From contig JADZDJ010000065.1 in NCBI GenBank assembly GCA_020851115.1, positions 1 through 64,000 of the forward strand: a stretch of DNA of 64,000 nucleotides, in the 5' to 3' direction. Every line of letters begins with the position of its first letter. Position 1 is the first letter of the stretch. The notes beneath the pieces were generated by a model. That model was not told where the DNA came from. It made no database searches and saw nothing but the letters and a program-made list of their open reading frames with translations. The position numbers and the translations under genes were made by a program. Below, piece after piece: positions 1-64,000 of this stretch. Source of the DNA: Pirellulales bacterium (GTDB taxonomy: Bacteria > Planctomycetota > Planctomycetia > Pirellulales > JADZDJ01).

Positions 1-238
1 GGGCGTAATACCATGCGACATTTTCCTCGGCCAGAAGCTGATCGACCGCCGGTCCCCACAGGTAGCGGTTTTTGAGGTCGCTGGGGGTCAGGGCCGCCGC
101 GTCATCGTCGGCGAACCGCAGCACGATCTGGTCGCCGTCGTAGACGTTCGCCAGCGTGCGGTCGATGCCGTCGTCCCCTGCATCGACCGTCTTGCGAATC
201 CAGCGGTCGAAGGCGTCGTAAGAATACTTGGGGACATC
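1..238 (-). pseudogene. RHS/YD-repeat protein fragment, 5' truncated and running off the window
   Basis: The minus strand reads open for 79 codons from 238 to the window edge. It carries typical RHS-core wording: YSYDAFDRWIRKTVD, then VYDGDQIVLRF, then RYLWGPAVDQLL, then WYYA at the edge. In RHS proteins this stretch sits just before the conserved core end and the variable C-terminal toxin or effector. An in-frame TGA (239-241, read on the minus strand) lies directly before the first RHS-like codons, and no start codon or RBS is seen. The piece therefore looks like the decayed or frameshifted front edge of a larger gene to the left. Another minus-strand frame at about 102-370 is open and reads protein-like but is not recognisable. 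Confidence 0.6.
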
Positions 239-684
239 TCAGGGGGCGTGAGGCAGTGAAATAGTTATGTTCGCCTACAGCTTGACAATAACCCTCTTCC
301 ACCACCACTTCGTCCGAATCCACCCAACCCTCAAATCGACCCCAGCCATGAAAGCTGGAGTTGCCGATCCCAAGTGGTCAATCGAGAAAAGGGTGGATCT
401 GCTGCCAGAGAATGTGGCCGCAAAGCGAGGCCCCAACTAAAAGTGGATTTCAGACAGCCTCACTCCCATCCAAGGCCGAATTTTGCCGCTACTGCGCGAA
501 CATCCCAAACTTACTATTCCTCGTATATTCGCGCCAATCGTTCTACCTTGAGGGTCGCCGATCGAGTGCTATAATTCTGCAAATAGCAGGGCCATTCCGC
601 ATCATCGACCGATCTTTCCTATTTTCCAGGCAGATACCGATCTTGGTGCGATTTGGCATGTTCATGAAACGAGGAGGTGTTGCG
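239..684. other. Intergenic stretch, no confident gene
   Basis: Between the RHS remnant and the winged-helix gene I see no convincing coding region. A minus-strand frame is open from about 370 to 102 without a recognisable domain and may be further RHS debris. The right part holds the promoter of the winged-helix gene (548-575) and a GAGGAGGT ribosome binding site at 671-678. Confidence 0.5.
548..575 (+). promoter_or_regulatory. Sigma70-type promoter of the winged-helix gene
   Basis: TTGAGG (548-553) is followed after 16 bp by a perfect TATAAT (570-575). The start codon lies about 100 bp downstream, leaving a leader of about that length. Confidence 0.5.
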
Positions 685-906
685 ATGGCTACAGTCATGC
701 GTGAATCGTGCTTAGCGGAAATTGGCGAGACGGCCGGGGCGGTTTGGCATACGCTGAAGGAGCAAGGTCCGTTAACGATTGCCAAACTCGTGAAGGAGAT
801 CGAAGCTCCCCGCGACGTGGTGATGCAATCGCTGGGTTGGTTGGCGCGGGAAGAGAAAGTCGAAATCGAGGAAGACGGCCGCACTCGCGTGGTTTCGCTT
901 CGTTAA
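685..906 (+). CDS. Small winged helix-turn-helix protein
   Basis: The 73-residue protein fits the short winged-helix family (DUF2582-like) that is little more than one wHTH domain. Visible are a first helix (about residues 8-24, ETAGAVWHTLKEQG), a helix-turn-helix (PLTIAKLVKEIEAPRDVVMQSLGWLAREEKV, about 25-57) and a two-strand wing ending in VEIEEDGRTRVVSL. The ATG at 685 is chosen because GAGGAGGT lies 7 bp upstream; the frame is open much further upstream but without coding character. A TATAAT promoter lies about 110 bp upstream. It is convergent with the TPR gene at 1038-2585. Role is unknown: DNA binding or a protein-interaction wHTH are both possible. Confidence 0.8.
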   Translation: MATVMRESCLAEIGETAGAVWHTLKEQGPLTIAKLVKEIEAPRDVVMQSLGWLAREEKVEIEEDGRTRVVSLR

Positions 907-1037
907 ACGGCTTGTCGCGTTCGGCCGCGATGTTCGAAATGCAAGCCGGCTTGGCCGGGGCAGCAAAAGATCGTTCCGCTAAATCAGAGCTGACGGCTTG
1001 CCCCGTCACATTCCTTCGTCACAACAGCGCGCGACGA

Positions 1038-2585
1038 CTACCTTTCGGGCGACCGCTTCAGCGCTTCGAGACGCTGCCGTGCAGCCGCGGCATGATCGCT
1101 ATTTGGGTCACGTTCGAGAAACGCGGCATACAGCCGCAACGCTTGATCGTCATTCTGGAGTGTGTCGAACGATCGCGCCGCTTCATAGAGCGCAAGCGCT
1201 TTGAAGTCGTGCTGTGCGGAGGTTGGTTTTACGCCATCGAAACCGTGGATTACTCGATAGAACGACCGCACGGCTTCGCGGTGGTTTCCGGCCGCGGCTT
1301 GCAAATGGCCGATCATGAATTGGGCCTGCATCGCTAGCGGCGACGCGGTTTGTTCGGCGGCGGCCCGATACTGCTGGAGCGCTTCGTCGCGCCGGCCCAG
1401 GCTCTCCAGCGCGATGGCGCGCTGCAGGGTTGCCTCAGTTTGATAGGGCGACGCGGCATGTTCGCGCGCCAGTCGGTCGAGGAACTTCAACGCTTCATCG
1501 TAACGTTTCAATTGCACGGCACATTGGCCGGCGCGCAGCAGCGCCAGCGCCACAAGGTCGTTCGACGACAATTTTCCTTCGAGCGCACTGCTAAAATGCG
1601 GAAAGGCCGCCGCCCATTGGCCTTGTTTGAACGAGCATTCGCCGCACATCAGTTCCGCATCGGCGACCAGCTTGCCCTCCGGGCGTTGGCTCAACAGGGA
1701 GGCGAATGTCTGTTCGGCTCGAGGAAAATCGTGTAGTTGGAAATAGGCCCAACCGAGCTTGTAGTCGATTTTTTCGGCCAAATCGGCGTTGCCGGTTCGT
1801 TCCTTCGCGGCGCGATAGCTGGCGACGGCGGCGGCGAAGTCTTTTTGTTGGTGAAATTCGTACTCGCCCAGTTCAAACAGTGCGGCACCAGCCAGCGGAT
1901 GAGCGTTGTGCTCGCGCTGCAGTCGGGCGAATATTTTGCGGGCGTCATTGACGCGATTGCCTTCGAGCAGTCCCATGCCAACGGCGTACAAAGTTTCGGC
2001 CGATTGTTGCGCCGTTGGATGGCGCTCCATCCACTCGGTCCAACTTGCAATCGCTTCCGATTGCCTACCCGCCGCGGCGAGCGCTTGCGCTCGCAGCATC
2101 AGCGCTTGCGAGACATCGTTGCTCTGGGGGAACTGCTTCAAGAAGCGATCGAGCGCCGCGGCCGCTTGGTTAAAGCGGCCTGGATTTCCACCAGCCGCTT
2201 GAGCAGCCTTGAAATTTGCGATGCCGAAGTTGAGCAAATTTGTCTCAGCCAGATCAAACGCAGGATGTTTTTCGGCGAGCGCGGCAAAACCATCCGCCGC
2301 CTGGTCGTACTTGCCGAGCTTAAAGTAGCACGCACCGAGATTGAACCGCGCATTGGCTGCTAACGGATCGTCGTCGAAGCGCTTGAGGAATTCTTCCCAA
2401 TCTTCGACTGCCAGCTCCACGACACCCTCATTCTGGAATGCCGCCGCGGCTGCGTAGGCTCGCTTGGCCGCGTTCGATGACGCGGCTGGCCGCTGCTGGG
2501 CGGACACGAGCGAAGTCTCGGCGCAAATTGCGCCGAGCACGGGAACCATGAAAGCGACTCGAAAATACAGCCTCCGCCAAATCAT
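1038..2585 (-). CDS. Secreted tetratricopeptide-repeat protein
   Basis: 515 residues. An N-terminal signal peptide (about 1-29, ending LVSA) is followed by TPR-like helix pairs almost to the C-terminus, for example ARFNLGACYFKLGKYDQAADGF, IDYKLGWAYFQLHDFPRAEQTF and ATLQRAIALESLGRRDEALQQY. The pattern resembles YbgF/CpoB- and BamD-type scaffold proteins acting outside the cytoplasmic membrane. The start at 2585 is preferred over an upstream codon at 2645 because GGGAGG precedes it and the signal peptide then begins at residue 1. It is divergent from the TerC-like gene. No enzymatic domain is visible; a role as a protein-interaction scaffold is inferred. Confidence 0.85.
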   Translation of the reverse strand: MIWRRLYFRVAFMVPVLGAICAETSLVSAQQRPAASSNAAKRAYAAAAAFQNEGVVELAVEDWEEFLKRFDDDPLAANARFNLGACYFKLGKYDQAADGFAALAEKHPAFDLAETNLLNFGIANFKAAQAAGGNPGRFNQAAAALDRFLKQFPQSNDVSQALMLRAQALAAAGRQSEAIASWTEWMERHPTAQQSAETLYAVGMGLLEGNRVNDARKIFARLQREHNAHPLAGAALFELGEYEFHQQKDFAAAVASYRAAKERTGNADLAEKIDYKLGWAYFQLHDFPRAEQTFASLLSQRPEGKLVADAELMCGECSFKQGQWAAAFPHFSSALEGKLSSNDLVALALLRAGQCAVQLKRYDEALKFLDRLAREHAASPYQTEATLQRAIALESLGRRDEALQQYRAAAEQTASPLAMQAQFMIGHLQAAAGNHREAVRSFYRVIHGFDGVKPTSAQHDFKALALYEAARSFDTLQNDDQALRLYAAFLERDPNSDHAAAARQRLEALKRSPER

Positions 2586-2729
2586 TGCAGAAACCTCCCG
2601 ACGGCTTGACCGGTGCAAATCGCACGCCGAGAGCAGACCAGCCAATTTTGCGCGGCGGCGCAGGGCGAATCGTAGAGAATCTGTTGCCGCGATCCATCAA
2701 AGTGTTGCCGAAAAGCAACCGCGTCCGCC

Positions 2730-3845
2730 TTGCTGCCCTACGGCGAGAGCCCTATCATTTTCGCTAGCTCATTCCCATCCATCCTTCAATTTGGAACTGC
2801 TTTGCAAAACATCTTGATTCGCCTGCCGACGTTGCTGGCAACCGTGGCTGGCCCTGCGCCGGCCGAGGCCGTCGGCGGCATCCGTCCGGAACTGTGGCAT
2901 TGGCTTGCGTTTGGTGCCTTTGTGCTAGTGATGCTGGTCCTCGATTTGGCGGTTTTCCATCGCCAATCGCACGAGCCGACGCTCCGAGAAAGCGCCTTTT
3001 GGACCACCTTTTGGTGCTGTCTTGCCTTGAGCTTCAATGGCCTCATTTGGTATCGGGCCGGAAGCAAGCCGGCCATCGAGTTTCTGAACGGCTACCTCGT
3101 CGAATGGTCGTTGTCGATGGACAACGTTTTCGTGTTTGCGGTGATTTTCGGCTACTTCCGCGTGCCGCTTAAATATCAATATCGAGTGCTGTTCTGGGGC
3201 ATCTTGGGCGCCATCGTCATGCGGCTGGCGTTCATTCTGTTGGGCACCGCGCTTATCAAGCGGTTTGAGGTGGTGCTGCTCTTCTTTGGGGTGCTGCTGA
3301 TCTATAGTGGCATTAAGCTCATGACCAAGAAGGATGAAGTTCATCCCGAGCGAAACTGGCTGATGCGGTGGGGCAAGCGCGTGTTCAATGTTGCCAGCGG
3401 CAATCACGGCAAGAAATTTTTCGTCCGCGAAAACGGCAAACGCTGCGTGACGCCGTTGTTTCTTGTGCTGCTGGTCATCGAAAGCACCGATGTGCTGTTT
3501 GCGGTCGATAGTGTGCCGGCGATTTTTGGGTTGACGAAAGATCCGTTCATTGTCTTTACCTCCAACATTTTCGCCATCCTTGGCCTGCGGGCGCTCTATT
3601 TCCTGCTGGCCGGCGTCATGGATTTGTTCCGCTATTTGAGCTACGGTTTGGCGGCGGTGTTGATATTTGTCGGCTTGAAAATGATCGCCGAGTATATCAT
3701 GCCGGTCGCGGGCATCGAGTTTCATTTTTTCAAAGATTATCCCTGGGCCTCGCTAGTCGTGATCGTGTCGCTGTTGGGAATCTCCATCGCGGCGTCGCTG
3801 ATGGCGCAGCGGAGAGAAACGCGAGCCGCGGACGATTCAGCCTAG
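2730..3845 (+). CDS. TerC/Alx-family integral membrane protein
   Basis: About 370 residues with several hydrophobic helices. Family signatures are present: an acidic residue in the first helix (LVLDLAVFHR), the SLSMDNVFVF motif near residue 130 and the ESTDVLFAVDSVPA motif near residue 253. TerC/Alx proteins are implicated in metal ion handling (Mn2+ export or tellurite resistance) at the cytoplasmic membrane. The start is uncertain: the open frame begins with TTG at 2730, other TTG codons lie at 2802 and 2814, and the first in-frame ATG falls inside the first membrane helix. No RBS decides the start. I looked for a yybP-ykoY-type leader upstream and saw none. Confidence 0.88.
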   Translation: MLPYGESPIIFASSFPSILQFGTALQNILIRLPTLLATVAGPAPAEAVGGIRPELWHWLAFGAFVLVMLVLDLAVFHRQSHEPTLRESAFWTTFWCCLALSFNGLIWYRAGSKPAIEFLNGYLVEWSLSMDNVFVFAVIFGYFRVPLKYQYRVLFWGILGAIVMRLAFILLGTALIKRFEVVLLFFGVLLIYSGIKLMTKKDEVHPERNWLMRWGKRVFNVASGNHGKKFFVRENGKRCVTPLFLVLLVIESTDVLFAVDSVPAIFGLTKDPFIVFTSNIFAILGLRALYFLLAGVMDLFRYLSYGLAAVLIFVGLKMIAEYIMPVAGIEFHFFKDYPWASLVVIVSLLGISIAASLMAQRRETRAADDSA

Positions 3846-3976
3846 GCAGCGCCTGTGGGCCGCGTGCCGAAGGTCGAGGTATCCATTGGTACGGCGGCGA
3901 CTGACGCATTTCCGAATCGAAGCCGCGCCGCCGTTTGCCGCCTGCTGCATTCCACCTACCTGCCGGGAGATTGATC

Positions 3977-4339
3977 GTGGCTGTCGAAATTCACGAAACG
4001 CCAGAATCCAAATATGTCGATGTCGCCGTCACCGGCAAACTGACCAAGGAAGACTACGAGCGGTTTCTGCCTGCGCTGGAATCCGAAATCCAGCAGCACG
4101 GCAACGTTCGCATTTTGTTTACGATGCACGATTTTCACGGCTGGACCGCCAGCGCCATGTGGGAAGACACCAAGTTCGCCTGGCATCACTTCAGCGATAT
4201 CGAGCGGCTGGCGATCGTCGGCGAAACACGCTGGGAGCAGGGCATGGCCGTGTTTTGTAAGCCGTTCACGGCAGCTAAAATCAAGTACTTCGACCATGCT
4301 AAGATTGAGGAGGCTCGCAAATGGCTTGCGGCCGATTGA
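3977..4339 (+). CDS. SpoIIAA-like (STAS/Sec14-fold) small protein
   Basis: 120 residues. Family wording typical of SpoIIAA-like (DUF3478-type) proteins is visible: VDVAVTGKLTKEDYERFLPALE, VRILFTMHDFHGW and RLAIVGETRWEQGM, ending in KYFDHAKIEEARKWL. These are soluble single-domain proteins of about 120 residues with a STAS-like fold, often found beside stress or redox genes; their biochemical role is poorly known. The GTG start at 3977 is chosen because CGGGAGA lies just upstream and the mature family start (VEIHETPESKYVDV) follows. A longer frame opens at 3935. Confidence 0.8.
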   Translation: MAVEIHETPESKYVDVAVTGKLTKEDYERFLPALESEIQQHGNVRILFTMHDFHGWTASAMWEDTKFAWHHFSDIERLAIVGETRWEQGMAVFCKPFTAAKIKYFDHAKIEEARKWLAAD

Positions 4340-4372
4340 CTCGATCTGGAATCTGAAATAAGAACCCCGCGG

Positions 4373-4534
4373 ATGTATCACTTTTTGCACAAACACCGAT
4401 TCTGGCTGATGACGCTGGTTGCCCTGACCGTCGGCACCATGATCGTTTACAGCGTCTTGACCGACAACGAATCTGACCCGCCCGGCCAGCCAGTCCGAAA
4501 CGTGGCGCCCATCCCGGCGGCCGACGGGCCGTAG
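4373..4534 (+). CDS. Small single-pass membrane protein (53 aa)
   Basis: A 53-codon frame with an ATG at 4373 encodes a short basic N-terminus (MYHFLHKHRF), one hydrophobic helix (WLMTLVALTVGTMIVYSVL, about residues 11-29) and a polar, proline-rich tail ending PAADGP. It lies 33 bp downstream of the SpoIIAA-like gene and could be co-transcribed. No domain is recognised. Composition and topology support a real membrane peptide, but the short length keeps confidence moderate. Confidence 0.5.
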   Translation: MYHFLHKHRFWLMTLVALTVGTMIVYSVLTDNESDPPGQPVRNVAPIPAADGP

Positions 4535-4642
4535 GGCAGTGCCTGTTGGAGGGCGGTCGACGGTAGCCAGCCGGCAGGCACGCTCAAGCTCCGAATGACA
4601 CGCCTGCTAGGATTTCGTTGACTTTCCAATTCCCAAGCGATA

Positions 4643-4671
4643 GATTCAAAGCGCTTCCTCCTCTTTGAATC
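4643..4671 (+). promoter_or_regulatory. Perfect 9-bp hairpin in the leader of the PEP-CTERM gene
   Basis: GATTCAAAG (4643-4651) and CTTTGAATC (4663-4671) form a perfect stem with an 11-nt loop. It is followed directly by a small GGCC-loop-GGCC stem and ATTTTT. The element ends 47 bp before the ATG at 4719. It could be a leader terminator/attenuator or the terminator of the small-gene pair upstream. Confidence 0.4.
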
Positions 4672-4718
4672 GGCCTCTATCGGCCATTTTTCGTTGATTG
4701 CACCATGGGAGTCACACC

Positions 4719-6659
4719 ATGTATCAATTTGCGCGTGCGCGCTTGCGGAATCAGGGGTTGGTTGCTTCGGCAATTCTTGTTTGGCTCGCGTTGCCGCAGA
4801 CAAGTCGGGCCGCCAGCTTTCAGTTTATGAAAATTGTCGATTCGAATACGCAAGTGCCCAGTGAGTCGCTGGGAGTAACCTACAAGCTGTTTGGCCGACC
4901 GGCGATCAACCAAAGCAATGTTGCCTATCGGGCGGGATATCAAGATTTGAACAATGTCTGGCAGCAACGGATCGATCGAGCCACGTCTCCCAATGCCATC
5001 GTGCTCATCCAAAAGGCAAGTACCTCTGGGCCAACGACGGGGATGTTAAGCGACCCAACGATTTATGGCACTTCGGTCGCCTATAGCGGCTTGGTGACGT
5101 CGTCGCAAGGAACTGCCGCGCTGTATACGTTTAATAACGGCATCGCTACCAACGGGCTTAACTACGAGGAAGCGCCCAGCATTTACGACGGCAAGGTGGT
5201 TTACCCGCGTCGTTCGGTTACGTCCGGCAGCGGGCCGAACAACATTCACATCGCCGTCACCGGCGGCGGCAGTTCGACGGCAACCGTTTTGGTCGACCAC
5301 ACCACGCTCGTCCCAGGCGGTGGCGGTCAAACCTTTGCACAGTTCGACGCCTATCTCGATTCCACGGTGAATAGCACAAATACCAATGGATCGGTAGCGT
5401 TCATGGGCGTGTGGTCGAGTGGACCGTCGTCGCACGGCATCTATCGTTGGGACCAACAAACCAATTCCATTACCGTGATCGCCGACAAAAACACGCCGAT
5501 TCCCAATCAGGCGGGAAACTTCAACACGTCGACTTTGCACTTCATCACGCCGATCGACTCATTCAATTCGACGGTCGGAAATTCCTTCAATTTCCCGCAA
5601 TCGTTTTACAGCGATTCGATGTTCGCCGTGTCGTCCCGGCCTTCGCTCTACGGAAAAACGGTGTCGTTCAACTACGACGAGGGAGCCAAGACCGGCGTTT
5701 ACACGCGCACGACAGGCCCGTTGAACGTCGTGGCCGACGTCAATACTCCGCATCCGATCTATGCGGGCAATTTCAAAGATTTTTTTGAGTCGTCGACTGT
5801 TGGCGGATCGACCGCATTCACGGCCACCGACGCTTCCGGGTTTGAGCATGGGCTGTTTTTGGCCCACTGTGGACAAATTTCAAAGGTGGTGACGGCCGGC
5901 GATATTCTCGACGGCAAGCACGTCCTCACCGCTGACCTCGGACCGCGCGGCCTGTCGGTCAAACCAGGAACCAACGTGTTCACCCGTGGATTGGAACTTG
6001 CCTTTCAGGTGATGTTTACCGACGGTAGCCAGGGCATTTATGTTGCCACGACACCTCAGATTTGCCTGTCGATCGATGTAACGCTCGGCGCTGGCATAGG
6101 CGCTGGCAGTACGCAGATTGGAACGGTGCTGGGGTCAACATCGTGCGACGCGCCGGTATTCGACGATCTAACGACCGGGCTGATGGTCCATATGACTGCG
6201 GGAGCAGGAGTCGAACCAGCCGTGTTTGGCGGGAGTTCAGACGCCAGCGTGTTGGGAGTGGATAGCTTGCCGGGTAACAATCCTCAGGAGATCGACTTTA
6301 CAACACAGGCTGACGGAATGATTTCAGAGTCGATCGCGATGTCGTTCAATCAAGCGATGCTGATCGATGGATTGCACTTGGGCGACTTTGGCCCCGACGA
6401 TTCGGCGATTTTGCAAATCGGCGGCGTCGTGATGCACCTCGACGGATTGGCATATCCCCATGGCGAGATTCCCTTGCCTGGCTTACCGCTAGACGCATTG
6501 CAGATGTTGACCATCGGCTGGGATCCTGCCAACAGCACCGGCAATGGATTCAGCCTGGGTGGGATTCTGGCTACGCCCGTGCCTGAGCCTGCCAGCATGT
6601 TAACAGGCACCGTGATGTTTGCGCTGGCTCTCGTCATTGGGCGACGGCGTTTGGCCTGA
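4719..6659 (+). CDS. Secreted PEP-CTERM sorting-domain protein
   Basis: 646 residues. A signal peptide (about 1-31, ending TSRA) leads into a repetitive beta-rich body: repeated blocks such as AYSGLVTSSQGTAALYTFNNG and SFNYDEGAKTGVYTRTTGPL suggest beta-propeller-like blades. Near residue 618 comes VPEPAS, then a hydrophobic helix and the basic end GRRRLA, the classical PEP-CTERM tail recognised by an exosortase. It is expected at the cell surface or in the exopolysaccharide matrix. ATG 4719 is preferred over the TTG at 4698 because a GGAG lies upstream and the signal peptide fits. No exosortase gene is in the window. Function of the body is unknown. Confidence 0.85.
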   Translation: MYQFARARLRNQGLVASAILVWLALPQTSRAASFQFMKIVDSNTQVPSESLGVTYKLFGRPAINQSNVAYRAGYQDLNNVWQQRIDRATSPNAIVLIQKASTSGPTTGMLSDPTIYGTSVAYSGLVTSSQGTAALYTFNNGIATNGLNYEEAPSIYDGKVVYPRRSVTSGSGPNNIHIAVTGGGSSTATVLVDHTTLVPGGGGQTFAQFDAYLDSTVNSTNTNGSVAFMGVWSSGPSSHGIYRWDQQTNSITVIADKNTPIPNQAGNFNTSTLHFITPIDSFNSTVGNSFNFPQSFYSDSMFAVSSRPSLYGKTVSFNYDEGAKTGVYTRTTGPLNVVADVNTPHPIYAGNFKDFFESSTVGGSTAFTATDASGFEHGLFLAHCGQISKVVTAGDILDGKHVLTADLGPRGLSVKPGTNVFTRGLELAFQVMFTDGSQGIYVATTPQICLSIDVTLGAGIGAGSTQIGTVLGSTSCDAPVFDDLTTGLMVHMTAGAGVEPAVFGGSSDASVLGVDSLPGNNPQEIDFTTQADGMISESIAMSFNQAMLIDGLHLGDFGPDDSAILQIGGVVMHLDGLAYPHGEIPLPGLPLDALQMLTIGWDPANSTGNGFSLGGILATPVPEPASMLTGTVMFALALVIGRRRLA

Positions 6660-6765
6660 CCAGCGCGATCGATTTCCTTTCCGGCCTTTGATTTTCAAAC
6701 AACCGTGGAGAGACAGCGCCGCTGGGCCTACCGCCGGCAGTACGACACTTTTCCGCTGACGCCGT

Positions 6766-8757
6766 TTAGCTACGATCCAGCGTATCCACCCACCGCGCTA
6801 GCTTCGCTCGCTGGTCATCGTTAAGCACGTGCGAATTTTCGTCAAGCTCCAGTTCGGTCACGGGATGCTTGGCTTCGCGCAAACGCTCGATCCCTGCGGC
6901 AATGTGCGGGGAAGATCGCCTCGCCGAAGCGCTAAAGATCGCCAGCCGCTCGGTCGGTTCGCAGAGAGGTGTCGCCATGGCGGGAGGCAATGGCGCATCG
7001 ATGGCGACTACGCCGCGGAGTAGATCGCGGTTTTCTCCGGCAAGCAGGTAAGCCATGGCGCCGCCCCCTTGAGTGCCGGCAGCAATGATCCGGGTGGGAT
7101 CGACTTGGTACTTCCGCACGACCTCGTCGACCATTTTGCGAATAAACTCCAAATCGCTCCGCTGCCAACGGCCGGCCTCTTCGCTGTTGGGGATGAGCAG
7201 GATCAGATCGTGCTGCTCGCACAGGAGCTTCCACATAGCAATCAGATTATCATCTTTCGCTTCCTTGGACCCTTGGAGCCAAACAATCATGCCGTGCGGC
7301 ACGGCAGAGCGATAGCTATCGGGAATGTATGCCCAGCAGTCGCTTTTCGCCTCCGGAATCTTGATTGGCAGTTTGCCCAGGGGCGGGCCGTTTTCCTTAG
7401 GCGGCAGCGATTCATGCGCGGGCGGCAGCGCATCGGGGACCGCCTCGGGCAGTGTCGCAAGTTTCGCGGTCAGGGTTTCGGCCTTGCTGTCGCGCTCGAT
7501 TTCCAGCTTCACTTCGTCGCGCGGCTCAAGGGCGGCGATTTGATCCTGGAGCGAAAGTCGATCGGCAATCGGCTTACCGTTGAGGGTGACGAGCCGGTCG
7601 CCGGCCTTGACGCCGGCCTTGGCCGCCGGGCTCTCGGAATAGACGTCACGAACGATCACACCGGTCTTTGTTTCTTTCTTTTCACCATCTTCCTGGGTTC
7701 CATCGCGTCGTGGCAAGATCCCGAGAAAAGGATGAATATAAGGTTGAAGCTTGTCGATCAGCGTGAGGTCTTTCGTCAGTCGCTCCTGGCCGCGGAGGAC
7801 GACCAGCGAGACGTTTTCTCCAGCGTATCGCGGGGCCAATTGATGTCGCAATTGAGCGTACCGCTCGATGGGCACGCCGTCGAACTCGACAATCTGGTCG
7901 CCCGGTTTCAGGCCCGCGGCGGCGGCAGGCGACTTCGGCCGACAAGCGGCAATCACCGGCGCGGTCGTATACGGATCGCCGGAGCGGATGTTGACGCCGA
8001 GCAAGCCAGGCTCCAAATGCTCTCCCTTTTTCAGCCGGTCGAGTACACGTTTGATGTCGGCCAGCGGCACGGCGAATCCAATCCCCGAATCGTACCACTC
8101 GACTCCGGCCACTTCGCTGCTCTCTTGTGGCGACATCGGCACCAGCACTCCCAGCACCCGGCCGCGCAAATCGACCAGCGGCCCACCATAGTTGGCTGGC
8201 GAAATTTTCGCGTCGGTCTGAATTGCCTTGCCCCACACTCGCCCCAGCGCACTGACGATGCCGACCGAGACGTTCACCTTTTCCGGCTCAAACACACGTC
8301 CGACCGCAATCGCCCAAGCGCCGACGCGCATCTCATTCTTGGGTGTCGCGAGTGGAACGGTCAGTTGCCGCGACGAGTCGAGCATGTCGGTCGGCACTTT
8401 CAGCAGCACCAACATGCGACTGTGGTCGCGGCCGACCATTTCCGCCGGCAGTCGAGTTCCGTCGGCGAGATAAACAATAATCTGTGACGGCTGTTGGACG
8501 AAATTGAAAGCACTGGAGACGATGTACCCTTCGTCCGACACGATCAGCCCGGTCGTTGGCCCCGTGCCGACCAGAATCTTGCCAACGGTTTCCAACCCGC
8601 CAAGTGTTTCGATACGAACAACGCTCGGCGCTATTTGGGAAACTGCCGCTTTGATGGCCGCCTCTTCGCGCAAGTTGAGGTCGTCTTCGGCATGGGCTGT
8701 CGCGACAATCGAGCAAAGCACGATTGCCGCGGCGACAGTACTGTGAAGTTGTCGCAT
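6766..8757 (-). CDS. Catalytically dead HtrA-like protein: pseudo-trypsin, two PDZ domains and a pseudo-esterase domain
   Basis: 663 residues. Signal peptide about 1-23 (ending AHA). Residues about 35-230 follow the trypsin/HtrA fold, but His is replaced by Phe (YIVSSAF, F84), Asp by Met (DHSRMLVLLK, M115) and Ser by Tyr (SPANYGGPL, Y190). Two PDZ domains follow (about 235-335 and 345-445), each with a PAAxAGxKxGD core. The C-terminal 190 residues resemble an alpha/beta-hydrolase of the poly(3HB)-depolymerase type, but the nucleophile elbow reads GTQGGG (about 563-568) where GxSxG is expected. Both enzyme domains thus appear inactive, pointing to a binding or scaffold role outside the membrane. 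The start at ATG 8757 is chosen by the signal peptide. It is the last gene of the protease-like set. Confidence 0.85.
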   Translation of the reverse strand: MRQLHSTVAAAIVLCSIVATAHAEDDLNLREEAAIKAAVSQIAPSVVRIETLGGLETVGKILVGTGPTTGLIVSDEGYIVSSAFNFVQQPSQIIVYLADGTRLPAEMVGRDHSRMLVLLKVPTDMLDSSRQLTVPLATPKNEMRVGAWAIAVGRVFEPEKVNVSVGIVSALGRVWGKAIQTDAKISPANYGGPLVDLRGRVLGVLVPMSPQESSEVAGVEWYDSGIGFAVPLADIKRVLDRLKKGEHLEPGLLGVNIRSGDPYTTAPVIAACRPKSPAAAAGLKPGDQIVEFDGVPIERYAQLRHQLAPRYAGENVSLVVLRGQERLTKDLTLIDKLQPYIHPFLGILPRRDGTQEDGEKKETKTGVIVRDVYSESPAAKAGVKAGDRLVTLNGKPIADRLSLQDQIAALEPRDEVKLEIERDSKAETLTAKLATLPEAVPDALPPAHESLPPKENGPPLGKLPIKIPEAKSDCWAYIPDSYRSAVPHGMIVWLQGSKEAKDDNLIAMWKLLCEQHDLILLIPNSEEAGRWQRSDLEFIRKMVDEVVRKYQVDPTRIIAAGTQGGGAMAYLLAGENRDLLRGVVAIDAPLPPAMATPLCEPTERLAIFSASARRSSPHIAAGIERLREAKHPVTELELDENSHVLNDDQRAKLARWVDTLDRS

Positions 8758-9002
8758 GATGGTCGAGTCGCTGCAGTTTCGAGGAGCTGTTTGAGTGATT
8801 GACCGCGGATGGTTGCGGGTGGGTCTAGAGAGTTCAGTGGAAATCAGGTCCATTCAGGCCAGAAACATTTGCAAGCCTGCGATTGGGTCTTATCCCATAC
8901 GTCTGTGTTCGAGTACGTTTTCTAGACCCATCCGTTGACTCACCCGCGAAATTCCGAGTCATTCGCGGCAATGGTCTTTCAATTTGATCGATGCCTTGCC
9001 GG

Positions 9003-10028
9003 TTAATCTTTACTACTCGCTTGCAAGGTTACCTCGCGGAATTCCTTGCCGCGGAGGACGGTCAAGTGGATTTCGGCGTCGCGTTCCAGGTGGCGAAGCT
9101 CGTTCAGCAACGCGTTGCACGATTGGACGAGATCTCCGTTGAGCAGCACGATCAAGTCGTCTGGCTTGATGTCTGCCCTCGAAGCGGGCGAGTTGACGCG
9201 AATCTCATCGACGAACGGCGGCGTGCGATCCGTGACGTTGGGGACGAGCACAATGCCCAAATCGGCGAACCGCAGCGGCTGCTCGGGTCGCTGCTTGGAC
9301 CGCGGTTCTCGATTCACCCGCGACTGGCCCGTCGAGATCGCTTCCACCGTTTCGACCAACTCATGCACCGGCACCGCATAGTTGAGCCAGGTATTGTTGC
9401 GGTTGTTGCGCAGCTCTTTACCAAGCATACCCAGCAATTGGCCGCGATAGTCCGTGAGCGCTCCGCCGACGGCACCGGGGTTGTTCGTCATCGCATCGAG
9501 GATGTAAACCGGCCCTTGATATGGGCTTTCAAACGCGCCGCGACGAGCATCCAGCGACGAGACTGCGGAAATGGTTCCATGGAGCACGCTGACAGGTTCA
9601 TTTCCGGTGGCGACGCCGAATAGATTGCTAAACGCCAATACGCGCGTGCCCAATTCGCCGGTGGCCGCTGCCTTGAAATCGAAATGCGGCAAGTCGGTGG
9701 CGTCTATTTTTAGCACGGCCACTTCCAACCGCGGATCGGCCCCGAGCAGTGCGGCGTCGAACTTGCGGCCATCGTCGAGCGTAACCGCGACGGTGTTGGC
9801 ATCGAGGACGTAGCTGTATGCTGTCAGAATGTGCCCATCGGCGGAAATCAGAAAGCCGGACTGATAGGCTTCAAGCCCGCGAATGCCCCCCGCGCCGTAA
9901 ATTTTCACCATTTTCCGCTGTGCCTCGCGAATGGTTCGCGGAAGCGATTGCCCCCGTGCGGGAAATGCCCAGAGTGCCGTTGCGACGGCCAACAGTGAGG
10001 CGATGGCGGGTGATTTGAATCGGGGCAT
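9003..10028 (-). CDS. Catalytically dead trypsin-fold/PDZ protein
   Basis: 341 residues. Signal peptide about 1-26 (ending PARG), a trypsin-fold domain at about 28-235 and one PDZ domain at about 250-340 (VNSPASRADIKPDDLIVLLNGD). Triad positions read Ser72 for His (LTAYSYV), Glu102 for Asp (DPRLEVAVLK) and Val187 for Ser (NNPGAVGGAL), so proteolysis is not expected. The scaffold residues around these sites are kept, so the fold is probably intact. The start at ATG 10028 puts the signal peptide at residue 1; a TTG at 10043 is the alternative. It lies 54 bp after the active S1C gene (10083-11966), in the same direction. Confidence 0.85.
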   Translation of the reverse strand: MPRFKSPAIASLLAVATALWAFPARGQSLPRTIREAQRKMVKIYGAGGIRGLEAYQSGFLISADGHILTAYSYVLDANTVAVTLDDGRKFDAALLGADPRLEVAVLKIDATDLPHFDFKAAATGELGTRVLAFSNLFGVATGNEPVSVLHGTISAVSSLDARRGAFESPYQGPVYILDAMTNNPGAVGGALTDYRGQLLGMLGKELRNNRNNTWLNYAVPVHELVETVEAISTGQSRVNREPRSKQRPEQPLRFADLGIVLVPNVTDRTPPFVDEIRVNSPASRADIKPDDLIVLLNGDLVQSCNALLNELRHLERDAEIHLTVLRGKEFREVTLQASSKD

Positions 10029-10082
10029 GGAGGACGATTTCAAATTGGAGATTTCAGACCTAAAACCTGAGGCGGCGACCGA
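10029..10082. repeat. Short gene-junction spacer with degenerate repeat wording
   Basis: The 54-bp junction contains the runs TTCAAATTGGAGATTTCAG and CCTAAAACCTGA, degenerate copies of a roughly 7-nt motif (like gaaatct/gatttca). Similar wording (GGAATCTGAAAT) appears in the junction at 4340-4372. It is one of several repeat-like spacers between the genes of this strand. Confidence 0.3.
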
Positions 10083-11966
10083 TCATTCAGCGAATTTCAG
10101 TTCCTTCAGGGTAAACGCATCGAACAGCTTATCGCCGTGCCGCACAACGAACCGCTGCGGCATCCAGCGACCATCCGATTCTCGGTAGTCTTCAAAGTAG
10201 ATTTCGCACGGATCGACCCCTTCGGTAGGCCACATTTCCATCGCCACCAACGCGCTATCAGCAGGGTCGAAATAGAACCGCGCTTCAACACCACTGCCCA
10301 CAGCATAGAGAACATCGAACAGGCCCTCGCGTTCCATCAAGGGCGCTGTACCTTCGTAGGTCACCTGGCCGTAATGTCCAGGACCGCCGATCAACATTTT
10401 CCGCCACAAATAGAGCGCCGCCAAGAACCCGCCGCTACCGGGCGGCTCCAGCGCATGATCGACTCCGTCGACTACCGAGATTCTTGACGGAGTTGGCAAG
10501 GTGGGCAGGTCGATTTCACATTCTTTGTCGCCGAGGTTGACGATTAGTTCGCCGCCACTCATGGTTTCGCCAACAATCGTCCAATTACCCAAGGACTTGG
10601 ATAAATCGGCTCGTTGCGATAGTGCCTTCCAAATACGATCGACATTGGCGCGATTGAAATAATAGTTTGCATAGCCGCGACGCGCTTCAAAATGCTGTTT
10701 GGCGATTGCGGCAATGGGCGTTTTGACCGCCTCCTGCACATCGCGATCGGGCTGCGGCTGCGGCTCTTCGCCGGGGTCCTTGTCGTCGTCTTGCTTGCCG
10801 TCACGGCGTCGCGGCAGTTGCGGACGCCGAGAATTCTTCGGTGGGCCATCGACCTTCGCGAGCAATTCCTGTTCGCCGTGCACTCCCATCAATCGCACGT
10901 AGGTGCTATGGGTTTCGCCGTCGCGGCGGTACGAAATCGGCACGCGCCAGCCTTTAGGAAAGATTCCCAATGCGTTTTTCAATGCATTGACGCTGCGAAT
11001 TTGCCTGCCGGCGAACGCGACGATTTCGTCGTCGTATCGCAGGCCGCGGCGGTAGGCATCGCTGTCGCTAAGGATATTGTTGACTAACACGCGGCCATCG
11101 TCGGAGGTGGACGCAACCGCGCCGAGCGTGGCATGATCCAAGAATCTTCCCGAGCGCAAATGACCAAGGAAATTCTTGATTTGGTTGATCGAAATTGCAT
11201 AGCCGACCCCCACGTTCACTCGGCCGCGCTTCTCGAACGAGCCACGACCGTTAATGCCAATGAGCCGGCCTTGGCCGTCGAACAGCGGCCCCCCGGAGTT
11301 GCCGGGGTTAATCGCAGCATCAACTTGCAAGCAGTCCGCATATTCCAGCAACGTGCCCGCGGGGTATTGATAGCGGTGAGTGCCCGACACAACTCCCCAA
11401 CTAACCGATGGATAGAAATCGGTCGCCAATAAAAATGGATTGCCAATCGCGAAGCACGTTTCGCCAACCTGAACCTTGTCGCTATCCGCTAGCTCGGCGA
11501 CGGGAAAATCGTCGCGGCCAAACAACTTAATCATGGCCACATCGCCCACCGGATCGATGCCGACGATCACGGCGTCGTACAACTTGCCGTCGGCCATGCC
11601 GCACTTCATAAAATTGCCGCACGGCTTGGCGACGTGAAAATTGGTCAGCGCGTAACCGTCGGGAGAAATCACCACGCCGGAACCGCCCCCCTGCCCGCCG
11701 GAGGCGAAAATCGCCAGCACCGACGGGACAGCCTTCTGGACCGCGGCAATGCGATCGGCTTCGGCCCGGGCAACGGCCTCGTCAACTTCCAGAGGCACTG
11801 CCTCGTTGGCGCGGGCCACCGCTACCAAGCTGAGCAGAGTTGCCAGGAAAATTGCCGGCGAATAAGGCGGCGAAGCGGATCGTCTAGCCCGCTTGAAACG
11901 TGCGCGGAAGATCGTCTCGCGGAGCGAGAGGCTTACTTTGAAAATGGACGGCTTCCAGCGGTTCAT
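10083..11966 (-). CDS. S1C (Do/HtrA-like) serine protease with PDZ and C-terminal extension
   Basis: 627 residues. After a basic N-terminus and a hydrophobic signal or anchor (about 38-53), the trypsin-like domain has an intact triad: His111 (LTNFHVA), Asp142 (DPVGDVAMIK) and Ser224 (INPGNSGGPL). A PDZ domain follows (about 275-365), then a charged linker (about 375-415) and a C-terminal region of about 200 beta-rich residues with no family I can name. It is expected in the periplasm as a regulated protease. Its ATG overlaps the stop of the NPCBM gene in an ATGA, so translation is probably coupled. It is the only complete protease in a set of three, the two downstream relatives being inactive. 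Confidence 0.88.
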   Translation of the reverse strand: MNRWKPSIFKVSLSLRETIFRARFKRARRSASPPYSPAIFLATLLSLVAVARANEAVPLEVDEAVARAEADRIAAVQKAVPSVLAIFASGGQGGGSGVVISPDGYALTNFHVAKPCGNFMKCGMADGKLYDAVIVGIDPVGDVAMIKLFGRDDFPVAELADSDKVQVGETCFAIGNPFLLATDFYPSVSWGVVSGTHRYQYPAGTLLEYADCLQVDAAINPGNSGGPLFDGQGRLIGINGRGSFEKRGRVNVGVGYAISINQIKNFLGHLRSGRFLDHATLGAVASTSDDGRVLVNNILSDSDAYRRGLRYDDEIVAFAGRQIRSVNALKNALGIFPKGWRVPISYRRDGETHSTYVRLMGVHGEQELLAKVDGPPKNSRRPQLPRRRDGKQDDDKDPGEEPQPQPDRDVQEAVKTPIAAIAKQHFEARRGYANYYFNRANVDRIWKALSQRADLSKSLGNWTIVGETMSGGELIVNLGDKECEIDLPTLPTPSRISVVDGVDHALEPPGSGGFLAALYLWRKMLIGGPGHYGQVTYEGTAPLMEREGLFDVLYAVGSGVEARFYFDPADSALVAMEMWPTEGVDPCEIYFEDYRESDGRWMPQRFVVRHGDKLFDAFTLKELKFAE

Positions 11967-13189
11967 TTTACGATCCTTGCGTCTGCGAGATTGAGATAAT
12001 CGCCCGTGTCGATGTCGTCGCCATAATCGACCAAGATGGTCAATTTACGTGCGCCGGCAACATCGAGATCGAGCGGCACCGGATCGCCCAAGCCGGCCAC
12101 TGGGGCAGAGAACAGTTGCTTGCCGTCGGCGGAAATGGTCAGCACGACATGGCCGGCTTCGCGAACCGCGTCGTCGATGCCAGCCAGAGCCTTGAACTTC
12201 GATGCGCCCGACGGCAATCGATAGGTTGTCGCGGTTCGGCTGGACAGCGCCATTCCTTTGGGATAGGTCTTGCCAGCGACGCGAATTGGGCCGCCTTCTC
12301 GCCCGCGATCACGCCGCGGCTGATAGAACGCGGCCAGGGCTGGAGCAGCATCGCCGAAATCAACCAACGAGTGCCGCTCGACGCTTTCCGGAGTCAAGTC
12401 GCTGAGGTACACAACTTTGCCGCCGGAAAAATCGAGTCGCACAAGAGCGCCCCACGGACGCCGCAGCACAGGGCCAGCCAACGTGGCTACATCCAGGCTG
12501 CCATCGTCTCCAAGCGTGATGCTACGAGCGTTAAGCCGCCAACCGTATGAATCTTCGACGACACACAGCGCGTCGGCAGGCTTGTCGCCGGCTTTGTGAT
12601 AGTAGATTAAACCATCGACTTTGCCGCGTTTGACGGGAATCGTTTCGCCATCAATCAAAAATTGGATGGTTTCTTCGGTGACGTCCCCTACGACTCCTTC
12701 GAGAAAATCGACTGCTTCCATTTTTCGGACGGCGAGCAAATCGGCCGCCGAGTGCTTGCCGATGTCGGCCGGCCAAGCTGTCGCAGGATCGTCGGGTGCC
12801 GAAAACCGCACTCGAGCAATGACCGCCGCGGGGATTTCGATGGGATCATCGGCTTCTATGCTCAACGTCGCGGCCCCCTTGCTGGCAAGAAAGCGGTTGG
12901 CCGTCAAACGAGAGCCATCGACCAGATCGATCCATACCGATGGCTTTTCCTCAGCAGCGATCGGCGCTGGTGCGGGAGAGACAAATAGCAGCCGCTTGAC
13001 GGAAATCGACTGATCGCCGTCGGCCGTGGCCACCTTGATGCCGTCGCGGGACAATTCCGAAACGATGCCGGTCACACTCGAACCATCGAGCGTGCCGACT
13101 TCCACTTCAGGAGCCGAAGCGACGAGGGCGAAAACTAGCAAGACGGACCACATCAAAAAGTCTCGATGAAATGTAAACCGCAAATTCAC
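11963..13189 (-). CDS. Secreted NPCBM/NEW2 domain protein
   Basis: 408 residues. Signal peptide about 1-26 (ending VASA). The N-terminal half holds small beta domains reading like repeated VWIDLVDGSRL and GTLDGSSVTGIV blocks. The C-terminal 150 residues match the NPCBM/NEW2 carbohydrate-binding module pattern: GGPIRVAGKTYPKGMALSSRTATTYRLP, FKALAGIDDAV, LTILVDYGDDIDTGDYLNLADARI. It is likely extracytoplasmic and may bind sugar polymers. It forms the first gene of a tight group with the S1C protease (4-bp overlap) and the pseudo-protease that follows, which suggests a shared target at the envelope. Confidence 0.82.
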   Translation of the reverse strand: MNLRFTFHRDFLMWSVLLVFALVASAPEVEVGTLDGSSVTGIVSELSRDGIKVATADGDQSISVKRLLFVSPAPAPIAAEEKPSVWIDLVDGSRLTANRFLASKGAATLSIEADDPIEIPAAVIARVRFSAPDDPATAWPADIGKHSAADLLAVRKMEAVDFLEGVVGDVTEETIQFLIDGETIPVKRGKVDGLIYYHKAGDKPADALCVVEDSYGWRLNARSITLGDDGSLDVATLAGPVLRRPWGALVRLDFSGGKVVYLSDLTPESVERHSLVDFGDAAPALAAFYQPRRDRGREGGPIRVAGKTYPKGMALSSRTATTYRLPSGASKFKALAGIDDAVREAGHVVLTISADGKQLFSAPVAGLGDPVPLDLDVAGARKLTILVDYGDDIDTGDYLNLADARIVK

Positions 13190-13307
13190 GCTGACCGTCG
13201 CGAATAAGCTCTCTTTCCGAAAATGAGTTTGTAACTCTTGAGCCGTGTCGATTCGCGCTGGTCAGCGATTTGCACCGCGGTCAATCGATCGCTCGAAATT
13301 CGGTTTG

Positions 13308-14498
13308 TTATTTCTGTTGCTCTTCCTCGGTGGCCAACTTACGGAAATATTGCTCAATAATATCCCGGTAGTGGGAAGGAAATTCTTTGCTGATCTGTTG
13401 AATCGCTGCTTCGCGTTCTTTGGGGGGCAAATCGCCCCAGCCACTGCGTTTGCCGATTCGCTTGCTCGTCACGTTGCCAGCCCCTTTGCCGTCCGCAATG
13501 CCGCTATCTTTGGCGGGGCTGCTCGAACGGATGCCATTGGGATTGCCGGAACCGCCGTCGTCCATCCCCTCGCCTCCTTCGCCGCCCTCGCCACCTTGGC
13601 CCGCCTGATCCTCCAGATCTTTGATCAGTTTGTCGAGCGATGCGATAATGCCGTCTTCGACGCCGCGCACTTTCTTACCGGCATGCCCAAAATCGAGGCG
13701 GCGGGTGACATCATTCATCCGTCGCGAGATGTGATCGAGCGATTCCTCTTTGAGCTTCGTCAAGTCGGCATGCATGAGTTCCGCCAACTGCACATAGCGC
13801 CGGGGGATGACTTTCTTTTGCTCCAAGAGCAAATCGATCGTCGTCAAGCCAGCCGAGGGTTGCAAGCCCCAGTGTTGGCAAACGCCCTTGTAAAACAGCA
13901 GCGCGGCAGGATCGACGACCTCCGATGGCTGCAAGCCGCCCAGATAGAGGCTCGCTTCATCGAATCGCCGCTCTTGAACCAACCATTTACCGAGCCACAG
14001 TTTCAAATTGTTGCGCGCGAAGGGCAAGGTTTGCTGACCATCATCAAGCCAATCGAGCGCCGGTGTAGGAGCAAAATCGTGCGACTTCGAGGTAAATTCA
14101 ACCAGCTCGTCAACCTCTGAATCGACCGCGGCAAACGACTCAACAACCAATTCAAGCAACTCAGCCTGTGAGAGTAAGCCTAGGCCGGCTTGCGGCTCGA
14201 TCGGCCACAGAGCCTCCACCTTCTGCCGCGTGAGTGGATCCAATTGCATTTCATCGAGCCAGTGCAACATTTTCTCACGAACTTCTGGCGCAGTAGGAAT
14301 ACGCCACGACGGAGATTTCTCCAATGACTCGTCGAGGGCCACCTGCGACCAAGCGGGCGTTAAATCAACCGATGCAATCAGCAGCGCGGCCATCGCCAAA
14401 GCAATTCGGCGCACGACACGGAATGACGACGCCCGTCCGTACCAACTTCGAGAGCTGGCTCCTGAACCCTGAACCCCGAACCCTAAACCCTGGCTCAT
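13308..14498 (-). CDS. Secreted glycine-rich linker protein of the VWA gene row
   Basis: 396 residues, no named domain recognised. A signal or anchor segment (about 29-50) is followed by helical regions with TPR-like character (about 95-240), a glycine-rich linker (GQGGEGGEGGEG) and a C-terminal helix (WGDLPPKEREAAIQQISKEFPSHYRDIIEQYFRKLA). The closing motif, roughly W-G-x-L-P-x-x-x-R-E-x-x-x-x-x-x-x-x-F-P-x-x-Y-x-x-x-I-x-x-Y-x-x-x-L-A, recurs in planctomycete proteins encoded beside MoxR/VWA genes as I recall them. Its ATG overlaps the stop of the coiled-coil gene in an ATGA. The first 17 residues (SQGLGFGVQGSGAS...) are encoded by a heptanucleotide repeat, so the functional start may lie further in. 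Confidence 0.75.
   Translation of the reverse strand: MSQGLGFGVQGSGASSRSWYGRASSFRVVRRIALAMAALLIASVDLTPAWSQVALDESLEKSPSWRIPTAPEVREKMLHWLDEMQLDPLTRQKVEALWPIEPQAGLGLLSQAELLELVVESFAAVDSEVDELVEFTSKSHDFAPTPALDWLDDGQQTLPFARNNLKLWLGKWLVQERRFDEASLYLGGLQPSEVVDPAALLFYKGVCQHWGLQPSAGLTTIDLLLEQKKVIPRRYVQLAELMHADLTKLKEESLDHISRRMNDVTRRLDFGHAGKKVRGVEDGIIASLDKLIKDLEDQAGQGGEGGEGGEGMDDGGSGNPNGIRSSSPAKDSGIADGKGAGNVTSKRIGKRSGWGDLPPKEREAAIQQISKEFPSHYRDIIEQYFRKLATEEEQQK
14461..14495. repeat. Tandem heptanucleotide repeat CC(T/C)(G/A)AAC, telomere-like
   Basis: Four head-to-tail 7-mers, CCTGAAC, CCTGAAC, CCCGAAC and CCTAAAC (14461-14488), and a degenerate fifth (CCTGGCT) lie at the junction of two genes. The repeat is translated on the minus strand as the N-terminus of the 13308-14498 protein. 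Confidence 0.75.
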
Positions 14499-16408
14499 TT
14501 GTTTCTCCCCACCACGATATCTCGCGTGGTTTTGTAAATGCGATCTTCGCGCTCCGACAGCCGCCGAATCGCCTCCAAGAGGTCCGGCTCGGCAGCTTGT
14601 TCGGCCCCATCCTCCAGCATGCGGGTATATCGCTGCGTGCGAGTGTTGACGCGCATTTGCAGCGCACGGATCATTTTGATCTCGGCAATTTGATCGACCA
14701 AATCTTGATCTTGGTCACCGCCACCGCCGCCTCCTCCACCGCCGCGACGTTTTTGGGCGTCCTTTTGCGCCTTTTGCAGCGAGGCGATCATTTCTTCCAA
14801 AGCTTTCACGATGTCTTGCTCGATGCCCTGGGTAAGCTGGCCAACGTTGGCTTTCGACAACCGCTGCGTAACCGTTTCCATGTCTTCTCGCATCTGATCG
14901 ACGGCTTCGGGAAACGCGACCGAAGAGCCTTCTTCACGCAGCAGGTTGAGCGTTTTGTCGGCCTCCGAGGTGATTTCCGCCTCGCGCCGGCTCAGCTTGG
15001 CCGATTCGATTTCAATGTCGCGGTCGCGCTGATCTTCCGGCACTCGATCGAGCCGTACGGTTCCTTCGTACACTTCTATCTGCATTTGCAACATCTTGCG
15101 GAAGCGGCCTTCCAGCATCGCCAAGGTACGTTCGATTTCTTCTTCGCGCAGTTGGCGCAAAACTTCTTCCAGCTCGGCCTTGGCCTGCTTCAACTCGTCA
15201 ATCGCCTTTTGTTGCTCTTCGGCGGCACCGCGGCGTTGAGCTTGCTCCAGCTTCCGCTTGGCTTCTTGCATTCGCTCCTGCGCTTCGCGCACGCGGCGTC
15301 GGGCTGGCGACTCGTCTTGATTTTGCGGCTGCTCCTGCGGTGGTTGATCGGAATCGCTTTCTTCCGACGATTCTCCAGGTTGCGGAGGTTGTTTCGAGTT
15401 GCTTTCCTTGGATTGGCTCTGCGAGGGGATTTTAGGCTCCGCGGATTGATCGTTCTCGTGGTCAGATTGTTTAGAATCGGACTCGTCGGCAGGCGGTTGT
15501 TTGGGATCCTTCTTGCCTGCTTCCTGCCGGTCGGATTGCGGGCGATCGCTGTCCTTCTTATCAGCCTCCTTCTTATCAGCCTCCTTCTTATCAGCCTCTT
15601 TCTCGTCGGCATCCTTGTTTTCCTTGCCCTTGCTGGCGGCGTCCTGCCGATCTTTGGCATGCCGATCGTCGTTTGGTTTCTTGCCGCTCTTGTTGCCTGC
15701 GCCTTTGGTCGGATCGTCCGACTTCTTACCCGGCTGGTCGCCCGAATTCTCTTCAGGCTTGCCGTCGTTCGGATTGGTGTCGTCCTCTGCGCCGAGCGGT
15801 TTGTTGCGATCGTCGAACTTCTTTAACTCCTGCTCAAGCTCCTGGGTTTTTTTAGCGACGTTTCCTTGCTGCTTGGCGAGTTCGGCGGCGTCTCCTTCCG
15901 CTTCGGTCTGGCCCTGCAGGCCTTGTTCGTCGCGAATGATGCGATTGATTTTTTCGATGAACTTCTTGATTTCGGCGCGCTCGTTGGGAATTTGCTTATC
16001 GCGGTCACCGGTGAGCAGCAGCTCCAACAGCCGGTTCAAATCCTGTTGAACGGCGAGCTGACCTTTGCTGGCTTGATACAGTTGCTCATTTTCAAGCAAC
16101 TTGACAATGTCTTCAAATTGCAGGCCGACTTGCTGCTCTTTGCTCTTGGCAAACACTTGCCGCAGCACGGCGGCCCGCTTGGGATCATTGGCCTGGGTGA
16201 CTTCGGCCATTCGCAACAGCACCCGTTCGAGTTCCTTGAACTTGTCCGCGAGCTTGCCTTGTTCGCTAGCCAACTTTCGATCGTCCCCGCTGGATTCGGC
16301 GTTCGTAACCGGGGTATCGGCGGCAGCACTGGCCCCCGGCACAAACAACCGGAGCAGCGCAAGTAGGGCCAACGGTAGTATCCAAGCACCGAATTTACGA
16401 GCGGACAT
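14495..16408 (-). CDS. Secreted, highly charged coiled-coil protein
   Basis: 637 residues. Signal peptide about 1-29 (PGASAAA). Helical heptad-rich region about 45-195, then a very polar stretch (about 200-345) with three exact EADKK repeats and many K, D, S, Q and P residues, then a long coiled coil (about 345-560), a glycine run (RRGGGGGGGGGDQD) and a C-terminal helical domain. No enzymatic motif is seen. It probably forms an extended periplasmic scaffold. It overlaps the next gene by ATGA. It is separated by 374 bp from the upstream DUF4175-like gene and may therefore have its own promoter. Confidence 0.75.
   Translation of the reverse strand: MSARKFGAWILPLALLALLRLFVPGASAAADTPVTNAESSGDDRKLASEQGKLADKFKELERVLLRMAEVTQANDPKRAAVLRQVFAKSKEQQVGLQFEDIVKLLENEQLYQASKGQLAVQQDLNRLLELLLTGDRDKQIPNERAEIKKFIEKINRIIRDEQGLQGQTEAEGDAAELAKQQGNVAKKTQELEQELKKFDDRNKPLGAEDDTNPNDGKPEENSGDQPGKKSDDPTKGAGNKSGKKPNDDRHAKDRQDAASKGKENKDADEKEADKKEADKKEADKKDSDRPQSDRQEAGKKDPKQPPADESDSKQSDHENDQSAEPKIPSQSQSKESNSKQPPQPGESSEESDSDQPPQEQPQNQDESPARRRVREAQERMQEAKRKLEQAQRRGAAEEQQKAIDELKQAKAELEEVLRQLREEEIERTLAMLEGRFRKMLQMQIEVYEGTVRLDRVPEDQRDRDIEIESAKLSRREAEITSEADKTLNLLREEGSSVAFPEAVDQMREDMETVTQRLSKANVGQLTQGIEQDIVKALEEMIASLQKAQKDAQKRRGGGGGGGGGDQDQDLVDQIAEIKMIRALQMRVNTRTQRYTRMLEDGAEQAAEPDLLEAIRRLSEREDRIYKTTRDIVVGRNK
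15553..15597. repeat. Three perfect 15-bp tandem repeats inside a coding region
   Basis: The unit CCTTCTTATCAGCCT is repeated three times without mismatch and encodes (EADKK)3 on the minus strand. Perfect identity suggests a recent slippage expansion and possible length variation of the linker. Confidence 0.85.
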
Positions 16409-16782
16409 GTTTATTGCCTCCGCCTCGCCTTCCGAACGTCCCGCAAGCCCAGCGGGACGGGAAACGCTAATTCGCTCAACTATTCAAACACTATCCGGCT
16501 TACGGCGTCTACCGCACAATTGCCGTGCCAGACTATCGTTATAACGTATCAATCTATATTTTAGCTTCGTCGGAGCGAAAAAAGTTCCAGAACTGCACTT
16601 TTCGCGAGCAAAAAGTCGGTAAAACCGGCCGGAATTCATCCCCTCCCGCCAAGCCGTACTCGGCAGGAAGCGAAGCCGTTAAAACCGCTTCCGGGCAAGC
16701 GAGGTTCAGAATGGTACGAGCGTCGCGTGTCGCCAGGCAGGCCATCGCGGGGCAACATCCTCGGAAGCGCCCGGCGTGCCAA
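16409..16782. other. 374-bp gap in the VWA gene row with palindromes
   Basis: No gene is seen. Structures present: GTCCCGC-7 nt-GCGGGAC (16438-16458), a 10-bp perfect palindrome CGTTATAACG (16537-16546), and GGAAGCG-13 nt-CGCTTCC (16666-16692). The gap is by far the longest in the row and probably contains a terminator for the upstream genes and a promoter for the coiled-coil gene; no clear -35/-10 pair could be fixed. Confidence 0.5.
16537..16546. promoter_or_regulatory. Perfect palindrome CGTTATAACG, possible operator
   Basis: A 10-bp perfect palindrome with a TATAAC -10-like core lies about 130 bp upstream of the coiled-coil gene start (16408, minus strand). Operator or promoter function is inferred only from symmetry and position. 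Confidence 0.3.
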
Positions 16783-19236
16783 TCAATCCTGCAAGCCGCG
16801 CAATTTATTCTTGAGGTCGTCCTTTTGGCGCTGCTGGGTTTGCTGGTGAATTTTGTGCTGGATTTCGATGATTTGCCGCAGTTTTTCCACCACTTCGTTG
16901 AAGCTTTCCAGTTCGAGCATCTTATCGAGGACGGCCTTCATGGCGAGCAAAATACGGTCCATTGCCTCGAGCGACGCATCGCGGGCAGCTTGACCACTGG
17001 CGGGATCATCGAGCGCTCGGGTCAATTCCTTCAGACGCTCGAGCAACTTTGGGAACTGTTGCGCGCTGATGGCCCGCAGGGGGTCGGCAATTTGGTTTTT
17101 GAGCCGCGATTCCAACTCCGGTGTGTCCACGCGGTTATTCGCCATTTCTTCGCGAATGTCGTCGAACGACTCGGCAACCGACAAGGTTTCGTGAGCGGCT
17201 CGGTTGGAGTTATCGACGGCGCGACTGGAACGCAATTCGCGCAATTCGAGCGCCCGCTTGTTGAATCGCGCCAGCCGCTCCTCGGGAGTTTCTTTTGCCG
17301 CGTTTGCTTCTCGTTCGAGTCTTTCGTCTGGGTCTTCGTCGGCCTGGTCGACTTTTTGCAGGTCTGTGGGCGTGAAATCGATACGTGCCAGTGTGTCGCG
17401 CGTTTCGACCAGTTCTTGATAAATCGTCTCGAAGCGGCGGCGGAGCATCAATTCGCGGCCTTCGAGCATCGACAACAATGTTTCGGGGGCGACCACGTCA
17501 AGTTGATACCGCTCTCCTTTCCCCTCGTTGTGTTGACCTTCGAAAAGCTCGCAATTATCGGCAGCGCCCAGGTTAACGTTGATTTTCTGCCCCACTTTGG
17601 GCTTGAAGACGGCGGCCAATTCGATTTGCTCGGTACTTTTCAAATGTGCGGCTGCTCGCCGCTCTTCGGGCGCCAGTTTGTGGAGATCGCCCGCGCCATG
17701 GACCTGCTTCCGCTCCAGCGATTCCGCCAATTCGCGGAGACGCTTCAAATCGAGCACTTCGTTGTCCGACAGCTCGATCGCTAGTTCTGGCTTCGGACGG
17801 CCATCGGCCGCGGTCGTGGCGACGTGAAAATCTTGCTCGGCCGGATCGTACTCGGCCAGTTGATATTCGAACCAGACGCGGGTTAGTCCGTAGTCGTCGC
17901 GCACCTCGCCAATCACCGGCAAGCGGGCGTCGGGCGTGATGGCCGTGCTAATGCCGCGCAGCCGCAAAGCGATGATCGGCGGATCGTCGGGCCGCATGGC
18001 GAGGACGATTTTCACAGGATCGCGACTGCGAATGTCGTCGGTATCGTGCAGTTCGAACGACAAGGCCGTATCTTCCATCAAAGGTGGAACTTTAACTTCA
18101 AAGTGACGTCGATTTCCCTGCTCGGGCAGCCGGACCTCGGCGAGCAAGCTTGCCTTGTCGCCCTGGACCATCGCGACTTGCACATCGACCAGGTCTTTAT
18201 TCGCCTCGCAGCGGATCGTCACCTTCGTTCCCTGCGGCAATTGCACCAGCGCGCTGGCTGGAACGGTGTTGGCCACGCGACCGGTATACGCTGGGTAGTC
18301 GCAGGCAAGATCCATCTTGCTGATCGTGGGGTTATCGACGACGTCGATGCGAAATCCACGGTCGCGGTCGTCGCCGCCGAACACATCGATATCGACCGGC
18401 GAAGTCACGCCCTTGAAAACGTAGGAGTACCGCTGCTCCTGGTCGTGTGGGCTGGCGACTCCGACAGTGGTCATGTTATCTCGTCCCCGAGCGCCCTGCT
18501 CGGTGCGAAAACGGACTTGCACCGTTTCCGGCCGCCGAAATGGCGGTCGCAAATCGGCTACGGCCACGAGCGAAAAGTCCGATCCCTTGGCCACTTTTAT
18601 CCGCCGCTCCGCCGAGAACCCGACGACACGAACGTGATTGCTTCGCGGCCATAGCAGTTTGGAATCGAGCAACACAACTCGCTGAATCCAAGTGTTCAAT
18701 GCGCCACGCGCCAGTACGGCAAATCCCAACACCGAAACGGACAACAGCGCTGCGGCGACGAGCATCCGCAATAATGGCCCAAGGCGAAATAGCTCGCTTA
18801 ACCGCACCCGTTGAGAGCGCCGGATCGCTTGCTCCCGCGTGTGCCCCAACATTTCCTGATTGAAGTCGGCGCTGTGATGCGGCCGAGTGCCAAGCTCGAC
18901 GGTTGTCAGCAAGCTGTCTTGATAATCGCGGTAACGACGTTCGAGCAGCAGCGCCATACTGCCGTCGTCGAGGGGGCGAAACGCTCGCTGGAACAAATAT
19001 CGCTTCGCCACCGCGAAAATTCCGGCAGCCACGGCAACCAGCATCACCAAACGGAACTGCCACGGCGGCTCAAAGAGCCAATCGAACGCCAGCGTCAACC
19101 AAAAGGTCGCGCCAAGCGCCACGATAATGGCCGCCAAGCCCTGCGTCCAGACATAACCGCGAATGCGCAGCCGCAATCCGGCCAGCAACGACTGGATGCG
19201 CGGAGCGAGCGGCGAATGTTGGAGTTCGACGGACAT
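16783..19236 (-). CDS. DUF4175-like membrane protein with long coiled coils
   Basis: 817 residues from the ATG at 19236. Two hydrophobic helices near the N-terminus (about 33-53 and 61-80) and one near 160-180 anchor the protein. A large presumably periplasmic part contains beta-sandwich-like sequence (about 210-500, for example VVDNPTISKMDLACDYPAYTGRV), and the C-terminal third is coiled coil (LESRLKNQIADPLRAISAQQFPKLLERLKELTR, ending KLRGLQD). This arrangement fits the DUF4175-type proteins that accompany VWA/MoxR genes. A TTG at 19260 would add eight residues. It lies 33 bp downstream of the VWA gene and is probably in the same operon. Confidence 0.78.
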   Translation of the reverse strand: MSVELQHSPLAPRIQSLLAGLRLRIRGYVWTQGLAAIIVALGATFWLTLAFDWLFEPPWQFRLVMLVAVAAGIFAVAKRYLFQRAFRPLDDGSMALLLERRYRDYQDSLLTTVELGTRPHHSADFNQEMLGHTREQAIRRSQRVRLSELFRLGPLLRMLVAAALLSVSVLGFAVLARGALNTWIQRVVLLDSKLLWPRSNHVRVVGFSAERRIKVAKGSDFSLVAVADLRPPFRRPETVQVRFRTEQGARGRDNMTTVGVASPHDQEQRYSYVFKGVTSPVDIDVFGGDDRDRGFRIDVVDNPTISKMDLACDYPAYTGRVANTVPASALVQLPQGTKVTIRCEANKDLVDVQVAMVQGDKASLLAEVRLPEQGNRRHFEVKVPPLMEDTALSFELHDTDDIRSRDPVKIVLAMRPDDPPIIALRLRGISTAITPDARLPVIGEVRDDYGLTRVWFEYQLAEYDPAEQDFHVATTAADGRPKPELAIELSDNEVLDLKRLRELAESLERKQVHGAGDLHKLAPEERRAAAHLKSTEQIELAAVFKPKVGQKINVNLGAADNCELFEGQHNEGKGERYQLDVVAPETLLSMLEGRELMLRRRFETIYQELVETRDTLARIDFTPTDLQKVDQADEDPDERLEREANAAKETPEERLARFNKRALELRELRSSRAVDNSNRAAHETLSVAESFDDIREEMANNRVDTPELESRLKNQIADPLRAISAQQFPKLLERLKELTRALDDPASGQAARDASLEAMDRILLAMKAVLDKMLELESFNEVVEKLRQIIEIQHKIHQQTQQRQKDDLKNKLRGLQD

Positions 19237-19269
19237 TCTTTGGTCAGTGGTTCGTGGCAATTGACGGGA

Positions 19270-21864
19270 TTACGCCAGGCGGCAAAGTCGCCTCACAATC
19301 CACTCGAGGCACAGGCAGCCGGCGATAAAAGCGAGCAGCATATGCATCCATTGTTCTTCCCAATCGCGATCCTTGCGGCCGGCGATGTAGGTCTCCTGCG
19401 TACGGTCTTGTAATTGCGCTACCAGCGGTTTGACGCTTTGAGCACCGATGGCCGACGGCACGCCGAGATACAACTCGCCGCCGGTGCCGTCGGTCAGTTC
19501 CTTGAGCAGCTTATCGTTGCGCTGAGGGTTTTCCTGCTCGAGTTTCGGCATCAAAACTTGTAATCGCTTGGTAAGCGGCTCTTCGGGCGCATCGGGGTGG
19601 ATCAGCGCCAGTCGACATTCGCCTTCTTGGGTGACGGTGAACTGTCCGCCATACATGCCCTTGCGAGCCGGATCGGCCATAAGGGCGACCGTCTGCGGCA
19701 CTCTGTCGCGCTGCGTGACGTGCAATGGCACGCTGGGCACTTCCAGTGGCTGCTGCGCCGGGGTGCTGAGCTGCGCCTTGACGATCACGGTGTTGCCAAC
19801 GACATAGCGGTCGCGCTCGACCAACAGGCTGCCAAGCTTCGAGCCGCGCAGTAGCCGGCCCTGTGAAACGTGCCGAATCAGTTTCGTATAGAACGTGTCG
19901 AAATACCGATCGTCCAGTTCGCGGAGGCGATAGATCTCGCCGCTGCCCATGAAAAACACTCGGCCGGAACCATAAAAATGCCCCGCGAAGTAAATCGGCT
20001 TGCGATCGCCGGTCGCTGCCTCGGGATCGGAATAGTAGGCATAGGTGGTCGCACCCGGCTTCGTTCCGCGTGCGCGATAGTAGCCGTAGACGCCGTCGAA
20101 CGAATTCCAAACTTCCTGGCTGGCGACGGCATCGTCGTCGAGCCACAAGAACTCCGCTTCCAGCCCTTCCCGCGTGAATTCGAGCGGCCAGGGTTGTTCC
20201 GACCCGTAACGGCCGGCATCCAGCAGCAAGCTGCGATTGAACTCGACTGGATAGAGCGACCGTAATGTGCTCATGGCCGCTTCTTGAACCCAGGCATCGG
20301 TGTAGACCGGACCGGCGATGGCGATCAGTCCGCCCGATTGTTCGCCCACCCATTTTTCGAGCAACTCGATCTGTGCTAGATCGAGTTCCCGCCAATCGGG
20401 ATCAAATGCCACGATTGTGTCGTATTCGCCCAGTTCCTGCGTCGTGCGGGGGAAGTTGTCGAGGATCTGGTTCGCATCCTGCGAAACGCCTTCTTGCGCG
20501 CTTTGCAGCAATACGTCGACAATCATGTCTCCCTTTTTCGCCAGCTCACTGCGGCGGAGCATATTACGAAGGAATTGATAATCGCGCGACGGTCCGCCTG
20601 CGAACAGCAACACCCGGCTTTTGCGATCGACCACGTCGACGTCTACTTCCTGCTCGTTGTCCAATAAATCAGTGTCGTCGCTGATCGGCTTGATTCGCAA
20701 TCGCACGATACGACGGCCGGCCGATTCTAGCCCGGGAACGTCGAACTTCACTGGTTCCACGTCGGCATCGCCGCGCAGGGTTACGTGCTGCGAAAGCTCG
20801 ATTGCCGCTTCGTTTGATTTCTCTTGGTTGGCCGCATCGAGCACTTGCAGTTCGACCGTTACTTGCCGGCCGGCAAGGCCGCGCGACTGTAAATAGCCGG
20901 TGATTGGAAAGCCATCTCCAGGATACGCCCGCGCCGGCGCAATCAAATCGGCCACCCGTACGCCGGTCGGCTGTTTCGGCGAACCGATGCCGATGGCATG
21001 CACGGGAACTTTGGCCTCTTGGGCGGCTTTGATGGCGGCGCCGATCTCTGCACCGGCGTTTTGCGCGCCATCGGTGAATACCACGACCGCTGAAATCGGT
21101 GCACCGCGATGCTCGTCGAGGATTGCCTTGACCACGGTTCCCAGCCGAGTTTCGGCGCCGTGTGGCTCAAGCGCCGCTGGCCAGTCGATCGCTGGCCCTG
21201 CGCTGGCGGTGTCATCGTCGGAGCGAGATGAATTGCCTGCCGCAGCCGCTTTGCCTGCGCTGGACACTTTGGGCAGCGTTGCGATGGTCTGAGCGGTCGA
21301 GTCGAACTTGAGCACCGCGACATCGTGATGCTGGCGGATCGATTCGAGCAACGCGGTGTCGCGCAGGGCCCCGGTGACTTGCTCGATGCGCCGCGCGCTG
21401 CCTGCGTTGTCGGCATCGACGCGGGCCATGCTCAAACTGGTATCGACGAGCAGCAGCACGCGCGAACGGTGGACGACTTTTGTTTCGGTTCGCTTTTGAA
21501 TGTCGAGAAATACCAGCAATAAACCGGCGAACGCGACTAATCGCAACAGCGCGAGCAAAATGCCGATGCCCCGCTTCAACTCGACGCTGTCGCGGCGGTA
21601 CATGGACGCGACAAATGCCAGCACCAGTACGCAGGCCAGCACCAGCACCGGCATCTGCCACCATTCGGTGAAACTCTGCACGCGGCTCGATTCATACCGC
21701 ACGCGGCTGGCCGAGTCGAGCGGGCCGCCGAGCGATCCACTCTCGGGAGCAGCGGCTATTCCAGCAGGATTCGGCGTATTCGCAGCGCTGGCAAAACCGA
21801 CCAGTGCAACGACAACCGCCACAACGGTCGCGAACATCAGCATCGATGTTAGCGTGCGCATCAT
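19270..21864 (-). CDS. Membrane-anchored VWA-domain protein with glutaminase-like beta-sandwich region
   Basis: 864 residues. N-terminal signal (about 1-28), two membrane helices (about 71-88 and 101-120), then a von Willebrand factor A domain (about 134-310) with the metal-site motif D141-T-S143-L-S145. Beyond it come a class-I-glutamine-amidotransferase-like region (about 400-620, LLFAGGPSRDYQFLRNML, GGLIAIAGPVYTD) and a last membrane helix near the C-terminus (MLLAFIAGCLCLEWIVRRL). This is the layout of large VWA proteins in BatA/MoxR loci. The ATG overlaps the stop of the BatA-like gene (ATGA), so the two are translationally coupled and probably form a complex. Confidence 0.85.
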   Translation of the reverse strand: MMRTLTSMLMFATVVAVVVALVGFASAANTPNPAGIAAAPESGSLGGPLDSASRVRYESSRVQSFTEWWQMPVLVLACVLVLAFVASMYRRDSVELKRGIGILLALLRLVAFAGLLLVFLDIQKRTETKVVHRSRVLLLVDTSLSMARVDADNAGSARRIEQVTGALRDTALLESIRQHHDVAVLKFDSTAQTIATLPKVSSAGKAAAAGNSSRSDDDTASAGPAIDWPAALEPHGAETRLGTVVKAILDEHRGAPISAVVVFTDGAQNAGAEIGAAIKAAQEAKVPVHAIGIGSPKQPTGVRVADLIAPARAYPGDGFPITGYLQSRGLAGRQVTVELQVLDAANQEKSNEAAIELSQHVTLRGDADVEPVKFDVPGLESAGRRIVRLRIKPISDDTDLLDNEQEVDVDVVDRKSRVLLFAGGPSRDYQFLRNMLRRSELAKKGDMIVDVLLQSAQEGVSQDANQILDNFPRTTQELGEYDTIVAFDPDWRELDLAQIELLEKWVGEQSGGLIAIAGPVYTDAWVQEAAMSTLRSLYPVEFNRSLLLDAGRYGSEQPWPLEFTREGLEAEFLWLDDDAVASQEVWNSFDGVYGYYRARGTKPGATTYAYYSDPEAATGDRKPIYFAGHFYGSGRVFFMGSGEIYRLRELDDRYFDTFYTKLIRHVSQGRLLRGSKLGSLLVERDRYVVGNTVIVKAQLSTPAQQPLEVPSVPLHVTQRDRVPQTVALMADPARKGMYGGQFTVTQEGECRLALIHPDAPEEPLTKRLQVLMPKLEQENPQRNDKLLKELTDGTGGELYLGVPSAIGAQSVKPLVAQLQDRTQETYIAGRKDRDWEEQWMHMLLAFIAGCLCLEWIVRRLCRLA

Positions 21865-24083
21865 GCCGCTCCTCCTTGCCGTCGCGCAGGATGATAACTT
21901 GCCGAATAGGCCAAAAGTTGCTCGCCCATGAGAAGGAAAATCAGAGCAAAGAGAATCGTTTGGCTCAAGTTCGAACCTTGCAACTCACTCGAATCGATGA
22001 ACAAATCGCCGACTTGCAGCAGCTCTGGATTGAGCTTCGGCAGGACCGCCTTAAGCTGTTCGCGCGAAAGCGCGTTCAAATCTCCTTCGGCGGCATCGAC
22101 GTTGTACGCCACCGCCAACAACTCCTGCGTACTGTCGCGCTGAGTTAACGTGGCCTCATACAGTCCGGCGTAATCGGTATCGGCAAGTTTGGCGATCGCC
22201 GGTCCTTTTGGCTGCGGCTCCGCTCTTACCAACACCCTGTCGCCTGTGCCTTCTTGCGGCAAGGCAAATTCGACTTGATCGAGATATTTCTTCGGATCGA
22301 TGGAAATTTTCCAAGGCACGCCCACTTGTCGCGAGGTTTCAAGCTGCTTGCCGGCGGAGATGTAGCTTTGCAATTCCAACATCGTGACGACGAAACTCGG
22401 ATTTCCGCGCGCCCAGTTGTTCCAGCGCGGCCCGGCTGTCGTCAGAAACGCCACGACGCGCCCCTCGCCGACCTTTTTTTCGACGACCAGCGGCGCGCCA
22501 TTTCTCGCCGACGCCACAATGTTCACCGTCGAGCCTTCCGCGGGCTTCCAGCCTTTCTTGACCGCAAAATATTGGCTGATGTTCACCGTCTTGATAAATG
22601 GATTGTTGTCGCCGGCAAAGATGCGAAACAGCGGATGATTGGTGATTTGCATATCCGGCGATTTCTGTGCCTGATCGGCCAGCAGCGGCACGGGGGCTTC
22701 AACTGGCGCAGGGAGCAGACCATTGCCATCGTTGTATAGTTGCTTGAGCAACTGCGCGCTGGTGTTCTCGCCAACGAAAATGGCTAAACCGCCCCCCGAC
22801 TCGACGAATTTGGTGAGCTTGTCGATCGTCGCCGCCGGCAGCCGATCGACGTTGCACAGCCATACCGCCGGAAATTCGTCGAGATCGTGTTCGTCCAAAA
22901 ACCGCGGCGGTTCGATGCGCGGCCGCAAGCCCGTCGGCACCGGGCCGGGTTGCGACAGGGCCGACTGCACGTAGTAACCGTCGCCATCTTTGGCGCTGGC
23001 CGATTGCAAGCCGCCGTCGATCACGAGCACTGGCACGCCATTGGCAAAATCGATGACCGAGTGGCGCACGTTGTCGAGCATAATCGTGTCGGCCGGCAAA
23101 AATGCGGAGATGCGACGCTGCCCCGAGCTGGGCGCGCGTACTTCAAACTGCCGCGTAACGCTGCGGCCCGGTTCGATCTTGTCGATCTCGATCGCCGGCC
23201 GCTGCGTGCCTTGCTCATCGAGCCGAACGGCAACGCTCGTCGCCGGCACCGTCGAGTAGTTTTGCACCGTGACTTCTACTTGCAGTGGCACGCCCGCGGC
23301 TCGAACGCCGCGCGCCGGACGTAAGCCGCTGATTGCCAGATTCGGCCGGCTGGCATCGACGCAGTTGACCAACATCAACTTGCCGCCGACATCTTCGATC
23401 TTGTGGAGTAATTTCAGCAATTCGCCGGGATTACTCCAATCTTTGGCGCGAAAATCGGAAACCAGGTAGACGATGCTTTCCACGTCTCCGCGCTCGTCGG
23501 CCAGTTGTACGGCCGTCTTGAGGGCCTCCGCCGGCCCGGTCGACGTTTGCGAACAGTGAATTTGTTCCAGGGCCTGATCGAGTTTCTTTACAAAATCGCC
23601 GGTATCGACGGATTCGTTGGCCAGGTCGTAGCGAGTGCCGTGCGATGTTTGGTTGGCTTTCGAGAACCGCAGCAGCGATAGTTCTTGCCGCGCAGGCTGC
23701 TGGGCCGCTTGCACGGCGAGGCGATGGATCATCTGCTTGGCTTCATCGAATGCCGATTTGTCGGCCCAATGGTCGGACATCGAGAAGCTATCGTCGAGCA
23801 GCACAAGATGGTGCTGCCGGCCGCCGCCGAACAGCCCGCTTTTCACAATCGGTTGAGTCACCACCAAGATCACGGCCGCCAGCGCCGCCATCCGCAGCAG
23901 CAACAGCAATAACTGCTTGAACATCACCCAAGTACGGTTGCGCTTCTGGCTGACCAGCAAAAACTCCATCGCCGCCCATTGCACGCGCCGATGTCGCATC
24001 ATGTTGATCAGATGGATCAAGATCGGCAAGGCGATCAATCCACCGACCAAGGCAAGCGGCAGCGGGTAGAGAAACGAAGGCAT
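21861..24083 (-). CDS. BatA-domain/VWA membrane protein
   Basis: 740 residues. The N-terminus carries the BatA (aerotolerance regulator N-terminal) signature: two membrane helices (about 6-26 and 55-77) around HLINMMRHRRVQWAAMEFLLVS. A VWA domain follows (about 92-250) with the MIDAS motif D97-D-S99-F-S101. The middle part holds an immunoglobulin-like stretch and a glutamine-amidotransferase-like fold (PVLVIDGG, AVWLCNVDRL, GGGLAIFVGENT). A membrane helix lies close to the C-terminus (ILFALIFLLMGEQLLAYSAS). BatA-type proteins work with MoxR ATPases and DUF58 proteins, both encoded directly upstream. A 136-bp junction with GGCGAAT repeats separates it from the DUF58 gene. Confidence 0.87.
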   Translation of the reverse strand: MPSFLYPLPLALVGGLIALPILIHLINMMRHRRVQWAAMEFLLVSQKRNRTWVMFKQLLLLLLRMAALAAVILVVTQPIVKSGLFGGGRQHHLVLLDDSFSMSDHWADKSAFDEAKQMIHRLAVQAAQQPARQELSLLRFSKANQTSHGTRYDLANESVDTGDFVKKLDQALEQIHCSQTSTGPAEALKTAVQLADERGDVESIVYLVSDFRAKDWSNPGELLKLLHKIEDVGGKLMLVNCVDASRPNLAISGLRPARGVRAAGVPLQVEVTVQNYSTVPATSVAVRLDEQGTQRPAIEIDKIEPGRSVTRQFEVRAPSSGQRRISAFLPADTIMLDNVRHSVIDFANGVPVLVIDGGLQSASAKDGDGYYVQSALSQPGPVPTGLRPRIEPPRFLDEHDLDEFPAVWLCNVDRLPAATIDKLTKFVESGGGLAIFVGENTSAQLLKQLYNDGNGLLPAPVEAPVPLLADQAQKSPDMQITNHPLFRIFAGDNNPFIKTVNISQYFAVKKGWKPAEGSTVNIVASARNGAPLVVEKKVGEGRVVAFLTTAGPRWNNWARGNPSFVVTMLELQSYISAGKQLETSRQVGVPWKISIDPKKYLDQVEFALPQEGTGDRVLVRAEPQPKGPAIAKLADTDYAGLYEATLTQRDSTQELLAVAYNVDAAEGDLNALSREQLKAVLPKLNPELLQVGDLFIDSSELQGSNLSQTILFALIFLLMGEQLLAYSASYHPARRQGGAA

Positions 24084-24219
24084 GGGAGTTAGTGGCGAAC
24101 GGCGAATGACGCCTGTCGAATGAATGGCGAACGATCAAGCACCACTGGCGAATGCCACTGGAACAGTCGTTTGGTCGTTGGGGCGATGGCTATTGGTGAT
24201 TCCTTCGTCGTTCAAGCGC
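24084..24219. repeat. Junction spacer with GGCGAA(T/C) heptamers
   Basis: GGCGAAC and GGCGAAT lie in tandem (24094-24107) and recur at 24126-24132 and 24147-24153, with a degenerate copy (gtcgaat) between. The 136-bp spacer separates two genes of the same operon and codes for nothing recognisable. Confidence 0.6.
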
Positions 24220-25128
24220 TTAGGTTCGCCGCTGCATTCCTAAGCGGTTGCTGATAAAATGCGCTAGCACGGCGTCGAGCGGTTCGCTGGTGCGTGTCAG
24301 GCGGTAGTCGCAACCATGTTGGGCGCAGGCGCGGCGGATTTCGTCGAGATACGATTGCAATGCGTCGAGGTAGCCGTCTCGCAAGGCGCGCGGGTTGCAA
24401 GTGAGGTGATCGGACGATTCCAGCCCTTCAAATCGGGTTGGCCCCGAAAATGGGAAATCAAGCTCGTCGTCGTCCAGCACATGCAGCAGCATGAGGTCAT
24501 GCCCGCGTTGACGCAATAACTTGATGCCTTTAATCAGGCCTTCTCGCGGCACGAACAGATCGGAAATCAGGATCATCAGACCGCGGTGGTGAAATGTCTC
24601 GGCGGCATGGCGCAGAATTTTCGCCAGGTCGGTCTTTTGCCTCGGTTCGCTGACCGCTAGCGCCTGAATGATCGAATTCAAATGACTGCGCTTGGTGCGC
24701 ATGGGAATCGCCGCCCGTGAGGCTTCGTCGAACGCCAGGCAGCCGACCGCATCCTGTTGCCGTAACAGTAGATAGGCCAAGCTCACCGCGGCTGTGCAGG
24801 CATATTCGTATTTGTTCAGCGGCCCGTTGCCGTATTGCATGCTGTGCGAAACATCGCACAGCAGCACGCTCCGCAGGTTCGTTTCCTCCTCGAACTGCTT
24901 CACGTACAACCGATCTTGCTTGGCCCACACTTTCCAATCGACGTGCCGTAGGTCGTCGCCCGTGGTATATTGGCGGTGCTGCAAGAACTCGACCGATTGG
25001 CCAAAGTATGGACTGCGATGCATGCCCGCCAGGAAACCTTCGACGATATGCCGCGCCCTCAGGTCGAGCCGCGAGATGCGCTTGATCGCCTCAGGGTGGA
25101 GGAAGCGTTTGGTGTCGACGGTGGACAT
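24220..25128 (-). CDS. DUF58 domain protein
   Basis: 302 residues, close to the usual length. The DUF58 hallmark is clear: SVEFLQHRQYTTGDDLRHVD at about 45-64, followed by WKVWAKQDRLYVKQFEEE. A VWA-like metal-site motif D92-V-S94-H-S96 follows. The protein has no signal or membrane helix and is expected at the cytoplasmic face. DUF58 proteins are nearly always encoded next to MoxR ATPases, as here, and are thought to be partners or substrates of the ATPase. It lies 80 bp downstream of moxR, across a repeat-rich spacer. Confidence 0.92.
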   Translation of the reverse strand: MSTVDTKRFLHPEAIKRISRLDLRARHIVEGFLAGMHRSPYFGQSVEFLQHRQYTTGDDLRHVDWKVWAKQDRLYVKQFEEETNLRSVLLCDVSHSMQYGNGPLNKYEYACTAAVSLAYLLLRQQDAVGCLAFDEASRAAIPMRTKRSHLNSIIQALAVSEPRQKTDLAKILRHAAETFHHRGLMILISDLFVPREGLIKGIKLLRQRGHDLMLLHVLDDDELDFPFSGPTRFEGLESSDHLTCNPRALRDGYLDALQSYLDEIRRACAQHGCDYRLTRTSEPLDAVLAHFISNRLGMQRRT

Positions 25129-25142
25129 GCTGATTGGTTCGT

Positions 25143-25194
25143 GGTCAGTCGTCGGCTGTCAGTTGGGTTTACAAGTTGCAACGGACGACTGACC
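25143..25194. repeat. 11-bp inverted repeat in the moxR-DUF58 spacer
   Basis: GGTCAGTCGTC (25143-25153) and GACGACTGACC (25184-25194) are perfect inverted copies, separated by 30 bp that contain a further GTCAGTTG. The wording (gtcagt / actgacc / gttgtcc) is shared with the junctions at 19237-19269 and 26265-26357. The spacer RNA could fold into a hairpin between the two coding regions. Confidence 0.65.
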
Positions 25195-25208
25195 GTGGAC
25201 AACGGGCA

Positions 25209-26264
25209 CTAGGAGGCAAATATCTTCTGAAACCGCGAATCGGCCGTTAATTCATCTTCCTTGGTCGGAGTAATGTCCAGGAGTCGATCGACGATGTCAT
25301 CGGGGCCGATACCTTCGCTTTCGGCCGAAAAATTCACCACCAACCGATGCCGCAGCACGGGCTTGGCGAGCGCTTGAATATCGTCGGTCGAAACGTGCGT
25401 CCGGCCATGCAGCAGCGCACGAGCCTTGCCGCCGAGAATCAGAAACTGCACCGATCTTGGTCCAGCGCCCCACGCAACCTGATCGCCGACAAAATCGGGC
25501 ACGCCTGGTTCGCCCACCCGAGTTTGCCGCACCAACGACAGCGCATAGCGAATGACATGGTCGGTCACCGGCACTTCGCGAACTATTTTTTGCAGGTGAA
25601 TGATCTCGTCGGCGGTTAACACCGGCACGATGTGGTCGGCCATCGCCGCCGTCGTCCGCCGAGCAATTTCGAATTCCTCGCCGAAACTGGGATACTTCAC
25701 AAAGATTTTGAACATGAACCGATCCTGCTGGGCTTCCGGCAGCGGATAAGTTCCTTCTTGCTCGATTGGGTTCTGCGTGGCCAACACAAAGAACGGGTCG
25801 GCAAGCTGATGCCGAACGCGTCCGACCGTTACTTGTCGCTCTTGCATTGCTTCGAGCAGCGCGGCCTGCGTCTTGGGCGGAGTGCGATTGATTTCGTCCG
25901 CCAAAATCACATTCGCGAACAGCGCTCCTTCCAGAAACCGAAACTCGCGGCTGCCGGTGGTGCGGTTTTCTTCGATGATCTCCGTGCCCGTAATGTCGGC
26001 AGGCATCAAGTCGGGTGTGAACTGGATGCGGCTGAACGATAAGTTGAGCGCCCGCGCCAGCGTGCTAATCATCAGGGTCTTCGCCAACCCTGGGACGCCT
26101 TCCAGCAAGCAATGGCTGCGGCTGAAGAGGGAAATCAACAGTTCTTCGATCACCTGGTTCTGACCGACGATGACTTGAGAAAGCTGCTGTAGAATTTTCT
26201 CGCGGGCTTCGTTTAGCTTGCGAATCGCGTGCGAGTCGTGTTGGCTGGTTGAATTGTCTGACAT
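25209..26264 (-). CDS. MoxR-family AAA+ ATPase
   Basis: 351 residues. Walker A G56-V-P-G-L-A-K62-T63, Walker B ILADE (D123-E124) with INR following, sensor-like [22 protein letters not shown] and the AAA lid domain ([18 protein letters not shown]) are all present. MoxR ATPases remodel or activate protein complexes, frequently acting on VWA-domain partners. The downstream DUF58, BatA and VWA genes fit that picture. The protein is cytoplasmic. The surrounding spacers (93 bp before, 80 bp after) carry degenerate repeats. Confidence 0.95.
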
Positions 26265-26357
26265 CGAAGGCGGGTTCCTGGGAGAGGGGCGGTTGTCCTT
26301 TGCCAGTAGGCAGTTGCAAGGGGGCTTCGCAACTGAACGCCGGCCACGGACTACTGG
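26265..26357. repeat. Junction spacer with gttgtcc/ccagtag/cagttg wording
   Basis: The 93-bp spacer contains GTTGTCCTTTGCCAGTAGGC, AGTTGCAAGG and GGACTACTGGC, degenerate copies of the same motif family as the spacers at 19237-19269 and 25129-25208. Confidence 0.45.
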
Positions 26358-27401
26358 CTATCGCTGGTAAATTGGTAGGATATTTTTGTCAAGTTGCAAA
26401 ATGGTGAGATTCACGGCCGTGGTGTAGATCGTCCCAACGTGTCCTTGCGTCCAGTATACGCCGCTGCGATCTTCGGACGACTCGTTGATTAATCGTGGGT
26501 AGATCTGATCGCGGTACTTGCCCCAATTCTCTCCTCCTTCGCGATATTTCACTTGCGCGTAGTAGTAGTGGGCATAATGCCAATGGCCAAAGCTCTGATT
26601 GGAAATGTTGCTGAGATTCTTTTCCGCGTAACTGAACATCTTAGGGACAAATCGATCGTCATAGTCGCCGGCGTTGTAGAGGCAAGCAATCGCCGCCGCC
26701 GTAATGGCCGGTCGCGGCCCGCCGCCTTTGGAACTGTACTGTACTGCGCCGTCGTCGCCCGTGCATTTGTGAATATACTTGATCGCCTTTTCGATAATTT
26801 CATTCGGCACGGAAATTCCCGCGTTTCTGCAGCCGCGCAGCCCCTGGACTTGTGTGATGGTGGTCGAGCCTTCGTCGAATCCGCCGCCGTCTTTGGCGCT
26901 GACGTAGCCCCAGCCGCCGTCGTCGGTTTGGGCGCGGCCACAGAATTCGACGGCCTTGGTCAGCACTTCGACCAGCTCGTTGCGACGGGCCGCATCTTCC
27001 TCTTCTCCCAGTACTTGCGAGAGGAACAGCATCGAATAGCCGTGCCCGTAGGTGTAGCGGTCGTCGCGCGTCGGGTCGCCGATCAGACCATTCGCGCGAC
27101 TGCGGCTAGAGAGGTAATCGACCGCGCGGCGTATGTTCTGCGCGTATTTCCCTTGCGTGGTTGTCGAGCCTTCTTGTAGCAGCGCAATTCCCGCCAGCGC
27201 CGTCATTGCCGTCGGATAGCGGCCGTCGTTGGCCGACCAGTGGCCGAGGCGCGATTGAGTATTGGCAATCCACTCCAAGCCGCGAGAAATGCAGCGATCG
27301 ATGCGAGGGTCTTTCTTGGCCGTCGCCCAGGCATCGCGGGGCCACAGCACGGCAATGACCACGGCGGCGACCATGGCGATGATCTGTAAATTCCGATTCA
27401 T
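26358..27401 (-). CDS. Secreted terpenoid-cyclase-fold (prenyltransferase/squalene-oxidase repeat) protein
   Basis: 347 residues. Signal peptide about 1-26 (ending AWA). The rest is made of alpha-barrel repeats of the squalene-cyclase/prenyltransferase type: GLEWIANTQSRLGHWSANDGRY, AVEFCGRAQTDDGGWGYVSA and ITQVQGLRGCRNAGISVPNE. In secreted planctomycete proteins this fold is not usually tied to terpene chemistry, so a cyclase activity should not be assumed. The start at 27401 is fixed by GGAAGGAT upstream and the signal peptide; a longer frame opens at 27566 inside the preceding gene. It lies 56 bp after the giant PQQ gene. Confidence 0.85.
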   Translation of the reverse strand: MNRNLQIIAMVAAVVIAVLWPRDAWATAKKDPRIDRCISRGLEWIANTQSRLGHWSANDGRYPTAMTALAGIALLQEGSTTTQGKYAQNIRRAVDYLSSRSRANGLIGDPTRDDRYTYGHGYSMLFLSQVLGEEEDAARRNELVEVLTKAVEFCGRAQTDDGGWGYVSAKDGGGFDEGSTTITQVQGLRGCRNAGISVPNEIIEKAIKYIHKCTGDDGAVQYSSKGGGPRPAITAAAIACLYNAGDYDDRFVPKMFSYAEKNLSNISNQSFGHWHYAHYYYAQVKYREGGENWGKYRDQIYPRLINESSEDRSGVYWTQGHVGTIYTTAVNLTILQLDKNILPIYQR

Positions 27402-27457
27402 GGGATCTATCCTTCCGGTCTGCCCCGATCGCGGATGAGAGGCTTTCCGACCATTCA

Positions 27458-30400
27458 TTACTTCGGCTGCGCCGGTGCAAACGGATCTCGATTGATCTTG
27501 ACTGGCGCCTTTTCCGGTTCCGTCGCCTTCTGCCATGCGTTTTCGATCGTGTTCGTCAAATCCCATTGCGAGCCGCCGAGTCCTGCTTGGTAGGGCGGCT
27601 CTGGTGGGACAGGATTGCCGGTGAACTTCAAGGTCACGCTCTGCTGTAACACATGGATGGTGATCACCTTGTTTTCAAAATCCGTCGTCGCTTCGAAGGC
27701 CGCGACTTGCTGCAGATCGTCATCTTCAAAGATCAGCCGGCCGGTTTGCTTATCGAGGCATAGAATCGAGCCGCGCGGATTCCCATTGGATCCATTCGAA
27801 TCCGTCACCATTCGCAGGAACAGCAACACGGGAAGCTTACTCGGCTGGCTAAGCAGCAGCCCGTGCTCTTCCACGGAACCAGGCGTTGCCCATTGCAGCT
27901 TGCCGGTGGCCCGATTGAAAGCGTAAATGCGCCCTGTTACCGTCGGCATGATGCCGTCCAGTTGCGCCAGAATCGTACGGCGACCGCGATTCGCGGCTGG
28001 CTGGTCGCTCGTCGAGTGATCGACAACCAAAAGATCATGCTCCGACGATCGCACGACGTAGATGTTTTCGAGGTTTGGCTCGGGCGCCAATTTTTCGTCG
28101 ATGGTGATTCTCCCGTCGGCGAGCGACAACATTACCAGTCGCCCGTCGCGCTGCATGATCGCAACCGTCTCGTCGTCCACGACCGTACTCTTGGCATCGA
28201 CCGAAAACTTCGCGTTCCAAAGGTCTCGATTTCCCCACGGATCGACGAGCCGGAGTTGCTGCTGGCCGTCGGCCAAAGGGGTCCACGCCAACACACAGCG
28301 ACCGTATGCCATCCAGCGCTGATTGGATGCAGGCAACACGCACTTGCCGAGTAAAAAGCCGTCGATGGCGCGCAACACCAAAGCTTTGGCATCGTTTCCT
28401 TCCGGCGGAGCGACAAGAATGAGCTCGTCGTCGCCAAATATCTCGCAGTTCTGCCATTCGACTTGGCGGGTCCAGAGCGGCTTTCCCGACAGCGGATCGA
28501 GCGCCATCACCTCGCGCCCACGCTGCATAAACACGCCGTTGGCACCGGCTGGACCCAGGCAGCCAAGTTGCGCAGGCTGAGCGCCGTTGCGAACTCGAGC
28601 GGCAATCCGCACCCGCCCACCGCCGTTGAAATAGACGGTACCGGTGTTGCCGTCGCCGATTTCCTGTCGCCACAGGATTCGTCCAGCGGCCCCTTCCGTC
28701 GACCGCAGTGTGTCGATTCCCATCACTTGATTGCCAGTGCATAGCACCAGCAGATGGCCGTAGGCGGCCAAGCACGCCGAACTTGGAACAATGTTGTAGC
28801 CGCGCTGGCCGTCGTTGAGCGACACGCGAAAACGCTCTATTCCCCAGCCGTCGCGGGCCACCAATTCGCCTCCCGACTGCTGATATCCAATCGTCAAATC
28901 TTCGAAAAATGGGCCGCGTGGGCCGCGAAATTCCAGCGGCTGAAACGGCAGCGAAGGATGGTTGCGGCCCGATCGCGAATCTTTCTTGGCAATGACTTCG
29001 CCCGCGGGCAATCCGGACGACTGCGTTTGCGCGCGGCGAAGAGGAGACTCGCTGGGGAGCGACTCCAGATACTTGGCGATCGATTGGCGGTCGACAAGCG
29101 GCGCATCGTCAAATTCCTTCGCCAAGCGACGGTAATAGGCCAGTGCATCCTGTTCCTGGCCAGCGTCGCGCAGCAGGGCAGCTAGCTTGACCGCGGCATC
29201 TTTCCGTCGCGACGTGTCCGAAGAGAGTTCCAGTTTTCGCAGCATTTGTTCGCGTTGGAGCAAGGCCACAGAACCGGAGATTTGCTCGACCAGCATTTCG
29301 CGAGCCCGCTCGGCCGCCGGATGATCGCTGAAGTAACCCAAGAACTGCCGCAACGGACGCACACCCTGCTCGGCAATGGCGGCTTGCAACTGCGCGTCGA
29401 TCGCGGCGTCAACTTTTGTTCGTTCGTCCGTACTGGCGGCGGCGATCAATTCGTTGAGTTTGGCGCGAATCCAGCGGTCTCGGCGCACGCTGCGATCGGC
29501 TTCGACGCCGTCCAATTCATCGTCCGGTGGCGTCGGCAATTGCGCCAGCTTCAAATAGGCTTCGAGCGCGGCCACCGTATGCCCTTGTTGTTGCAGCCCC
29601 GCGGCAACCACTCGCAAGAACCAAGCTCGTTCCGCGTCGAATTGCACCAGCGGCTCTAGTTCGGCGACGAGCGACTGATATTTGCCAAAATCTTGCGCAA
29701 GCGCGGTGGTGAGCGCTTCGACAAACAAATCTCGCGTGAACGGCGACGGATCGAGCTGATACGCCCGGCGAATGTCCGCCACCGCTTGTTCCAGCTTGGC
29801 CGCTCCCAACTCGCTGTCACTCAGCGCAATCTCGCTGCGATGCGCCAGCGCCCAGGCGTTGTCTGAATCGCCCTTCAGCGTTTCGGCAATGCGAATCTGG
29901 AGCGGTTCCAGTTGATAGAATGATTCCAAATAATCGACCCCTTGCGAGATCACCTCACCCCGGTAGCAAATCAGGTTTCCCGGAATGCTGCCGTGCCGAG
30001 ACTTTGCCCGCTGCGTGATTCGTTCCTTCACTAGGTCGATTTTTACGACCTCGGCCGTCGTCAGCGGAAGGTAGTATTCATTGCCGCTCAAATAGCCGCG
30101 CCCGCTCGGCAAGGCTCGATCTGGGAGTGCAACCGGCTGTTGCCACGCCGGCTGGCCATCGGCGAGCCGCAGCGCGGTCACGCCTCGTTTGCCAACGACG
30201 ATCACTTTGCCGGCATGGACGCCGCCAACATAGAGGTTTTCGCCGCGCGCGACCGATTTCCACAACGGCTTGCCATCGACCAGGCTGAGGCAGTGCAATT
30301 CATCCGATTCCAGCGGCGAAACGACCACGCGACCGTCGGCAATGATTGTCGACGAATCGCACCAGCGTTCGGCGCCGCCACCATTCACCGCTTGAACGCC

Positions 30401-32233
30401 AAACGGATTGGGTCGAAACACAATGCCATTTTGATAGGTCTGTAAGTTCCGTGGGTACTGAAACGCCCACAGCAGCGAACGATTCGTGGTATCGACGGCC
30501 ACGACGGCACCGGCCGTCGTCGGGCAGATTAAAATGCCATCCGCAAAGCTGGGCGTGCAGCCGGCAAGCATTCGCAACGAATCCTGCATGATCGTCTGCT
30601 CAACAATGGCCAATTGTTGCCACCACTGGAGCTTGCCCGTCGACGCATCCAGCACGCACAACTTGATCTCGCCGTTGATTTCGGTCAGCACGTACAACAG
30701 TCCCTGCAACGGCAGCGGCGGGCCTAAGAAAAACGCCCCGGCAAGCTGCGGTTCGTCTTCGCCACTGGATCCACCGACCTGCCATTTCAGTTTGCCCTGC
30801 GTCGAAAGCTCACACGCGGTCAACCGGTTATACGGCCGCGCAAACTCGTATTGCATTTGAAAGCGAGCATCGGCGCCGTTCCGCCGATCAGCTCTCTCAA
30901 TCGATTCTTGTACCAAGAACAACCGCTGGCCGTCGCTCGACATCGTGCCCTGCGTGGCGTCCACCCATAAGCGTTCGGTCAGCGCCGAATGAACTTGCTG
31001 CTCAACCCCCTGCGCTGGCACGAGTGGAAGGTCGGATGGCTGCTGTGGCCCCCACGACAGGTCGTTCGTGCGAATCGGCCATAGCCGTTTACCCGAGGCA
31101 AAATCGACGGCGAGCACTTCGCGCGGCGTGCGCATCAGCACCAGATCGCCCACCGCCAGCGGCTGCATCACGGGGAGCGAGGGGACGCCGTCCTCGGCGT
31201 AGCGTTTACGCGTTTCAACGAGCATTTTTTCCAGCAGCGGATGATTCGTGGTGGACACTCGCCAGCGCGGATTCAAGAGCGGAATGCCGCCGGAGGAGAT
31301 CGAATTTCTCGACGGATTGCCGCGGTGCATGACCCAGCCTTCCGCGGTTGTCAGCCGACTGGCCTTGGACTCGCCAATTGCCGATCGCAGCCACGCGACC
31401 GCCGTACGGCTATCGGGAAACGACGGTACTCGCATCGAACCGATGCGAACGGTTGCCTTGGGTGATTGCTTGCGCAACGCCGCAAGCACGTCGCCGGCGC
31501 GCTCGGGAATCCCACCGCGCAGCCAACCGATCGAGGCGATGACCGATAAACCCGGCTCAAATTGCGCTGCGGCCTGAGGCGTATCGAGCAATCGCTGAAA
31601 GCAAAATGCCGCCGCGAGCGGCTGCGAATGATCGAGATAATGTCGGCCCAAGAGTAGCGTCGCTTGATAGCCGGCCTGCGTGTGAAAAAATCGTCGCGTC
31701 AAAGCTTCGAGCTTGGCGACATCCCCCTCTTCGGCCGCTTGCGAGAGCATTTGCGCAGCGCGAGTTCCGAACTGTAACTCGTAGGCCTTTTGGCCTTCGA
31801 CAGGCATATTGCCAATCAGCCGCTGAGCCTCCATCTTCAGGCTGCGATGGGTTTGCTGGCTGTCGGCGGGCTTGAAGAAATAATCTTCACCGCGCTTGAG
31901 AATGTCGTCGAGAAGTGTTGCCGCGTCACTGTAGCGGCCATCTTCGAGCAATTGCTTGGCCCGATCGAGCTGCCTGGTGGCGTCGCGATCCTGCGGCAAG
32001 AATAAGCCGTCGGTGCCGTCGGTGTCGGTCGCATCGCCGGCTTGAACTCGCCGCGGGCGGCCAAATTGAACGAATGGGGGAAGCGGCCGCGCAAGCTGCG
32101 GTTGGGGAGCTTGCGCCGCGGCAAATTCCACAGGCAATTCGAAAAAACCACTTGCCAACCAACCGAGTACGATCGCAATCGCAACTTTCCAACGGTTTGT
32201 GCGTCCCTGGTTCCAAGCATTTCGTTCCATCAT
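27458..32233 (-). CDS. Giant secreted TPR/PQQ beta-propeller protein (1591 aa)
   Basis: A signal or anchor helix (about 16-40) is followed by TPR-like sequence (about 85-240), a first PQQ-like propeller (about 300-745, with blades such as VVAVDTTNRSLLWAF and CLSLVDGKPLWKSV), a second TPR-like stretch (about 775-1040) and a second propeller (about 1090-1560, GREVMALDPLSGKPLWTRQV). Repeats of the type A-x-D-x-x-x-G-x-x-L-W mark the blades. Such propellers may or may not bind PQQ; no dehydrogenase residues are evident, so an assembly or scaffold role (BamB-like) is as likely. It is the first gene of the envelope row, with a 714-bp divergent region upstream. Confidence 0.85.
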   Translation of the reverse strand: MMERNAWNQGRTNRWKVAIAIVLGWLASGFFELPVEFAAAQAPQPQLARPLPPFVQFGRPRRVQAGDATDTDGTDGLFLPQDRDATRQLDRAKQLLEDGRYSDAATLLDDILKRGEDYFFKPADSQQTHRSLKMEAQRLIGNMPVEGQKAYELQFGTRAAQMLSQAAEEGDVAKLEALTRRFFHTQAGYQATLLLGRHYLDHSQPLAAAFCFQRLLDTPQAAAQFEPGLSVIASIGWLRGGIPERAGDVLAALRKQSPKATVRIGSMRVPSFPDSRTAVAWLRSAIGESKASRLTTAEGWVMHRGNPSRNSISSGGIPLLNPRWRVSTTNHPLLEKMLVETRKRYAEDGVPSLPVMQPLAVGDLVLMRTPREVLAVDFASGKRLWPIRTNDLSWGPQQPSDLPLVPAQGVEQQVHSALTERLWVDATQGTMSSDGQRLFLVQESIERADRRNGADARFQMQYEFARPYNRLTACELSTQGKLKWQVGGSSGEDEPQLAGAFFLGPPLPLQGLLYVLTEINGEIKLCVLDASTGKLQWWQQLAIVEQTIMQDSLRMLAGCTPSFADGILICPTTAGAVVAVDTTNRSLLWAFQYPRNLQTYQNGIVFRPNPFGVQAVNGGGAERWCDSSTIIADGRVVVSPLESDELHCLSLVDGKPLWKSVARGENLYVGGVHAGKVIVVGKRGVTALRLADGQPAWQQPVALPDRALPSGRGYLSGNEYYLPLTTAEVVKIDLVKERITQRAKSRHGSIPGNLICYRGEVISQGVDYLESFYQLEPLQIRIAETLKGDSDNAWALAHRSEIALSDSELGAAKLEQAVADIRRAYQLDPSPFTRDLFVEALTTALAQDFGKYQSLVAELEPLVQFDAERAWFLRVVAAGLQQQGHTVAALEAYLKLAQLPTPPDDELDGVEADRSVRRDRWIRAKLNELIAAASTDERTKVDAAIDAQLQAAIAEQGVRPLRQFLGYFSDHPAAERAREMLVEQISGSVALLQREQMLRKLELSSDTSRRKDAAVKLAALLRDAGQEQDALAYYRRLAKEFDDAPLVDRQSIAKYLESLPSESPLRRAQTQSSGLPAGEVIAKKDSRSGRNHPSLPFQPLEFRGPRGPFFEDLTIGYQQSGGELVARDGWGIERFRVSLNDGQRGYNIVPSSACLAAYGHLLVLCTGNQVMGIDTLRSTEGAAGRILWRQEIGDGNTGTVYFNGGGRVRIAARVRNGAQPAQLGCLGPAGANGVFMQRGREVMALDPLSGKPLWTRQVEWQNCEIFGDDELILVAPPEGNDAKALVLRAIDGFLLGKCVLPASNQRWMAYGRCVLAWTPLADGQQQLRLVDPWGNRDLWNAKFSVDAKSTVVDDETVAIMQRDGRLVMLSLADGRITIDEKLAPEPNLENIYVVRSSEHDLLVVDHSTSDQPAANRGRRTILAQLDGIMPTVTGRIYAFNRATGKLQWATPGSVEEHGLLLSQPSKLPVLLFLRMVTDSNGSNGNPRGSILCLDKQTGRLIFEDDDLQQVAAFEATTDFENKVITIHVLQQSVTLKFTGNPVPPEPPYQAGLGGSQWDLTNTIENAWQKATEPEKAPVKINRDPFAPAQPK

Positions 32234-32947
32234 AACAGTTGCTTCCCGCGGACGAGCCTGTTCGCGACATGCGGCAGTCTAGACCTCGATTAGGCTACCA
32301 AAAGGTCCAAAGGGTCGAGGTGGTTCCCGGTCTAAGCCTCGTAGAAACTCGTCTCAAAAGCGTTCCGATTATGCCGGCAAGGCCAGCTTTGAACCGCCGC
32401 AAATTGGCAAGCAGCTCATTCGGGCGAAAAACCGTCCTGGGGCCGAAATCCGATCCCTGCGAATTGAACCCCGCCGGCCGGAAAGCGGCTCGATCGAATC
32501 GCCTTGCGAGTTCATCGCAAAGCGACCTAAGTTTTTGCCACACTTTATCTTAAACGACGCTATTGCGACCGGCAACTATTGGTTGCCCCGAGACGACAAT
32601 TCGACGGCGGAACCGTCGGTCCAACCGGTGCGGCTGGCTACTCTTGCCACAATCGTTTAGCTCGGAGCGGACGGATTTTTCCCCTAATTGAAGGGTTTTT
32701 CCGTATCCAGCAGCAAAAATCTCGCGTATTTGCCGTGCATATTGCAAACTATGTGCCATGTTACTCAGACGGGCGCGCTTCCCCGCCGAGCGTTGCAGGG
32801 ATCGGGATTTTTCGGGGAATTTGCAGATTTTGTTGAACGCACGGATTGAAATTTCGCGATTGCCGCGATTAAATCAGCACGTTCCGTCCGTCGGAGCCAA
32901 ACTAAAAACCCGTTCCATTACCAACCCTGCAAGGAGGAGTTCACACT
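32234..32947. other. 714-bp divergent intergenic region
   Basis: No coding region is convincing. Small dyads are seen: GGCAAC-5 nt-GTTGCC (32571-32587) and CGACGG-5 nt-CCGTCG shortly after (about 32607-32623). The region must carry the promoters of the envelope row (leftward) and of the HU-like gene (rightward; candidate at 32846-32874). Confidence 0.5.
32846..32874 (+). promoter_or_regulatory. Candidate promoter of the HU-like gene
   Basis: TTGAAA (32846-32851), 17-bp spacer, TTAAAT (32869-32874). A start of transcription near 32881 would give a leader of about 67 nt ending in the strong AAGGAGGAG ribosome binding site. Confidence 0.4.
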
Positions 32948-33286
32948 ATGGGGAAAGCCGCGACAATGTCCAACAGTAAGAAAGCACCGTCAAAGCGCGA
33001 AGTGCTCGCCAGCATTTCCGAAGCCACCGGCGTCGCCAAGAAAGACGTAAGCGCCGTGCTGGAATCGTTGGCCGGCGAGATCAAGAAAGCTCTGGGAAGC
33101 AAAGGTCCAGGAATGTTTGCGATTCCGGGGCTGGTAAAGATTGAAAAGAAGAAAGTGCCTGCCCGGCCAGCGAAGAAGGGGGTGCCCAATCCGTTCAAGC
33201 CAGGTGAATTGATGGATGTGGCAGCCAAGCCAGCCAGCACGAAGATCAAGGTTCGAGCCCTGAAAAATCTGAAGGCGATGGCCTAA
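32948..33286 (+). CDS. HU-family DNA-binding protein
   Basis: 112 residues, lysine-rich. The HU-like fold is recognisable: KREVLASISEATGVAKKDVSAVLESLAGEI (helices 1-2), then PGMFAIPGLVKIEKKKVPARPAKKGVPNPFKPGEL (the beta-arm) and a C-terminal strand and helix (IKVRALKNLKAMA). It is expected to bind and bend DNA as a chromosome-organising protein. AAGGAGGAG lies 8 bp before the ATG, one of the strongest RBSs in the window. A strong terminator follows at 33360-33440, so the gene is probably monocistronic and highly expressed. Confidence 0.85.
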   Translation: MGKAATMSNSKKAPSKREVLASISEATGVAKKDVSAVLESLAGEIKKALGSKGPGMFAIPGLVKIEKKKVPARPAKKGVPNPFKPGELMDVAAKPASTKIKVRALKNLKAMA

Positions 33287-33693
33287 TCGAAATTGCTTGG
33301 TTTGCGATCCGTTCGACCCGCTCGACGCGAGATTGCCGCCAACTCAACACGATTCGCCTACCGGCCGCTTGAGTGATGCCGGGAGCCGCAGACATCCCAG
33401 TCTGTCGCCCCCGGCCCATTCAGGCGGCCGGTGTTTTTTTGAAGCACGCGCCGTGTCGCTCTGTTCCACCTCTCGGCCCCGACGTCGTCCGGACCAACAG
33501 ATTTCGTCCAGGATGGTCTGCCGCAGCTTCCCGGTTGCGCCCGCAGTGCAATCAAGTTGAAATCCTTATCAGGCGCGTCCTCGGACCAGCCTGCCAGGTT
33601 CATCGTTGTATTCGCCTGTTTAGATATCGAACCGAGCGAAGGCCAATTGCCCAATTGAAGTGGAGGTCGAGATCTTCCCTCTCGCGCGGCCAG
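33287..33693. other. Intergenic region between convergent genes
   Basis: Holds the terminator of the HU-like gene (33360-33440). The remaining 250 bp show no gene or clear structure. Several frames are open but have no coding features. Confidence 0.5.
33360..33440 (+). terminator. Nested rho-independent terminator with REP-like inner palindrome
   Basis: Outer stem ACCGGCCGC (33360-33368) with GCGGCCGGT (33424-33432), then G and seven T (33434-33440). Inside it GCCGGG pairs with CCCGGC, and innermost CAGAC-6 nt-GTCTG. The innermost word CAGACATCCCAGTCTG resembles dispersed palindromes that I recall from other planctomycetes. Confidence 0.8.
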
Positions 33694-35586
33694 CTATTCG
33701 ACTTTTTCCTTGTTTTTTCGATCGATCGTTCTTCGCCGGAACTTGGCGATCGTGATCGTCGGCCGCTGGGTCATCGATTCGTTCATGCGGTGACGATAGG
33801 CCATTAGGATGTCGCTACGTGTGACAATGCCGACCACGCGCGGAGGTCGTTGGCGGGTGACAACCGGCAGGCGGCCGATGCTGTGGTTGACCATATGGTC
33901 GGCCGCTTGTCGCGCCGTCGTGCTCTCGTAAACAAACCGCGGCAAACTGATGGCGATCTCTTGCAGCGCCTTTCCGCCCGACTCTTTGTGTTTGGCCAAG
34001 TCCCGTCGAGTGATAATTCCCACCAATGCCCCAGCGGTATTAACAATGGGAAAGCCTTGGTGTGAGAAATCGGCACCGGCCGTTTTGAGCCACTGTCGAG
34101 CTTCTTCCACCGTTTGCGTAGCTTGCAGCGTCACGACTGGCTTCGAGGCGATCTTGCCCACGGTAATTTGCTCCAGCGGATCGCTCGCGTATTCCACCGG
34201 CACATTGACGCCGCGGCGCGCGATTTTTTCAGTCATCAATGAATGCCGCGACAGCAGTGCCGAAACAAGGTAGCTGGCCGCGCAACCTCCCAGCAGCGGC
34301 AACAGCCCAAATGGCTGCCAGGTTGTTTCGAAGGCGAACACCGCCGACGCCAGCAAGGCCCGCGAAGCGCCGGCGAACATCGCCGCCATGCCCACCAGCG
34401 CCGCGACGCGTACATCGATGGCCGCCGACGGCAACAGTTGCGCGGCCGCAGCGCCGAGCACGTTCCCGAAACCGGCGCCGATGGTAAACAGCGGGGCCAT
34501 TGTCCCCCCTGAAGTGCCGCTACCGATTGAAATCGACCAGGAAATCAACTTGGCCAAAGCCAGAATGCCAATCAGCTTTGTCTCCCCAACATCCGAGATT
34601 GCCGTCGTGATATTATCGTAACCGACGCCCAAAGTCGCCGGCACGAAATAGCCACAGATGCCTACGGCAACGGCCCCAACCATCGGCCACCACATCCAGT
34701 GGATCGGTAGTCGCTCAAAAATGTCCTCGATTGCATATACCAACCGAGTGATGAATGCCGCGGCAACACCCATGACCGCTCCCAAGGCGACGAAAAACGC
34801 CAAAGCTTCGAGCGTCGGCGCGGTGACATCGGGCATGGGAAATACCGGGTGTTCACCCCCTTCGAACAGAATCATCCGCATTCCGGTTGCGGCCACGCTC
34901 CCCAAGGCAACGGGCACTAGCGACCGGGCGCGAAATTCAAAGAGCAACAGTTCGACCGCCAACAACACGGCCGCCACTGGGCTATTAAAAATCGCCGCCG
35001 TTCCCGCTGCCGCGCCAACGGCCAATAGCGTTTTTCGCTCGGAGGCGGATGTTCGCAGGAATTGGCCGATCAGCGAACCCAGCGCGCCACCGGTGGCGAT
35101 AATCGGCCCCTCAGCCCCAAACGGTCCGCCCGTGCCGATGGCCACGGCTGCTGAAATTGGCTTGAGAAATGTGATCCGTGCCGGAATGCGGCTTTGATTC
35201 GTCAGCACCTGTTCCATCGCTTCCGGCAGTCCGTGCCCGCGAATCGCCTGCGAGCCATAGCGGGCCATCAGCCCCACAATAAATGCCCCAACCACCGGCA
35301 CTAGCAGCACCCACAGCCCCAAGTTGTTATCCGCCGGAGTGACGTTTTCGAGCGAAATACTTCCATAGAACGAGATGTTCGTCACCAGCGCGATGAGCCG
35401 CAAGAAGGCAACAGCGACAAACGAAGTCATCACCCCGATGACGAGGGCCAAACCACAAATCCAAACGACGCGACGGTCGAGCGGATTCGATTCGGTGGGA
35501 ACTTGTGCCGCCTCGATCGCCAGATCGAGTGCTGGGGAAACCGGCAAGCCGTTGGTTGACGCGGGGGAGATCTTTTCGCCATTCAT
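33694..35586 (-). CDS. ClC-family chloride channel/transporter with two CBS domains
   Basis: 630 residues. The membrane part (about 40-450) has the ClC selectivity signatures: GHGLPEAM (GxGxP type), GTGGPFGAEGPI with the gating glutamate, and GSGTSGGTMAP. A C-terminal pair of CBS domains follows (about 465-610; ITVGKIASKPVVTLQATQTVEE and IGRLPVVTRQRPPRVVGIVTRSDIL), which in this family sense adenine nucleotides. It should move chloride across the cytoplasmic membrane, as a channel or H+ antiporter. It is convergent with the HU-like gene. The N-terminus is soluble for about 40 residues. Confidence 0.92.
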   Translation of the reverse strand: MNGEKISPASTNGLPVSPALDLAIEAAQVPTESNPLDRRVVWICGLALVIGVMTSFVAVAFLRLIALVTNISFYGSISLENVTPADNNLGLWVLLVPVVGAFIVGLMARYGSQAIRGHGLPEAMEQVLTNQSRIPARITFLKPISAAVAIGTGGPFGAEGPIIATGGALGSLIGQFLRTSASERKTLLAVGAAAGTAAIFNSPVAAVLLAVELLLFEFRARSLVPVALGSVAATGMRMILFEGGEHPVFPMPDVTAPTLEALAFFVALGAVMGVAAAFITRLVYAIEDIFERLPIHWMWWPMVGAVAVGICGYFVPATLGVGYDNITTAISDVGETKLIGILALAKLISWSISIGSGTSGGTMAPLFTIGAGFGNVLGAAAAQLLPSAAIDVRVAALVGMAAMFAGASRALLASAVFAFETTWQPFGLLPLLGGCAASYLVSALLSRHSLMTEKIARRGVNVPVEYASDPLEQITVGKIASKPVVTLQATQTVEEARQWLKTAGADFSHQGFPIVNTAGALVGIITRRDLAKHKESGGKALQEIAISLPRFVYESTTARQAADHMVNHSIGRLPVVTRQRPPRVVGIVTRSDILMAYRHRMNESMTQRPTITIAKFRRRTIDRKNKEKVE

Positions 35587-36049
35587 TTAATTCTTCAAGC
35601 TGCAAACTTCGAGGGCATCCGAAAAAGCGGTCAGAGAGGAATACTTTCGCCGTGTTTGCCGATGTTCCTGGTCGATCGGCGAATCGATTTGCCTCAGACA
35701 GGCAAGATTCGGAACGGCTCTTATCATGTTGCGTTCCGTGTCGCGGTCGAACGCGACACTTCCGCAATCCATCATAAATTTTTTGGTATTCGGCCGAAAG
35801 GGAGTGCGGCGAGGTCGCCGGTTGGCAAAGGCTGCCGCAACTCAAAAAACACCGACAATTTCGCCTTGGCCGCCGCTGTCTTGCCGATTTGGCTGAATCT
35901 GCAATGTTGCAGCCGCAGGCCCTTTCAAGATTGCAAGATTCACTCGATCGCCATTGCTTTGCACTTTACCCGTGCGGCCGATCGACAGTCCATTCGGCGA
36001 CAAGCGTTGATGTGCGAAGTGCATTGCGATTGCTGCACCTTCACTTCGT
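35587..36049. other. Intergenic region without recognised gene
   Basis: Upstream region of the ClC gene. A plus-strand frame (35656-36192) is open across it but runs antisense into the PQQ gene and has the cysteine- and arginine-rich look of noncoding sequence. Nothing else is seen. Confidence 0.5.
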
Positions 36050-37366
36050 TCAACGCATGCTTGCGGTCGCCGCTTTCTTGGGGTCACGAATGTCGTAGCA
36101 CAAAATCATGTTGTGCTCGCGCAGATAGAGTTTGCCATCCAAAATCACTGGGTGCGCCCAGCTTGGCCGCTCGCCACTCCCCGGGGCGGTGAATTTGCTG
36201 ATTTCCACATATTTGTTCGGCGAAGCCTTGGCCAGAACAACCGTGCCGTCGGCAAAGCACAGGTAAAGATGGCCGTCGGCGGCGATGGTTGCGACCGAGC
36301 CTTTGCCCGAACCACGCTCTTTCCACTTTTGTTCGCCCGTCAGCAATTCGGCGCAGTAGGGAATGCCTTGATCGTCCGAATCGCCGTAGAAATAGTCCCC
36401 CACCAACACAACGCCGCCGTGCTTGTTCGCAAGCGCCGGTTTTAACGGATAGATTTCGTCGATCTTTACGTTGCCCGGCCCGTCGGAAACTTGCTTGAGC
36501 AAAGCTACACCCTTTTTATAACCAACGACCATCAACACCAGATCGCCGCGAACGATGGGCGTGGGAATGACGGCCGTGGATTTTTCTAGCGGATACGACC
36601 ACAGCAGTTTGCCATCGGTCGCACGCACGCCCAGTGCTCCGCTACCGGTGGTCTGTACGTAAACTGGCACGTCGCCGATTTTCGCTTTAACGATCGAAGC
36701 GTGGCCCGCGCCGCGGTTGTCTGGCTGCGTGGCATGCCAATGTAACTTTCCGGTTCGCTTGTCGAGTGCGACCATCGTATTTTTCTTTCCGCCGGGCGTG
36801 CAAATCAGATATTTGCCGTCGATGGTGACCGATTCGCTATAACCCCATTGATCGTCTTTTTTCCCGTTAAAGTCTTTCCGCATGTCCTTCCGCCACAGTG
36901 CTTTGCCGGTTGCCGAGTTGCAGCACACCAGTTCCCCCAGCGGCGAAAGCACATACACCCGGTCGCCATCCACCGTTGGCGTGCTGCGCGAACTTTGCCA
37001 CGACTCCGTCTTGACCTCGGTAAACGCTGGACCCGTCTTGCATTTCCACAACAAATCTCGCGTCGTAAGATCGAAGCACATCAAGTACTCGTCTTTATCG
37101 TCCGCCAGCGCAACGTTGTCGCCCAACGTGTATAGCCGATTGCCGACAATCGCCAGACTCGAATAGCCGCGTCCCGTCCCTTCGATCTTCCACACCAGCG
37201 GCGGCCCGCCTTCGGGCCACTCGTCGAGCAAGCCACTGTCCGTCGCCACACCCGTGCGCTGCGGCCCGCGAAAGGTCGGCCAATCGGCGCAGAATCCAGC
37301 GTCTGGCGCAACAAACCAACACGCGATTGACAAGGCGATCCAAAGACGAACGGCACGGCTATTCAT
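36050..37366 (-). CDS. Secreted PQQ-like beta-propeller protein
   Basis: 438 residues. Signal peptide about 1-26 (ending GFCA), directly followed by DWPTFRGPQRTGVATDSGLLDEWPEGGPPLVWK, the usual opening of planctomycete PQQ-propeller proteins. Blades with A-L-D-x-x-T-G-x-x-x-W repeats fill the rest (MVALDKRTGKLHWHA, VRATDGKLLWSYPL, VLAKASPNKYVEI). It is BamB-like in fold; no catalytic residues of alcohol dehydrogenases were recognised. ATG 37366 is chosen because AGGAGGT precedes it and the signal peptide fits. Confidence 0.87.
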   Translation of the reverse strand: MNSRAVRLWIALSIACWFVAPDAGFCADWPTFRGPQRTGVATDSGLLDEWPEGGPPLVWKIEGTGRGYSSLAIVGNRLYTLGDNVALADDKDEYLMCFDLTTRDLLWKCKTGPAFTEVKTESWQSSRSTPTVDGDRVYVLSPLGELVCCNSATGKALWRKDMRKDFNGKKDDQWGYSESVTIDGKYLICTPGGKKNTMVALDKRTGKLHWHATQPDNRGAGHASIVKAKIGDVPVYVQTTGSGALGVRATDGKLLWSYPLEKSTAVIPTPIVRGDLVLMVVGYKKGVALLKQVSDGPGNVKIDEIYPLKPALANKHGGVVLVGDYFYGDSDDQGIPYCAELLTGEQKWKERGSGKGSVATIAADGHLYLCFADGTVVLAKASPNKYVEISKFTAPGSGERPSWAHPVILDGKLYLREHNMILCYDIRDPKKAATASMR

Positions 37367-37951
37367 GCAAAACCTCCTGTCGCAATTGCTGGCTGCAGTA
37401 AGGGACTCGCTGCCCAAAGAGTGCAGAAAAATCCAAACTCGCGCGGCCGCAAAGACATCTACAACCTAAGGCATTCCATGGCGGCAATCAAGATTGGGCC
37501 ACTGCCGTGTAGGATCATTCGCTTTTTCAATTTGGGCACCCGACAGTGGTGGTCCGACGCGATCGTGAGAAATTTGGTGGAATTGTGCTTCCACCGTTTT
37601 CCACTTGTGCCATACTGGCGCGGCGGGCTTCCAAGTCTTCCCACTTTGAAAAGGGATTCACCGGTGCCGTCGTGAAACCCTATGTCCTCATGCAACCACT
37701 TGAGAATATGGCGGCGCTCTCAGACGCACGTTGTGCCGCGGGGAATCGCCGACGGCGGTTGCCAAGCGAACGCACCATTGGCGGAACGGGCAAGTTCTTG
37801 TGGCAGTTTAGCGAGCTTGCACCATCAATGGACCGCGAAGTGCCAACATTGCCATTGTGGGTTTTTATTTCCTTGGCGATTGTCGACCTGCAAATCGTTC
37901 GCCCCTGTTCCACCCAGCCTCGTCATGCTACCTTAGCATGTTAGTTTTTCC
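37367..37951. other. 585-bp intergenic region before tRNA-Val
   Basis: No coding region or known RNA is recognised. The right end carries a hairpin (37924-37940) followed by a T-rich run just before the tRNA. Confidence 0.5.
37924..37949 (+). terminator. Small hairpin with T run upstream of the tRNA
   Basis: CATGCTA-CCT-TAGCATG is a perfect 7-bp stem with a 3-nt loop, followed by TTAGTTTTT. No gene is seen that it would terminate, so it may insulate the tRNA or end a short unrecognised transcript. Confidence 0.35.
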
Positions 37952-38025
37952 GGGCGGCTAGCTCAGTTGGTTAGAGCACTATCCTCACACGGTAGGGGTC
38001 ACTGGTTCGAGTCCAGTGCCGCCCA
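37952..38025 (+). tRNA. tRNA-Val (anticodon CAC)
   Basis: The 74-nt cloverleaf is complete: acceptor GGGCGGC/GCCGCCC, D arm GCTC/GAGC, anticodon stem CTATC/GGTAG with loop CTCACAC (anticodon CAC), T arm ACTGG/CCAGT around TTCGAGT, and an A discriminator. CCA is not encoded. It reads GUG codons. Confidence 0.95.
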
Positions 38026-38576
38026 TTGATACGGTTGCACACTGCCTCATTGCATCGCAATCTGCGGAAAAACGGAGTTCGGCAGTTTCGTTGGTGAGTC
38101 GCCGCGAGCCAAATCGGCTCCATATTGCACCGGAATATGCAGCGTGCTTTCGCCTCACTCGCGGGCGAGTTGATGGCTTGGCTGGAGCGGTCGTCGGCTC
38201 ATTGCAGTTAGTGTTCTCGGGCAAGCACTTCACGGTTGCCGATCCACTGGCAGGCAATGTGCGCCGGGAATGTTTCGACTAACTCTGTTTACCGAGTGCT
38301 GTGTAGATTGTGAAACAGCTTAGGCCAGGGGGGCAAACCCGTTCGTTTGAATAGCGTTCTCGGGTTTTTCTTGCTGCTCCGGTAGCGGGTAATCGCTCAG
38401 TAAGTTCCAGGCTCGGCTTGGTCGAACGCGGCCTCCAGGAAAGTGCGTAGCTCCAGGACAAATTTGAATCATCCAATCAATAAAAAACCCGCCATGCCGG
38501 GACGGAACGCTGAATTCGTCCTCGGCACGTCGGGTTCGTAGCAATCGATGATCTACTGACATTCGGGCCCAATTCG
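38026..38576. other. 551-bp intergenic region after tRNA-Val
   Basis: No supported gene. A minus-strand frame (37985-38257) ends in a translation of the tRNA itself and is an artefact. I see no integrase, att-like repeat of the tRNA 3' end, or terminator here. Confidence 0.5.
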
Positions 38577-39674
38577 CTAGCCGCCGGCAATGGGGATTGC
38601 GGCCGCGGTCTCGATTCCATTGAGCGTTTGGGCGACCGGAATTCCCTGTGGCTGGTCCACTCGAATTTCCACCGGCGCGTTGCAGCGGGCGATGTAGTTG
38701 ATAATGACGCCGGTCGAATCGCGCGTCGTCGCAATCGCGTCCATATCGTAGCCGGCTTTCTCGTACAAGGCTGTGCATTCTTCTTCCGTGCGTTGAAAGA
38801 AGTACCAGTCGAGCAGCCATTGATATTCGGCGGTGTCGTACCGCCGGCAATCCTTGAAGGCCACATAAACGATGCCGCCGTCGTGGGTCGATTCTCGCCA
38901 ACCCTTGAGAAGTGGGATCAGGTATTCATCGGGAATATAGTCGCACAGCCCGACACTATAGATTAAATCACTGCGACCGAAGCGCTTAATGTTGGCCGAA
39001 GCGGAAGTCATCCGCAGGGCGTTGTAGCGAACGAAATCCATCGCCAGATTCTCGGGCACGGCCGGGGCAACGTGATCGCGGACGTAATCGAGCGCCTCAT
39101 CGTCGTTATCGACACAGGTCAGCGACACATACGTGTCGCGCGGAATGTGGAAGTCCTCCGTCAACTCGCGACAGGCGCCGCAGGCAACATCAAGAGCTGA
39201 CACTTTTCCCGATCGCCGACCAAATTCTGATACCAGAAAATCTCGCAGCGCAAACATGCGGCCGATCACCGCTTGCGCGAGAGTAAAATCAAGCAAGTAG
39301 CGATCGATGTAACCGCCCAGCCCTTTCGACTTGGGCACGCGATTGTAGATCGCCGTCAGCAACTGATAATCACCGGGATACCCGCGCGGTTTGGTCATCG
39401 AGCGATTCATCACCCAGCTCTTGCGACCCCAAGGGAAAATAACTTCGCGGAATCGCGCCTGAGTATCTTTCAACAGTTGAGGATCTTCATCCGCCAACTG
39501 GGCCTGCAGCTTGTTGCACTCGGCAAGAGCATCCTGAAAGCGCCCGCTCACTTCCGCCAAGTGCCCTTCGGACGTCGGCTCGGAGTCGGGGTCGATCCGC
39601 CGGTCTAGTTCTTCCAAGGCGTCGGTCAAGCGACGAACATGTGTCGAAAAGAAGTGGTCTATGATGGCCGTCAT
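38577..39674 (-). CDS. Class I SAM-dependent methyltransferase, 3-hydroxypalmitate methyl ester (EF) biosynthesis type
   Basis: 365 residues. An N-terminal helical region (about 1-85) leads to SMTKPRGYPGDYQLLTAIYN, wording shared with proteins annotated as extracellular factor (3-hydroxypalmitic acid methyl ester) biosynthesis. The Rossmann methyltransferase core follows: motif I ALDVACGACRE, the acidic strand SLTCVDNDDEAL, and SDLIYSVGLCDYIPDEY. The substrate is not known from sequence; a fatty acid or other small acid is suggested by family. AAGGAGG lies 7 bp before the ATG. It stands alone, divergent from the giant signalling gene, with a 7-bp dyad between them at 39801-39820. Confidence 0.8.
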   Translation of the reverse strand: MTAIIDHFFSTHVRRLTDALEELDRRIDPDSEPTSEGHLAEVSGRFQDALAECNKLQAQLADEDPQLLKDTQARFREVIFPWGRKSWVMNRSMTKPRGYPGDYQLLTAIYNRVPKSKGLGGYIDRYLLDFTLAQAVIGRMFALRDFLVSEFGRRSGKVSALDVACGACRELTEDFHIPRDTYVSLTCVDNDDEALDYVRDHVAPAVPENLAMDFVRYNALRMTSASANIKRFGRSDLIYSVGLCDYIPDEYLIPLLKGWRESTHDGGIVYVAFKDCRRYDTAEYQWLLDWYFFQRTEEECTALYEKAGYDMDAIATTRDSTGVIINYIARCNAPVEIRVDQPQGIPVAQTLNGIETAAAIPIAGG

Positions 39675-40190
39675 GATGTGGCCTCCTTCAGTTTGGGAAA
39701 AGGTGAAATTATCCTGCCAAAAACGTGGAAATTACGCTCGACGGGACACATGCAGCGACTCGACGATGAGCGGCTGACGCCAGCCAGGATAACCATTACC
39801 AGTGACAAACGGCTGTCACTCGTCAAAAAACTATTTTTCCAAGCCGGTTCTTCGTTTATCCAACGATCCCTTGCAACAAGCAACCGCAACGGGCCGGTTT
39901 TCCCGTGGGTTTCGCCGATTTCTTGGTCGCTTTGTTCGGTTCGTACCAGTTGGGTAAAAAATGCGTGCGGAAAATTTTGGCCGCAGAGAGCTGAATTGAA
40001 ACAGCAACAAAAAATACTGCCCTATTGGGAATTTTGACGTGCTTTACACGACACCCCTGTTTTCAATACCGTCCTCAAAAATCGCGCATTCAGTCCGGCG
40101 ATGACTGCGCTTGACGCGCATGACTAACCTCAACTCGCACGAAGCTGTTTCAAGCTAAATTTACAAGACTTGGAAATCTGCCATCACGCA
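39675..40190. other. Divergent intergenic region with a dyad
   Basis: About 500 bp between the methyltransferase and the giant kinase gene, no coding region seen. It contains one perfect hairpin/dyad (39801-39820). Confidence 0.5.
39801..39820. promoter_or_regulatory. Perfect dyad AGTGACA-6 nt-TGTCACT
   Basis: A 7-bp perfect inverted repeat with a 6-bp centre lies 127 bp upstream of the methyltransferase start. It has the size of a dimeric regulator site. It is not followed directly by a T run, which speaks against a terminator. Confidence 0.4.
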
Positions 40191-43100
40191 ATGGGTCGAG
40201 CTGGTTTCTCGGCCATTGTGAAGCACGATTCGCGCGGCTGCGATTTTCGTGCGCTAACGATGATTTTCAGCACTGAGGGCACACAGGTGGAAACTGAAAG
40301 CAACGGCGCACTCGTCAGCACAGCGGCGGCCACGACTTCGACGGTCGGCGGTTCGCGGTTCGCACTGCGACGTGCTTGCGGTCACGGCCGAAGCGTTCGG
40401 ACATTCGCCGGGGTCGATACCGAAGACGGCCGCGACGTGATGGTCAAGCTGTTGGCCATCGACTCGATTCATCCCGCGACCTTGATGCGCGCCGAATACG
40501 AGGCAACGCACCTGCAACGATTGGCAAGTGCATGGCTCGCACCCACGATTCACGTCGGCAGAGAAAACAACGACTTGGTGTTGGTTTATCGCTTCGTTCC
40601 TGGCGAAATTCTTGCGGACCTGCTCAAATCGCGCACGCTCAGTCTCGCGGAAACACTGACGGTCGGCCGCGCGCTCTTCTCGGCGCTGCGCGATATTCAT
40701 CGGCATGGCGTCCTCCATCGAGGCATTCGCCCTGGCAACGTCGTCGTCAGCGGCGACGGCTCGGTCACTTCGGCGATCATGTTGCCGGTCGAACCAACGG
40801 CTGCGCTGGGCTTGGACGACGGCGAATTTCAGGCGAGCTCGCTCCAGGCGGCGTTGTATTTGTCGCCCGAGCAAGCAGGATCGCTCGATAATGACATGTC
40901 GGAGGCGGCGGATTTGTATTCGGCAGGAGTTACGCTGTTTCATTGCCTCGCCGGCCGGCCTCCGTTCGACGGCCAGGCGTTGGGCGCAGTCCTGTTCGCA
41001 CATATGACCACACACGCTCCGGCGCTGCGGTCGTTGGGCATCAATGTTCCTCGGGCCATCGATGAAGTCCTGCAGCGATTGCTGCGAAAAGATCCACACG
41101 ATCGTTATCAAACTGCTGCTGGAGTGCTAGCCGATTGGGAGGCAATTGCCGCGGCGTTGCATCAGGGAGAAAGCGAGCCATCGGTCGTGATCGGCGCCAA
41201 CGACTTGCGACAGTCGCTTACCGAGCCTGCATTCGTGGCCCGGGCGCACGAGGTCGAGGCACTCGACGAGCAAATCGAGCTTGCTGCCCGCGGTCATGCG
41301 AGCTTGGTCCTGCTCGAAGGCGAATCTGGCGGTGGAAAGACTCGCGTACTGACCGAAACCGCCCATCGAGCTACCGCGCGGGGATTTTGGGTTTTATGGG
41401 GACATGGAACCACCGACGTCGCGCGCGAACCGTTTTCGCTGCTCAAAGGAATTGTCGATGGGTTTGTGTCGGCAGCCAACGTCAATTCGGGCCTTGCTGA
41501 AGCCGTCCGCGAGCGTCTGGGAGACTACACCCAGGCAGTTTGCGCGGTACTCCCTGGCCTGAGTAGCGTGCTGCGGTCTGGCGACGCCTATTCGGTACCA
41601 GAATCGACAGGCGAAATGCGGACGCTCAATGCGCTCGCGTGTTTCATCAATGCCCTTGGGACGCTCGAGCATCCTGTGCTACTAGTGCTCGACGACTGCC
41701 AATGGGCCGATGAGCTGACCTATCGGCTCCTACGCCGCTGGCCGGCGCGCGATGAGACCGGTAACGCCCAACGGCATGTGCTGCTTGTGAGCGCGTTTCG
41801 CTCCGAAGAGGTCTCCGACGACCATCCCTTGCGCCGCGTCGGCCCCGATTTGCACTTGCGGTTGTCGCCGTTCGAGCCGGCGGAAATCACACAGCTCGTC
41901 GAATCCATGGCCGGCTCATTGCCCGAACAGGCCATTTCCGTCGTCGTTCGCTTGGCGGAAGGCAGCCCTTTTATGGCCTCGGCCGTACTGCGAGGCTTGG
42001 TGGAGACGGGCGAATTGGTGCGCGAACAAGATGGCTGGCGCGTGGGCGCTCTGAATTTCGACGAAGTACAATCGTCCAGTCGTGCCGCTGATTTTCTTGC
42101 TCGCCGTCTGGAACTTCTGCCCGACGAAACGCTGCAGCTACTTTCCACTGGCGCTGTATTGGGTAAAGAGTTTGAGCTCGATGTTGCCGGTGAGTTGGCC
42201 GATTATTCGCCGGCCCAAGTCATCACCGCACTCGATATTGCTCGGCAACGTCGACTGGTCTGGCTGCGCCCCGACGGCACGCGCTGCGTGTTTGTCCACG
42301 ATAAAATCCGCTCCTCGTTGCTCCACTTGCAGCCCCCCAGCCATCGACTTCAACTCCACGCTCGCGCCGCTGAATATCTCCAGCGCCAAGGCGAGCCCCG
42401 CGCGGCGGAAATCGCGTATCACTTCGATGCGGCGCTCGACCCGCAATCGGCCTTGCCTTACGCTTTACAGGCCGCGACGAAAGCGCGGTCGCAATACGCG
42501 CTCGAAGCCGCGATTCAGCAATATCTGATCGCCGAGCGGGGCGCAGCGTTGGCCGACGCCAAGACTCGTTACCAGGTGGCCGAGGCGTTGGGAGAAGTGC
42601 TGCTGTTGGCCGGCCGCTACGATCAAGCCGGCGAAAAATTCGAGGCTGCCGCCGAATTGGCCGAAGGGACATATGCCCAGGCTCAGATTCGCAACAAGCT
42701 CGGCGAGTTGGCTTTCAAGCGCGGCGACATGGAGCAGTCAATCGAGTGCTTCGAAGCCGCCCTAGAGATGCTTGGTAAGAAGGTCGCTCGCAACAATGCC
42801 TTCGTATACCTGCTGCTCGGCTGGGAATCCCTGGTCCAAACGTTGCACACATGGCTGCCAAGTTGGTTTGTGAATCGGCATCGGCGCCAGCCCGACGATG
42901 GCGAGCGCCTGACGCTGCAACTCCTCAGCAATCAAGCACATGGTTATTGGTATTGCCGCAGCCCGCTACATACGCTTTGGGCTCATTTACGAAACCTCAA
43001 TTTGGCGGAGCGCTACGAAAGCACTCCTGAACTCGGTTTGGCCTATGCGGAACATGCGCCGGCCATTGCATTGGTCGGCTTGCATCGACGCGCCAAACGC

Positions 43101-46100
43101 TACGCAGAAAAGTCGCTCGTCATTCGTCAGACCCTCAACGATTTGTCCGGACAGGCGCAGGCACTGCATTATCACGGGATTGTCCACTACAACGGCGGCG
43201 AATATCAGCAGTCGATCAAGAAGTGTCGCGACGCCATTCGTCTCCTCGAGCGCACCGGCGACTACTGGCAGGTGCATATCGCCCGGTATCAAATTGCCGC
43301 GTCGTTGTACCATTTGGGCGACTTGCCAGGCGCATTGGAAGAGTCGCAGCTCAACTACAAATCGGGGATCGAATTAGGAGACGAACAAGCCTCCGGCATT
43401 ATCCTCGATGTCTGGGTTCGCGCCGCGGACGGCCCCATTCCTCAACACATTCTGACGAAGGAGCTAGAACGCACCCGCCACGATGCGCAGGGCCGCGCGC
43501 AGGTGTTGTTCGCCAACGGCTTGCAACTGCTACGCAGCGGAAGCCCAGCCGGCGCGGCCAATTTTATCGAACGGGCGCACGAGGTGTCCCAAAAAGCAGG
43601 GGTCCGTAACGCCTACACGCTTTCGTTCTTACCGTGGTTGGCCACGGCGCTGCGGCAGCAGGCGATGGCGCTGCGCGGCCAAACGCCGTCCATCCGCAAG
43701 AAACTGCTGCGCCGTGCAAAACGGGCCGCACGATGGGCGCTACTCACCAAGTTCATTTGCCCGAACGACACGCCACACGCGCTTCGCGAACTGGGAATTC
43801 TTCTTGCCATGCATGGTTCGGCCAGCCGCGCGCGGCACTATCTCAACAAGAGCTTGGCGCTTTCACGACGGCAGTCGGCCCGACTCGATTACGCGCAAAC
43901 GCTACTGGCACGGGCCGAAATCGGCGAAGAATTGGGCTGGCCCACGGCCAAAGACGACAAGGTGGAAGCGCAAGCCATTTTGGGAGAATTGCACGCCTAT
44001 TCGACGCCCCAGCAGCTTGCCGGGCAGAAGCCCGCAAGCGTCAGCCTGTCGCTCGTCGATCGGTTTGACGCGGTGCTCGATAGCGGCCGACGTATTGCTT
44101 CGGCGCTATCGCCGCCGGTGATTCAAGCCGAGACGCGCAACGCCGCTTTGCGGCTGCTCCGAGCCGAACATTGCATCGTGCTGCGAGTTGCCCTGCGCAA
44201 CGGTCAGCCGGAATTCATGCCCATCGCCGGAAGCATCCCTGGCGCCTGGAACGAAGACAAGATCAACGAAGCGCTGCGCACCCGCCGGGCGGTGGCGTTC
44301 TCCGAAAACAGCCCGCAGCGCAGCGCCGAGGCCGCGGCGAACGGCGGCAAGCGGTCGGCGCTATGCGCTCCGCTCTATGCGCGCGGCGAGGCCGTCGCTT
44401 GCCTGTACGCCACTCACGAACACGTGCGCGACCTGTTTGGCAACGACGATGAGCGGTTGGCCGACTATATCGTGACCATTGCTGGCGCAGCGCTGGAGAA
44501 CGCCGAAGGATTCGCGCAATTGCAGGCCTTGAATGAAACTCTAGAACGCCGCGTCGAAGAACGAACCGCAGCGGTCGAGGCGCGATCGCAGGAACTGGCG
44601 CTGTCGAACCAGCAGCTCGAGCGAGTCGCCCAAGAGCTGCGCCAGGCTCAACAGCAATTGACCGTCGCCAAGCAATCGGCCGAAGCCGCCAGCGAGGCCA
44701 AGAGCCGCTTCCTCGCGGCGATGAGTCACGAAATTCGTACTCCGCTGAATGCCGTCATTGGCATGACCGAATTGACGCTCAAATCAACGCTGACGTCGCC
44801 ACAACGGAGTAATCTCGCGATCGCCAAAGATTCCGCGAAAACACTACTGACTCTGCTCAACGATCTGCTCGATTTTTCCAAGATCGAAGCCGGTCGGCTC
44901 GAACTGGAAAGCATCTCCGTCGCGATTCGCGATGTGCTTGGCGACGTCGCCCGATTGATGGCTGTCACGGCGGCGCGCAAGGGATTGGAACTCAACTATC
45001 GCGTCGATCCATCGGTCCCGGAATTGTTGCTTGGCGATCCGACGCGGCTGCGCCAAGTGCTGATGAACCTTGTGGGAAATGCCATCAAGTTCACCGATCG
45101 CGGCGAGATCTTCATTACGGTTGAATCGCCGCAGTGCCGCGACTTGACCTCGACCTTGCACTTCGCGGTGAGCGATACTGGCATCGGCATTTCGCGCGAC
45201 AAGCAAGATTGCATTTTCGAGGCCTTCCGGCAAAGCGACAACTCGATGACGCGGCGGTTCGGCGGCACGGGATTGGGATTGGCGATCTCCTCGCAATTGG
45301 TCGCGTTAATGGATGGCCGAATCTGGGTCGAAAGCGAGTTGGGCGCGGGAAGCACATTCCATTTCACCGCCACGTTGCAGACAATTCCGCAGCCAGTCAG
45401 CGAGGCCGGTTGGAAATTGTCTCCACCACGAAATGCATTGCTGCTCTCGGACAATCCGCGCGCGGAAGAAATTTACCTGGAGCCGCTGCAATCATTTGCG
45501 GTCGAAGCAATGTTGATGCGGCCAGGAGATCCGCGCGTCGAACGACTCTTGCGCGCCGGCGAAGAGAGCATGCGGATCGATCTGGTGCTGATGGACGTGT
45601 CGGCGGCCAAACCAGAAGAAGCCGAATGGATTCAACTAGTCTGCGGCGTCGCGGCCGATCCTCCGCCGGTCGTAGCGCTGTTGGCCGCCATCGATGAGGG
45701 TCTTCCCGATCGCTGCCGGCAACTTGGCGCCGATCACTGCTTGACCAAGCCAGTTCGGCCCAAAGAATGGGAAACGACGCTGCGGGCAATTTTCGCCGCC
45801 GATGATCAACCCGCATCACCCTCCGCCGAGCAGCAGCCGACTCCCGCGCGACCACTACGCGTGCTCGTCGTCGATGACAGCCCCGTAAACGTCGAAGTGG
45901 CCGCCGGTCTGCTCGAACTGGCCGGCCACGAAATCGCGCGCGCCGGCGGCGGTCGCGAAGCGGTCGAGATGTGCAGCAGCGAGCGATTCGACATCGTGCT
46001 GATGGACCTCGAAATGCACGACATGGACGGCCTGACCGCCACCGCGGCCATCCGCGCATACGAAAATCCGCTCGATCGCCACACGCCGATCATCGCGCTC

Positions 46101-46262
46101 ACGGCCCATACGGTCGATGGCTACCAAAACCGCTGCCTCGCCGCCGGCATGGACGGCATTCTGTCGAAGCCGCTCAACCCCGATGAACTATTTGGCCTGT
46201 TGGCCGAATACACTCCCGCTAGTCCATCTGTAGACGACAATCGCAAATTCGCGACACATTGA
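40191..46262 (+). CDS. Giant hybrid sensor: pseudo-Ser/Thr kinase, AAA ATPase, TPR-like region, GAF, histidine kinase and two receiver domains
   Basis: 2023 residues. Domains in order: protein-kinase fold (about 55-320), AAA/NACHT-like ATPase (about 340-690; Walker A EGESGGGKT, Walker B LLVLDDCQWAD), TPR-like repeats (about 720-1260), GAF (about 1290-1450), coiled coil, HisKA with SHEIRTPLN (His codon 44727-44729), HATPase with NAIKFTD and GGTGLGLAIS, a degenerate receiver (about 1745-1860), and a complete receiver (VLVVDDSPVN, Asp codon 46005-46007). In the kinase fold the lysine is kept (VMVKLL) but the catalytic HRD reads HRG (40716-40724) and no DFG is found, so it should be inactive. Soluble, cytoplasmic. 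Start uncertain: TTG 40170, ATG 40191 or ATG 40260; no clear RBS. Confidence 0.88.
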   Translation: MGRAGFSAIVKHDSRGCDFRALTMIFSTEGTQVETESNGALVSTAAATTSTVGGSRFALRRACGHGRSVRTFAGVDTEDGRDVMVKLLAIDSIHPATLMRAEYEATHLQRLASAWLAPTIHVGRENNDLVLVYRFVPGEILADLLKSRTLSLAETLTVGRALFSALRDIHRHGVLHRGIRPGNVVVSGDGSVTSAIMLPVEPTAALGLDDGEFQASSLQAALYLSPEQAGSLDNDMSEAADLYSAGVTLFHCLAGRPPFDGQALGAVLFAHMTTHAPALRSLGINVPRAIDEVLQRLLRKDPHDRYQTAAGVLADWEAIAAALHQGESEPSVVIGANDLRQSLTEPAFVARAHEVEALDEQIELAARGHASLVLLEGESGGGKTRVLTETAHRATARGFWVLWGHGTTDVAREPFSLLKGIVDGFVSAANVNSGLAEAVRERLGDYTQAVCAVLPGLSSVLRSGDAYSVPESTGEMRTLNALACFINALGTLEHPVLLVLDDCQWADELTYRLLRRWPARDETGNAQRHVLLVSAFRSEEVSDDHPLRRVGPDLHLRLSPFEPAEITQLVESMAGSLPEQAISVVVRLAEGSPFMASAVLRGLVETGELVREQDGWRVGALNFDEVQSSSRAADFLARRLELLPDETLQLLSTGAVLGKEFELDVAGELADYSPAQVITALDIARQRRLVWLRPDGTRCVFVHDKIRSSLLHLQPPSHRLQLHARAAEYLQRQGEPRAAEIAYHFDAALDPQSALPYALQAATKARSQYALEAAIQQYLIAERGAALADAKTRYQVAEALGEVLLLAGRYDQAGEKFEAAAELAEGTYAQAQIRNKLGELAFKRGDMEQSIECFEAALEMLGKKVARNNAFVYLLLGWESLVQTLHTWLPSWFVNRHRRQPDDGERLTLQLLSNQAHGYWYCRSPLHTLWAHLRNLNLAERYESTPELGLAYAEHAPAIALVGLHRRAKRYAEKSLVIRQTLNDLSGQAQALHYHGIVHYNGGEYQQSIKKCRDAIRLLERTGDYWQVHIARYQIAASLYHLGDLPGALEESQLNYKSGIELGDEQASGIILDVWVRAADGPIPQHILTKELERTRHDAQGRAQVLFANGLQLLRSGSPAGAANFIERAHEVSQKAGVRNAYTLSFLPWLATALRQQAMALRGQTPSIRKKLLRRAKRAARWALLTKFICPNDTPHALRELGILLAMHGSASRARHYLNKSLALSRRQSARLDYAQTLLARAEIGEELGWPTAKDDKVEAQAILGELHAYSTPQQLAGQKPASVSLSLVDRFDAVLDSGRRIASALSPPVIQAETRNAALRLLRAEHCIVLRVALRNGQPEFMPIAGSIPGAWNEDKINEALRTRRAVAFSENSPQRSAEAAANGGKRSALCAPLYARGEAVACLYATHEHVRDLFGNDDERLADYIVTIAGAALENAEGFAQLQALNETLERRVEERTAAVEARSQELALSNQQLERVAQELRQAQQQLTVAKQSAEAASEAKSRFLAAMSHEIRTPLNAVIGMTELTLKSTLTSPQRSNLAIAKDSAKTLLTLLNDLLDFSKIEAGRLELESISVAIRDVLGDVARLMAVTAARKGLELNYRVDPSVPELLLGDPTRLRQVLMNLVGNAIKFTDRGEIFITVESPQCRDLTSTLHFAVSDTGIGISRDKQDCIFEAFRQSDNSMTRRFGGTGLGLAISSQLVALMDGRIWVESELGAGSTFHFTATLQTIPQPVSEAGWKLSPPRNALLLSDNPRAEEIYLEPLQSFAVEAMLMRPGDPRVERLLRAGEESMRIDLVLMDVSAAKPEEAEWIQLVCGVAADPPPVVALLAAIDEGLPDRCRQLGADHCLTKPVRPKEWETTLRAIFAADDQPASPSAEQQPTPARPLRVLVVDDSPVNVEVAAGLLELAGHEIARAGGGREAVEMCSSERFDIVLMDLEMHDMDGLTATAAIRAYENPLDRHTPIIALTAHTVDGYQNRCLAAGMDGILSKPLNPDELFGLLAEYTPASPSVDDNRKFATH

Positions 46263-47573
46263 CGCAAGGCTCTTCCAACGACGCGCTTTCGATCCGAGCA
46301 ACGTGCAAAGTAAAATCGCAATCATCAAGGTGCCGGCGTTCGGTTCCGCCACTGCGTAGGCATAGAGTACATTGGGCGTAGAAATCAAAAAGGTATCATC
46401 TCCCAGCGCTAAGTCTCCAGTGATCGAAGTGGACCAGAGATTGGTAAGCGTACTTCGATCAATCACATATGTGCCTTTGGTCGTGCCAGCAATAATGACA
46501 TTGTCGGTCAGCAGCAAATTTCCTTCTAGGCTTTCGCTCGGCGGGGCGAACCACGAGTTGACCTTTTGTCCCGTCGCTTCATCGAGCAGACTCAATTCAA
46601 TCCCGTTCGCGGCATATACGGTGCCTTGGTCAATAGCCATCGCTCCAGAGTAGTTGCCGAGGGCTTGCCAGCGAACCGTTTGCGCATTGAGATCGAAACT
46701 AGTGAGGCCACTCCTAGATCTTGTTATTGCATCGTTTTGGCCTCCCAGAAAGACCGTTCCATTATGGAGAGTGAACGTATCCGTGGGATTCAAGATTTTG
46801 AACGCCAAAGAACCGTTGGTGCGATTAAATGAATACAACGTTCCGGTATGCGGGCCGGGACTGGCGCTTGCCGGCCCCATGTACACATAAACGTGTTCGG
46901 AATCCGCAGCTGGGATCCACCCGTATTGTTGGTTTACACCAGTAGACCATGCCAGGCCCCCCACGGCTGCATTGTAGGCGTCCAGCCCACCGTAGTAACC
47001 GCCTGCCGCAAAGACCAAGTTGCCGGACACTGTAGGCCGACTTCCGCTGCTCCATTGGCCAGAATGGCTCGTCGCGAATTGGATCGCGCCCGTGTTGGCA
47101 TTCAACCCGGTCACGTAGGGGTATTGCGCCGCATTTCCACCGGAGATGCCGGAATGCCCCCATTGGTGAACATAGACCATTCCGTTTCCAACAGCAGGCG
47201 CTGAAATCTCGCCCGAGTACGACGCCAACTGCCGGCTCCATTGTTTGACACCATTCGTTCGATTCAACGCAACCACGTCAAAGTAGGAGTAGCCTCCGGA
47301 GTTATGGCTGTAGGCCGTCACATAGACCCGCTGCTCATCGGTCACAACGCCGGGGACAAAGCCCACGTCGCCGATGGAGGCATTAGGCACATTCCAGAGC
47401 GGTGTCGGCAGCGAAATTGTTCCAGCAACATGCCCGCTATGAGCGGAATTGGCCTGAAACTGCGTCCACGGCACCAGTACTCCTGCGCGAACCGACGGCA
47501 GCAATGAGCAACAGAATTGCAGCGCCATCAAGGCAGCGCCACATCGCAAACTTGCCAAACGTGATGAATTCAT
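46188..47573 (-). CDS. Secreted PQQ-like propeller protein with a degenerate PEP-CTERM tail
   Basis: 461 residues. Signal peptide about 1-30 (ending SVRA), PQQ-like blades (VVALNRTNGVKQWSRQL, LYSFNRTNGSLAFKIL, GLTSFDLNAQTVRWQAL), then VAEPNAG, a hydrophobic helix (TLMIAILLCTLLG) and a basic patch KARRWK. This is close to the PEP-CTERM pattern, with VAEP in place of VPEP. About 25 further residues follow and overlap the 3' end of the convergent kinase gene by 75 bp, suggesting loss of an original stop codon. The gene has a good promoter (47648-47675) and AAAGGAAA before the ATG. Confidence 0.8.
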   Translation of the reverse strand: MNSSRLASLRCGAALMALQFCCSLLPSVRAGVLVPWTQFQANSAHSGHVAGTISLPTPLWNVPNASIGDVGFVPGVVTDEQRVYVTAYSHNSGGYSYFDVVALNRTNGVKQWSRQLASYSGEISAPAVGNGMVYVHQWGHSGISGGNAAQYPYVTGLNANTGAIQFATSHSGQWSSGSRPTVSGNLVFAAGGYYGGLDAYNAAVGGLAWSTGVNQQYGWIPAADSEHVYVYMGPASASPGPHTGTLYSFNRTNGSLAFKILNPTDTFTLHNGTVFLGGQNDAITRSRSGLTSFDLNAQTVRWQALGNYSGAMAIDQGTVYAANGIELSLLDEATGQKVNSWFAPPSESLEGNLLLTDNVIIAGTTKGTYVIDRSTLTNLWSTSITGDLALGDDTFLISTPNVLYAYAVAEPNAGTLMIAILLCTLLGSKARRWKSLASMCREFAIVVYRWTSGSVFGQQAK

Positions 47574-47967
47574 TTCGTTTTCCTTTTCCAGAAGTCAGGC
47601 CCAGATCGTGGATTAGTTGAGTGTGTCAAATTGTCTGCCAATGCCACCTTATACATGCCCCGTTAGTGTTGTCAAGCGAAGCGCGAGCGAGTCGGCCGAT
47701 CCGCATCCGCGGCGGTATTCTACCCGGGGCATTCTTTAGAATTTTGTTGGAGGCAGTGTTGCTCGCTCCGGCTCGCAATCGGAGATAACTAGGCTTGCGG
47801 GCGACGAAGACAAACGCAGTTGATCTGAGCCGAAGATTGATTAATGCACCGAGTCTGTGATTACGGGTTCCAATCCAAATTGTACTAGTGCTTTTCGTTC
47901 CACACGAAATGTCGTATAAACAAACGCCCAGAAGTGACGTATTTTGTGCAAGGACATATAACTACGC
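47574..47967. other. Divergent promoter region
   Basis: Contains the leftward promoter at 47648-47675 and a weaker rightward candidate, TATAAA at 47915-47920. I checked for a cobalamin riboswitch in front of the cobL-like gene and found no B12-box-like wording. No coding region is seen. Confidence 0.5.
47648..47675 (-). promoter_or_regulatory. Sigma70-type promoter of the propeller gene
   Basis: On the minus strand TTGACA (47670-47675) is separated by 16 bp from TATAAG (47648-47653). Transcription would start near 47641, giving a leader of about 68 nt before the ATG at 47573. Confidence 0.6.
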
Positions 47968-49212
47968 ATGGCCAGCAACAAAATCCACATCATCGGCATC
48001 GGCGACGACGGGCTTGACGGCATTACGGCACAAGCCAAGGGGCTCATCGACCAGGCGGATTTGTTGCTGGGGGCCGAAAGCACGCTGAAGCTCGTTCCGC
48101 CCAGCACGGCCGAGCGAGCGATCATCGGGGTCAATTTGGACGATGCCGTTCAGCAAATTTCGGCCGCTGCCGGCAAGCGAGTCGTCGTTCTTGCCACCGG
48201 CGATCCACTGTTTTACGGCGTGGCCCGCTTCCTCTGCGACAAACTCGGCAAAGAGCGGTTCGACGTCGTGCCGCATGTGAGTACGATGCAGATGGCGTTT
48301 GCCCGCGTGAAAGAAAGTTGGGAAGACGCCTACCTGACCAACCTGGCGACCAATCCACTCGACGGCGTCGTCGAGAAGATTCGCGTCGCCGACACCGTTG
48401 GCTTATTTACCAGCGACCTCGTTTCGCCGGCCGATGTGGCCCAGGCGCTCGTTGAATCGGGCATCGACTATTTCCGCGCCTACGTGTGCGAACATCTCGG
48501 TTCACCCGACGAGCGCGTCACGCAAGGCTCGCTCAACGAAATCGCCCACGAAGAATTCGGCCCGCTCAATGTGATGATTCTCGTCCGCCGACCGGAAACT
48601 CCCGATCGGCCGACCGATGCCCATGTCGCGCGACGATTCGGCAACCCAGATGAGATGTTTCTCCAATCGCGACCCAAACGCGGTTTGCTGACCCCCGCCG
48701 AGGTTCGTACGATCGCGCTGGCCGAAATGGCGATCGGACCGGCAAGCATTGTCTGGGACATTGGTGCCGGCAGTGGTTCGGTCTCCATCGAAGCCGCGAT
48801 GCTGGCCGAGAAGGGGACGGTTTATGCCGTCGAAATGGACGGGGAAGACATCAACCTCATTCGCTCAAACGCCGATCGATTCCACGTAAAAAACCTCATA
48901 CCAATTCTCGGCCGCGCCCCAGAAGCTTGGGGAAACCTCCCACAACCCGACTGCATCTTTGTCGGCGGCAGCGGCCGAGAAATCGCCCGCGTAGTCGAGT
49001 TGGCTTTCAAGCAGCTAAAACCAGGCGGTCGGATGGTCGCAAACGTCGCCAGCATCGAAAGCCTTTCCTCACTCGACGACAGCCTGAATCGCCTTGCCGG
49101 CGACGTCAAAGTGCTGATGATTAACGTCGCCCGGGGAACCCATCAGTTGGAGCGAGTACGATTCGGAGCGTTGAATCCGTCGTTTTTGTTAAGCGCGGTT
49201 AAAGCACGATAA
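47968..49212 (+). CDS. cobL: Precorrin-6Y C5,15-methyltransferase (decarboxylating), CbiE-CbiT fusion
   Basis: 414 residues, the usual length of the CobL fusion. The N-terminal half is CbiE-like (tetrapyrrole methylase, IHIIGIGDDGLDG at 6-18 and VVVLATGDPLFYGVA), the C-terminal half CbiT-like (LLTPAEVRTIALAEM, SIVWDIGAGSGSVSIEAA, PDCIFVGGSG). It performs two methylations and a decarboxylation on precorrin-6Y during corrin ring synthesis in the cytoplasm. AAGGA precedes the ATG. The next gene starts 3 bp after its stop, so the two are surely co-transcribed. No other cobalamin gene is in the window. Confidence 0.93.
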   Translation: MASNKIHIIGIGDDGLDGITAQAKGLIDQADLLLGAESTLKLVPPSTAERAIIGVNLDDAVQQISAAAGKRVVVLATGDPLFYGVARFLCDKLGKERFDVVPHVSTMQMAFARVKESWEDAYLTNLATNPLDGVVEKIRVADTVGLFTSDLVSPADVAQALVESGIDYFRAYVCEHLGSPDERVTQGSLNEIAHEEFGPLNVMILVRRPETPDRPTDAHVARRFGNPDEMFLQSRPKRGLLTPAEVRTIALAEMAIGPASIVWDIGAGSGSVSIEAAMLAEKGTVYAVEMDGEDINLIRSNADRFHVKNLIPILGRAPEAWGNLPQPDCIFVGGSGREIARVVELAFKQLKPGGRMVANVASIESLSSLDDSLNRLAGDVKVLMINVARGTHQLERVRFGALNPSFLLSAVKAR

Positions 49213-49215
49213 GGT

Positions 49216-49986
49216 ATGTCCACCACTCAGCACCTTGATGTCATCGCTGTTGGCGCACATCCCGACGATGTAGAAATCGCCTGCGGCGGCACGATCGCCA
49301 AGCTCGTGCGGCAAGGCTATCGCGTGGGCATCGTCGATCTGACCGACGGCGAACCAACGCCAGGCTCCCCAGGCCCCGAGGTACGGCTCGCGGAAGCAGA
49401 GGCCGCCGCCAAAGTGCTCGGCGTTCATACGCGCATCAACTTGGGAATGACGAATCGCCGCCTGTTCGATTCGTTTGAAGCTCGCGTGGCCTTGGGAACA
49501 GTCTTCCGACGGTACCGTCCGCGGCTAGTGCTCGGCTTCGGCGAAAAAACGCCGCTCGCGTCGCCCGACCATTTTCAAGCGATGCAAATCACCGACGCCG
49601 GCATCTTCTACGCTCGCCTCACCAAATGGGATGAGCATTTCGACCACCTGCCGGTCCATACGATTCCAGCATACCTCTATTACACACTGGCGTTCACGTC
49701 GATTGGCCCGCCGCCTGGCGCAGGGCATTTGGTCGTCGATATCGCCGAGACGTTGGACCTGAAACTTGAAGCGATCGCCTGCTATCGCACGCAATTCGGC
49801 GAGCGACCGGAAAAGCAAATCGACCAGCGCATCAAAGCTTTTGCAATCCAACTTGGCACCGCGGCTGGTTTTCTCGCGGGCGAAATGTTCGCCAGCCCGC
49901 GCCTCATCGGCACCCGCGACCTGATGCACTTTCTTTTTGGCCTCAAGTCGTCAGATCAGCCCGCCCCGCCCGAGCCGCCACGGTAA
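49216..49986 (+). CDS. bshB1: PIG-L family deacetylase, BshB1-like (bacillithiol biosynthesis)
   Basis: 256 residues. The metal-binding motif AHPDD (residues 14-18) and the second histidine region ([18 protein letters not shown]) of the LmbE/PIG-L fold are present. The wording [28 protein letters not shown] and [13 protein letters not shown] is that of BshB1, which deacetylates N-acetylglucosaminyl-malate on the way to bacillithiol. It follows cobL after 3 bp. No bshA or bshC gene is in the window. A different PIG-L substrate cannot be excluded, but the neighbouring Fur-family regulator and redoxin suit a thiol/redox role. Confidence 0.85.
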
Positions 49987-50177
49987 GGCGTCGATGCGTC
50001 AAATTCTGACGGTGTTGAGAAGAATCGGGTTCAATCGCCCGCAACTGGTTCCATTTCTGGCCGCCGACCGGAGGTGGCACGCTGCGAAAAAATCCAACCG
50101 GACTCGGAAATTTCGATTGCTGTGATTACTCATTCGTGCGTGGGACCGGTGTGCCTTGCTTCAAAAGTCCAATGAAT

Positions 50178-50207
50178 TAGAATCATGATTGTTTAGGTAG
50201 ATTCTAC
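50178..50207. promoter_or_regulatory. Interleaved palindromes upstream of the Fur-family gene, possible auto-operator
   Basis: TAGAATC (50178-50184) and GATTCTA (50200-50206) are inverted copies; between them lies the perfect palindrome AATCATGATT (50181-50190), and the right copy is part of GTAGATTCTAC (50197-50207). The A/T-rich symmetry and the position about 20 bp before the start codon suit binding by the Fur-like protein itself. It does not match the E. coli Fur box closely. Confidence 0.5.
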
Positions 50208-50226
50208 ATTTCAGTCCAATGCTTCC

Positions 50227-50727
50227 GTGTCGCACGACTTTTCTCTTGGCACTGTCGAAGTCGCCCTCTCGCCCCTGCAGCGATTTGAGGAGTTTTTACA
50301 GGCGCGGGGAAAGCGGATTACCCAGCAGCGCCGAATCATCGTCGAGCAAGTGGCCAGCCGGCACGAGCATTTCGACGCCGACCAATTGCTCCTCGATTTG
50401 AGCAAGAACCGCGATGCCCGTCGCGTTAGCCGCCCCACGGTTTACCGGACCCTTGCCGAAATGGTCGATGCAGGGCTGCTCCACAAAATGGTCCTCGGCG
50501 GCCGAGCGGTGTATGAGCACGACTACGGCTATCCGCAGCACGATCATCTACATTGTGAAGATTGTAATAGACTCATCGAGTTTTCGAGCGACGATTTGAT
50601 CCGGATTCGCGATGCCGTTGCCAGGAAACATCAATTCCGCGTGACGGGGCATCGCTTAATTATCTCAGGAATCTGTGCCGATTGCCGCACGGCTCGCCAA
50701 CGCAATCGAAGGTTGGATCTCGTGTGA
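50227..50727 (+). CDS. Fur-family transcriptional regulator (Fur/PerR/Zur type)
   Basis: 166 residues. Winged-helix DNA-binding part (LQARGKRITQQRRIIVEQVA; recognition helix RVSRPTVYRTLAEMVDAGLL), then the dimerisation/metal domain with HDHLHCEDCNRLIEF and a second CxxC (ICADC). The four cysteines suggest a structural zinc site. Metal or peroxide specificity cannot be told from sequence; the neighbouring BshB1-like and redoxin genes make a PerR-like role plausible. The GTG at 50227 is the start that gives the full domain; no clear RBS. Palindromes directly upstream (50178-50207) suggest autoregulation. Confidence 0.9.
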   Translation: MSHDFSLGTVEVALSPLQRFEEFLQARGKRITQQRRIIVEQVASRHEHFDADQLLLDLSKNRDARRVSRPTVYRTLAEMVDAGLLHKMVLGGRAVYEHDYGYPQHDHLHCEDCNRLIEFSSDDLIRIRDAVARKHQFRVTGHRLIISGICADCRTARQRNRRLDLV

Positions 50728-50812
50728 ATGCCTTGCAATCGGCGTTGGGCCGGTGACAATAGAGACTTCTGCTTCGAGTCCTGCCGTTCGTCACCCAGCC
50801 CATTTCCTGCCC

Positions 50813-53464
50813 ATGCTGCGAACCGCGATGCCCCGTCTCTTGCAACTGGCCGTGTTGTTGGTTGTATTTTCATTCGCTTGCCGTTCGTGGGCCGATGCCA
50901 CCTCGGTAGGTGAATCCAAATCCACCGAAAAACCTACAGACGGTGTGGCGAAGAAATCGGCCGATGCATCCGCCGATGACAACTCTGCCGATCCTGCCGC
51001 CGGTCACTCGCTGCACGGCGAAGCCTTTGACGACGGTCCGCGCCAACACGCCTACTTAATGCCGGGCACGGGCAAGGTCGATTTTCCGGCCAGCACGAAA
51101 AATGAGCAGGTGCGCGCCTTCATCAACCAGGGTGTCGGTCAACTTCACGGCTTCTGGTACTTCGAAGCCGAACGGTCGTTTCGCGAAGCCGCAATGATTG
51201 AACCCGATTGCGCCATCGCCTACTGGGGCATGGCAATGGCCAACCTCAACAATGACAAGCGTGCCAAAGGCTTCATTGCCGAGGCCGTCAAGCGAAAGAA
51301 CAAGGCTTCGGAGCATGAACGGAAATATATTGATGCGCTCGACGCCTATTGGAAGGCCGATCCGAAGAAAAAGCCCGAACGCAATGCGGCCTATGTGAAC
51401 GCCCTCGAAGAGCTGTTGTACGAATTCCCCGACGATCTCGATGCCCAGGCCTGGATCGCAATGACCCAGTGGCAAGCCACGCGCGAAGGATCGAAGATCG
51501 ACAGCTATCTGGCGGTGGATGCACTGCTCGGCGCAATCTTCGCCAAAGAGCCAATGCATCCAGCCCATCATTATCGAATTCATCTTTGGGACGATAAACG
51601 CGCCTCGAAAGCGCTCGAATCATCGGCGCTGTGCGGCCCTGCGGCGGCGGGTATTGCCCACATGTGGCATATGCCGGGGCATATTTATTCTCGGCTGAAA
51701 CGCTATCGCGACGCCGCTTGGCAACAAGAAGCCTCCGCCCGCGTGGACCATGCCTACATGATCCGCGATCGAGTGATGCCCGACCAAATTCACAACTTTG
51801 CTCACAACAACGAGTGGCTGATTCGGGACCTCATCAACATCGGCGCCTGGAAAAAGGCCCTCGGCTTGGCGGAAAACATGATTTCTCTGCCGCGCCATCC
51901 AAAATTCAACAGCCAGCAGCATCACGGCAGCTATTACTTCGGGCGGCAGCGGCTGCTGGAAGTGCTCGAAAAGTTTGAGCTTTGGGAACAAACCGTCGCC
52001 TTAGCCAACACACCCTACTTCAAGGCAACCGATGATGACGAACGGATCGTCCGGCTTCGTGCCCTGGGCCGAGCGTACTTCCATCACGGTGATAGGAAAA
52101 AAAGCAACGAGCAATTGACGGCGCTCCGGCAGACGCTCGCAACCCAGCAACGCGACCAACACGACGCCGAGGAGGCCGCCGAAGCGAAAATCCAAGCAGA
52201 AGCCACAGAAGAAAGAGCCAAGACCGCCGAAAAAACTGACATCAAACAAGACAAATCGCCGCCCAAATCGTCTTCGAAGTCCGGCACCGCTACGGCGGTG
52301 AGTTGCGATTCAGCCAATTCCCAGAACCAGCAGCGGCCCGCGGCATCGAAAGTGGAATCGGAACATCAGCCGAGCGAAACTTCGGCTTCCCAAGCCGCCA
52401 CTCCTTCAAATTCCGAGCTGGAGCAAGCCAACGGCAAAGATGCTGAAAAACAACCCGCAGCCAATGACAAGGCAACGCCCCAAGAATCCGACGCCCTCAA
52501 GCGGCGAATCGATACCGCTCGTAAGGATGCGGCCAAGACTTTCGACGGCAGGATCGCGAACCTCCAGCAAGCAATCGCGGAACTCGAAGGGCTTGAAAAA
52601 CTCGCCGAAGGCAAGCCAGAAGACGCCCTCAAGTTGCTAGAAACGGCCAAGGTTGATCCACTGGTTTTGGCTCGCGTTCAATTGGACGCAGGGAAACGTT
52701 CCGACGCCGAGAAAACCGCGCGCAGCGAGGTCGGAAATCGCACGAGTGAAGTGCTTCCTCTGGCAGCGAAAATCGAAGTTCTCTGGAAGTGTGGCAAGCG
52801 AGGCGACGCCTACGACACCTTTGAGGAACTACGCAGGCTTTCTTCGACGATCGATCTCGATTGCCCCGTTTTTGCTCGGCTATCACCAATTGCCAAGGAA
52901 TTTGGCTTTACCGAAGACTGGCGGCTACCACGCGAGATGCCTGCCGAACTCGGCGAGCGTCCTGCGCTCGATGCTCTCGGTCCCGAACATTGGCAGCCCT
53001 ATGTCGCGCCGCAATGGGCGTTGAACGATGCTGAGAATCAGCAGCACGGCCAGAAACAGTATGAGGGCAAGCCGGTGCTAGTGATTTTCTACCTCGGATA
53101 TGGCTGCATTCACTGTGCCGAGCAGTTGCAAGCTTTCGCACCGATGACGGGCGATTTCGCGGACGCTGGTATTTCAATCATTGCCATTAGCACCGACAAC
53201 CGCGACGGCCTGACCAAATCGCTCGCCCAGTGCGACGACGGAAAATTCCCGTTCCCGCTCGTCTCCGATTCGGAATTAGGGGTTTTCAAGGACTTCCGGG
53301 TCTACGACGACTTTGAAAAGCTGCCGCTCCACGGCACATTTTTGATCGACGCCCACGGCCTAGTCCGCTGGCAAGATATCAGCTACGAGCCGTTTAAGGA
53401 TGTAAAGTTTGTGCTGGAGGAATCGAATCGGCTGTTGGCATTGCCGGCGACGACGTCACGGTAG
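50813..53464 (+). CDS. Secreted TPR protein fused to a C-terminal AhpC/TSA-type redoxin domain
   Basis: 883 residues. Signal peptide about 1-27 (ending SWADA). TPR-like helices with conserved histidines fill about 75-470 (AMIEPDCAIAYWGMAMANLN, HPAHHYRIHLWDD, HMWHMPGHIYSRL). A low-complexity charged linker (about 480-580) leads to another helical stretch. The last 150 residues are a thioredoxin-fold peroxiredoxin/TlpA-like domain with LGYGCIHCAEQLQAF (CxxC) and PLHGTFLIDAHGLVRWQD. It probably reduces thiols or peroxides outside the cytoplasm. ATG 50813 (or 50828) is chosen by the signal peptide; the frame is open upstream into the Fur gene. It begins 85 bp after that gene, whose product may control it. 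Confidence 0.83.
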   Translation: MLRTAMPRLLQLAVLLVVFSFACRSWADATSVGESKSTEKPTDGVAKKSADASADDNSADPAAGHSLHGEAFDDGPRQHAYLMPGTGKVDFPASTKNEQVRAFINQGVGQLHGFWYFEAERSFREAAMIEPDCAIAYWGMAMANLNNDKRAKGFIAEAVKRKNKASEHERKYIDALDAYWKADPKKKPERNAAYVNALEELLYEFPDDLDAQAWIAMTQWQATREGSKIDSYLAVDALLGAIFAKEPMHPAHHYRIHLWDDKRASKALESSALCGPAAAGIAHMWHMPGHIYSRLKRYRDAAWQQEASARVDHAYMIRDRVMPDQIHNFAHNNEWLIRDLINIGAWKKALGLAENMISLPRHPKFNSQQHHGSYYFGRQRLLEVLEKFELWEQTVALANTPYFKATDDDERIVRLRALGRAYFHHGDRKKSNEQLTALRQTLATQQRDQHDAEEAAEAKIQAEATEERAKTAEKTDIKQDKSPPKSSSKSGTATAVSCDSANSQNQQRPAASKVESEHQPSETSASQAATPSNSELEQANGKDAEKQPAANDKATPQESDALKRRIDTARKDAAKTFDGRIANLQQAIAELEGLEKLAEGKPEDALKLLETAKVDPLVLARVQLDAGKRSDAEKTARSEVGNRTSEVLPLAAKIEVLWKCGKRGDAYDTFEELRRLSSTIDLDCPVFARLSPIAKEFGFTEDWRLPREMPAELGERPALDALGPEHWQPYVAPQWALNDAENQQHGQKQYEGKPVLVIFYLGYGCIHCAEQLQAFAPMTGDFADAGISIIAISTDNRDGLTKSLAQCDDGKFPFPLVSDSELGVFKDFRVYDDFEKLPLHGTFLIDAHGLVRWQDISYEPFKDVKFVLEESNRLLALPATTSR

Positions 53465-53582
53465 CAGCTATTCACTACTCGAAGGGTCGCCGATTTTGAT
53501 GCATTGGGATGCCAACGAGCGCTGATCCGCGTGAATTCGCGGTTGAGAAGCGTCGCCTAGGTTCGCATTCGCCGTCTACCAT

Positions 53583-54599
53583 ATGCCAACTGACGAACGA
53601 TTGAGGAGTTTGATCCAGTTCAATTCTTTTCGCTGGAATCTCGTGGCCTGTGCGGCGTTGATTCTTTTCGCGGCTGTTCTCTCGGCGCGCGAACCGGCCG
53701 AGACTGCGGCCGAGTTTCCCGATGTTCTTACTCAATTCGAGCCTTGCCAAACCAATCCAGTTTTCTCGGGCGCGGGAGAAGGCCATTGGGATGCCAGAAT
53801 TCGCGAGCGCGGCTGGATATTGCATGATGCCAAGATTTGGCATCTGTGGTACACCGGCTACGACGGCACGCGCGAAGGAATCAAACGGCTGGGGCACGCC
53901 ACTTCGGAAGACGGGCTTCATTGGACGCGCGACCGCCGGAACCCGCTCGATCCAGAGGTCTGGATCGAAGACATGATGATCGTGCGCAACGAGGACACGC
54001 TCTACATGTTCGCGGAAGGCCGCAGCGATCAGACTCGCTGGTTCACTTCGCCCGATGGTGTGGTCTGGAAAGATCAAGGCGCGATCGACATTCGTGATAC
54101 CCTGGGCAAGCCAATCCCACCCGGCCCCTACGGTACGCCTACCGCCTGGCACGAACGCGGCAAGTGGTACTTGCTCTACGAACGCGGCGACCGCGGCGTT
54201 TGGCTGGCTACCTCGAACAATTTGAAGGTCTGGACCCACGCACAAGACGAGCCTGTGCTACAACCCGGACCCGACAATTACGACAGCCACATGATTGCCG
54301 CCAACCAAGTCATCAAATACGCCGGTCGATACTATTGCTACTACCACGGTAGCGGCACGCCGGTCGCGCCGCGGAGTTGGACCACGAATTTGGCCGTCTC
54401 GACGGATTTGATTCATTGGAAAAAGTATCCGAGCAATCCCCTGGTTTCTGGCAACCGCTCGAGCGGGATCGTCGTTTCTACCGAAACGAGCTTCGTCGAT
54501 CCCATTGGCATTCAATCTCCGTTTGAATTTCCGCTGCCATCTCGATTCCGCCTCTACACGATGCACGACCAAGTCGAAGCCTTCTTACCGGAGAAGTGA
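53583..54599 (+). CDS. Secreted five-bladed beta-propeller glycosidase-like protein (GH43/GH32 superfamily type)
   Basis: 338 residues. A hydrophobic signal or anchor (about 18-36) precedes a five-bladed propeller fold: PVFSGAGEGHWDARIRERGW, KIWHLWYTGYDG, GHATSEDGLHWTRD, WIEDMMIVRNEDTLYMFAEG, GVWLATSNNLKVWTHA and LAVSTDLIHWKKYPSNPL. The repeated SxDxxxW blades are typical of GH43/GH32/GH130-like clans. Acidic residues suitable for catalysis are present (WDARIRER, WIEDMM, LYERGD), but the exact family and substrate are not clear. It is expected outside the cytoplasm and would act on a polysaccharide or oligosaccharide. Confidence 0.72.
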   Translation: MPTDERLRSLIQFNSFRWNLVACAALILFAAVLSAREPAETAAEFPDVLTQFEPCQTNPVFSGAGEGHWDARIRERGWILHDAKIWHLWYTGYDGTREGIKRLGHATSEDGLHWTRDRRNPLDPEVWIEDMMIVRNEDTLYMFAEGRSDQTRWFTSPDGVVWKDQGAIDIRDTLGKPIPPGPYGTPTAWHERGKWYLLYERGDRGVWLATSNNLKVWTHAQDEPVLQPGPDNYDSHMIAANQVIKYAGRYYCYYHGSGTPVAPRSWTTNLAVSTDLIHWKKYPSNPLVSGNRSSGIVVSTETSFVDPIGIQSPFEFPLPSRFRLYTMHDQVEAFLPEK

Positions 54600-54653
54600 C
54601 AACAGTTCGTCGAATATGGCGTCGGCGCAACGTCGTTTCAAAGACGGCGCTTT

Positions 54654-55541
54654 CTACACATTCGGCGACGTACCAGATTGCTCTTTCAATCGCTCGCGCC
54701 GGACTTGAATCCACTCCGCCCCGAGCAAGACGATCGTGACCGCGTAATAGCACCATAGCATAACGCTCAAGAAGGCTCCGATCACACCATAGGCGCTGGT
54801 ATAACCGGTGCGGGCGATATAGTGCGTGATGATTTGGCGGCCGATTTCCCAACCGGCCGTCGTTACGATCCCGCCGCGGAGCGCTTCGTCCCAATCGATC
54901 TGTGCCTTTGGCAACAGTTTATGCATTAGCGTAAAGATGATCACATTCACGGCAATCGTCAGTGCCGACTGCGCGGCGCGCGTCGTCCACTCGCCCCAGG
55001 GAAGCCAATCGGCCGAATGCGCTGCAACGGCCGACAGAGCCAGGCCGGCGATGAACACCACGACGACAATCGCTCCCAGCGACAGGAGCAGCAAGAAGGC
55101 GCGGCCGCGGCCCACCAGCACATTCAGCAACCCCCGCCAAAATCCGACCGATTCTTTTTGAGGAGCATTCCAAACGCGGTCGAATGCGGAATCGAGCTGC
55201 GCAAATGCCGCCAACGAGGCGATCAGCATGCCACCGAGCGCCAGCGGCCCACTAGTGGCCGACTTGCTGCTCACAGTCTTCAAGGCTTGCTTCACGTAGC
55301 TAGCCAGTTGTGGCGAAGCACCTTGGGCTATGGCATCGAGCACTCGCTGCTGAGCATCTTGGCCCAAGTGGGTCGATTCCAAAAAGACGCCGAGACCCGC
55401 GATCAACACCAAGAGCAACGGGAAAAATGAGATTCCCAGATAATAAGCGGTCGCGGCGGCCATCAACCAACCGCCGTCGTCCTGCCAGCGGGTAAACGTG
55501 CGCCGGAAGTCGCTGAAGAGTTGAAGGATGCGACTTCGCAT
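54654..55541 (-). CDS. YihY/BrkB-family membrane protein
   Basis: 295 residues with about six hydrophobic helices. The family opening is clear: DGGWLMAAATAYYLGISFFPLLLVLIAGLG at about 22-51, later SLAAFAQLDSAFDRVWNAP and the closing TGYTSAYGVIGAFLSVMLWCYYAVTIVLLGAEW. Members (formerly called RNase BN) are inner-membrane proteins of uncertain function. It is transcribed towards the glycosidase-like gene. Confidence 0.9.
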   Translation of the reverse strand: MRSRILQLFSDFRRTFTRWQDDGGWLMAAATAYYLGISFFPLLLVLIAGLGVFLESTHLGQDAQQRVLDAIAQGASPQLASYVKQALKTVSSKSATSGPLALGGMLIASLAAFAQLDSAFDRVWNAPQKESVGFWRGLLNVLVGRGRAFLLLLSLGAIVVVVFIAGLALSAVAAHSADWLPWGEWTTRAAQSALTIAVNVIIFTLMHKLLPKAQIDWDEALRGGIVTTAGWEIGRQIITHYIARTGYTSAYGVIGAFLSVMLWCYYAVTIVLLGAEWIQVRRERLKEQSGTSPNV

Positions 55542-55873
55542 GATCGGCGGATTTTCAGGATTTCAATAAAACCGCGAACGCTGAATGGAACAGAACAGGC
55601 TGGACGGAAGTCGAAGGAAAAAATTGTTTTATACGATCGTCGATCGCGTTTCTCTCGGACGTGACAGGTTGTGGCACGGTCTCTGGTTGTCGCAAGGTCA
55701 CCCGACCGTGCCGTGTGTTCGACGGAAGACCTCCGGGAATTGCGGTCACGCCTGGATTCAGGAGACCTTTTCTGAGGCGGTAGCGCGTGGTCCGGAGAAC
55801 TGCACACAACTAAAATCACCACTCCCATCGCGACGGTGTATCCCGCTCAACCCAGCATGGCCCACGAGGCGAA
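55542..55873. other. 332-bp intergenic region with a 9-bp inverted repeat
   Basis: GGCACGGTC (55674-55682) and GACCGTGCC (55705-55713) are perfect inverted copies around 22 bp. The region lies between two minus-strand genes and may contain a terminator for the small lipoprotein gene and the promoter of the YihY gene. No gene is seen. Confidence 0.5.
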
Positions 55874-56116
55874 TTATGTTCCGGTAGGCACAACCGTCGT
55901 CGTCGTGGCCGGCGGACAGCAGGGAACACAGGGCTGACAGCATGGATTCGAAACAACCGGGGGCGTGGTCACAATTGGCTGCTGTTGCACGACCGGAGTC
56001 GAGTAATAAGACGCCGTCGGCGCAGAGAAAGGTGAACTAACCCAATTGCGACAGCAACAACCACTCGATGCCGCCAGCAATAACACCCCCGCCAAGGCAA
56101 ACGCCATTCGTTTCAT
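55874..56116 (-). CDS. Small cysteine-rich lipoprotein
   Basis: 80 residues. A lipoprotein-type signal (MKRMAFALAGVLLLAASSGC, candidate lipidated Cys20) is followed by two more cysteines, a Ser/Thr/Pro-rich stretch (PVVQQQPIVTTPPVVSN) and CCQPCVPCCPP. The repeated CC/CxxC pattern could hold metal or form disulfides. No domain is recognised. Short Cys/Pro-rich lipoproteins of this kind are common in planctomycetes. It is divergent from bioB. Confidence 0.65.
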   Translation of the reverse strand: MKRMAFALAGVLLLAASSGCCCRNWVSSPFSAPTASYYSTPVVQQQPIVTTPPVVSNPCCQPCVPCCPPATTTTVVPTGT

Positions 56117-56401
56117 ACTCAGAGATCCTTGAAAAGAGCCACCGGCCAGATGATCGAGCGCGCCCGCTGCGGCAAGCTGCGTCTCCGTCTCAACAGGTCG
56201 TGTGTGAAAAGTCGCCTTGAAAAGTCACTACCTATCGACAGGGGGCGGAGAGTAATAGGGGCCGAGCGCAGCGGTCAAGAGCAGTTTCCCTGGAACAAAG
56301 CTAGCATTACCGCCCAGTTTGCAGAGCCTTTTCCTTGCGGCGGTTTGCAGCGATACTACGTCATTCAGATTTCGCCCAATCATCGCCAGATCGAACCAAT
56401 C

Positions 56402-57457
56402 ATGTGCCCCGTTGCCTACCCCCCCGAAATTGATTCCGCAGCTTCAAGCCTGAAATGGCGCGATCTGGCCAATCGCGTTTTGCATGGTCATCGGCTCAAC
56501 CGCCAGGAAGCGAGGGGGGTATTCGGCTGTCCGGATATCGAACTGCTAGATCTCATTGCAGCATGCTACCGCATTCGGCATCGCTATTGGGGCAATACCG
56601 TGCAGCTTTATTTCTTGATGAACGCCAAGAGCGGAATTTGTCCGGAAGATTGCGGTTATTGCTCGCAATCGAAAGTCTCCAAGGCCGATATTCCCGTTTA
56701 CAATTTGATTTCGGAAAGCAAATTGCTCGATGCGGCCAAGGTCTGTGCCGAGCGCGGCGCTTCGACCTATTGCCTGGTTATTTCCGCGCGCGGGCCGACC
56801 GAGCGGGAGTTGGAAGCGGTCGAGCAGATCGTGCCGAAAATCAAGGCTCAATATGGCCTGAACGTATGCGCGTGTCTCGGATTGTTGACCGCGGAACAGG
56901 CCCGGCGGCTGAAAGCCTGCGGCGTTGATAAAGTGAATCACAACCTCAACACCAGCGAGCGGTTTTATACCGAAATCTGCTCGACGCACAGCTTTCAAGA
57001 CCGCCTCGAAACGTTGAAAGCCGTGCGGACCGCCGGCTTGGAAATCTGCTCCGGTGGCATCCTCGGCATGGGAGAAAGCGACGCCGACGTCGTGGAAATG
57101 GTTTTTTCCTTGCGCGACATGAACGTCGAATCGATCCCCCTAAATTTCTTGAACTCAATCGACGGCACGCCGCTGGCCGGCTCCAACCGGCTTAATCCGC
57201 GATATTGCCTGAAGGCCCTCTGCATGACGCGGCTAGTGAACCCGGAGAGCGAAATCCGCATCGCAGGCGGCCGCGAAATGCACCTGGGAAGCCTGCAAGC
57301 CCTGGGGCTCTACGTTGCCAACTCGATCTTTGTCGGCGATTATCTCACGACCAAAGGCCAAGCCCCCGAGGCGGATTACCGAATGATCGAGGACATGGGA
57401 TTCGAGGTCACCGGGGACCGTCAGGCCCCCTCCGCACCGGCCGACCGATGCGCATGA
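56402..57457 (+). CDS. bioB: Biotin synthase
   Basis: 351 residues, normal for BioB. The radical-SAM cluster motif is C80-PED-C84-GY-C87; YWGNTVQLYFLMNAKSGICPE, the GGILGMGE motif and NFLNSIDGTPLAG are all conserved. It inserts sulfur into dethiobiotin, using a [4Fe-4S] and a [2Fe-2S] cluster, in the cytoplasm. ATG 56402 gives the family N-terminus; the frame is open back to 56129 but that part has no similarity I recognise. It stands alone without other bio genes. I saw no obvious BirA-type operator upstream. Confidence 0.95.
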   Translation: MCPVAYPPEIDSAASSLKWRDLANRVLHGHRLNRQEARGVFGCPDIELLDLIAACYRIRHRYWGNTVQLYFLMNAKSGICPEDCGYCSQSKVSKADIPVYNLISESKLLDAAKVCAERGASTYCLVISARGPTERELEAVEQIVPKIKAQYGLNVCACLGLLTAEQARRLKACGVDKVNHNLNTSERFYTEICSTHSFQDRLETLKAVRTAGLEICSGGILGMGESDADVVEMVFSLRDMNVESIPLNFLNSIDGTPLAGSNRLNPRYCLKALCMTRLVNPESEIRIAGGREMHLGSLQALGLYVANSIFVGDYLTTKGQAPEADYRMIEDMGFEVTGDRQAPSAPADRCA

Positions 57458-57781
57458 CTTGAAAATTACGCCGCGATCGTAAGAAACACTGATAAAGCAA
57501 CGTCGCTGTTTCGCAAAAGCCGAGATTTGAAGCGCGACACGCAGAACTTGTGACTGCTGATACTTTGCACTGTTGCCAAGAATGCGCTTTCTAACGGGCG
57601 CAGCTCGGAAATGGGGCAGTCTTTACCGGGCAAAGTATGGGAAAGCGGAATCGCGGAATCGCTGTCGCGGGCGAAATCTGGTTTGCGCAAGCATTCCAGG
57701 ACGCTATAATGACAATTCCGCCAAAGTGGCCCTGCCGGGTTCACCAGCCCCGCCTTCCTCCTTCGCACAGGAACTCTAGCC
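57458..57781. other. Intergenic region with promoter
   Basis: Holds the promoter of the oxidoreductase gene (57683-57710). No coding region or terminator hairpin for bioB could be made out. Confidence 0.5.
57683..57710 (+). promoter_or_regulatory. Sigma70-type promoter of the oxidoreductase/ThuA pair
   Basis: TTGCGC (57683-57688), 16-bp spacer, perfect TATAAT (57705-57710). Transcription from about 57717 leaves a 65-nt leader before the ATG at 57782. Confidence 0.6.
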
Positions 57782-59080
57782 ATGCGCCTACCTGCCAGTG
57801 TCGATCGCCGCGGTTTTCTACGAAATTCCTCCGCCACTGCTTTGGGAGTTGCCGCACTGGGCGGATTGGGTATCGCCCGCAATGCACACGCGGCCGGCAG
57901 TGACACGCTAAAGATCGGGCTGGTCGGCTGCGGCGGGCGCGGCACGGGGGCAGCCATGAATGCCCTGCACGCCGACAACAATGTGAAGCTGACGGCAATG
58001 GCCGACATGTTTAGCGACCGAATTGAAGACAGCCTCAAGGCGCTGAAGAACAATTTGGACAAGCAAGCGGACGAGAAATTGGAGGTCACTCCCGAAACCT
58101 GCTTTCTCGGTTTCGACAGCTACAAACAACTCATTGACAGCGGAGTCGATGTCGTCTTGCTGTGCAGCCCGCCGCAGTTTCGGCCGGCCCACCTGCAATA
58201 CGCGGTCGAGAAGGGAAAGCACATTTTCACCGAGAAGCCGGTGGCGGTCGATGCACCCGGCATTCGCAGTGTGATCGCCACCGCCGATGCGGCTAGGCAA
58301 AAGAGCTTGTGCCTTGTCTGCGGCTTGTGCTATCGCTACGATTTGGCCAAGCGCGAGACGATGGAGCGAATGCACAACGGACAGATCGGCAAGATCCTGG
58401 CCATGCATGTGACTTACAACACGATTCCGCTACTGCACCGCAAGCGCCAACCCGACTGGGACGATATGACGTTTCAACTACGGAACTGGCAGTATTTCAC
58501 TTGGCTTGGCGGCGATCATATTTGCGAGCAACATATTCACAGCCTCGACAAAGCCGCTTGGGCGATGCACGATGAGCCGCCGACGAGCGTCGTGGCCTTG
58601 GGCGGCCGACAATTGCTGCAAGGCGAAGACTACGGCAATATCTACGACCACTTTGCCTCGACCTTCGAATATGCTGATGGCACGCAACTGTTTTCGAACT
58701 GCTGCCAGATCGCCGGCGTCGACGTCGATATTACGGACACGTTCATCGGCACCCAAGGTGTATGTGAAACGCAAATGCACAAGCACGAAATCAAGGGCAG
58801 CTATCCTTGGAAGCACCGGGCCAAATATCCCAGCATGTATCAGGTGGAACACAACGAAATGTTCGCCGCGATTCGCCGCGGCGAGCCGATCGACAACGGC
58901 ACTTTCATGGTGCGTAGCAATTTAATGGCGATCATGGCACGCCTGTCGGCCTACACCGGCAAGAAAATCACTTGGGAACAAGCGATGAACTCACAAGAAA
59001 ACCTGTCGCCGGCGAAGTACGAGCTTGGTCCAGCGTCGGTGGCGCCCGTGGCCATGCCTGGGGTGACAAAGTTTGTGTAA
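57782..59080 (+). CDS. Tat-exported Gfo/Idh/MocA-family oxidoreductase
   Basis: 432 residues. A twin-arginine signal (RRGFLR at 9-14, ending AHAA near residue 38) precedes a Rossmann NAD(P)-binding domain (IGLVGCGGRGTG, about 45-56) and the EKPVAVD motif near residue 152. The C-terminal alpha/beta substrate domain includes GGDHICEQHIHSLDKAAWAM. Such proteins oxidise or reduce sugars or sugar acids; planctomycetes have many Tat-exported members of unknown substrate. It is followed after 91 bp by a ThuA-like protein, a frequent partner in sugar or trehalose-like metabolism. Confidence 0.92.
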   Translation: MRLPASVDRRGFLRNSSATALGVAALGGLGIARNAHAAGSDTLKIGLVGCGGRGTGAAMNALHADNNVKLTAMADMFSDRIEDSLKALKNNLDKQADEKLEVTPETCFLGFDSYKQLIDSGVDVVLLCSPPQFRPAHLQYAVEKGKHIFTEKPVAVDAPGIRSVIATADAARQKSLCLVCGLCYRYDLAKRETMERMHNGQIGKILAMHVTYNTIPLLHRKRQPDWDDMTFQLRNWQYFTWLGGDHICEQHIHSLDKAAWAMHDEPPTSVVALGGRQLLQGEDYGNIYDHFASTFEYADGTQLFSNCCQIAGVDVDITDTFIGTQGVCETQMHKHEIKGSYPWKHRAKYPSMYQVEHNEMFAAIRRGEPIDNGTFMVRSNLMAIMARLSAYTGKKITWEQAMNSQENLSPAKYELGPASVAPVAMPGVTKFV

Positions 59081-59171
59081 GCTGCACTCGTCAAAAAACT
59101 TACCTACTCAACGGCCGCGGATGAATGTCCGCGGACAACATCAATCTAGAACTTCCCCTCGGAGTACTCCC

Positions 59172-59939
59172 ATGAATCGAATTGCAATACCGTTCGCAAT
59201 CCTCACAGTGTTTTCCGCTGCTCGCTTGTTTGCCGCTGAAAGTGATGCGGTGAAGCCTCTCAAAGTTCTCTACATCACCGGCGGCGTCTATCACGACTAC
59301 GAAAAACTTACACCGCTGCTCACGGATGGCATGAAAAAGCACGCCAACGTCGAGTTCGACATTAAATGGGGCCTCGATGCCATCCGCGACAAGAAGCTCG
59401 GCGAAGGCTACGATTCCATCGTCTACAACATCTGTTACGGAGAGGACAACGACCCGCCGCTCATTGAGAATTTCCTCCGCGTCACCCGTGAAGGCAAGCC
59501 AACGGTGCTGGTTCATTGCTCGATGCACTGTTTTAGGGCTTCCGATGCCTGGACCGAATGCTGCGGCATGCGCACGCGGCGCCACGATCCGTACCGCGCC
59601 TTCGGCACCGAGAAAGTGACCGCCGAACATCCAGCGATTAAGCAATTTCCCGACGATTGGAAAACTCCAGGCGACGAGCTCTATCAAACGATCAATTTGC
59701 CTGAAACTTCCACACCGCTGCTACGATCAACGCGGCTCGACGAGAACGGGAAAAAGAGTACCGTCTGCTGGGTTCATAAGTACGGAAAAGCCAACGTGTT
59801 TGGCACGACGCTGGGGCACGACATCAAGACGTGCGAGCAAGACGACTACCATCGCCTGCTCGCTCACGGATTGCTGTGGTCCTGCGGCAAGCTCGACGAA
59901 AATGGCAAGCCAAAGGCCGGGTATGCCGCTGCCAAATAG
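59172..59939 (+). CDS. Secreted ThuA-like domain protein
   Basis: 255 residues. Signal peptide about 1-21 (ending LFAA). ThuA (glutamine-amidotransferase-fold) wording: VLYITGGVYHDYEKLTPLLTDGM, LHNH-like regions replaced by VLVHCSMHCFRASDAWTECCGM, and GKANVFGTTLGHDIKTCEQDDYHRLLAHGLLW. ThuA-like proteins are linked to trehalose or related sugar use but their reaction is not established. GGAG lies 8 bp before the ATG at 59172. It is likely co-transcribed with the oxidoreductase. Confidence 0.87.
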   Translation: MNRIAIPFAILTVFSAARLFAAESDAVKPLKVLYITGGVYHDYEKLTPLLTDGMKKHANVEFDIKWGLDAIRDKKLGEGYDSIVYNICYGEDNDPPLIENFLRVTREGKPTVLVHCSMHCFRASDAWTECCGMRTRRHDPYRAFGTEKVTAEHPAIKQFPDDWKTPGDELYQTINLPETSTPLLRSTRLDENGKKSTVCWVHKYGKANVFGTTLGHDIKTCEQDDYHRLLAHGLLWSCGKLDENGKPKAGYAAAK

Positions 59940-59941
59940 CC

Positions 59942-61276
59942 CTACTCGTGCCGTAGGGCTTCGATCGGATCCATCGCGGCCGCCCGCATCGCCGGATAAA
60001 GGCCGAACACGACGCCGACGGCCATCGAGATGCCAAACGCCAGCGGGATCGACCAAGGCACGACAACCGGGGCCACGTCTCGAACGACTTCCGGCAGGTT
60101 CTGCATCGCCTGCGGGAACGCCGATTCCAACAGACTGCGGCCCCAATTGACCAGCGGGCGGCAGGTGAATCCGCCCAGAATCCCCGTCAAACCGCCGACG
60201 ATCGACAGCAACACGGTTTCCACGAGGAACTGCCTTGTAATGTCGCGGCGCTTGGCGCCGAGCGCTCTGCGAATGCCGATTTCACGCGTCCGCTCGGTCA
60301 CCGTGGCCAGCATGATGTTCATAATGCCGATTCCGCCAACGACCAGCGAAATCGCCGCGATGATTCCCATGAACACGATGAACATCAGCCGCGTCGTCTT
60401 GGCTTGTTCGAGCAGTTCCAACGGCACAACGACGGCGTAATCGTCGTCTTTGTGCTTGAGCCGCAGCGTATTTTCGACCGCTTTAGCGGTTTCGAGCACG
60501 TTCTCGACATTGTTGATTCGCAACGTAACCTGGCTGAGTTGCACGATTTCACCTTCCATCGAGCCTGCGCGGCGTGTTACGACGGTGTCGCCGATGCGCT
60601 TCCACAGCGTCGTGATCGGAATGTAGACGTCGTTGTCGAAATCCTGCGCCGCCAGCGAGCCGCCGATTCCGGCCGAAGCGGTTCGTTTTTTCATGACGCC
60701 GACAACGCGGTAATAGTCCTCGTCGACGTGAATCGACTTGCCAATCGGATCTTCGAAGCGGAATAATCGCTCGGCGGTTCCGGCGGCCAGCACGCAGACG
60801 TTCGCTTCATTGAGCATTTCGGCTTGCGTGATAAAATGTCCGCGATCGACGTGAAGCTGCGTCACGTCGGCGTATTCCGGCGTACAGCCGACGAGCCGGC
60901 CATCGACTTTGCCGTGGGTTTTGCCTTCCCGTCCATAGCGGAATTGCCGGCGAATCTCGCGAATGCGAATGGCCCGCGTGACGGTCGGCAAATCGCTCAG
61001 CAATTCGTAGTCGTCGCGCGTCAGGCCATACGGCACCGGCCCGCTCGAGCCAGACGTTGTTTCCGGCGGCGGCTTGAGCGACCGCACGATGATGTTATCG
61101 GCTCCCAGGCCTTCAATCTGCTCGCGCGCCTTGATGCTGATTCCCTCGCCGATCGCCAACAGCCACACGACGCTCGCCACGCCGATAAAAATGCCCAGCA
61201 CCGTCAGCAACGATCGCAGCGGATGCAATGCCAGGCTCTTGACGCCGACTTTGAGGGCTTTGAACAGTCGGAACAT
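59942..61276 (-). CDS. ABC transporter permease, MacB/FtsX type
   Basis: 444 residues. N-terminal membrane helix (about 20-45, LTVLGIFIGVASVVWLLAIGEG), a large MacB-type periplasmic core domain (about 46-290) and a C-terminal FtsX domain with three helices (LMFIVFMGIIAAISLVVGGIGIMNIM... and the last ending MRAAAMDPIEALRHE). This is the mechanotransmission-type permease of MacB. It starts 3 bp after the ATPase gene; together with the HlyD gene it forms a MacAB-like exporter. Substrate unknown. Confidence 0.92.
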   Translation of the reverse strand: MFRLFKALKVGVKSLALHPLRSLLTVLGIFIGVASVVWLLAIGEGISIKAREQIEGLGADNIIVRSLKPPPETTSGSSGPVPYGLTRDDYELLSDLPTVTRAIRIREIRRQFRYGREGKTHGKVDGRLVGCTPEYADVTQLHVDRGHFITQAEMLNEANVCVLAAGTAERLFRFEDPIGKSIHVDEDYYRVVGVMKKRTASAGIGGSLAAQDFDNDVYIPITTLWKRIGDTVVTRRAGSMEGEIVQLSQVTLRINNVENVLETAKAVENTLRLKHKDDDYAVVVPLELLEQAKTTRLMFIVFMGIIAAISLVVGGIGIMNIMLATVTERTREIGIRRALGAKRRDITRQFLVETVLLSIVGGLTGILGGFTCRPLVNWGRSLLESAFPQAMQNLPEVVRDVAPVVVPWSIPLAFGISMAVGVVFGLYPAMRAAAMDPIEALRHE

Positions 61277-61279
61277 TGC

Positions 61280-61984
61280 TTAGCTCTCGTTTTCCAACGA
61301 TCGATGCCGTTCGTCGGATTGAATCAGGCCGTCGCGCAGCCGTACGATCCGTCGGGCGTGCTCGGCGACGTCGTTTTCGTGAGTCACCATGATGATTGTC
61401 TTGCCGGCGCGGTTCAGGCGATTGAGCAGCGTCAGAATCTCTTCCGACGTCTTGGAGTCGAGGTTGCCCGTTGGCTCGTCGGCCAAGACAAAGTAGGGAT
61501 CGTTCACCAAACTGCGGGCAATCGCCACACGCTGCTGTTGACCACCGGATAATTGAGTGGGCCGATGCTGCAATCGGTCTCCGAGGCCGACCATCCCCGC
61601 CAATTCCTGCACCCACGCAAAATCATCAGCCAGAATGCCGCGGCCGTACTCCAACGGCACTTGAATGTTTTCCAGCACGGTATATTGCTGGATTAAATTA
61701 TATGCTTGAAAAATAAATCCGATCCGCGTGGCACGAATTTCTGAAAGCTGGTCGTCGTCCATTTGAGCCACATCGTCGCCGCCGAGAAAATATCTGCCGG
61801 AGGTTGGCCGATCGAGGCAGCCGAGCAGATTCAGGAAAGTCGATTTCCCCGATCCCGATGGACCCATGATCGCGACGTAATCCCCTTCGGGCACTTCCAG
61901 CGTAATGCCGCGCACGGCATGAACGACTTCACCGCCGAGCGCATACTCTTTGGTGATATTCTCAACGCGCGCAGCCCATTTCAC
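61280..61984 (-). CDS. ABC transporter ATP-binding protein, MacB/LolD type
   Basis: 234 residues. Walker A GPSGSGKST (about 41-49), Q-loop FQAYNLI, signature LSGGQQQR, Walker B YFVLADEP followed by TGNLDSKTSEEI, and the H-loop VTHEND are all intact. The sequence belongs to the LolD/MacB/FtsE class that pairs with FtsX-type permeases such as the next gene (3-bp gap). It energises the exporter from the cytoplasmic face. Confidence 0.95.
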   Translation of the reverse strand: MKWAARVENITKEYALGGEVVHAVRGITLEVPEGDYVAIMGPSGSGKSTFLNLLGCLDRPTSGRYFLGGDDVAQMDDDQLSEIRATRIGFIFQAYNLIQQYTVLENIQVPLEYGRGILADDFAWVQELAGMVGLGDRLQHRPTQLSGGQQQRVAIARSLVNDPYFVLADEPTGNLDSKTSEEILTLLNRLNRAGKTIIMVTHENDVAEHARRIVRLRDGLIQSDERHRSLENES

Positions 61985-62004
61985 AATGATTCGCTCCGAC
62001 GATT

Positions 62005-63693
62005 CTAACCCGCAGAGTTGGTGGCGGTTGGCGCACCGCTTGCAGAACGTGGGCGTCCCCGTTGAGCAGGTTTCTCCGTGGTAGGGGGAGCGTCCGCCGG
62101 AGCTGCGGCAGGTCTCTCCGCTTGCTCCATCCCGTTTTTTTCTCGCTCGATCGGCAATGCAGCGGTCGGCCGCGCGACACCGGAGGGCGTTTTTTCCGGC
62201 GGCCGAGAAGGACTGCTGCGGCCTACCAACCGCTCGTACCGAGGGTGCGATTCCCAGTAGCCAAGGGGCGCTTTCGGAAGCTCGGCCTTAGCGATCATTG
62301 GCTCGGGATCGAGCACCACTTCCTCCCCTTCTTCCACTCCTGCGCGGATCAGCACCTCTTGGTCGTTGGTGGGGCCGATGTCGATCCATTTAGGCTCGAA
62401 GCTACTCCCCTTTCGGACAACGCAATAATATTCGCCGTCGCGCTCGACGACTGCCTGGATCGGTGCCTTGAGCGAATTCGGGATGCTATCCACGTTGATT
62501 TCGACCTGAACCGTCAACCCCGGCCGAATGCCGGCCGGCGGATTATCCAGTGCAATGTACGTGGCATATTGCTTGATGTTTTGCGAAAACCAGCTCGGCG
62601 GCGCTGGATATTCATCGACGCGGACCACTTCTCCGTCGAGCTTCATACCGGGAAAGGCATCGACCGACGCTTTCGCCTTCATCCCTTTGCGAACGTGGCT
62701 GACGCGTGTCTCATTGACCTTCGCCACGGCTTGCATCTTGTTCAAATCCGGTAGGCGTATCACTGGTTGTCGCTCGCGGATTACCGCGCCTTCCTCAATA
62801 ATCACTTCCGAACCGCCGCGACGGTCGGTTCGGTTGGCATACACCACCTTGCCCGCCGCCGGCGAATGGACGACGCATTTCTTGATCTGTTCGTCGAGAT
62901 GATCGAGCTTGTCTTGAGCTAATTTCAGCGTGAATTCGTCCGATGCCAGCTTGCCCTTGGCCGTTTCAATGCCGGCGTCTAGCGTTTTCAGCATCTTGGC
63001 TCTGGTGTATTCGCGCAGTACTTTCAATTTTGTGTTCACCGCGGCTACGTCGTTCTTGCCTTTTTCGACGGCGAATCGATCGGCCTCCACCTGATCGGAG
63101 GTAACGTAGCCCTTCGCGGCCAGCCGTTCGCTGTATCGTGCGTATTCTTCGGCACGTCGCAGGTTTTCTTCCGCGACAAACAACTCGCCGAGCAGCAATT
63201 GCTCTTCTTGAGTGAACGTGCCTTCGACATACTCTTTTTTGGAAATTTCGGCTGTCTCCAACGCGGTTTTCGACTGAATGACCAATGCCGTGGCGTCGTT
63301 GACAGTAATTTGCTGCTGGTTTCGTTCTTGCTCCAATGCGGACGAGTCAAATCGCACCAAAAAATCGCCCACATTCACTTCCGCGCCATTGGGAACGACT
63401 TCCAAAATCACCGTGCCCGACGAATTGCGCGCTTCGACTTCGCAGCGCACTTCCACATTGTTCGAGCTTTCCAACTCTCCCGGCTCGATCACATTATGCT
63501 CGAACGTGCCTCGCTCGATCTTTTGAACGACGACGCGGCTCGCATCGTCCGGTTCGCTGCCGCGCATCATTGGCTTCACGAGCAGGATGACCGCAGCCAC
63601 AACTGCCGCCACCACCGCCAGAGGCACGATTAGCCGACCTGCGCGAATCTTGGGCAGGTAGCGAGTCGCAGAGGCAGATCCGGCAATGCTCAT
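62005..63693 (-). CDS. Periplasmic adaptor (HlyD/MacA-like membrane fusion protein)
   Basis: 562 residues. Membrane anchor about 24-43 (LIVPLAVVAAVVAAVILLV). Membrane-fusion layout: beta-barrel and lipoyl parts (GTFEHNVIEPGELESSNNVEVRCEVEA, NVGDFLVRFDSSALEQERNQ), a coiled-coil hairpin (about 115-265), lipoyl return (SPAAGKVVYANRTDRRGGSEVIIEEGAVIRERQPVIRL) and a C-terminal domain. A Pro/Ala-rich tail of about 90 residues is unusual for the family. It should link the MacB-like permease to an outer component. The start codon lies 52 bp from the CRISPR-like repeats, and the best promoter for the operon (63859-63887) lies beyond them. Confidence 0.9.
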   Translation of the reverse strand: MSIAGSASATRYLPKIRAGRLIVPLAVVAAVVAAVILLVKPMMRGSEPDDASRVVVQKIERGTFEHNVIEPGELESSNNVEVRCEVEARNSSGTVILEVVPNGAEVNVGDFLVRFDSSALEQERNQQQITVNDATALVIQSKTALETAEISKKEYVEGTFTQEEQLLLGELFVAEENLRRAEEYARYSERLAAKGYVTSDQVEADRFAVEKGKNDVAAVNTKLKVLREYTRAKMLKTLDAGIETAKGKLASDEFTLKLAQDKLDHLDEQIKKCVVHSPAAGKVVYANRTDRRGGSEVIIEEGAVIRERQPVIRLPDLNKMQAVAKVNETRVSHVRKGMKAKASVDAFPGMKLDGEVVRVDEYPAPPSWFSQNIKQYATYIALDNPPAGIRPGLTVQVEINVDSIPNSLKAPIQAVVERDGEYYCVVRKGSSFEPKWIDIGPTNDQEVLIRAGVEEGEEVVLDPEPMIAKAELPKAPLGYWESHPRYERLVGRSSPSRPPEKTPSGVARPTAALPIEREKNGMEQAERPAAAPADAPPTTEKPAQRGRPRSASGAPTATNSAG

Positions 63694-63745
63694 GGGCGGT
63701 TACAAAATCGGTCCAGCGGTTGATCGACGGCCAAATAGCCGCAAA

Positions 63746-63855
63746 GGTGAGCACGACAGGGAGGAACTGGAGCTTTCAAACCGCTTCTTCACGATATTTA
63801 ACAATCGGCGGTTGTGGCGGTGAGCACGACAGGGAGGAACTGGAGCTTTCAAACC
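63746..63855 (-). CRISPR. Minimal CRISPR-like array: two identical 37-bp repeats, one 36-bp spacer
   Basis: The 37-bp repeat occurs at 63746-63782 and 63819-63855 without mismatch; flanking bases differ on both sides, so the repeat ends are sharp. On the plus strand it starts GGTGAGCACGACAGG and ends GGAGCTTTCAAACC. The spacer (63783-63818) is unrelated to the repeat. Repeat and spacer lengths are typical of CRISPR arrays. No third repeat is found at the expected spacing on either side. The minus strand is favoured as the transcribed strand because a good promoter directly abuts the right repeat; the repeat then begins GGTTTGAAAGCTCC. No cas gene is in the window, so the type cannot be assigned. 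Confidence 0.7.
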
Positions 63856-63858
63856 TAT

Positions 63859-63887
63859 ATTGTAGCCGCTGCGTAAGAGACTGTCAC
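63859..63887 (-). promoter_or_regulatory. Promoter abutting the CRISPR-like array, reading into it
   Basis: On the minus strand GTGACA (63882-63887), 17-bp spacer, TACAAT (63859-63864). The expected start (about 63852) falls in the first bases of the right repeat. The transcript would carry repeat-spacer-repeat and, unless terminated, continue into the HlyD gene at 63693 as a leader of about 160 nt. Confidence 0.55.
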
Positions 63888-64000
63888 GTAAGGAAATGCG
63901 GCGATTATGGCGAATCGCTTTTGCGGAATGGAGTGACTTGGAAGCCCATCGCGTCAATAAGGGGGGAATAGGGAATCGCTGGAATTTCACCTCAGCATCA

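Follow-up and report, generated by a model that had tools for sequence, protein, structure and literature searches.

Nivala, Shipman and Church (2018, Nat Microbiol 3:310) reportedly obtained new CRISPR loci through off-target Cas1-Cas2 integration in E. coli, using the type I-E system with overexpressed Cas1-Cas2. Off-target integration outside of arrays under Cas1-Cas2 overexpression in E. coli is also mentioned in a passage of PMC11788318 that cites Nivala et al. 2018, and a passage of PMC9456107, also citing Nivala et al. 2018, describes such integration as more efficient near IHF-like motifs. Frequent off-target integration has likewise been described for the Cas1 of type V-C systems (PMC13034035). 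Viral and proviral mini-CRISPR arrays consist of one spacer and two repeats that are mostly similar to the host's own CRISPR repeats, and orphan CRISPR arrays such as the type I-F remnants of E. coli carry repeats known from complete systems in relatives (both reviewed in PMC8616872).

The element described here lies on a contig of a Pirellulales bacterium, within a stretch of 64,000 nucleotides that was analysed as a whole (hereafter the window), and is composed of two perfect copies of the 37-nt repeat GGTGAGCACGACAGGGAGGAACTGGAGCTTTCAAACC around a single unique stretch (Table 1). Like the loci made by off-target integration in the 2018 work, it has one spacer between two perfect and private target copies, a repeat of the resident length (to within one base, see below) and a position outside of arrays, but unlike those E. 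coli type I-E loci formed under overexpression it would be natural, of type I-G origin and deduced from sequence alone. With viral and proviral mini-arrays it shares the single spacer, the two repeats, promoter-like sequence upstream and the lack of cas genes, though its repeat matches neither resident repeat and its surroundings are chromosomal, not viral. It also resembles orphan arrays as an array-like unit with no cas genes nearby, whereas its repeat, unlike that of the E. coli type I-F remnants, is not known from complete systems in relatives.

Table 1. Features of the element and of the adjoining exporter operon (window positions).
Feature	Coordinates	Strand	Length	Remark
Permease of exporter operon, MacB/FtsX-type	59942..61276	-		
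ABC transporter ATPase of exporter operon	61280..61984	-		
HlyD/MacA-like membrane fusion protein	62005..63693	-	562 aa	first gene downstream
Repeat copy nearer the exporter gene	63746..63782	-	37 bp	half of the proposed target-site duplication
Unique stretch ('spacer')	63783..63818	-	36 bp	
Repeat copy nearer the promoter match	63819..63855	-	37 bp	identical to the other copy
Sigma-70-like promoter match, GTGACA-17-TACAAT	63859..63887	-		consensus match only

Much of what the earlier note had described from the letters of this locus stands. The two perfect 37-bp repeats and the 36-bp unique spacer agree in coordinates and identity, and none of 100 shuffled windows contained a matching repeat pair. 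On the minus strand, the near-consensus promoter match scores 10/12 (shuffles give 0.2 +/- 0.5) and ends 3 bp before the element, so that the predicted transcription start would fall on the first bases of the promoter-side repeat. The next genes in that direction are indeed those of a MacAB-like exporter (HlyD/MacA-like protein, ABC ATPase and MacB/FtsX permease), the first of which starts at 63693, i.e., 52 bp beyond the repeat, and no terminator-like hairpin was found between element and gene; a transcript from the predicted promoter would traverse the element into the exporter gene. To the right of the element, the contig encodes an ACT-domain protein, a zinc metallopeptidase and metabolic genes, and no cas genes were found near the element. 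The CRISPR-like architecture and its place between promoter match and exporter operon are thus upheld, while the two interpretations attached to them, the remnant of a larger array and a crRNA-like regulator, found no support, as set out below.

By size, the element has the layout of a CRISPR array, in which two or more near-identical direct repeats of ca. 23 to 50 nt alternate with unique spacers of similar size: it measures 37/36/37 nt, with a start-to-start distance of 73 between the copies, and holds the minimum number of repeats that an array can have. Among exact direct repeats within 400 bp across 817 kb (the window and 60 further stretches of the same genome), it is the sole pair longer than 20 bp, with the next longest exact match at 20 bp, and the pairs above 30 bp on other examined contigs were all found on contigs carrying CRISPR arrays. 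The entire 5.2-Mb assembly holds no third copy of the 37 bp with up to three mismatches, which rules out a dispersed repeat with many copies as the earlier note had considered, and no decayed copy was detected in the flanks, where the best other position matches at 19/37. A coding tandem repeat is ruled out by the period of 73, which is not a multiple of 3, and by the lack of Pfam matches in the ORFs spanning the element, and a known RNA by the lack of an Rfam match.

The genome encodes two Cas1 and two Cas2 proteins in two CRISPR-Cas loci, so the earlier suggestion to look for cas genes bore fruit, though both loci lie on contigs other than the element's and have unrelated repeats. The type I-G locus (contig C269) comprises Cas8g, Csb1/Cas7g, Csb2/Cas5-6g, Cas2 and a Cas4-Cas1 fusion, followed by an array in which eight repeats of 36 nt alternate with spacers of 36 or 37 nt, for a period of 72-73; its Cas2 and Cas4-Cas1 genes look intact, and its repeat bears the evident palindrome CCGCGGCCAATCGGCCGCGG. 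The type II locus (contig C274) encodes Cas9, Cas1 and Cas2 and has a 36-nt repeat with a period of 66; we take it as II-C because no further cas gene is seen beside it. The element's period of 73 is that of the type I-G array and not that of type II, and this geometry suggests off-target integration, which had not been considered in the earlier note.

Our best reading, held tentatively as close to an even call, is therefore that the resident type I-G Cas4/1-Cas2 integrated a spacer off target and that the 'repeats' are the target-site duplication of ordinary promoter-proximal DNA. Cas1-Cas2 integration duplicates the target over the length of a repeat and inserts one spacer. Here, a single 36-37-bp prespacer would have been placed by the I-G Cas4/1-Cas2 complex in ordinary intergenic DNA a short way past the exporter promoter. 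As in normal adaptation, two staggered attacks on the strands and the filling of the resulting gaps would have duplicated the target, leaving two perfect 'repeats' of 36-37 bp around one 'spacer'. We infer both the event itself and the I-G enzyme as its agent from the structure and dimensions of the element, from a genome with just two integrase modules and from a repeat that was found nowhere else. In favor of integration, we also count the identity of the copies, the lack of any third or decayed copy, the absence of such a pair from the rest of the 817 kb and a private repeat without a hairpin in a genome whose resident repeats recur in relatives.

Several observations count against off-target integration. 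With a repeat of 37 and a spacer of 36, the element is one base off the resident repeat length of 36, an excess that a base shared by chance at one edge would explain. Neither the flanks nor the repeat resemble the I-G leader or repeat beyond shuffled sequences; likeness of the target to a leader-repeat junction is, in turn, not strictly required for off-target integration. An empty site was seen in no relative, as the element's neighborhood matches nothing in the 57 nearest genomes and the two genomes of the same family gave just weak matches to the MacA-like protein. The spacer could be traced to no donor in the collections searched, and the precedent for such events is based mainly on overexpressed enzymes. 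Our confidence in off-target integration stays limited because we have just one locus, in a fragmented assembly, and neither an empty site nor a spacer source.

The alternative that survives best, though we consider it unlikely, is an orphan or relic array, that is, the final repeat-spacer-repeat unit left from a third CRISPR-Cas system, which has been lost or lies in unsequenced parts; resident Cas proteins might possibly serve the unit in trans. The lengths of repeat and spacer are typical of CRISPR, the promoter match adjoins the first repeat, and an assembly of 304 contigs could be missing a cas locus. However, the genome has no more than two genes each for Cas1 and Cas2, which go with different repeats of their own, neither RAMP-family proteins nor a PF10040 Cas6 were found, and the element has neither a decayed third repeat nor a stable hairpin (fold against shuffles, z of 0.24 and 0.43). 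Alignments of the 37-bp repeat to the resident type I-G and type II repeats were no better than those of shuffles. Among 397 genomes of the order, a 25-nt part of the repeat (up to three mismatches) was found in the source genome only and in 0 of the 396 others, whereas 25-nt parts of the I-G and type II repeats, run through the same search as positive controls, each matched five other genomes, some of which carry long arrays. In a sample of the phylum, a 22-nt part matched 17 other genomes once each with three mismatches, which is near chance level given that the reversed control pattern matched a handful. Neither GTDB nor IMG/VR gave an exact match to a 22-mer in a search that may omit very near relatives, and across order, phylum sample, GTDB and IMG/VR the repeat is shared with no cas-associated array of the source genome or any other.

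Two sets of partial matches to the repeat were set aside. A phage record (MT837194.1; 31 nt at 90%, E 0.03) matches by chance, with a single copy inside an apparent AraC-type regulator gene, and arrays or pairs in GTDB and IMG/VR that start with GTTTGAAAGC(T) are unlike the 37-bp repeat past the searched core (at most 20/36). CRISPR repeats can diverge, and an absence of matches is no proof, but the 37-bp repeat behaves like a private sequence rather than one belonging to a repeat family. The remnant of a larger array proposed in the earlier note finds no support for the same reasons: no decayed extra copies, and a repeat found in no other genome while resident repeats turn up in relatives.

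A plain local duplication, in which slippage during replication or a repair event placed a second copy of the 37-bp stretch 36 bp from the first with no involvement of a CRISPR enzyme, would need no special enzyme and would account for both the private repeat and the missing spacer source. We nevertheless regard it as improbable: no other such pair exists in 817 kb of this genome, and a duplication that is not in tandem would have to reproduce, by coincidence, the sizes of repeat and spacer alike in the resident I-G system. Paired regulatory sites, i.e., an operator or leader element that is present twice and controls the exporter operon, would suit the position between promoter match and first gene and a spacing of 73 bp or about seven helical turns, but a regulatory role of the two copies, possible and without support among our results, is very improbable given that 37 bp of perfect identity is long for an operator, that no repeat pair occurs at the loci of nine MacA-like homologs elsewhere (only 40-48% identical) and that the element has no fold above shuffles and no Rfam family.

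If off-target integration did form the element, it is probably inert as a guide. Processing into crRNA would be unlikely because the repeat has no counterpart to the palindrome in the I-G repeat, an argument that draws on what is known of Cas6-type processing. The crRNA-like regulator of the earlier note finds no support either, with a repeat that has no hairpin and is unlike both resident repeats, and with a spacer that matches the source genome at no second place. The likely effect of the element would rather be an exporter mRNA leader that is longer by 73 nt. A more far-reaching claim, which we consider doubtful but conceivable, is that a type I-G integrase made a naturally kept 'neo-CRISPR' in a promoter-proximal leader and that CRISPR adaptation can thereby both mutate the regulatory DNA of the host and seed a new array. 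If true, the element would be a naturally occurring insertion by CRISPR machinery outside its own array, a proposed yet little-documented route to new arrays and altered promoters. For one-spacer 'arrays' reported by software, we suggest comparing the sizes of repeat and spacer with the resident integrases and checking whether relatives also carry the repeat, as is the case for real CRISPR repeats.

Regarding the origin of the spacer, which the earlier note had proposed to seek among phages, plasmids and the host genome, no donor was found in the own genome, phages, plasmids or IMG/VR, and a codon-degenerate version of the spacer found no match either. Matches of the spacer end to plasmid merE (88% over 33 nt, E 0.09) are due to chance, and an 18-nt match on an IMG/VR contig does not extend (23/36). 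Many true CRISPR spacers also lack any match, which makes this negative result weak evidence.

Some minor observations concern the resident systems. In the type I-G locus, no evident cas3 was seen among the ORFs of C269 (1-7427, this contig only). Upstream of cas9, C274 carries a partial copy of the type II repeat (5634-5667, two mismatches in 25 nt), a possible tracrRNA anti-repeat region. A lone type II repeat unit (2998-3033, one mismatch in the 25 nt searched) sits in the middle of the 6.7-kb contig C180 with no second copy nearby. On contig C137 (11464-11630), we found a second short type II array of two full repeats and a degenerate terminal repeat with a period of 65-66, which may represent the other end of the C274 array, an array that is cut off where its contig ends.
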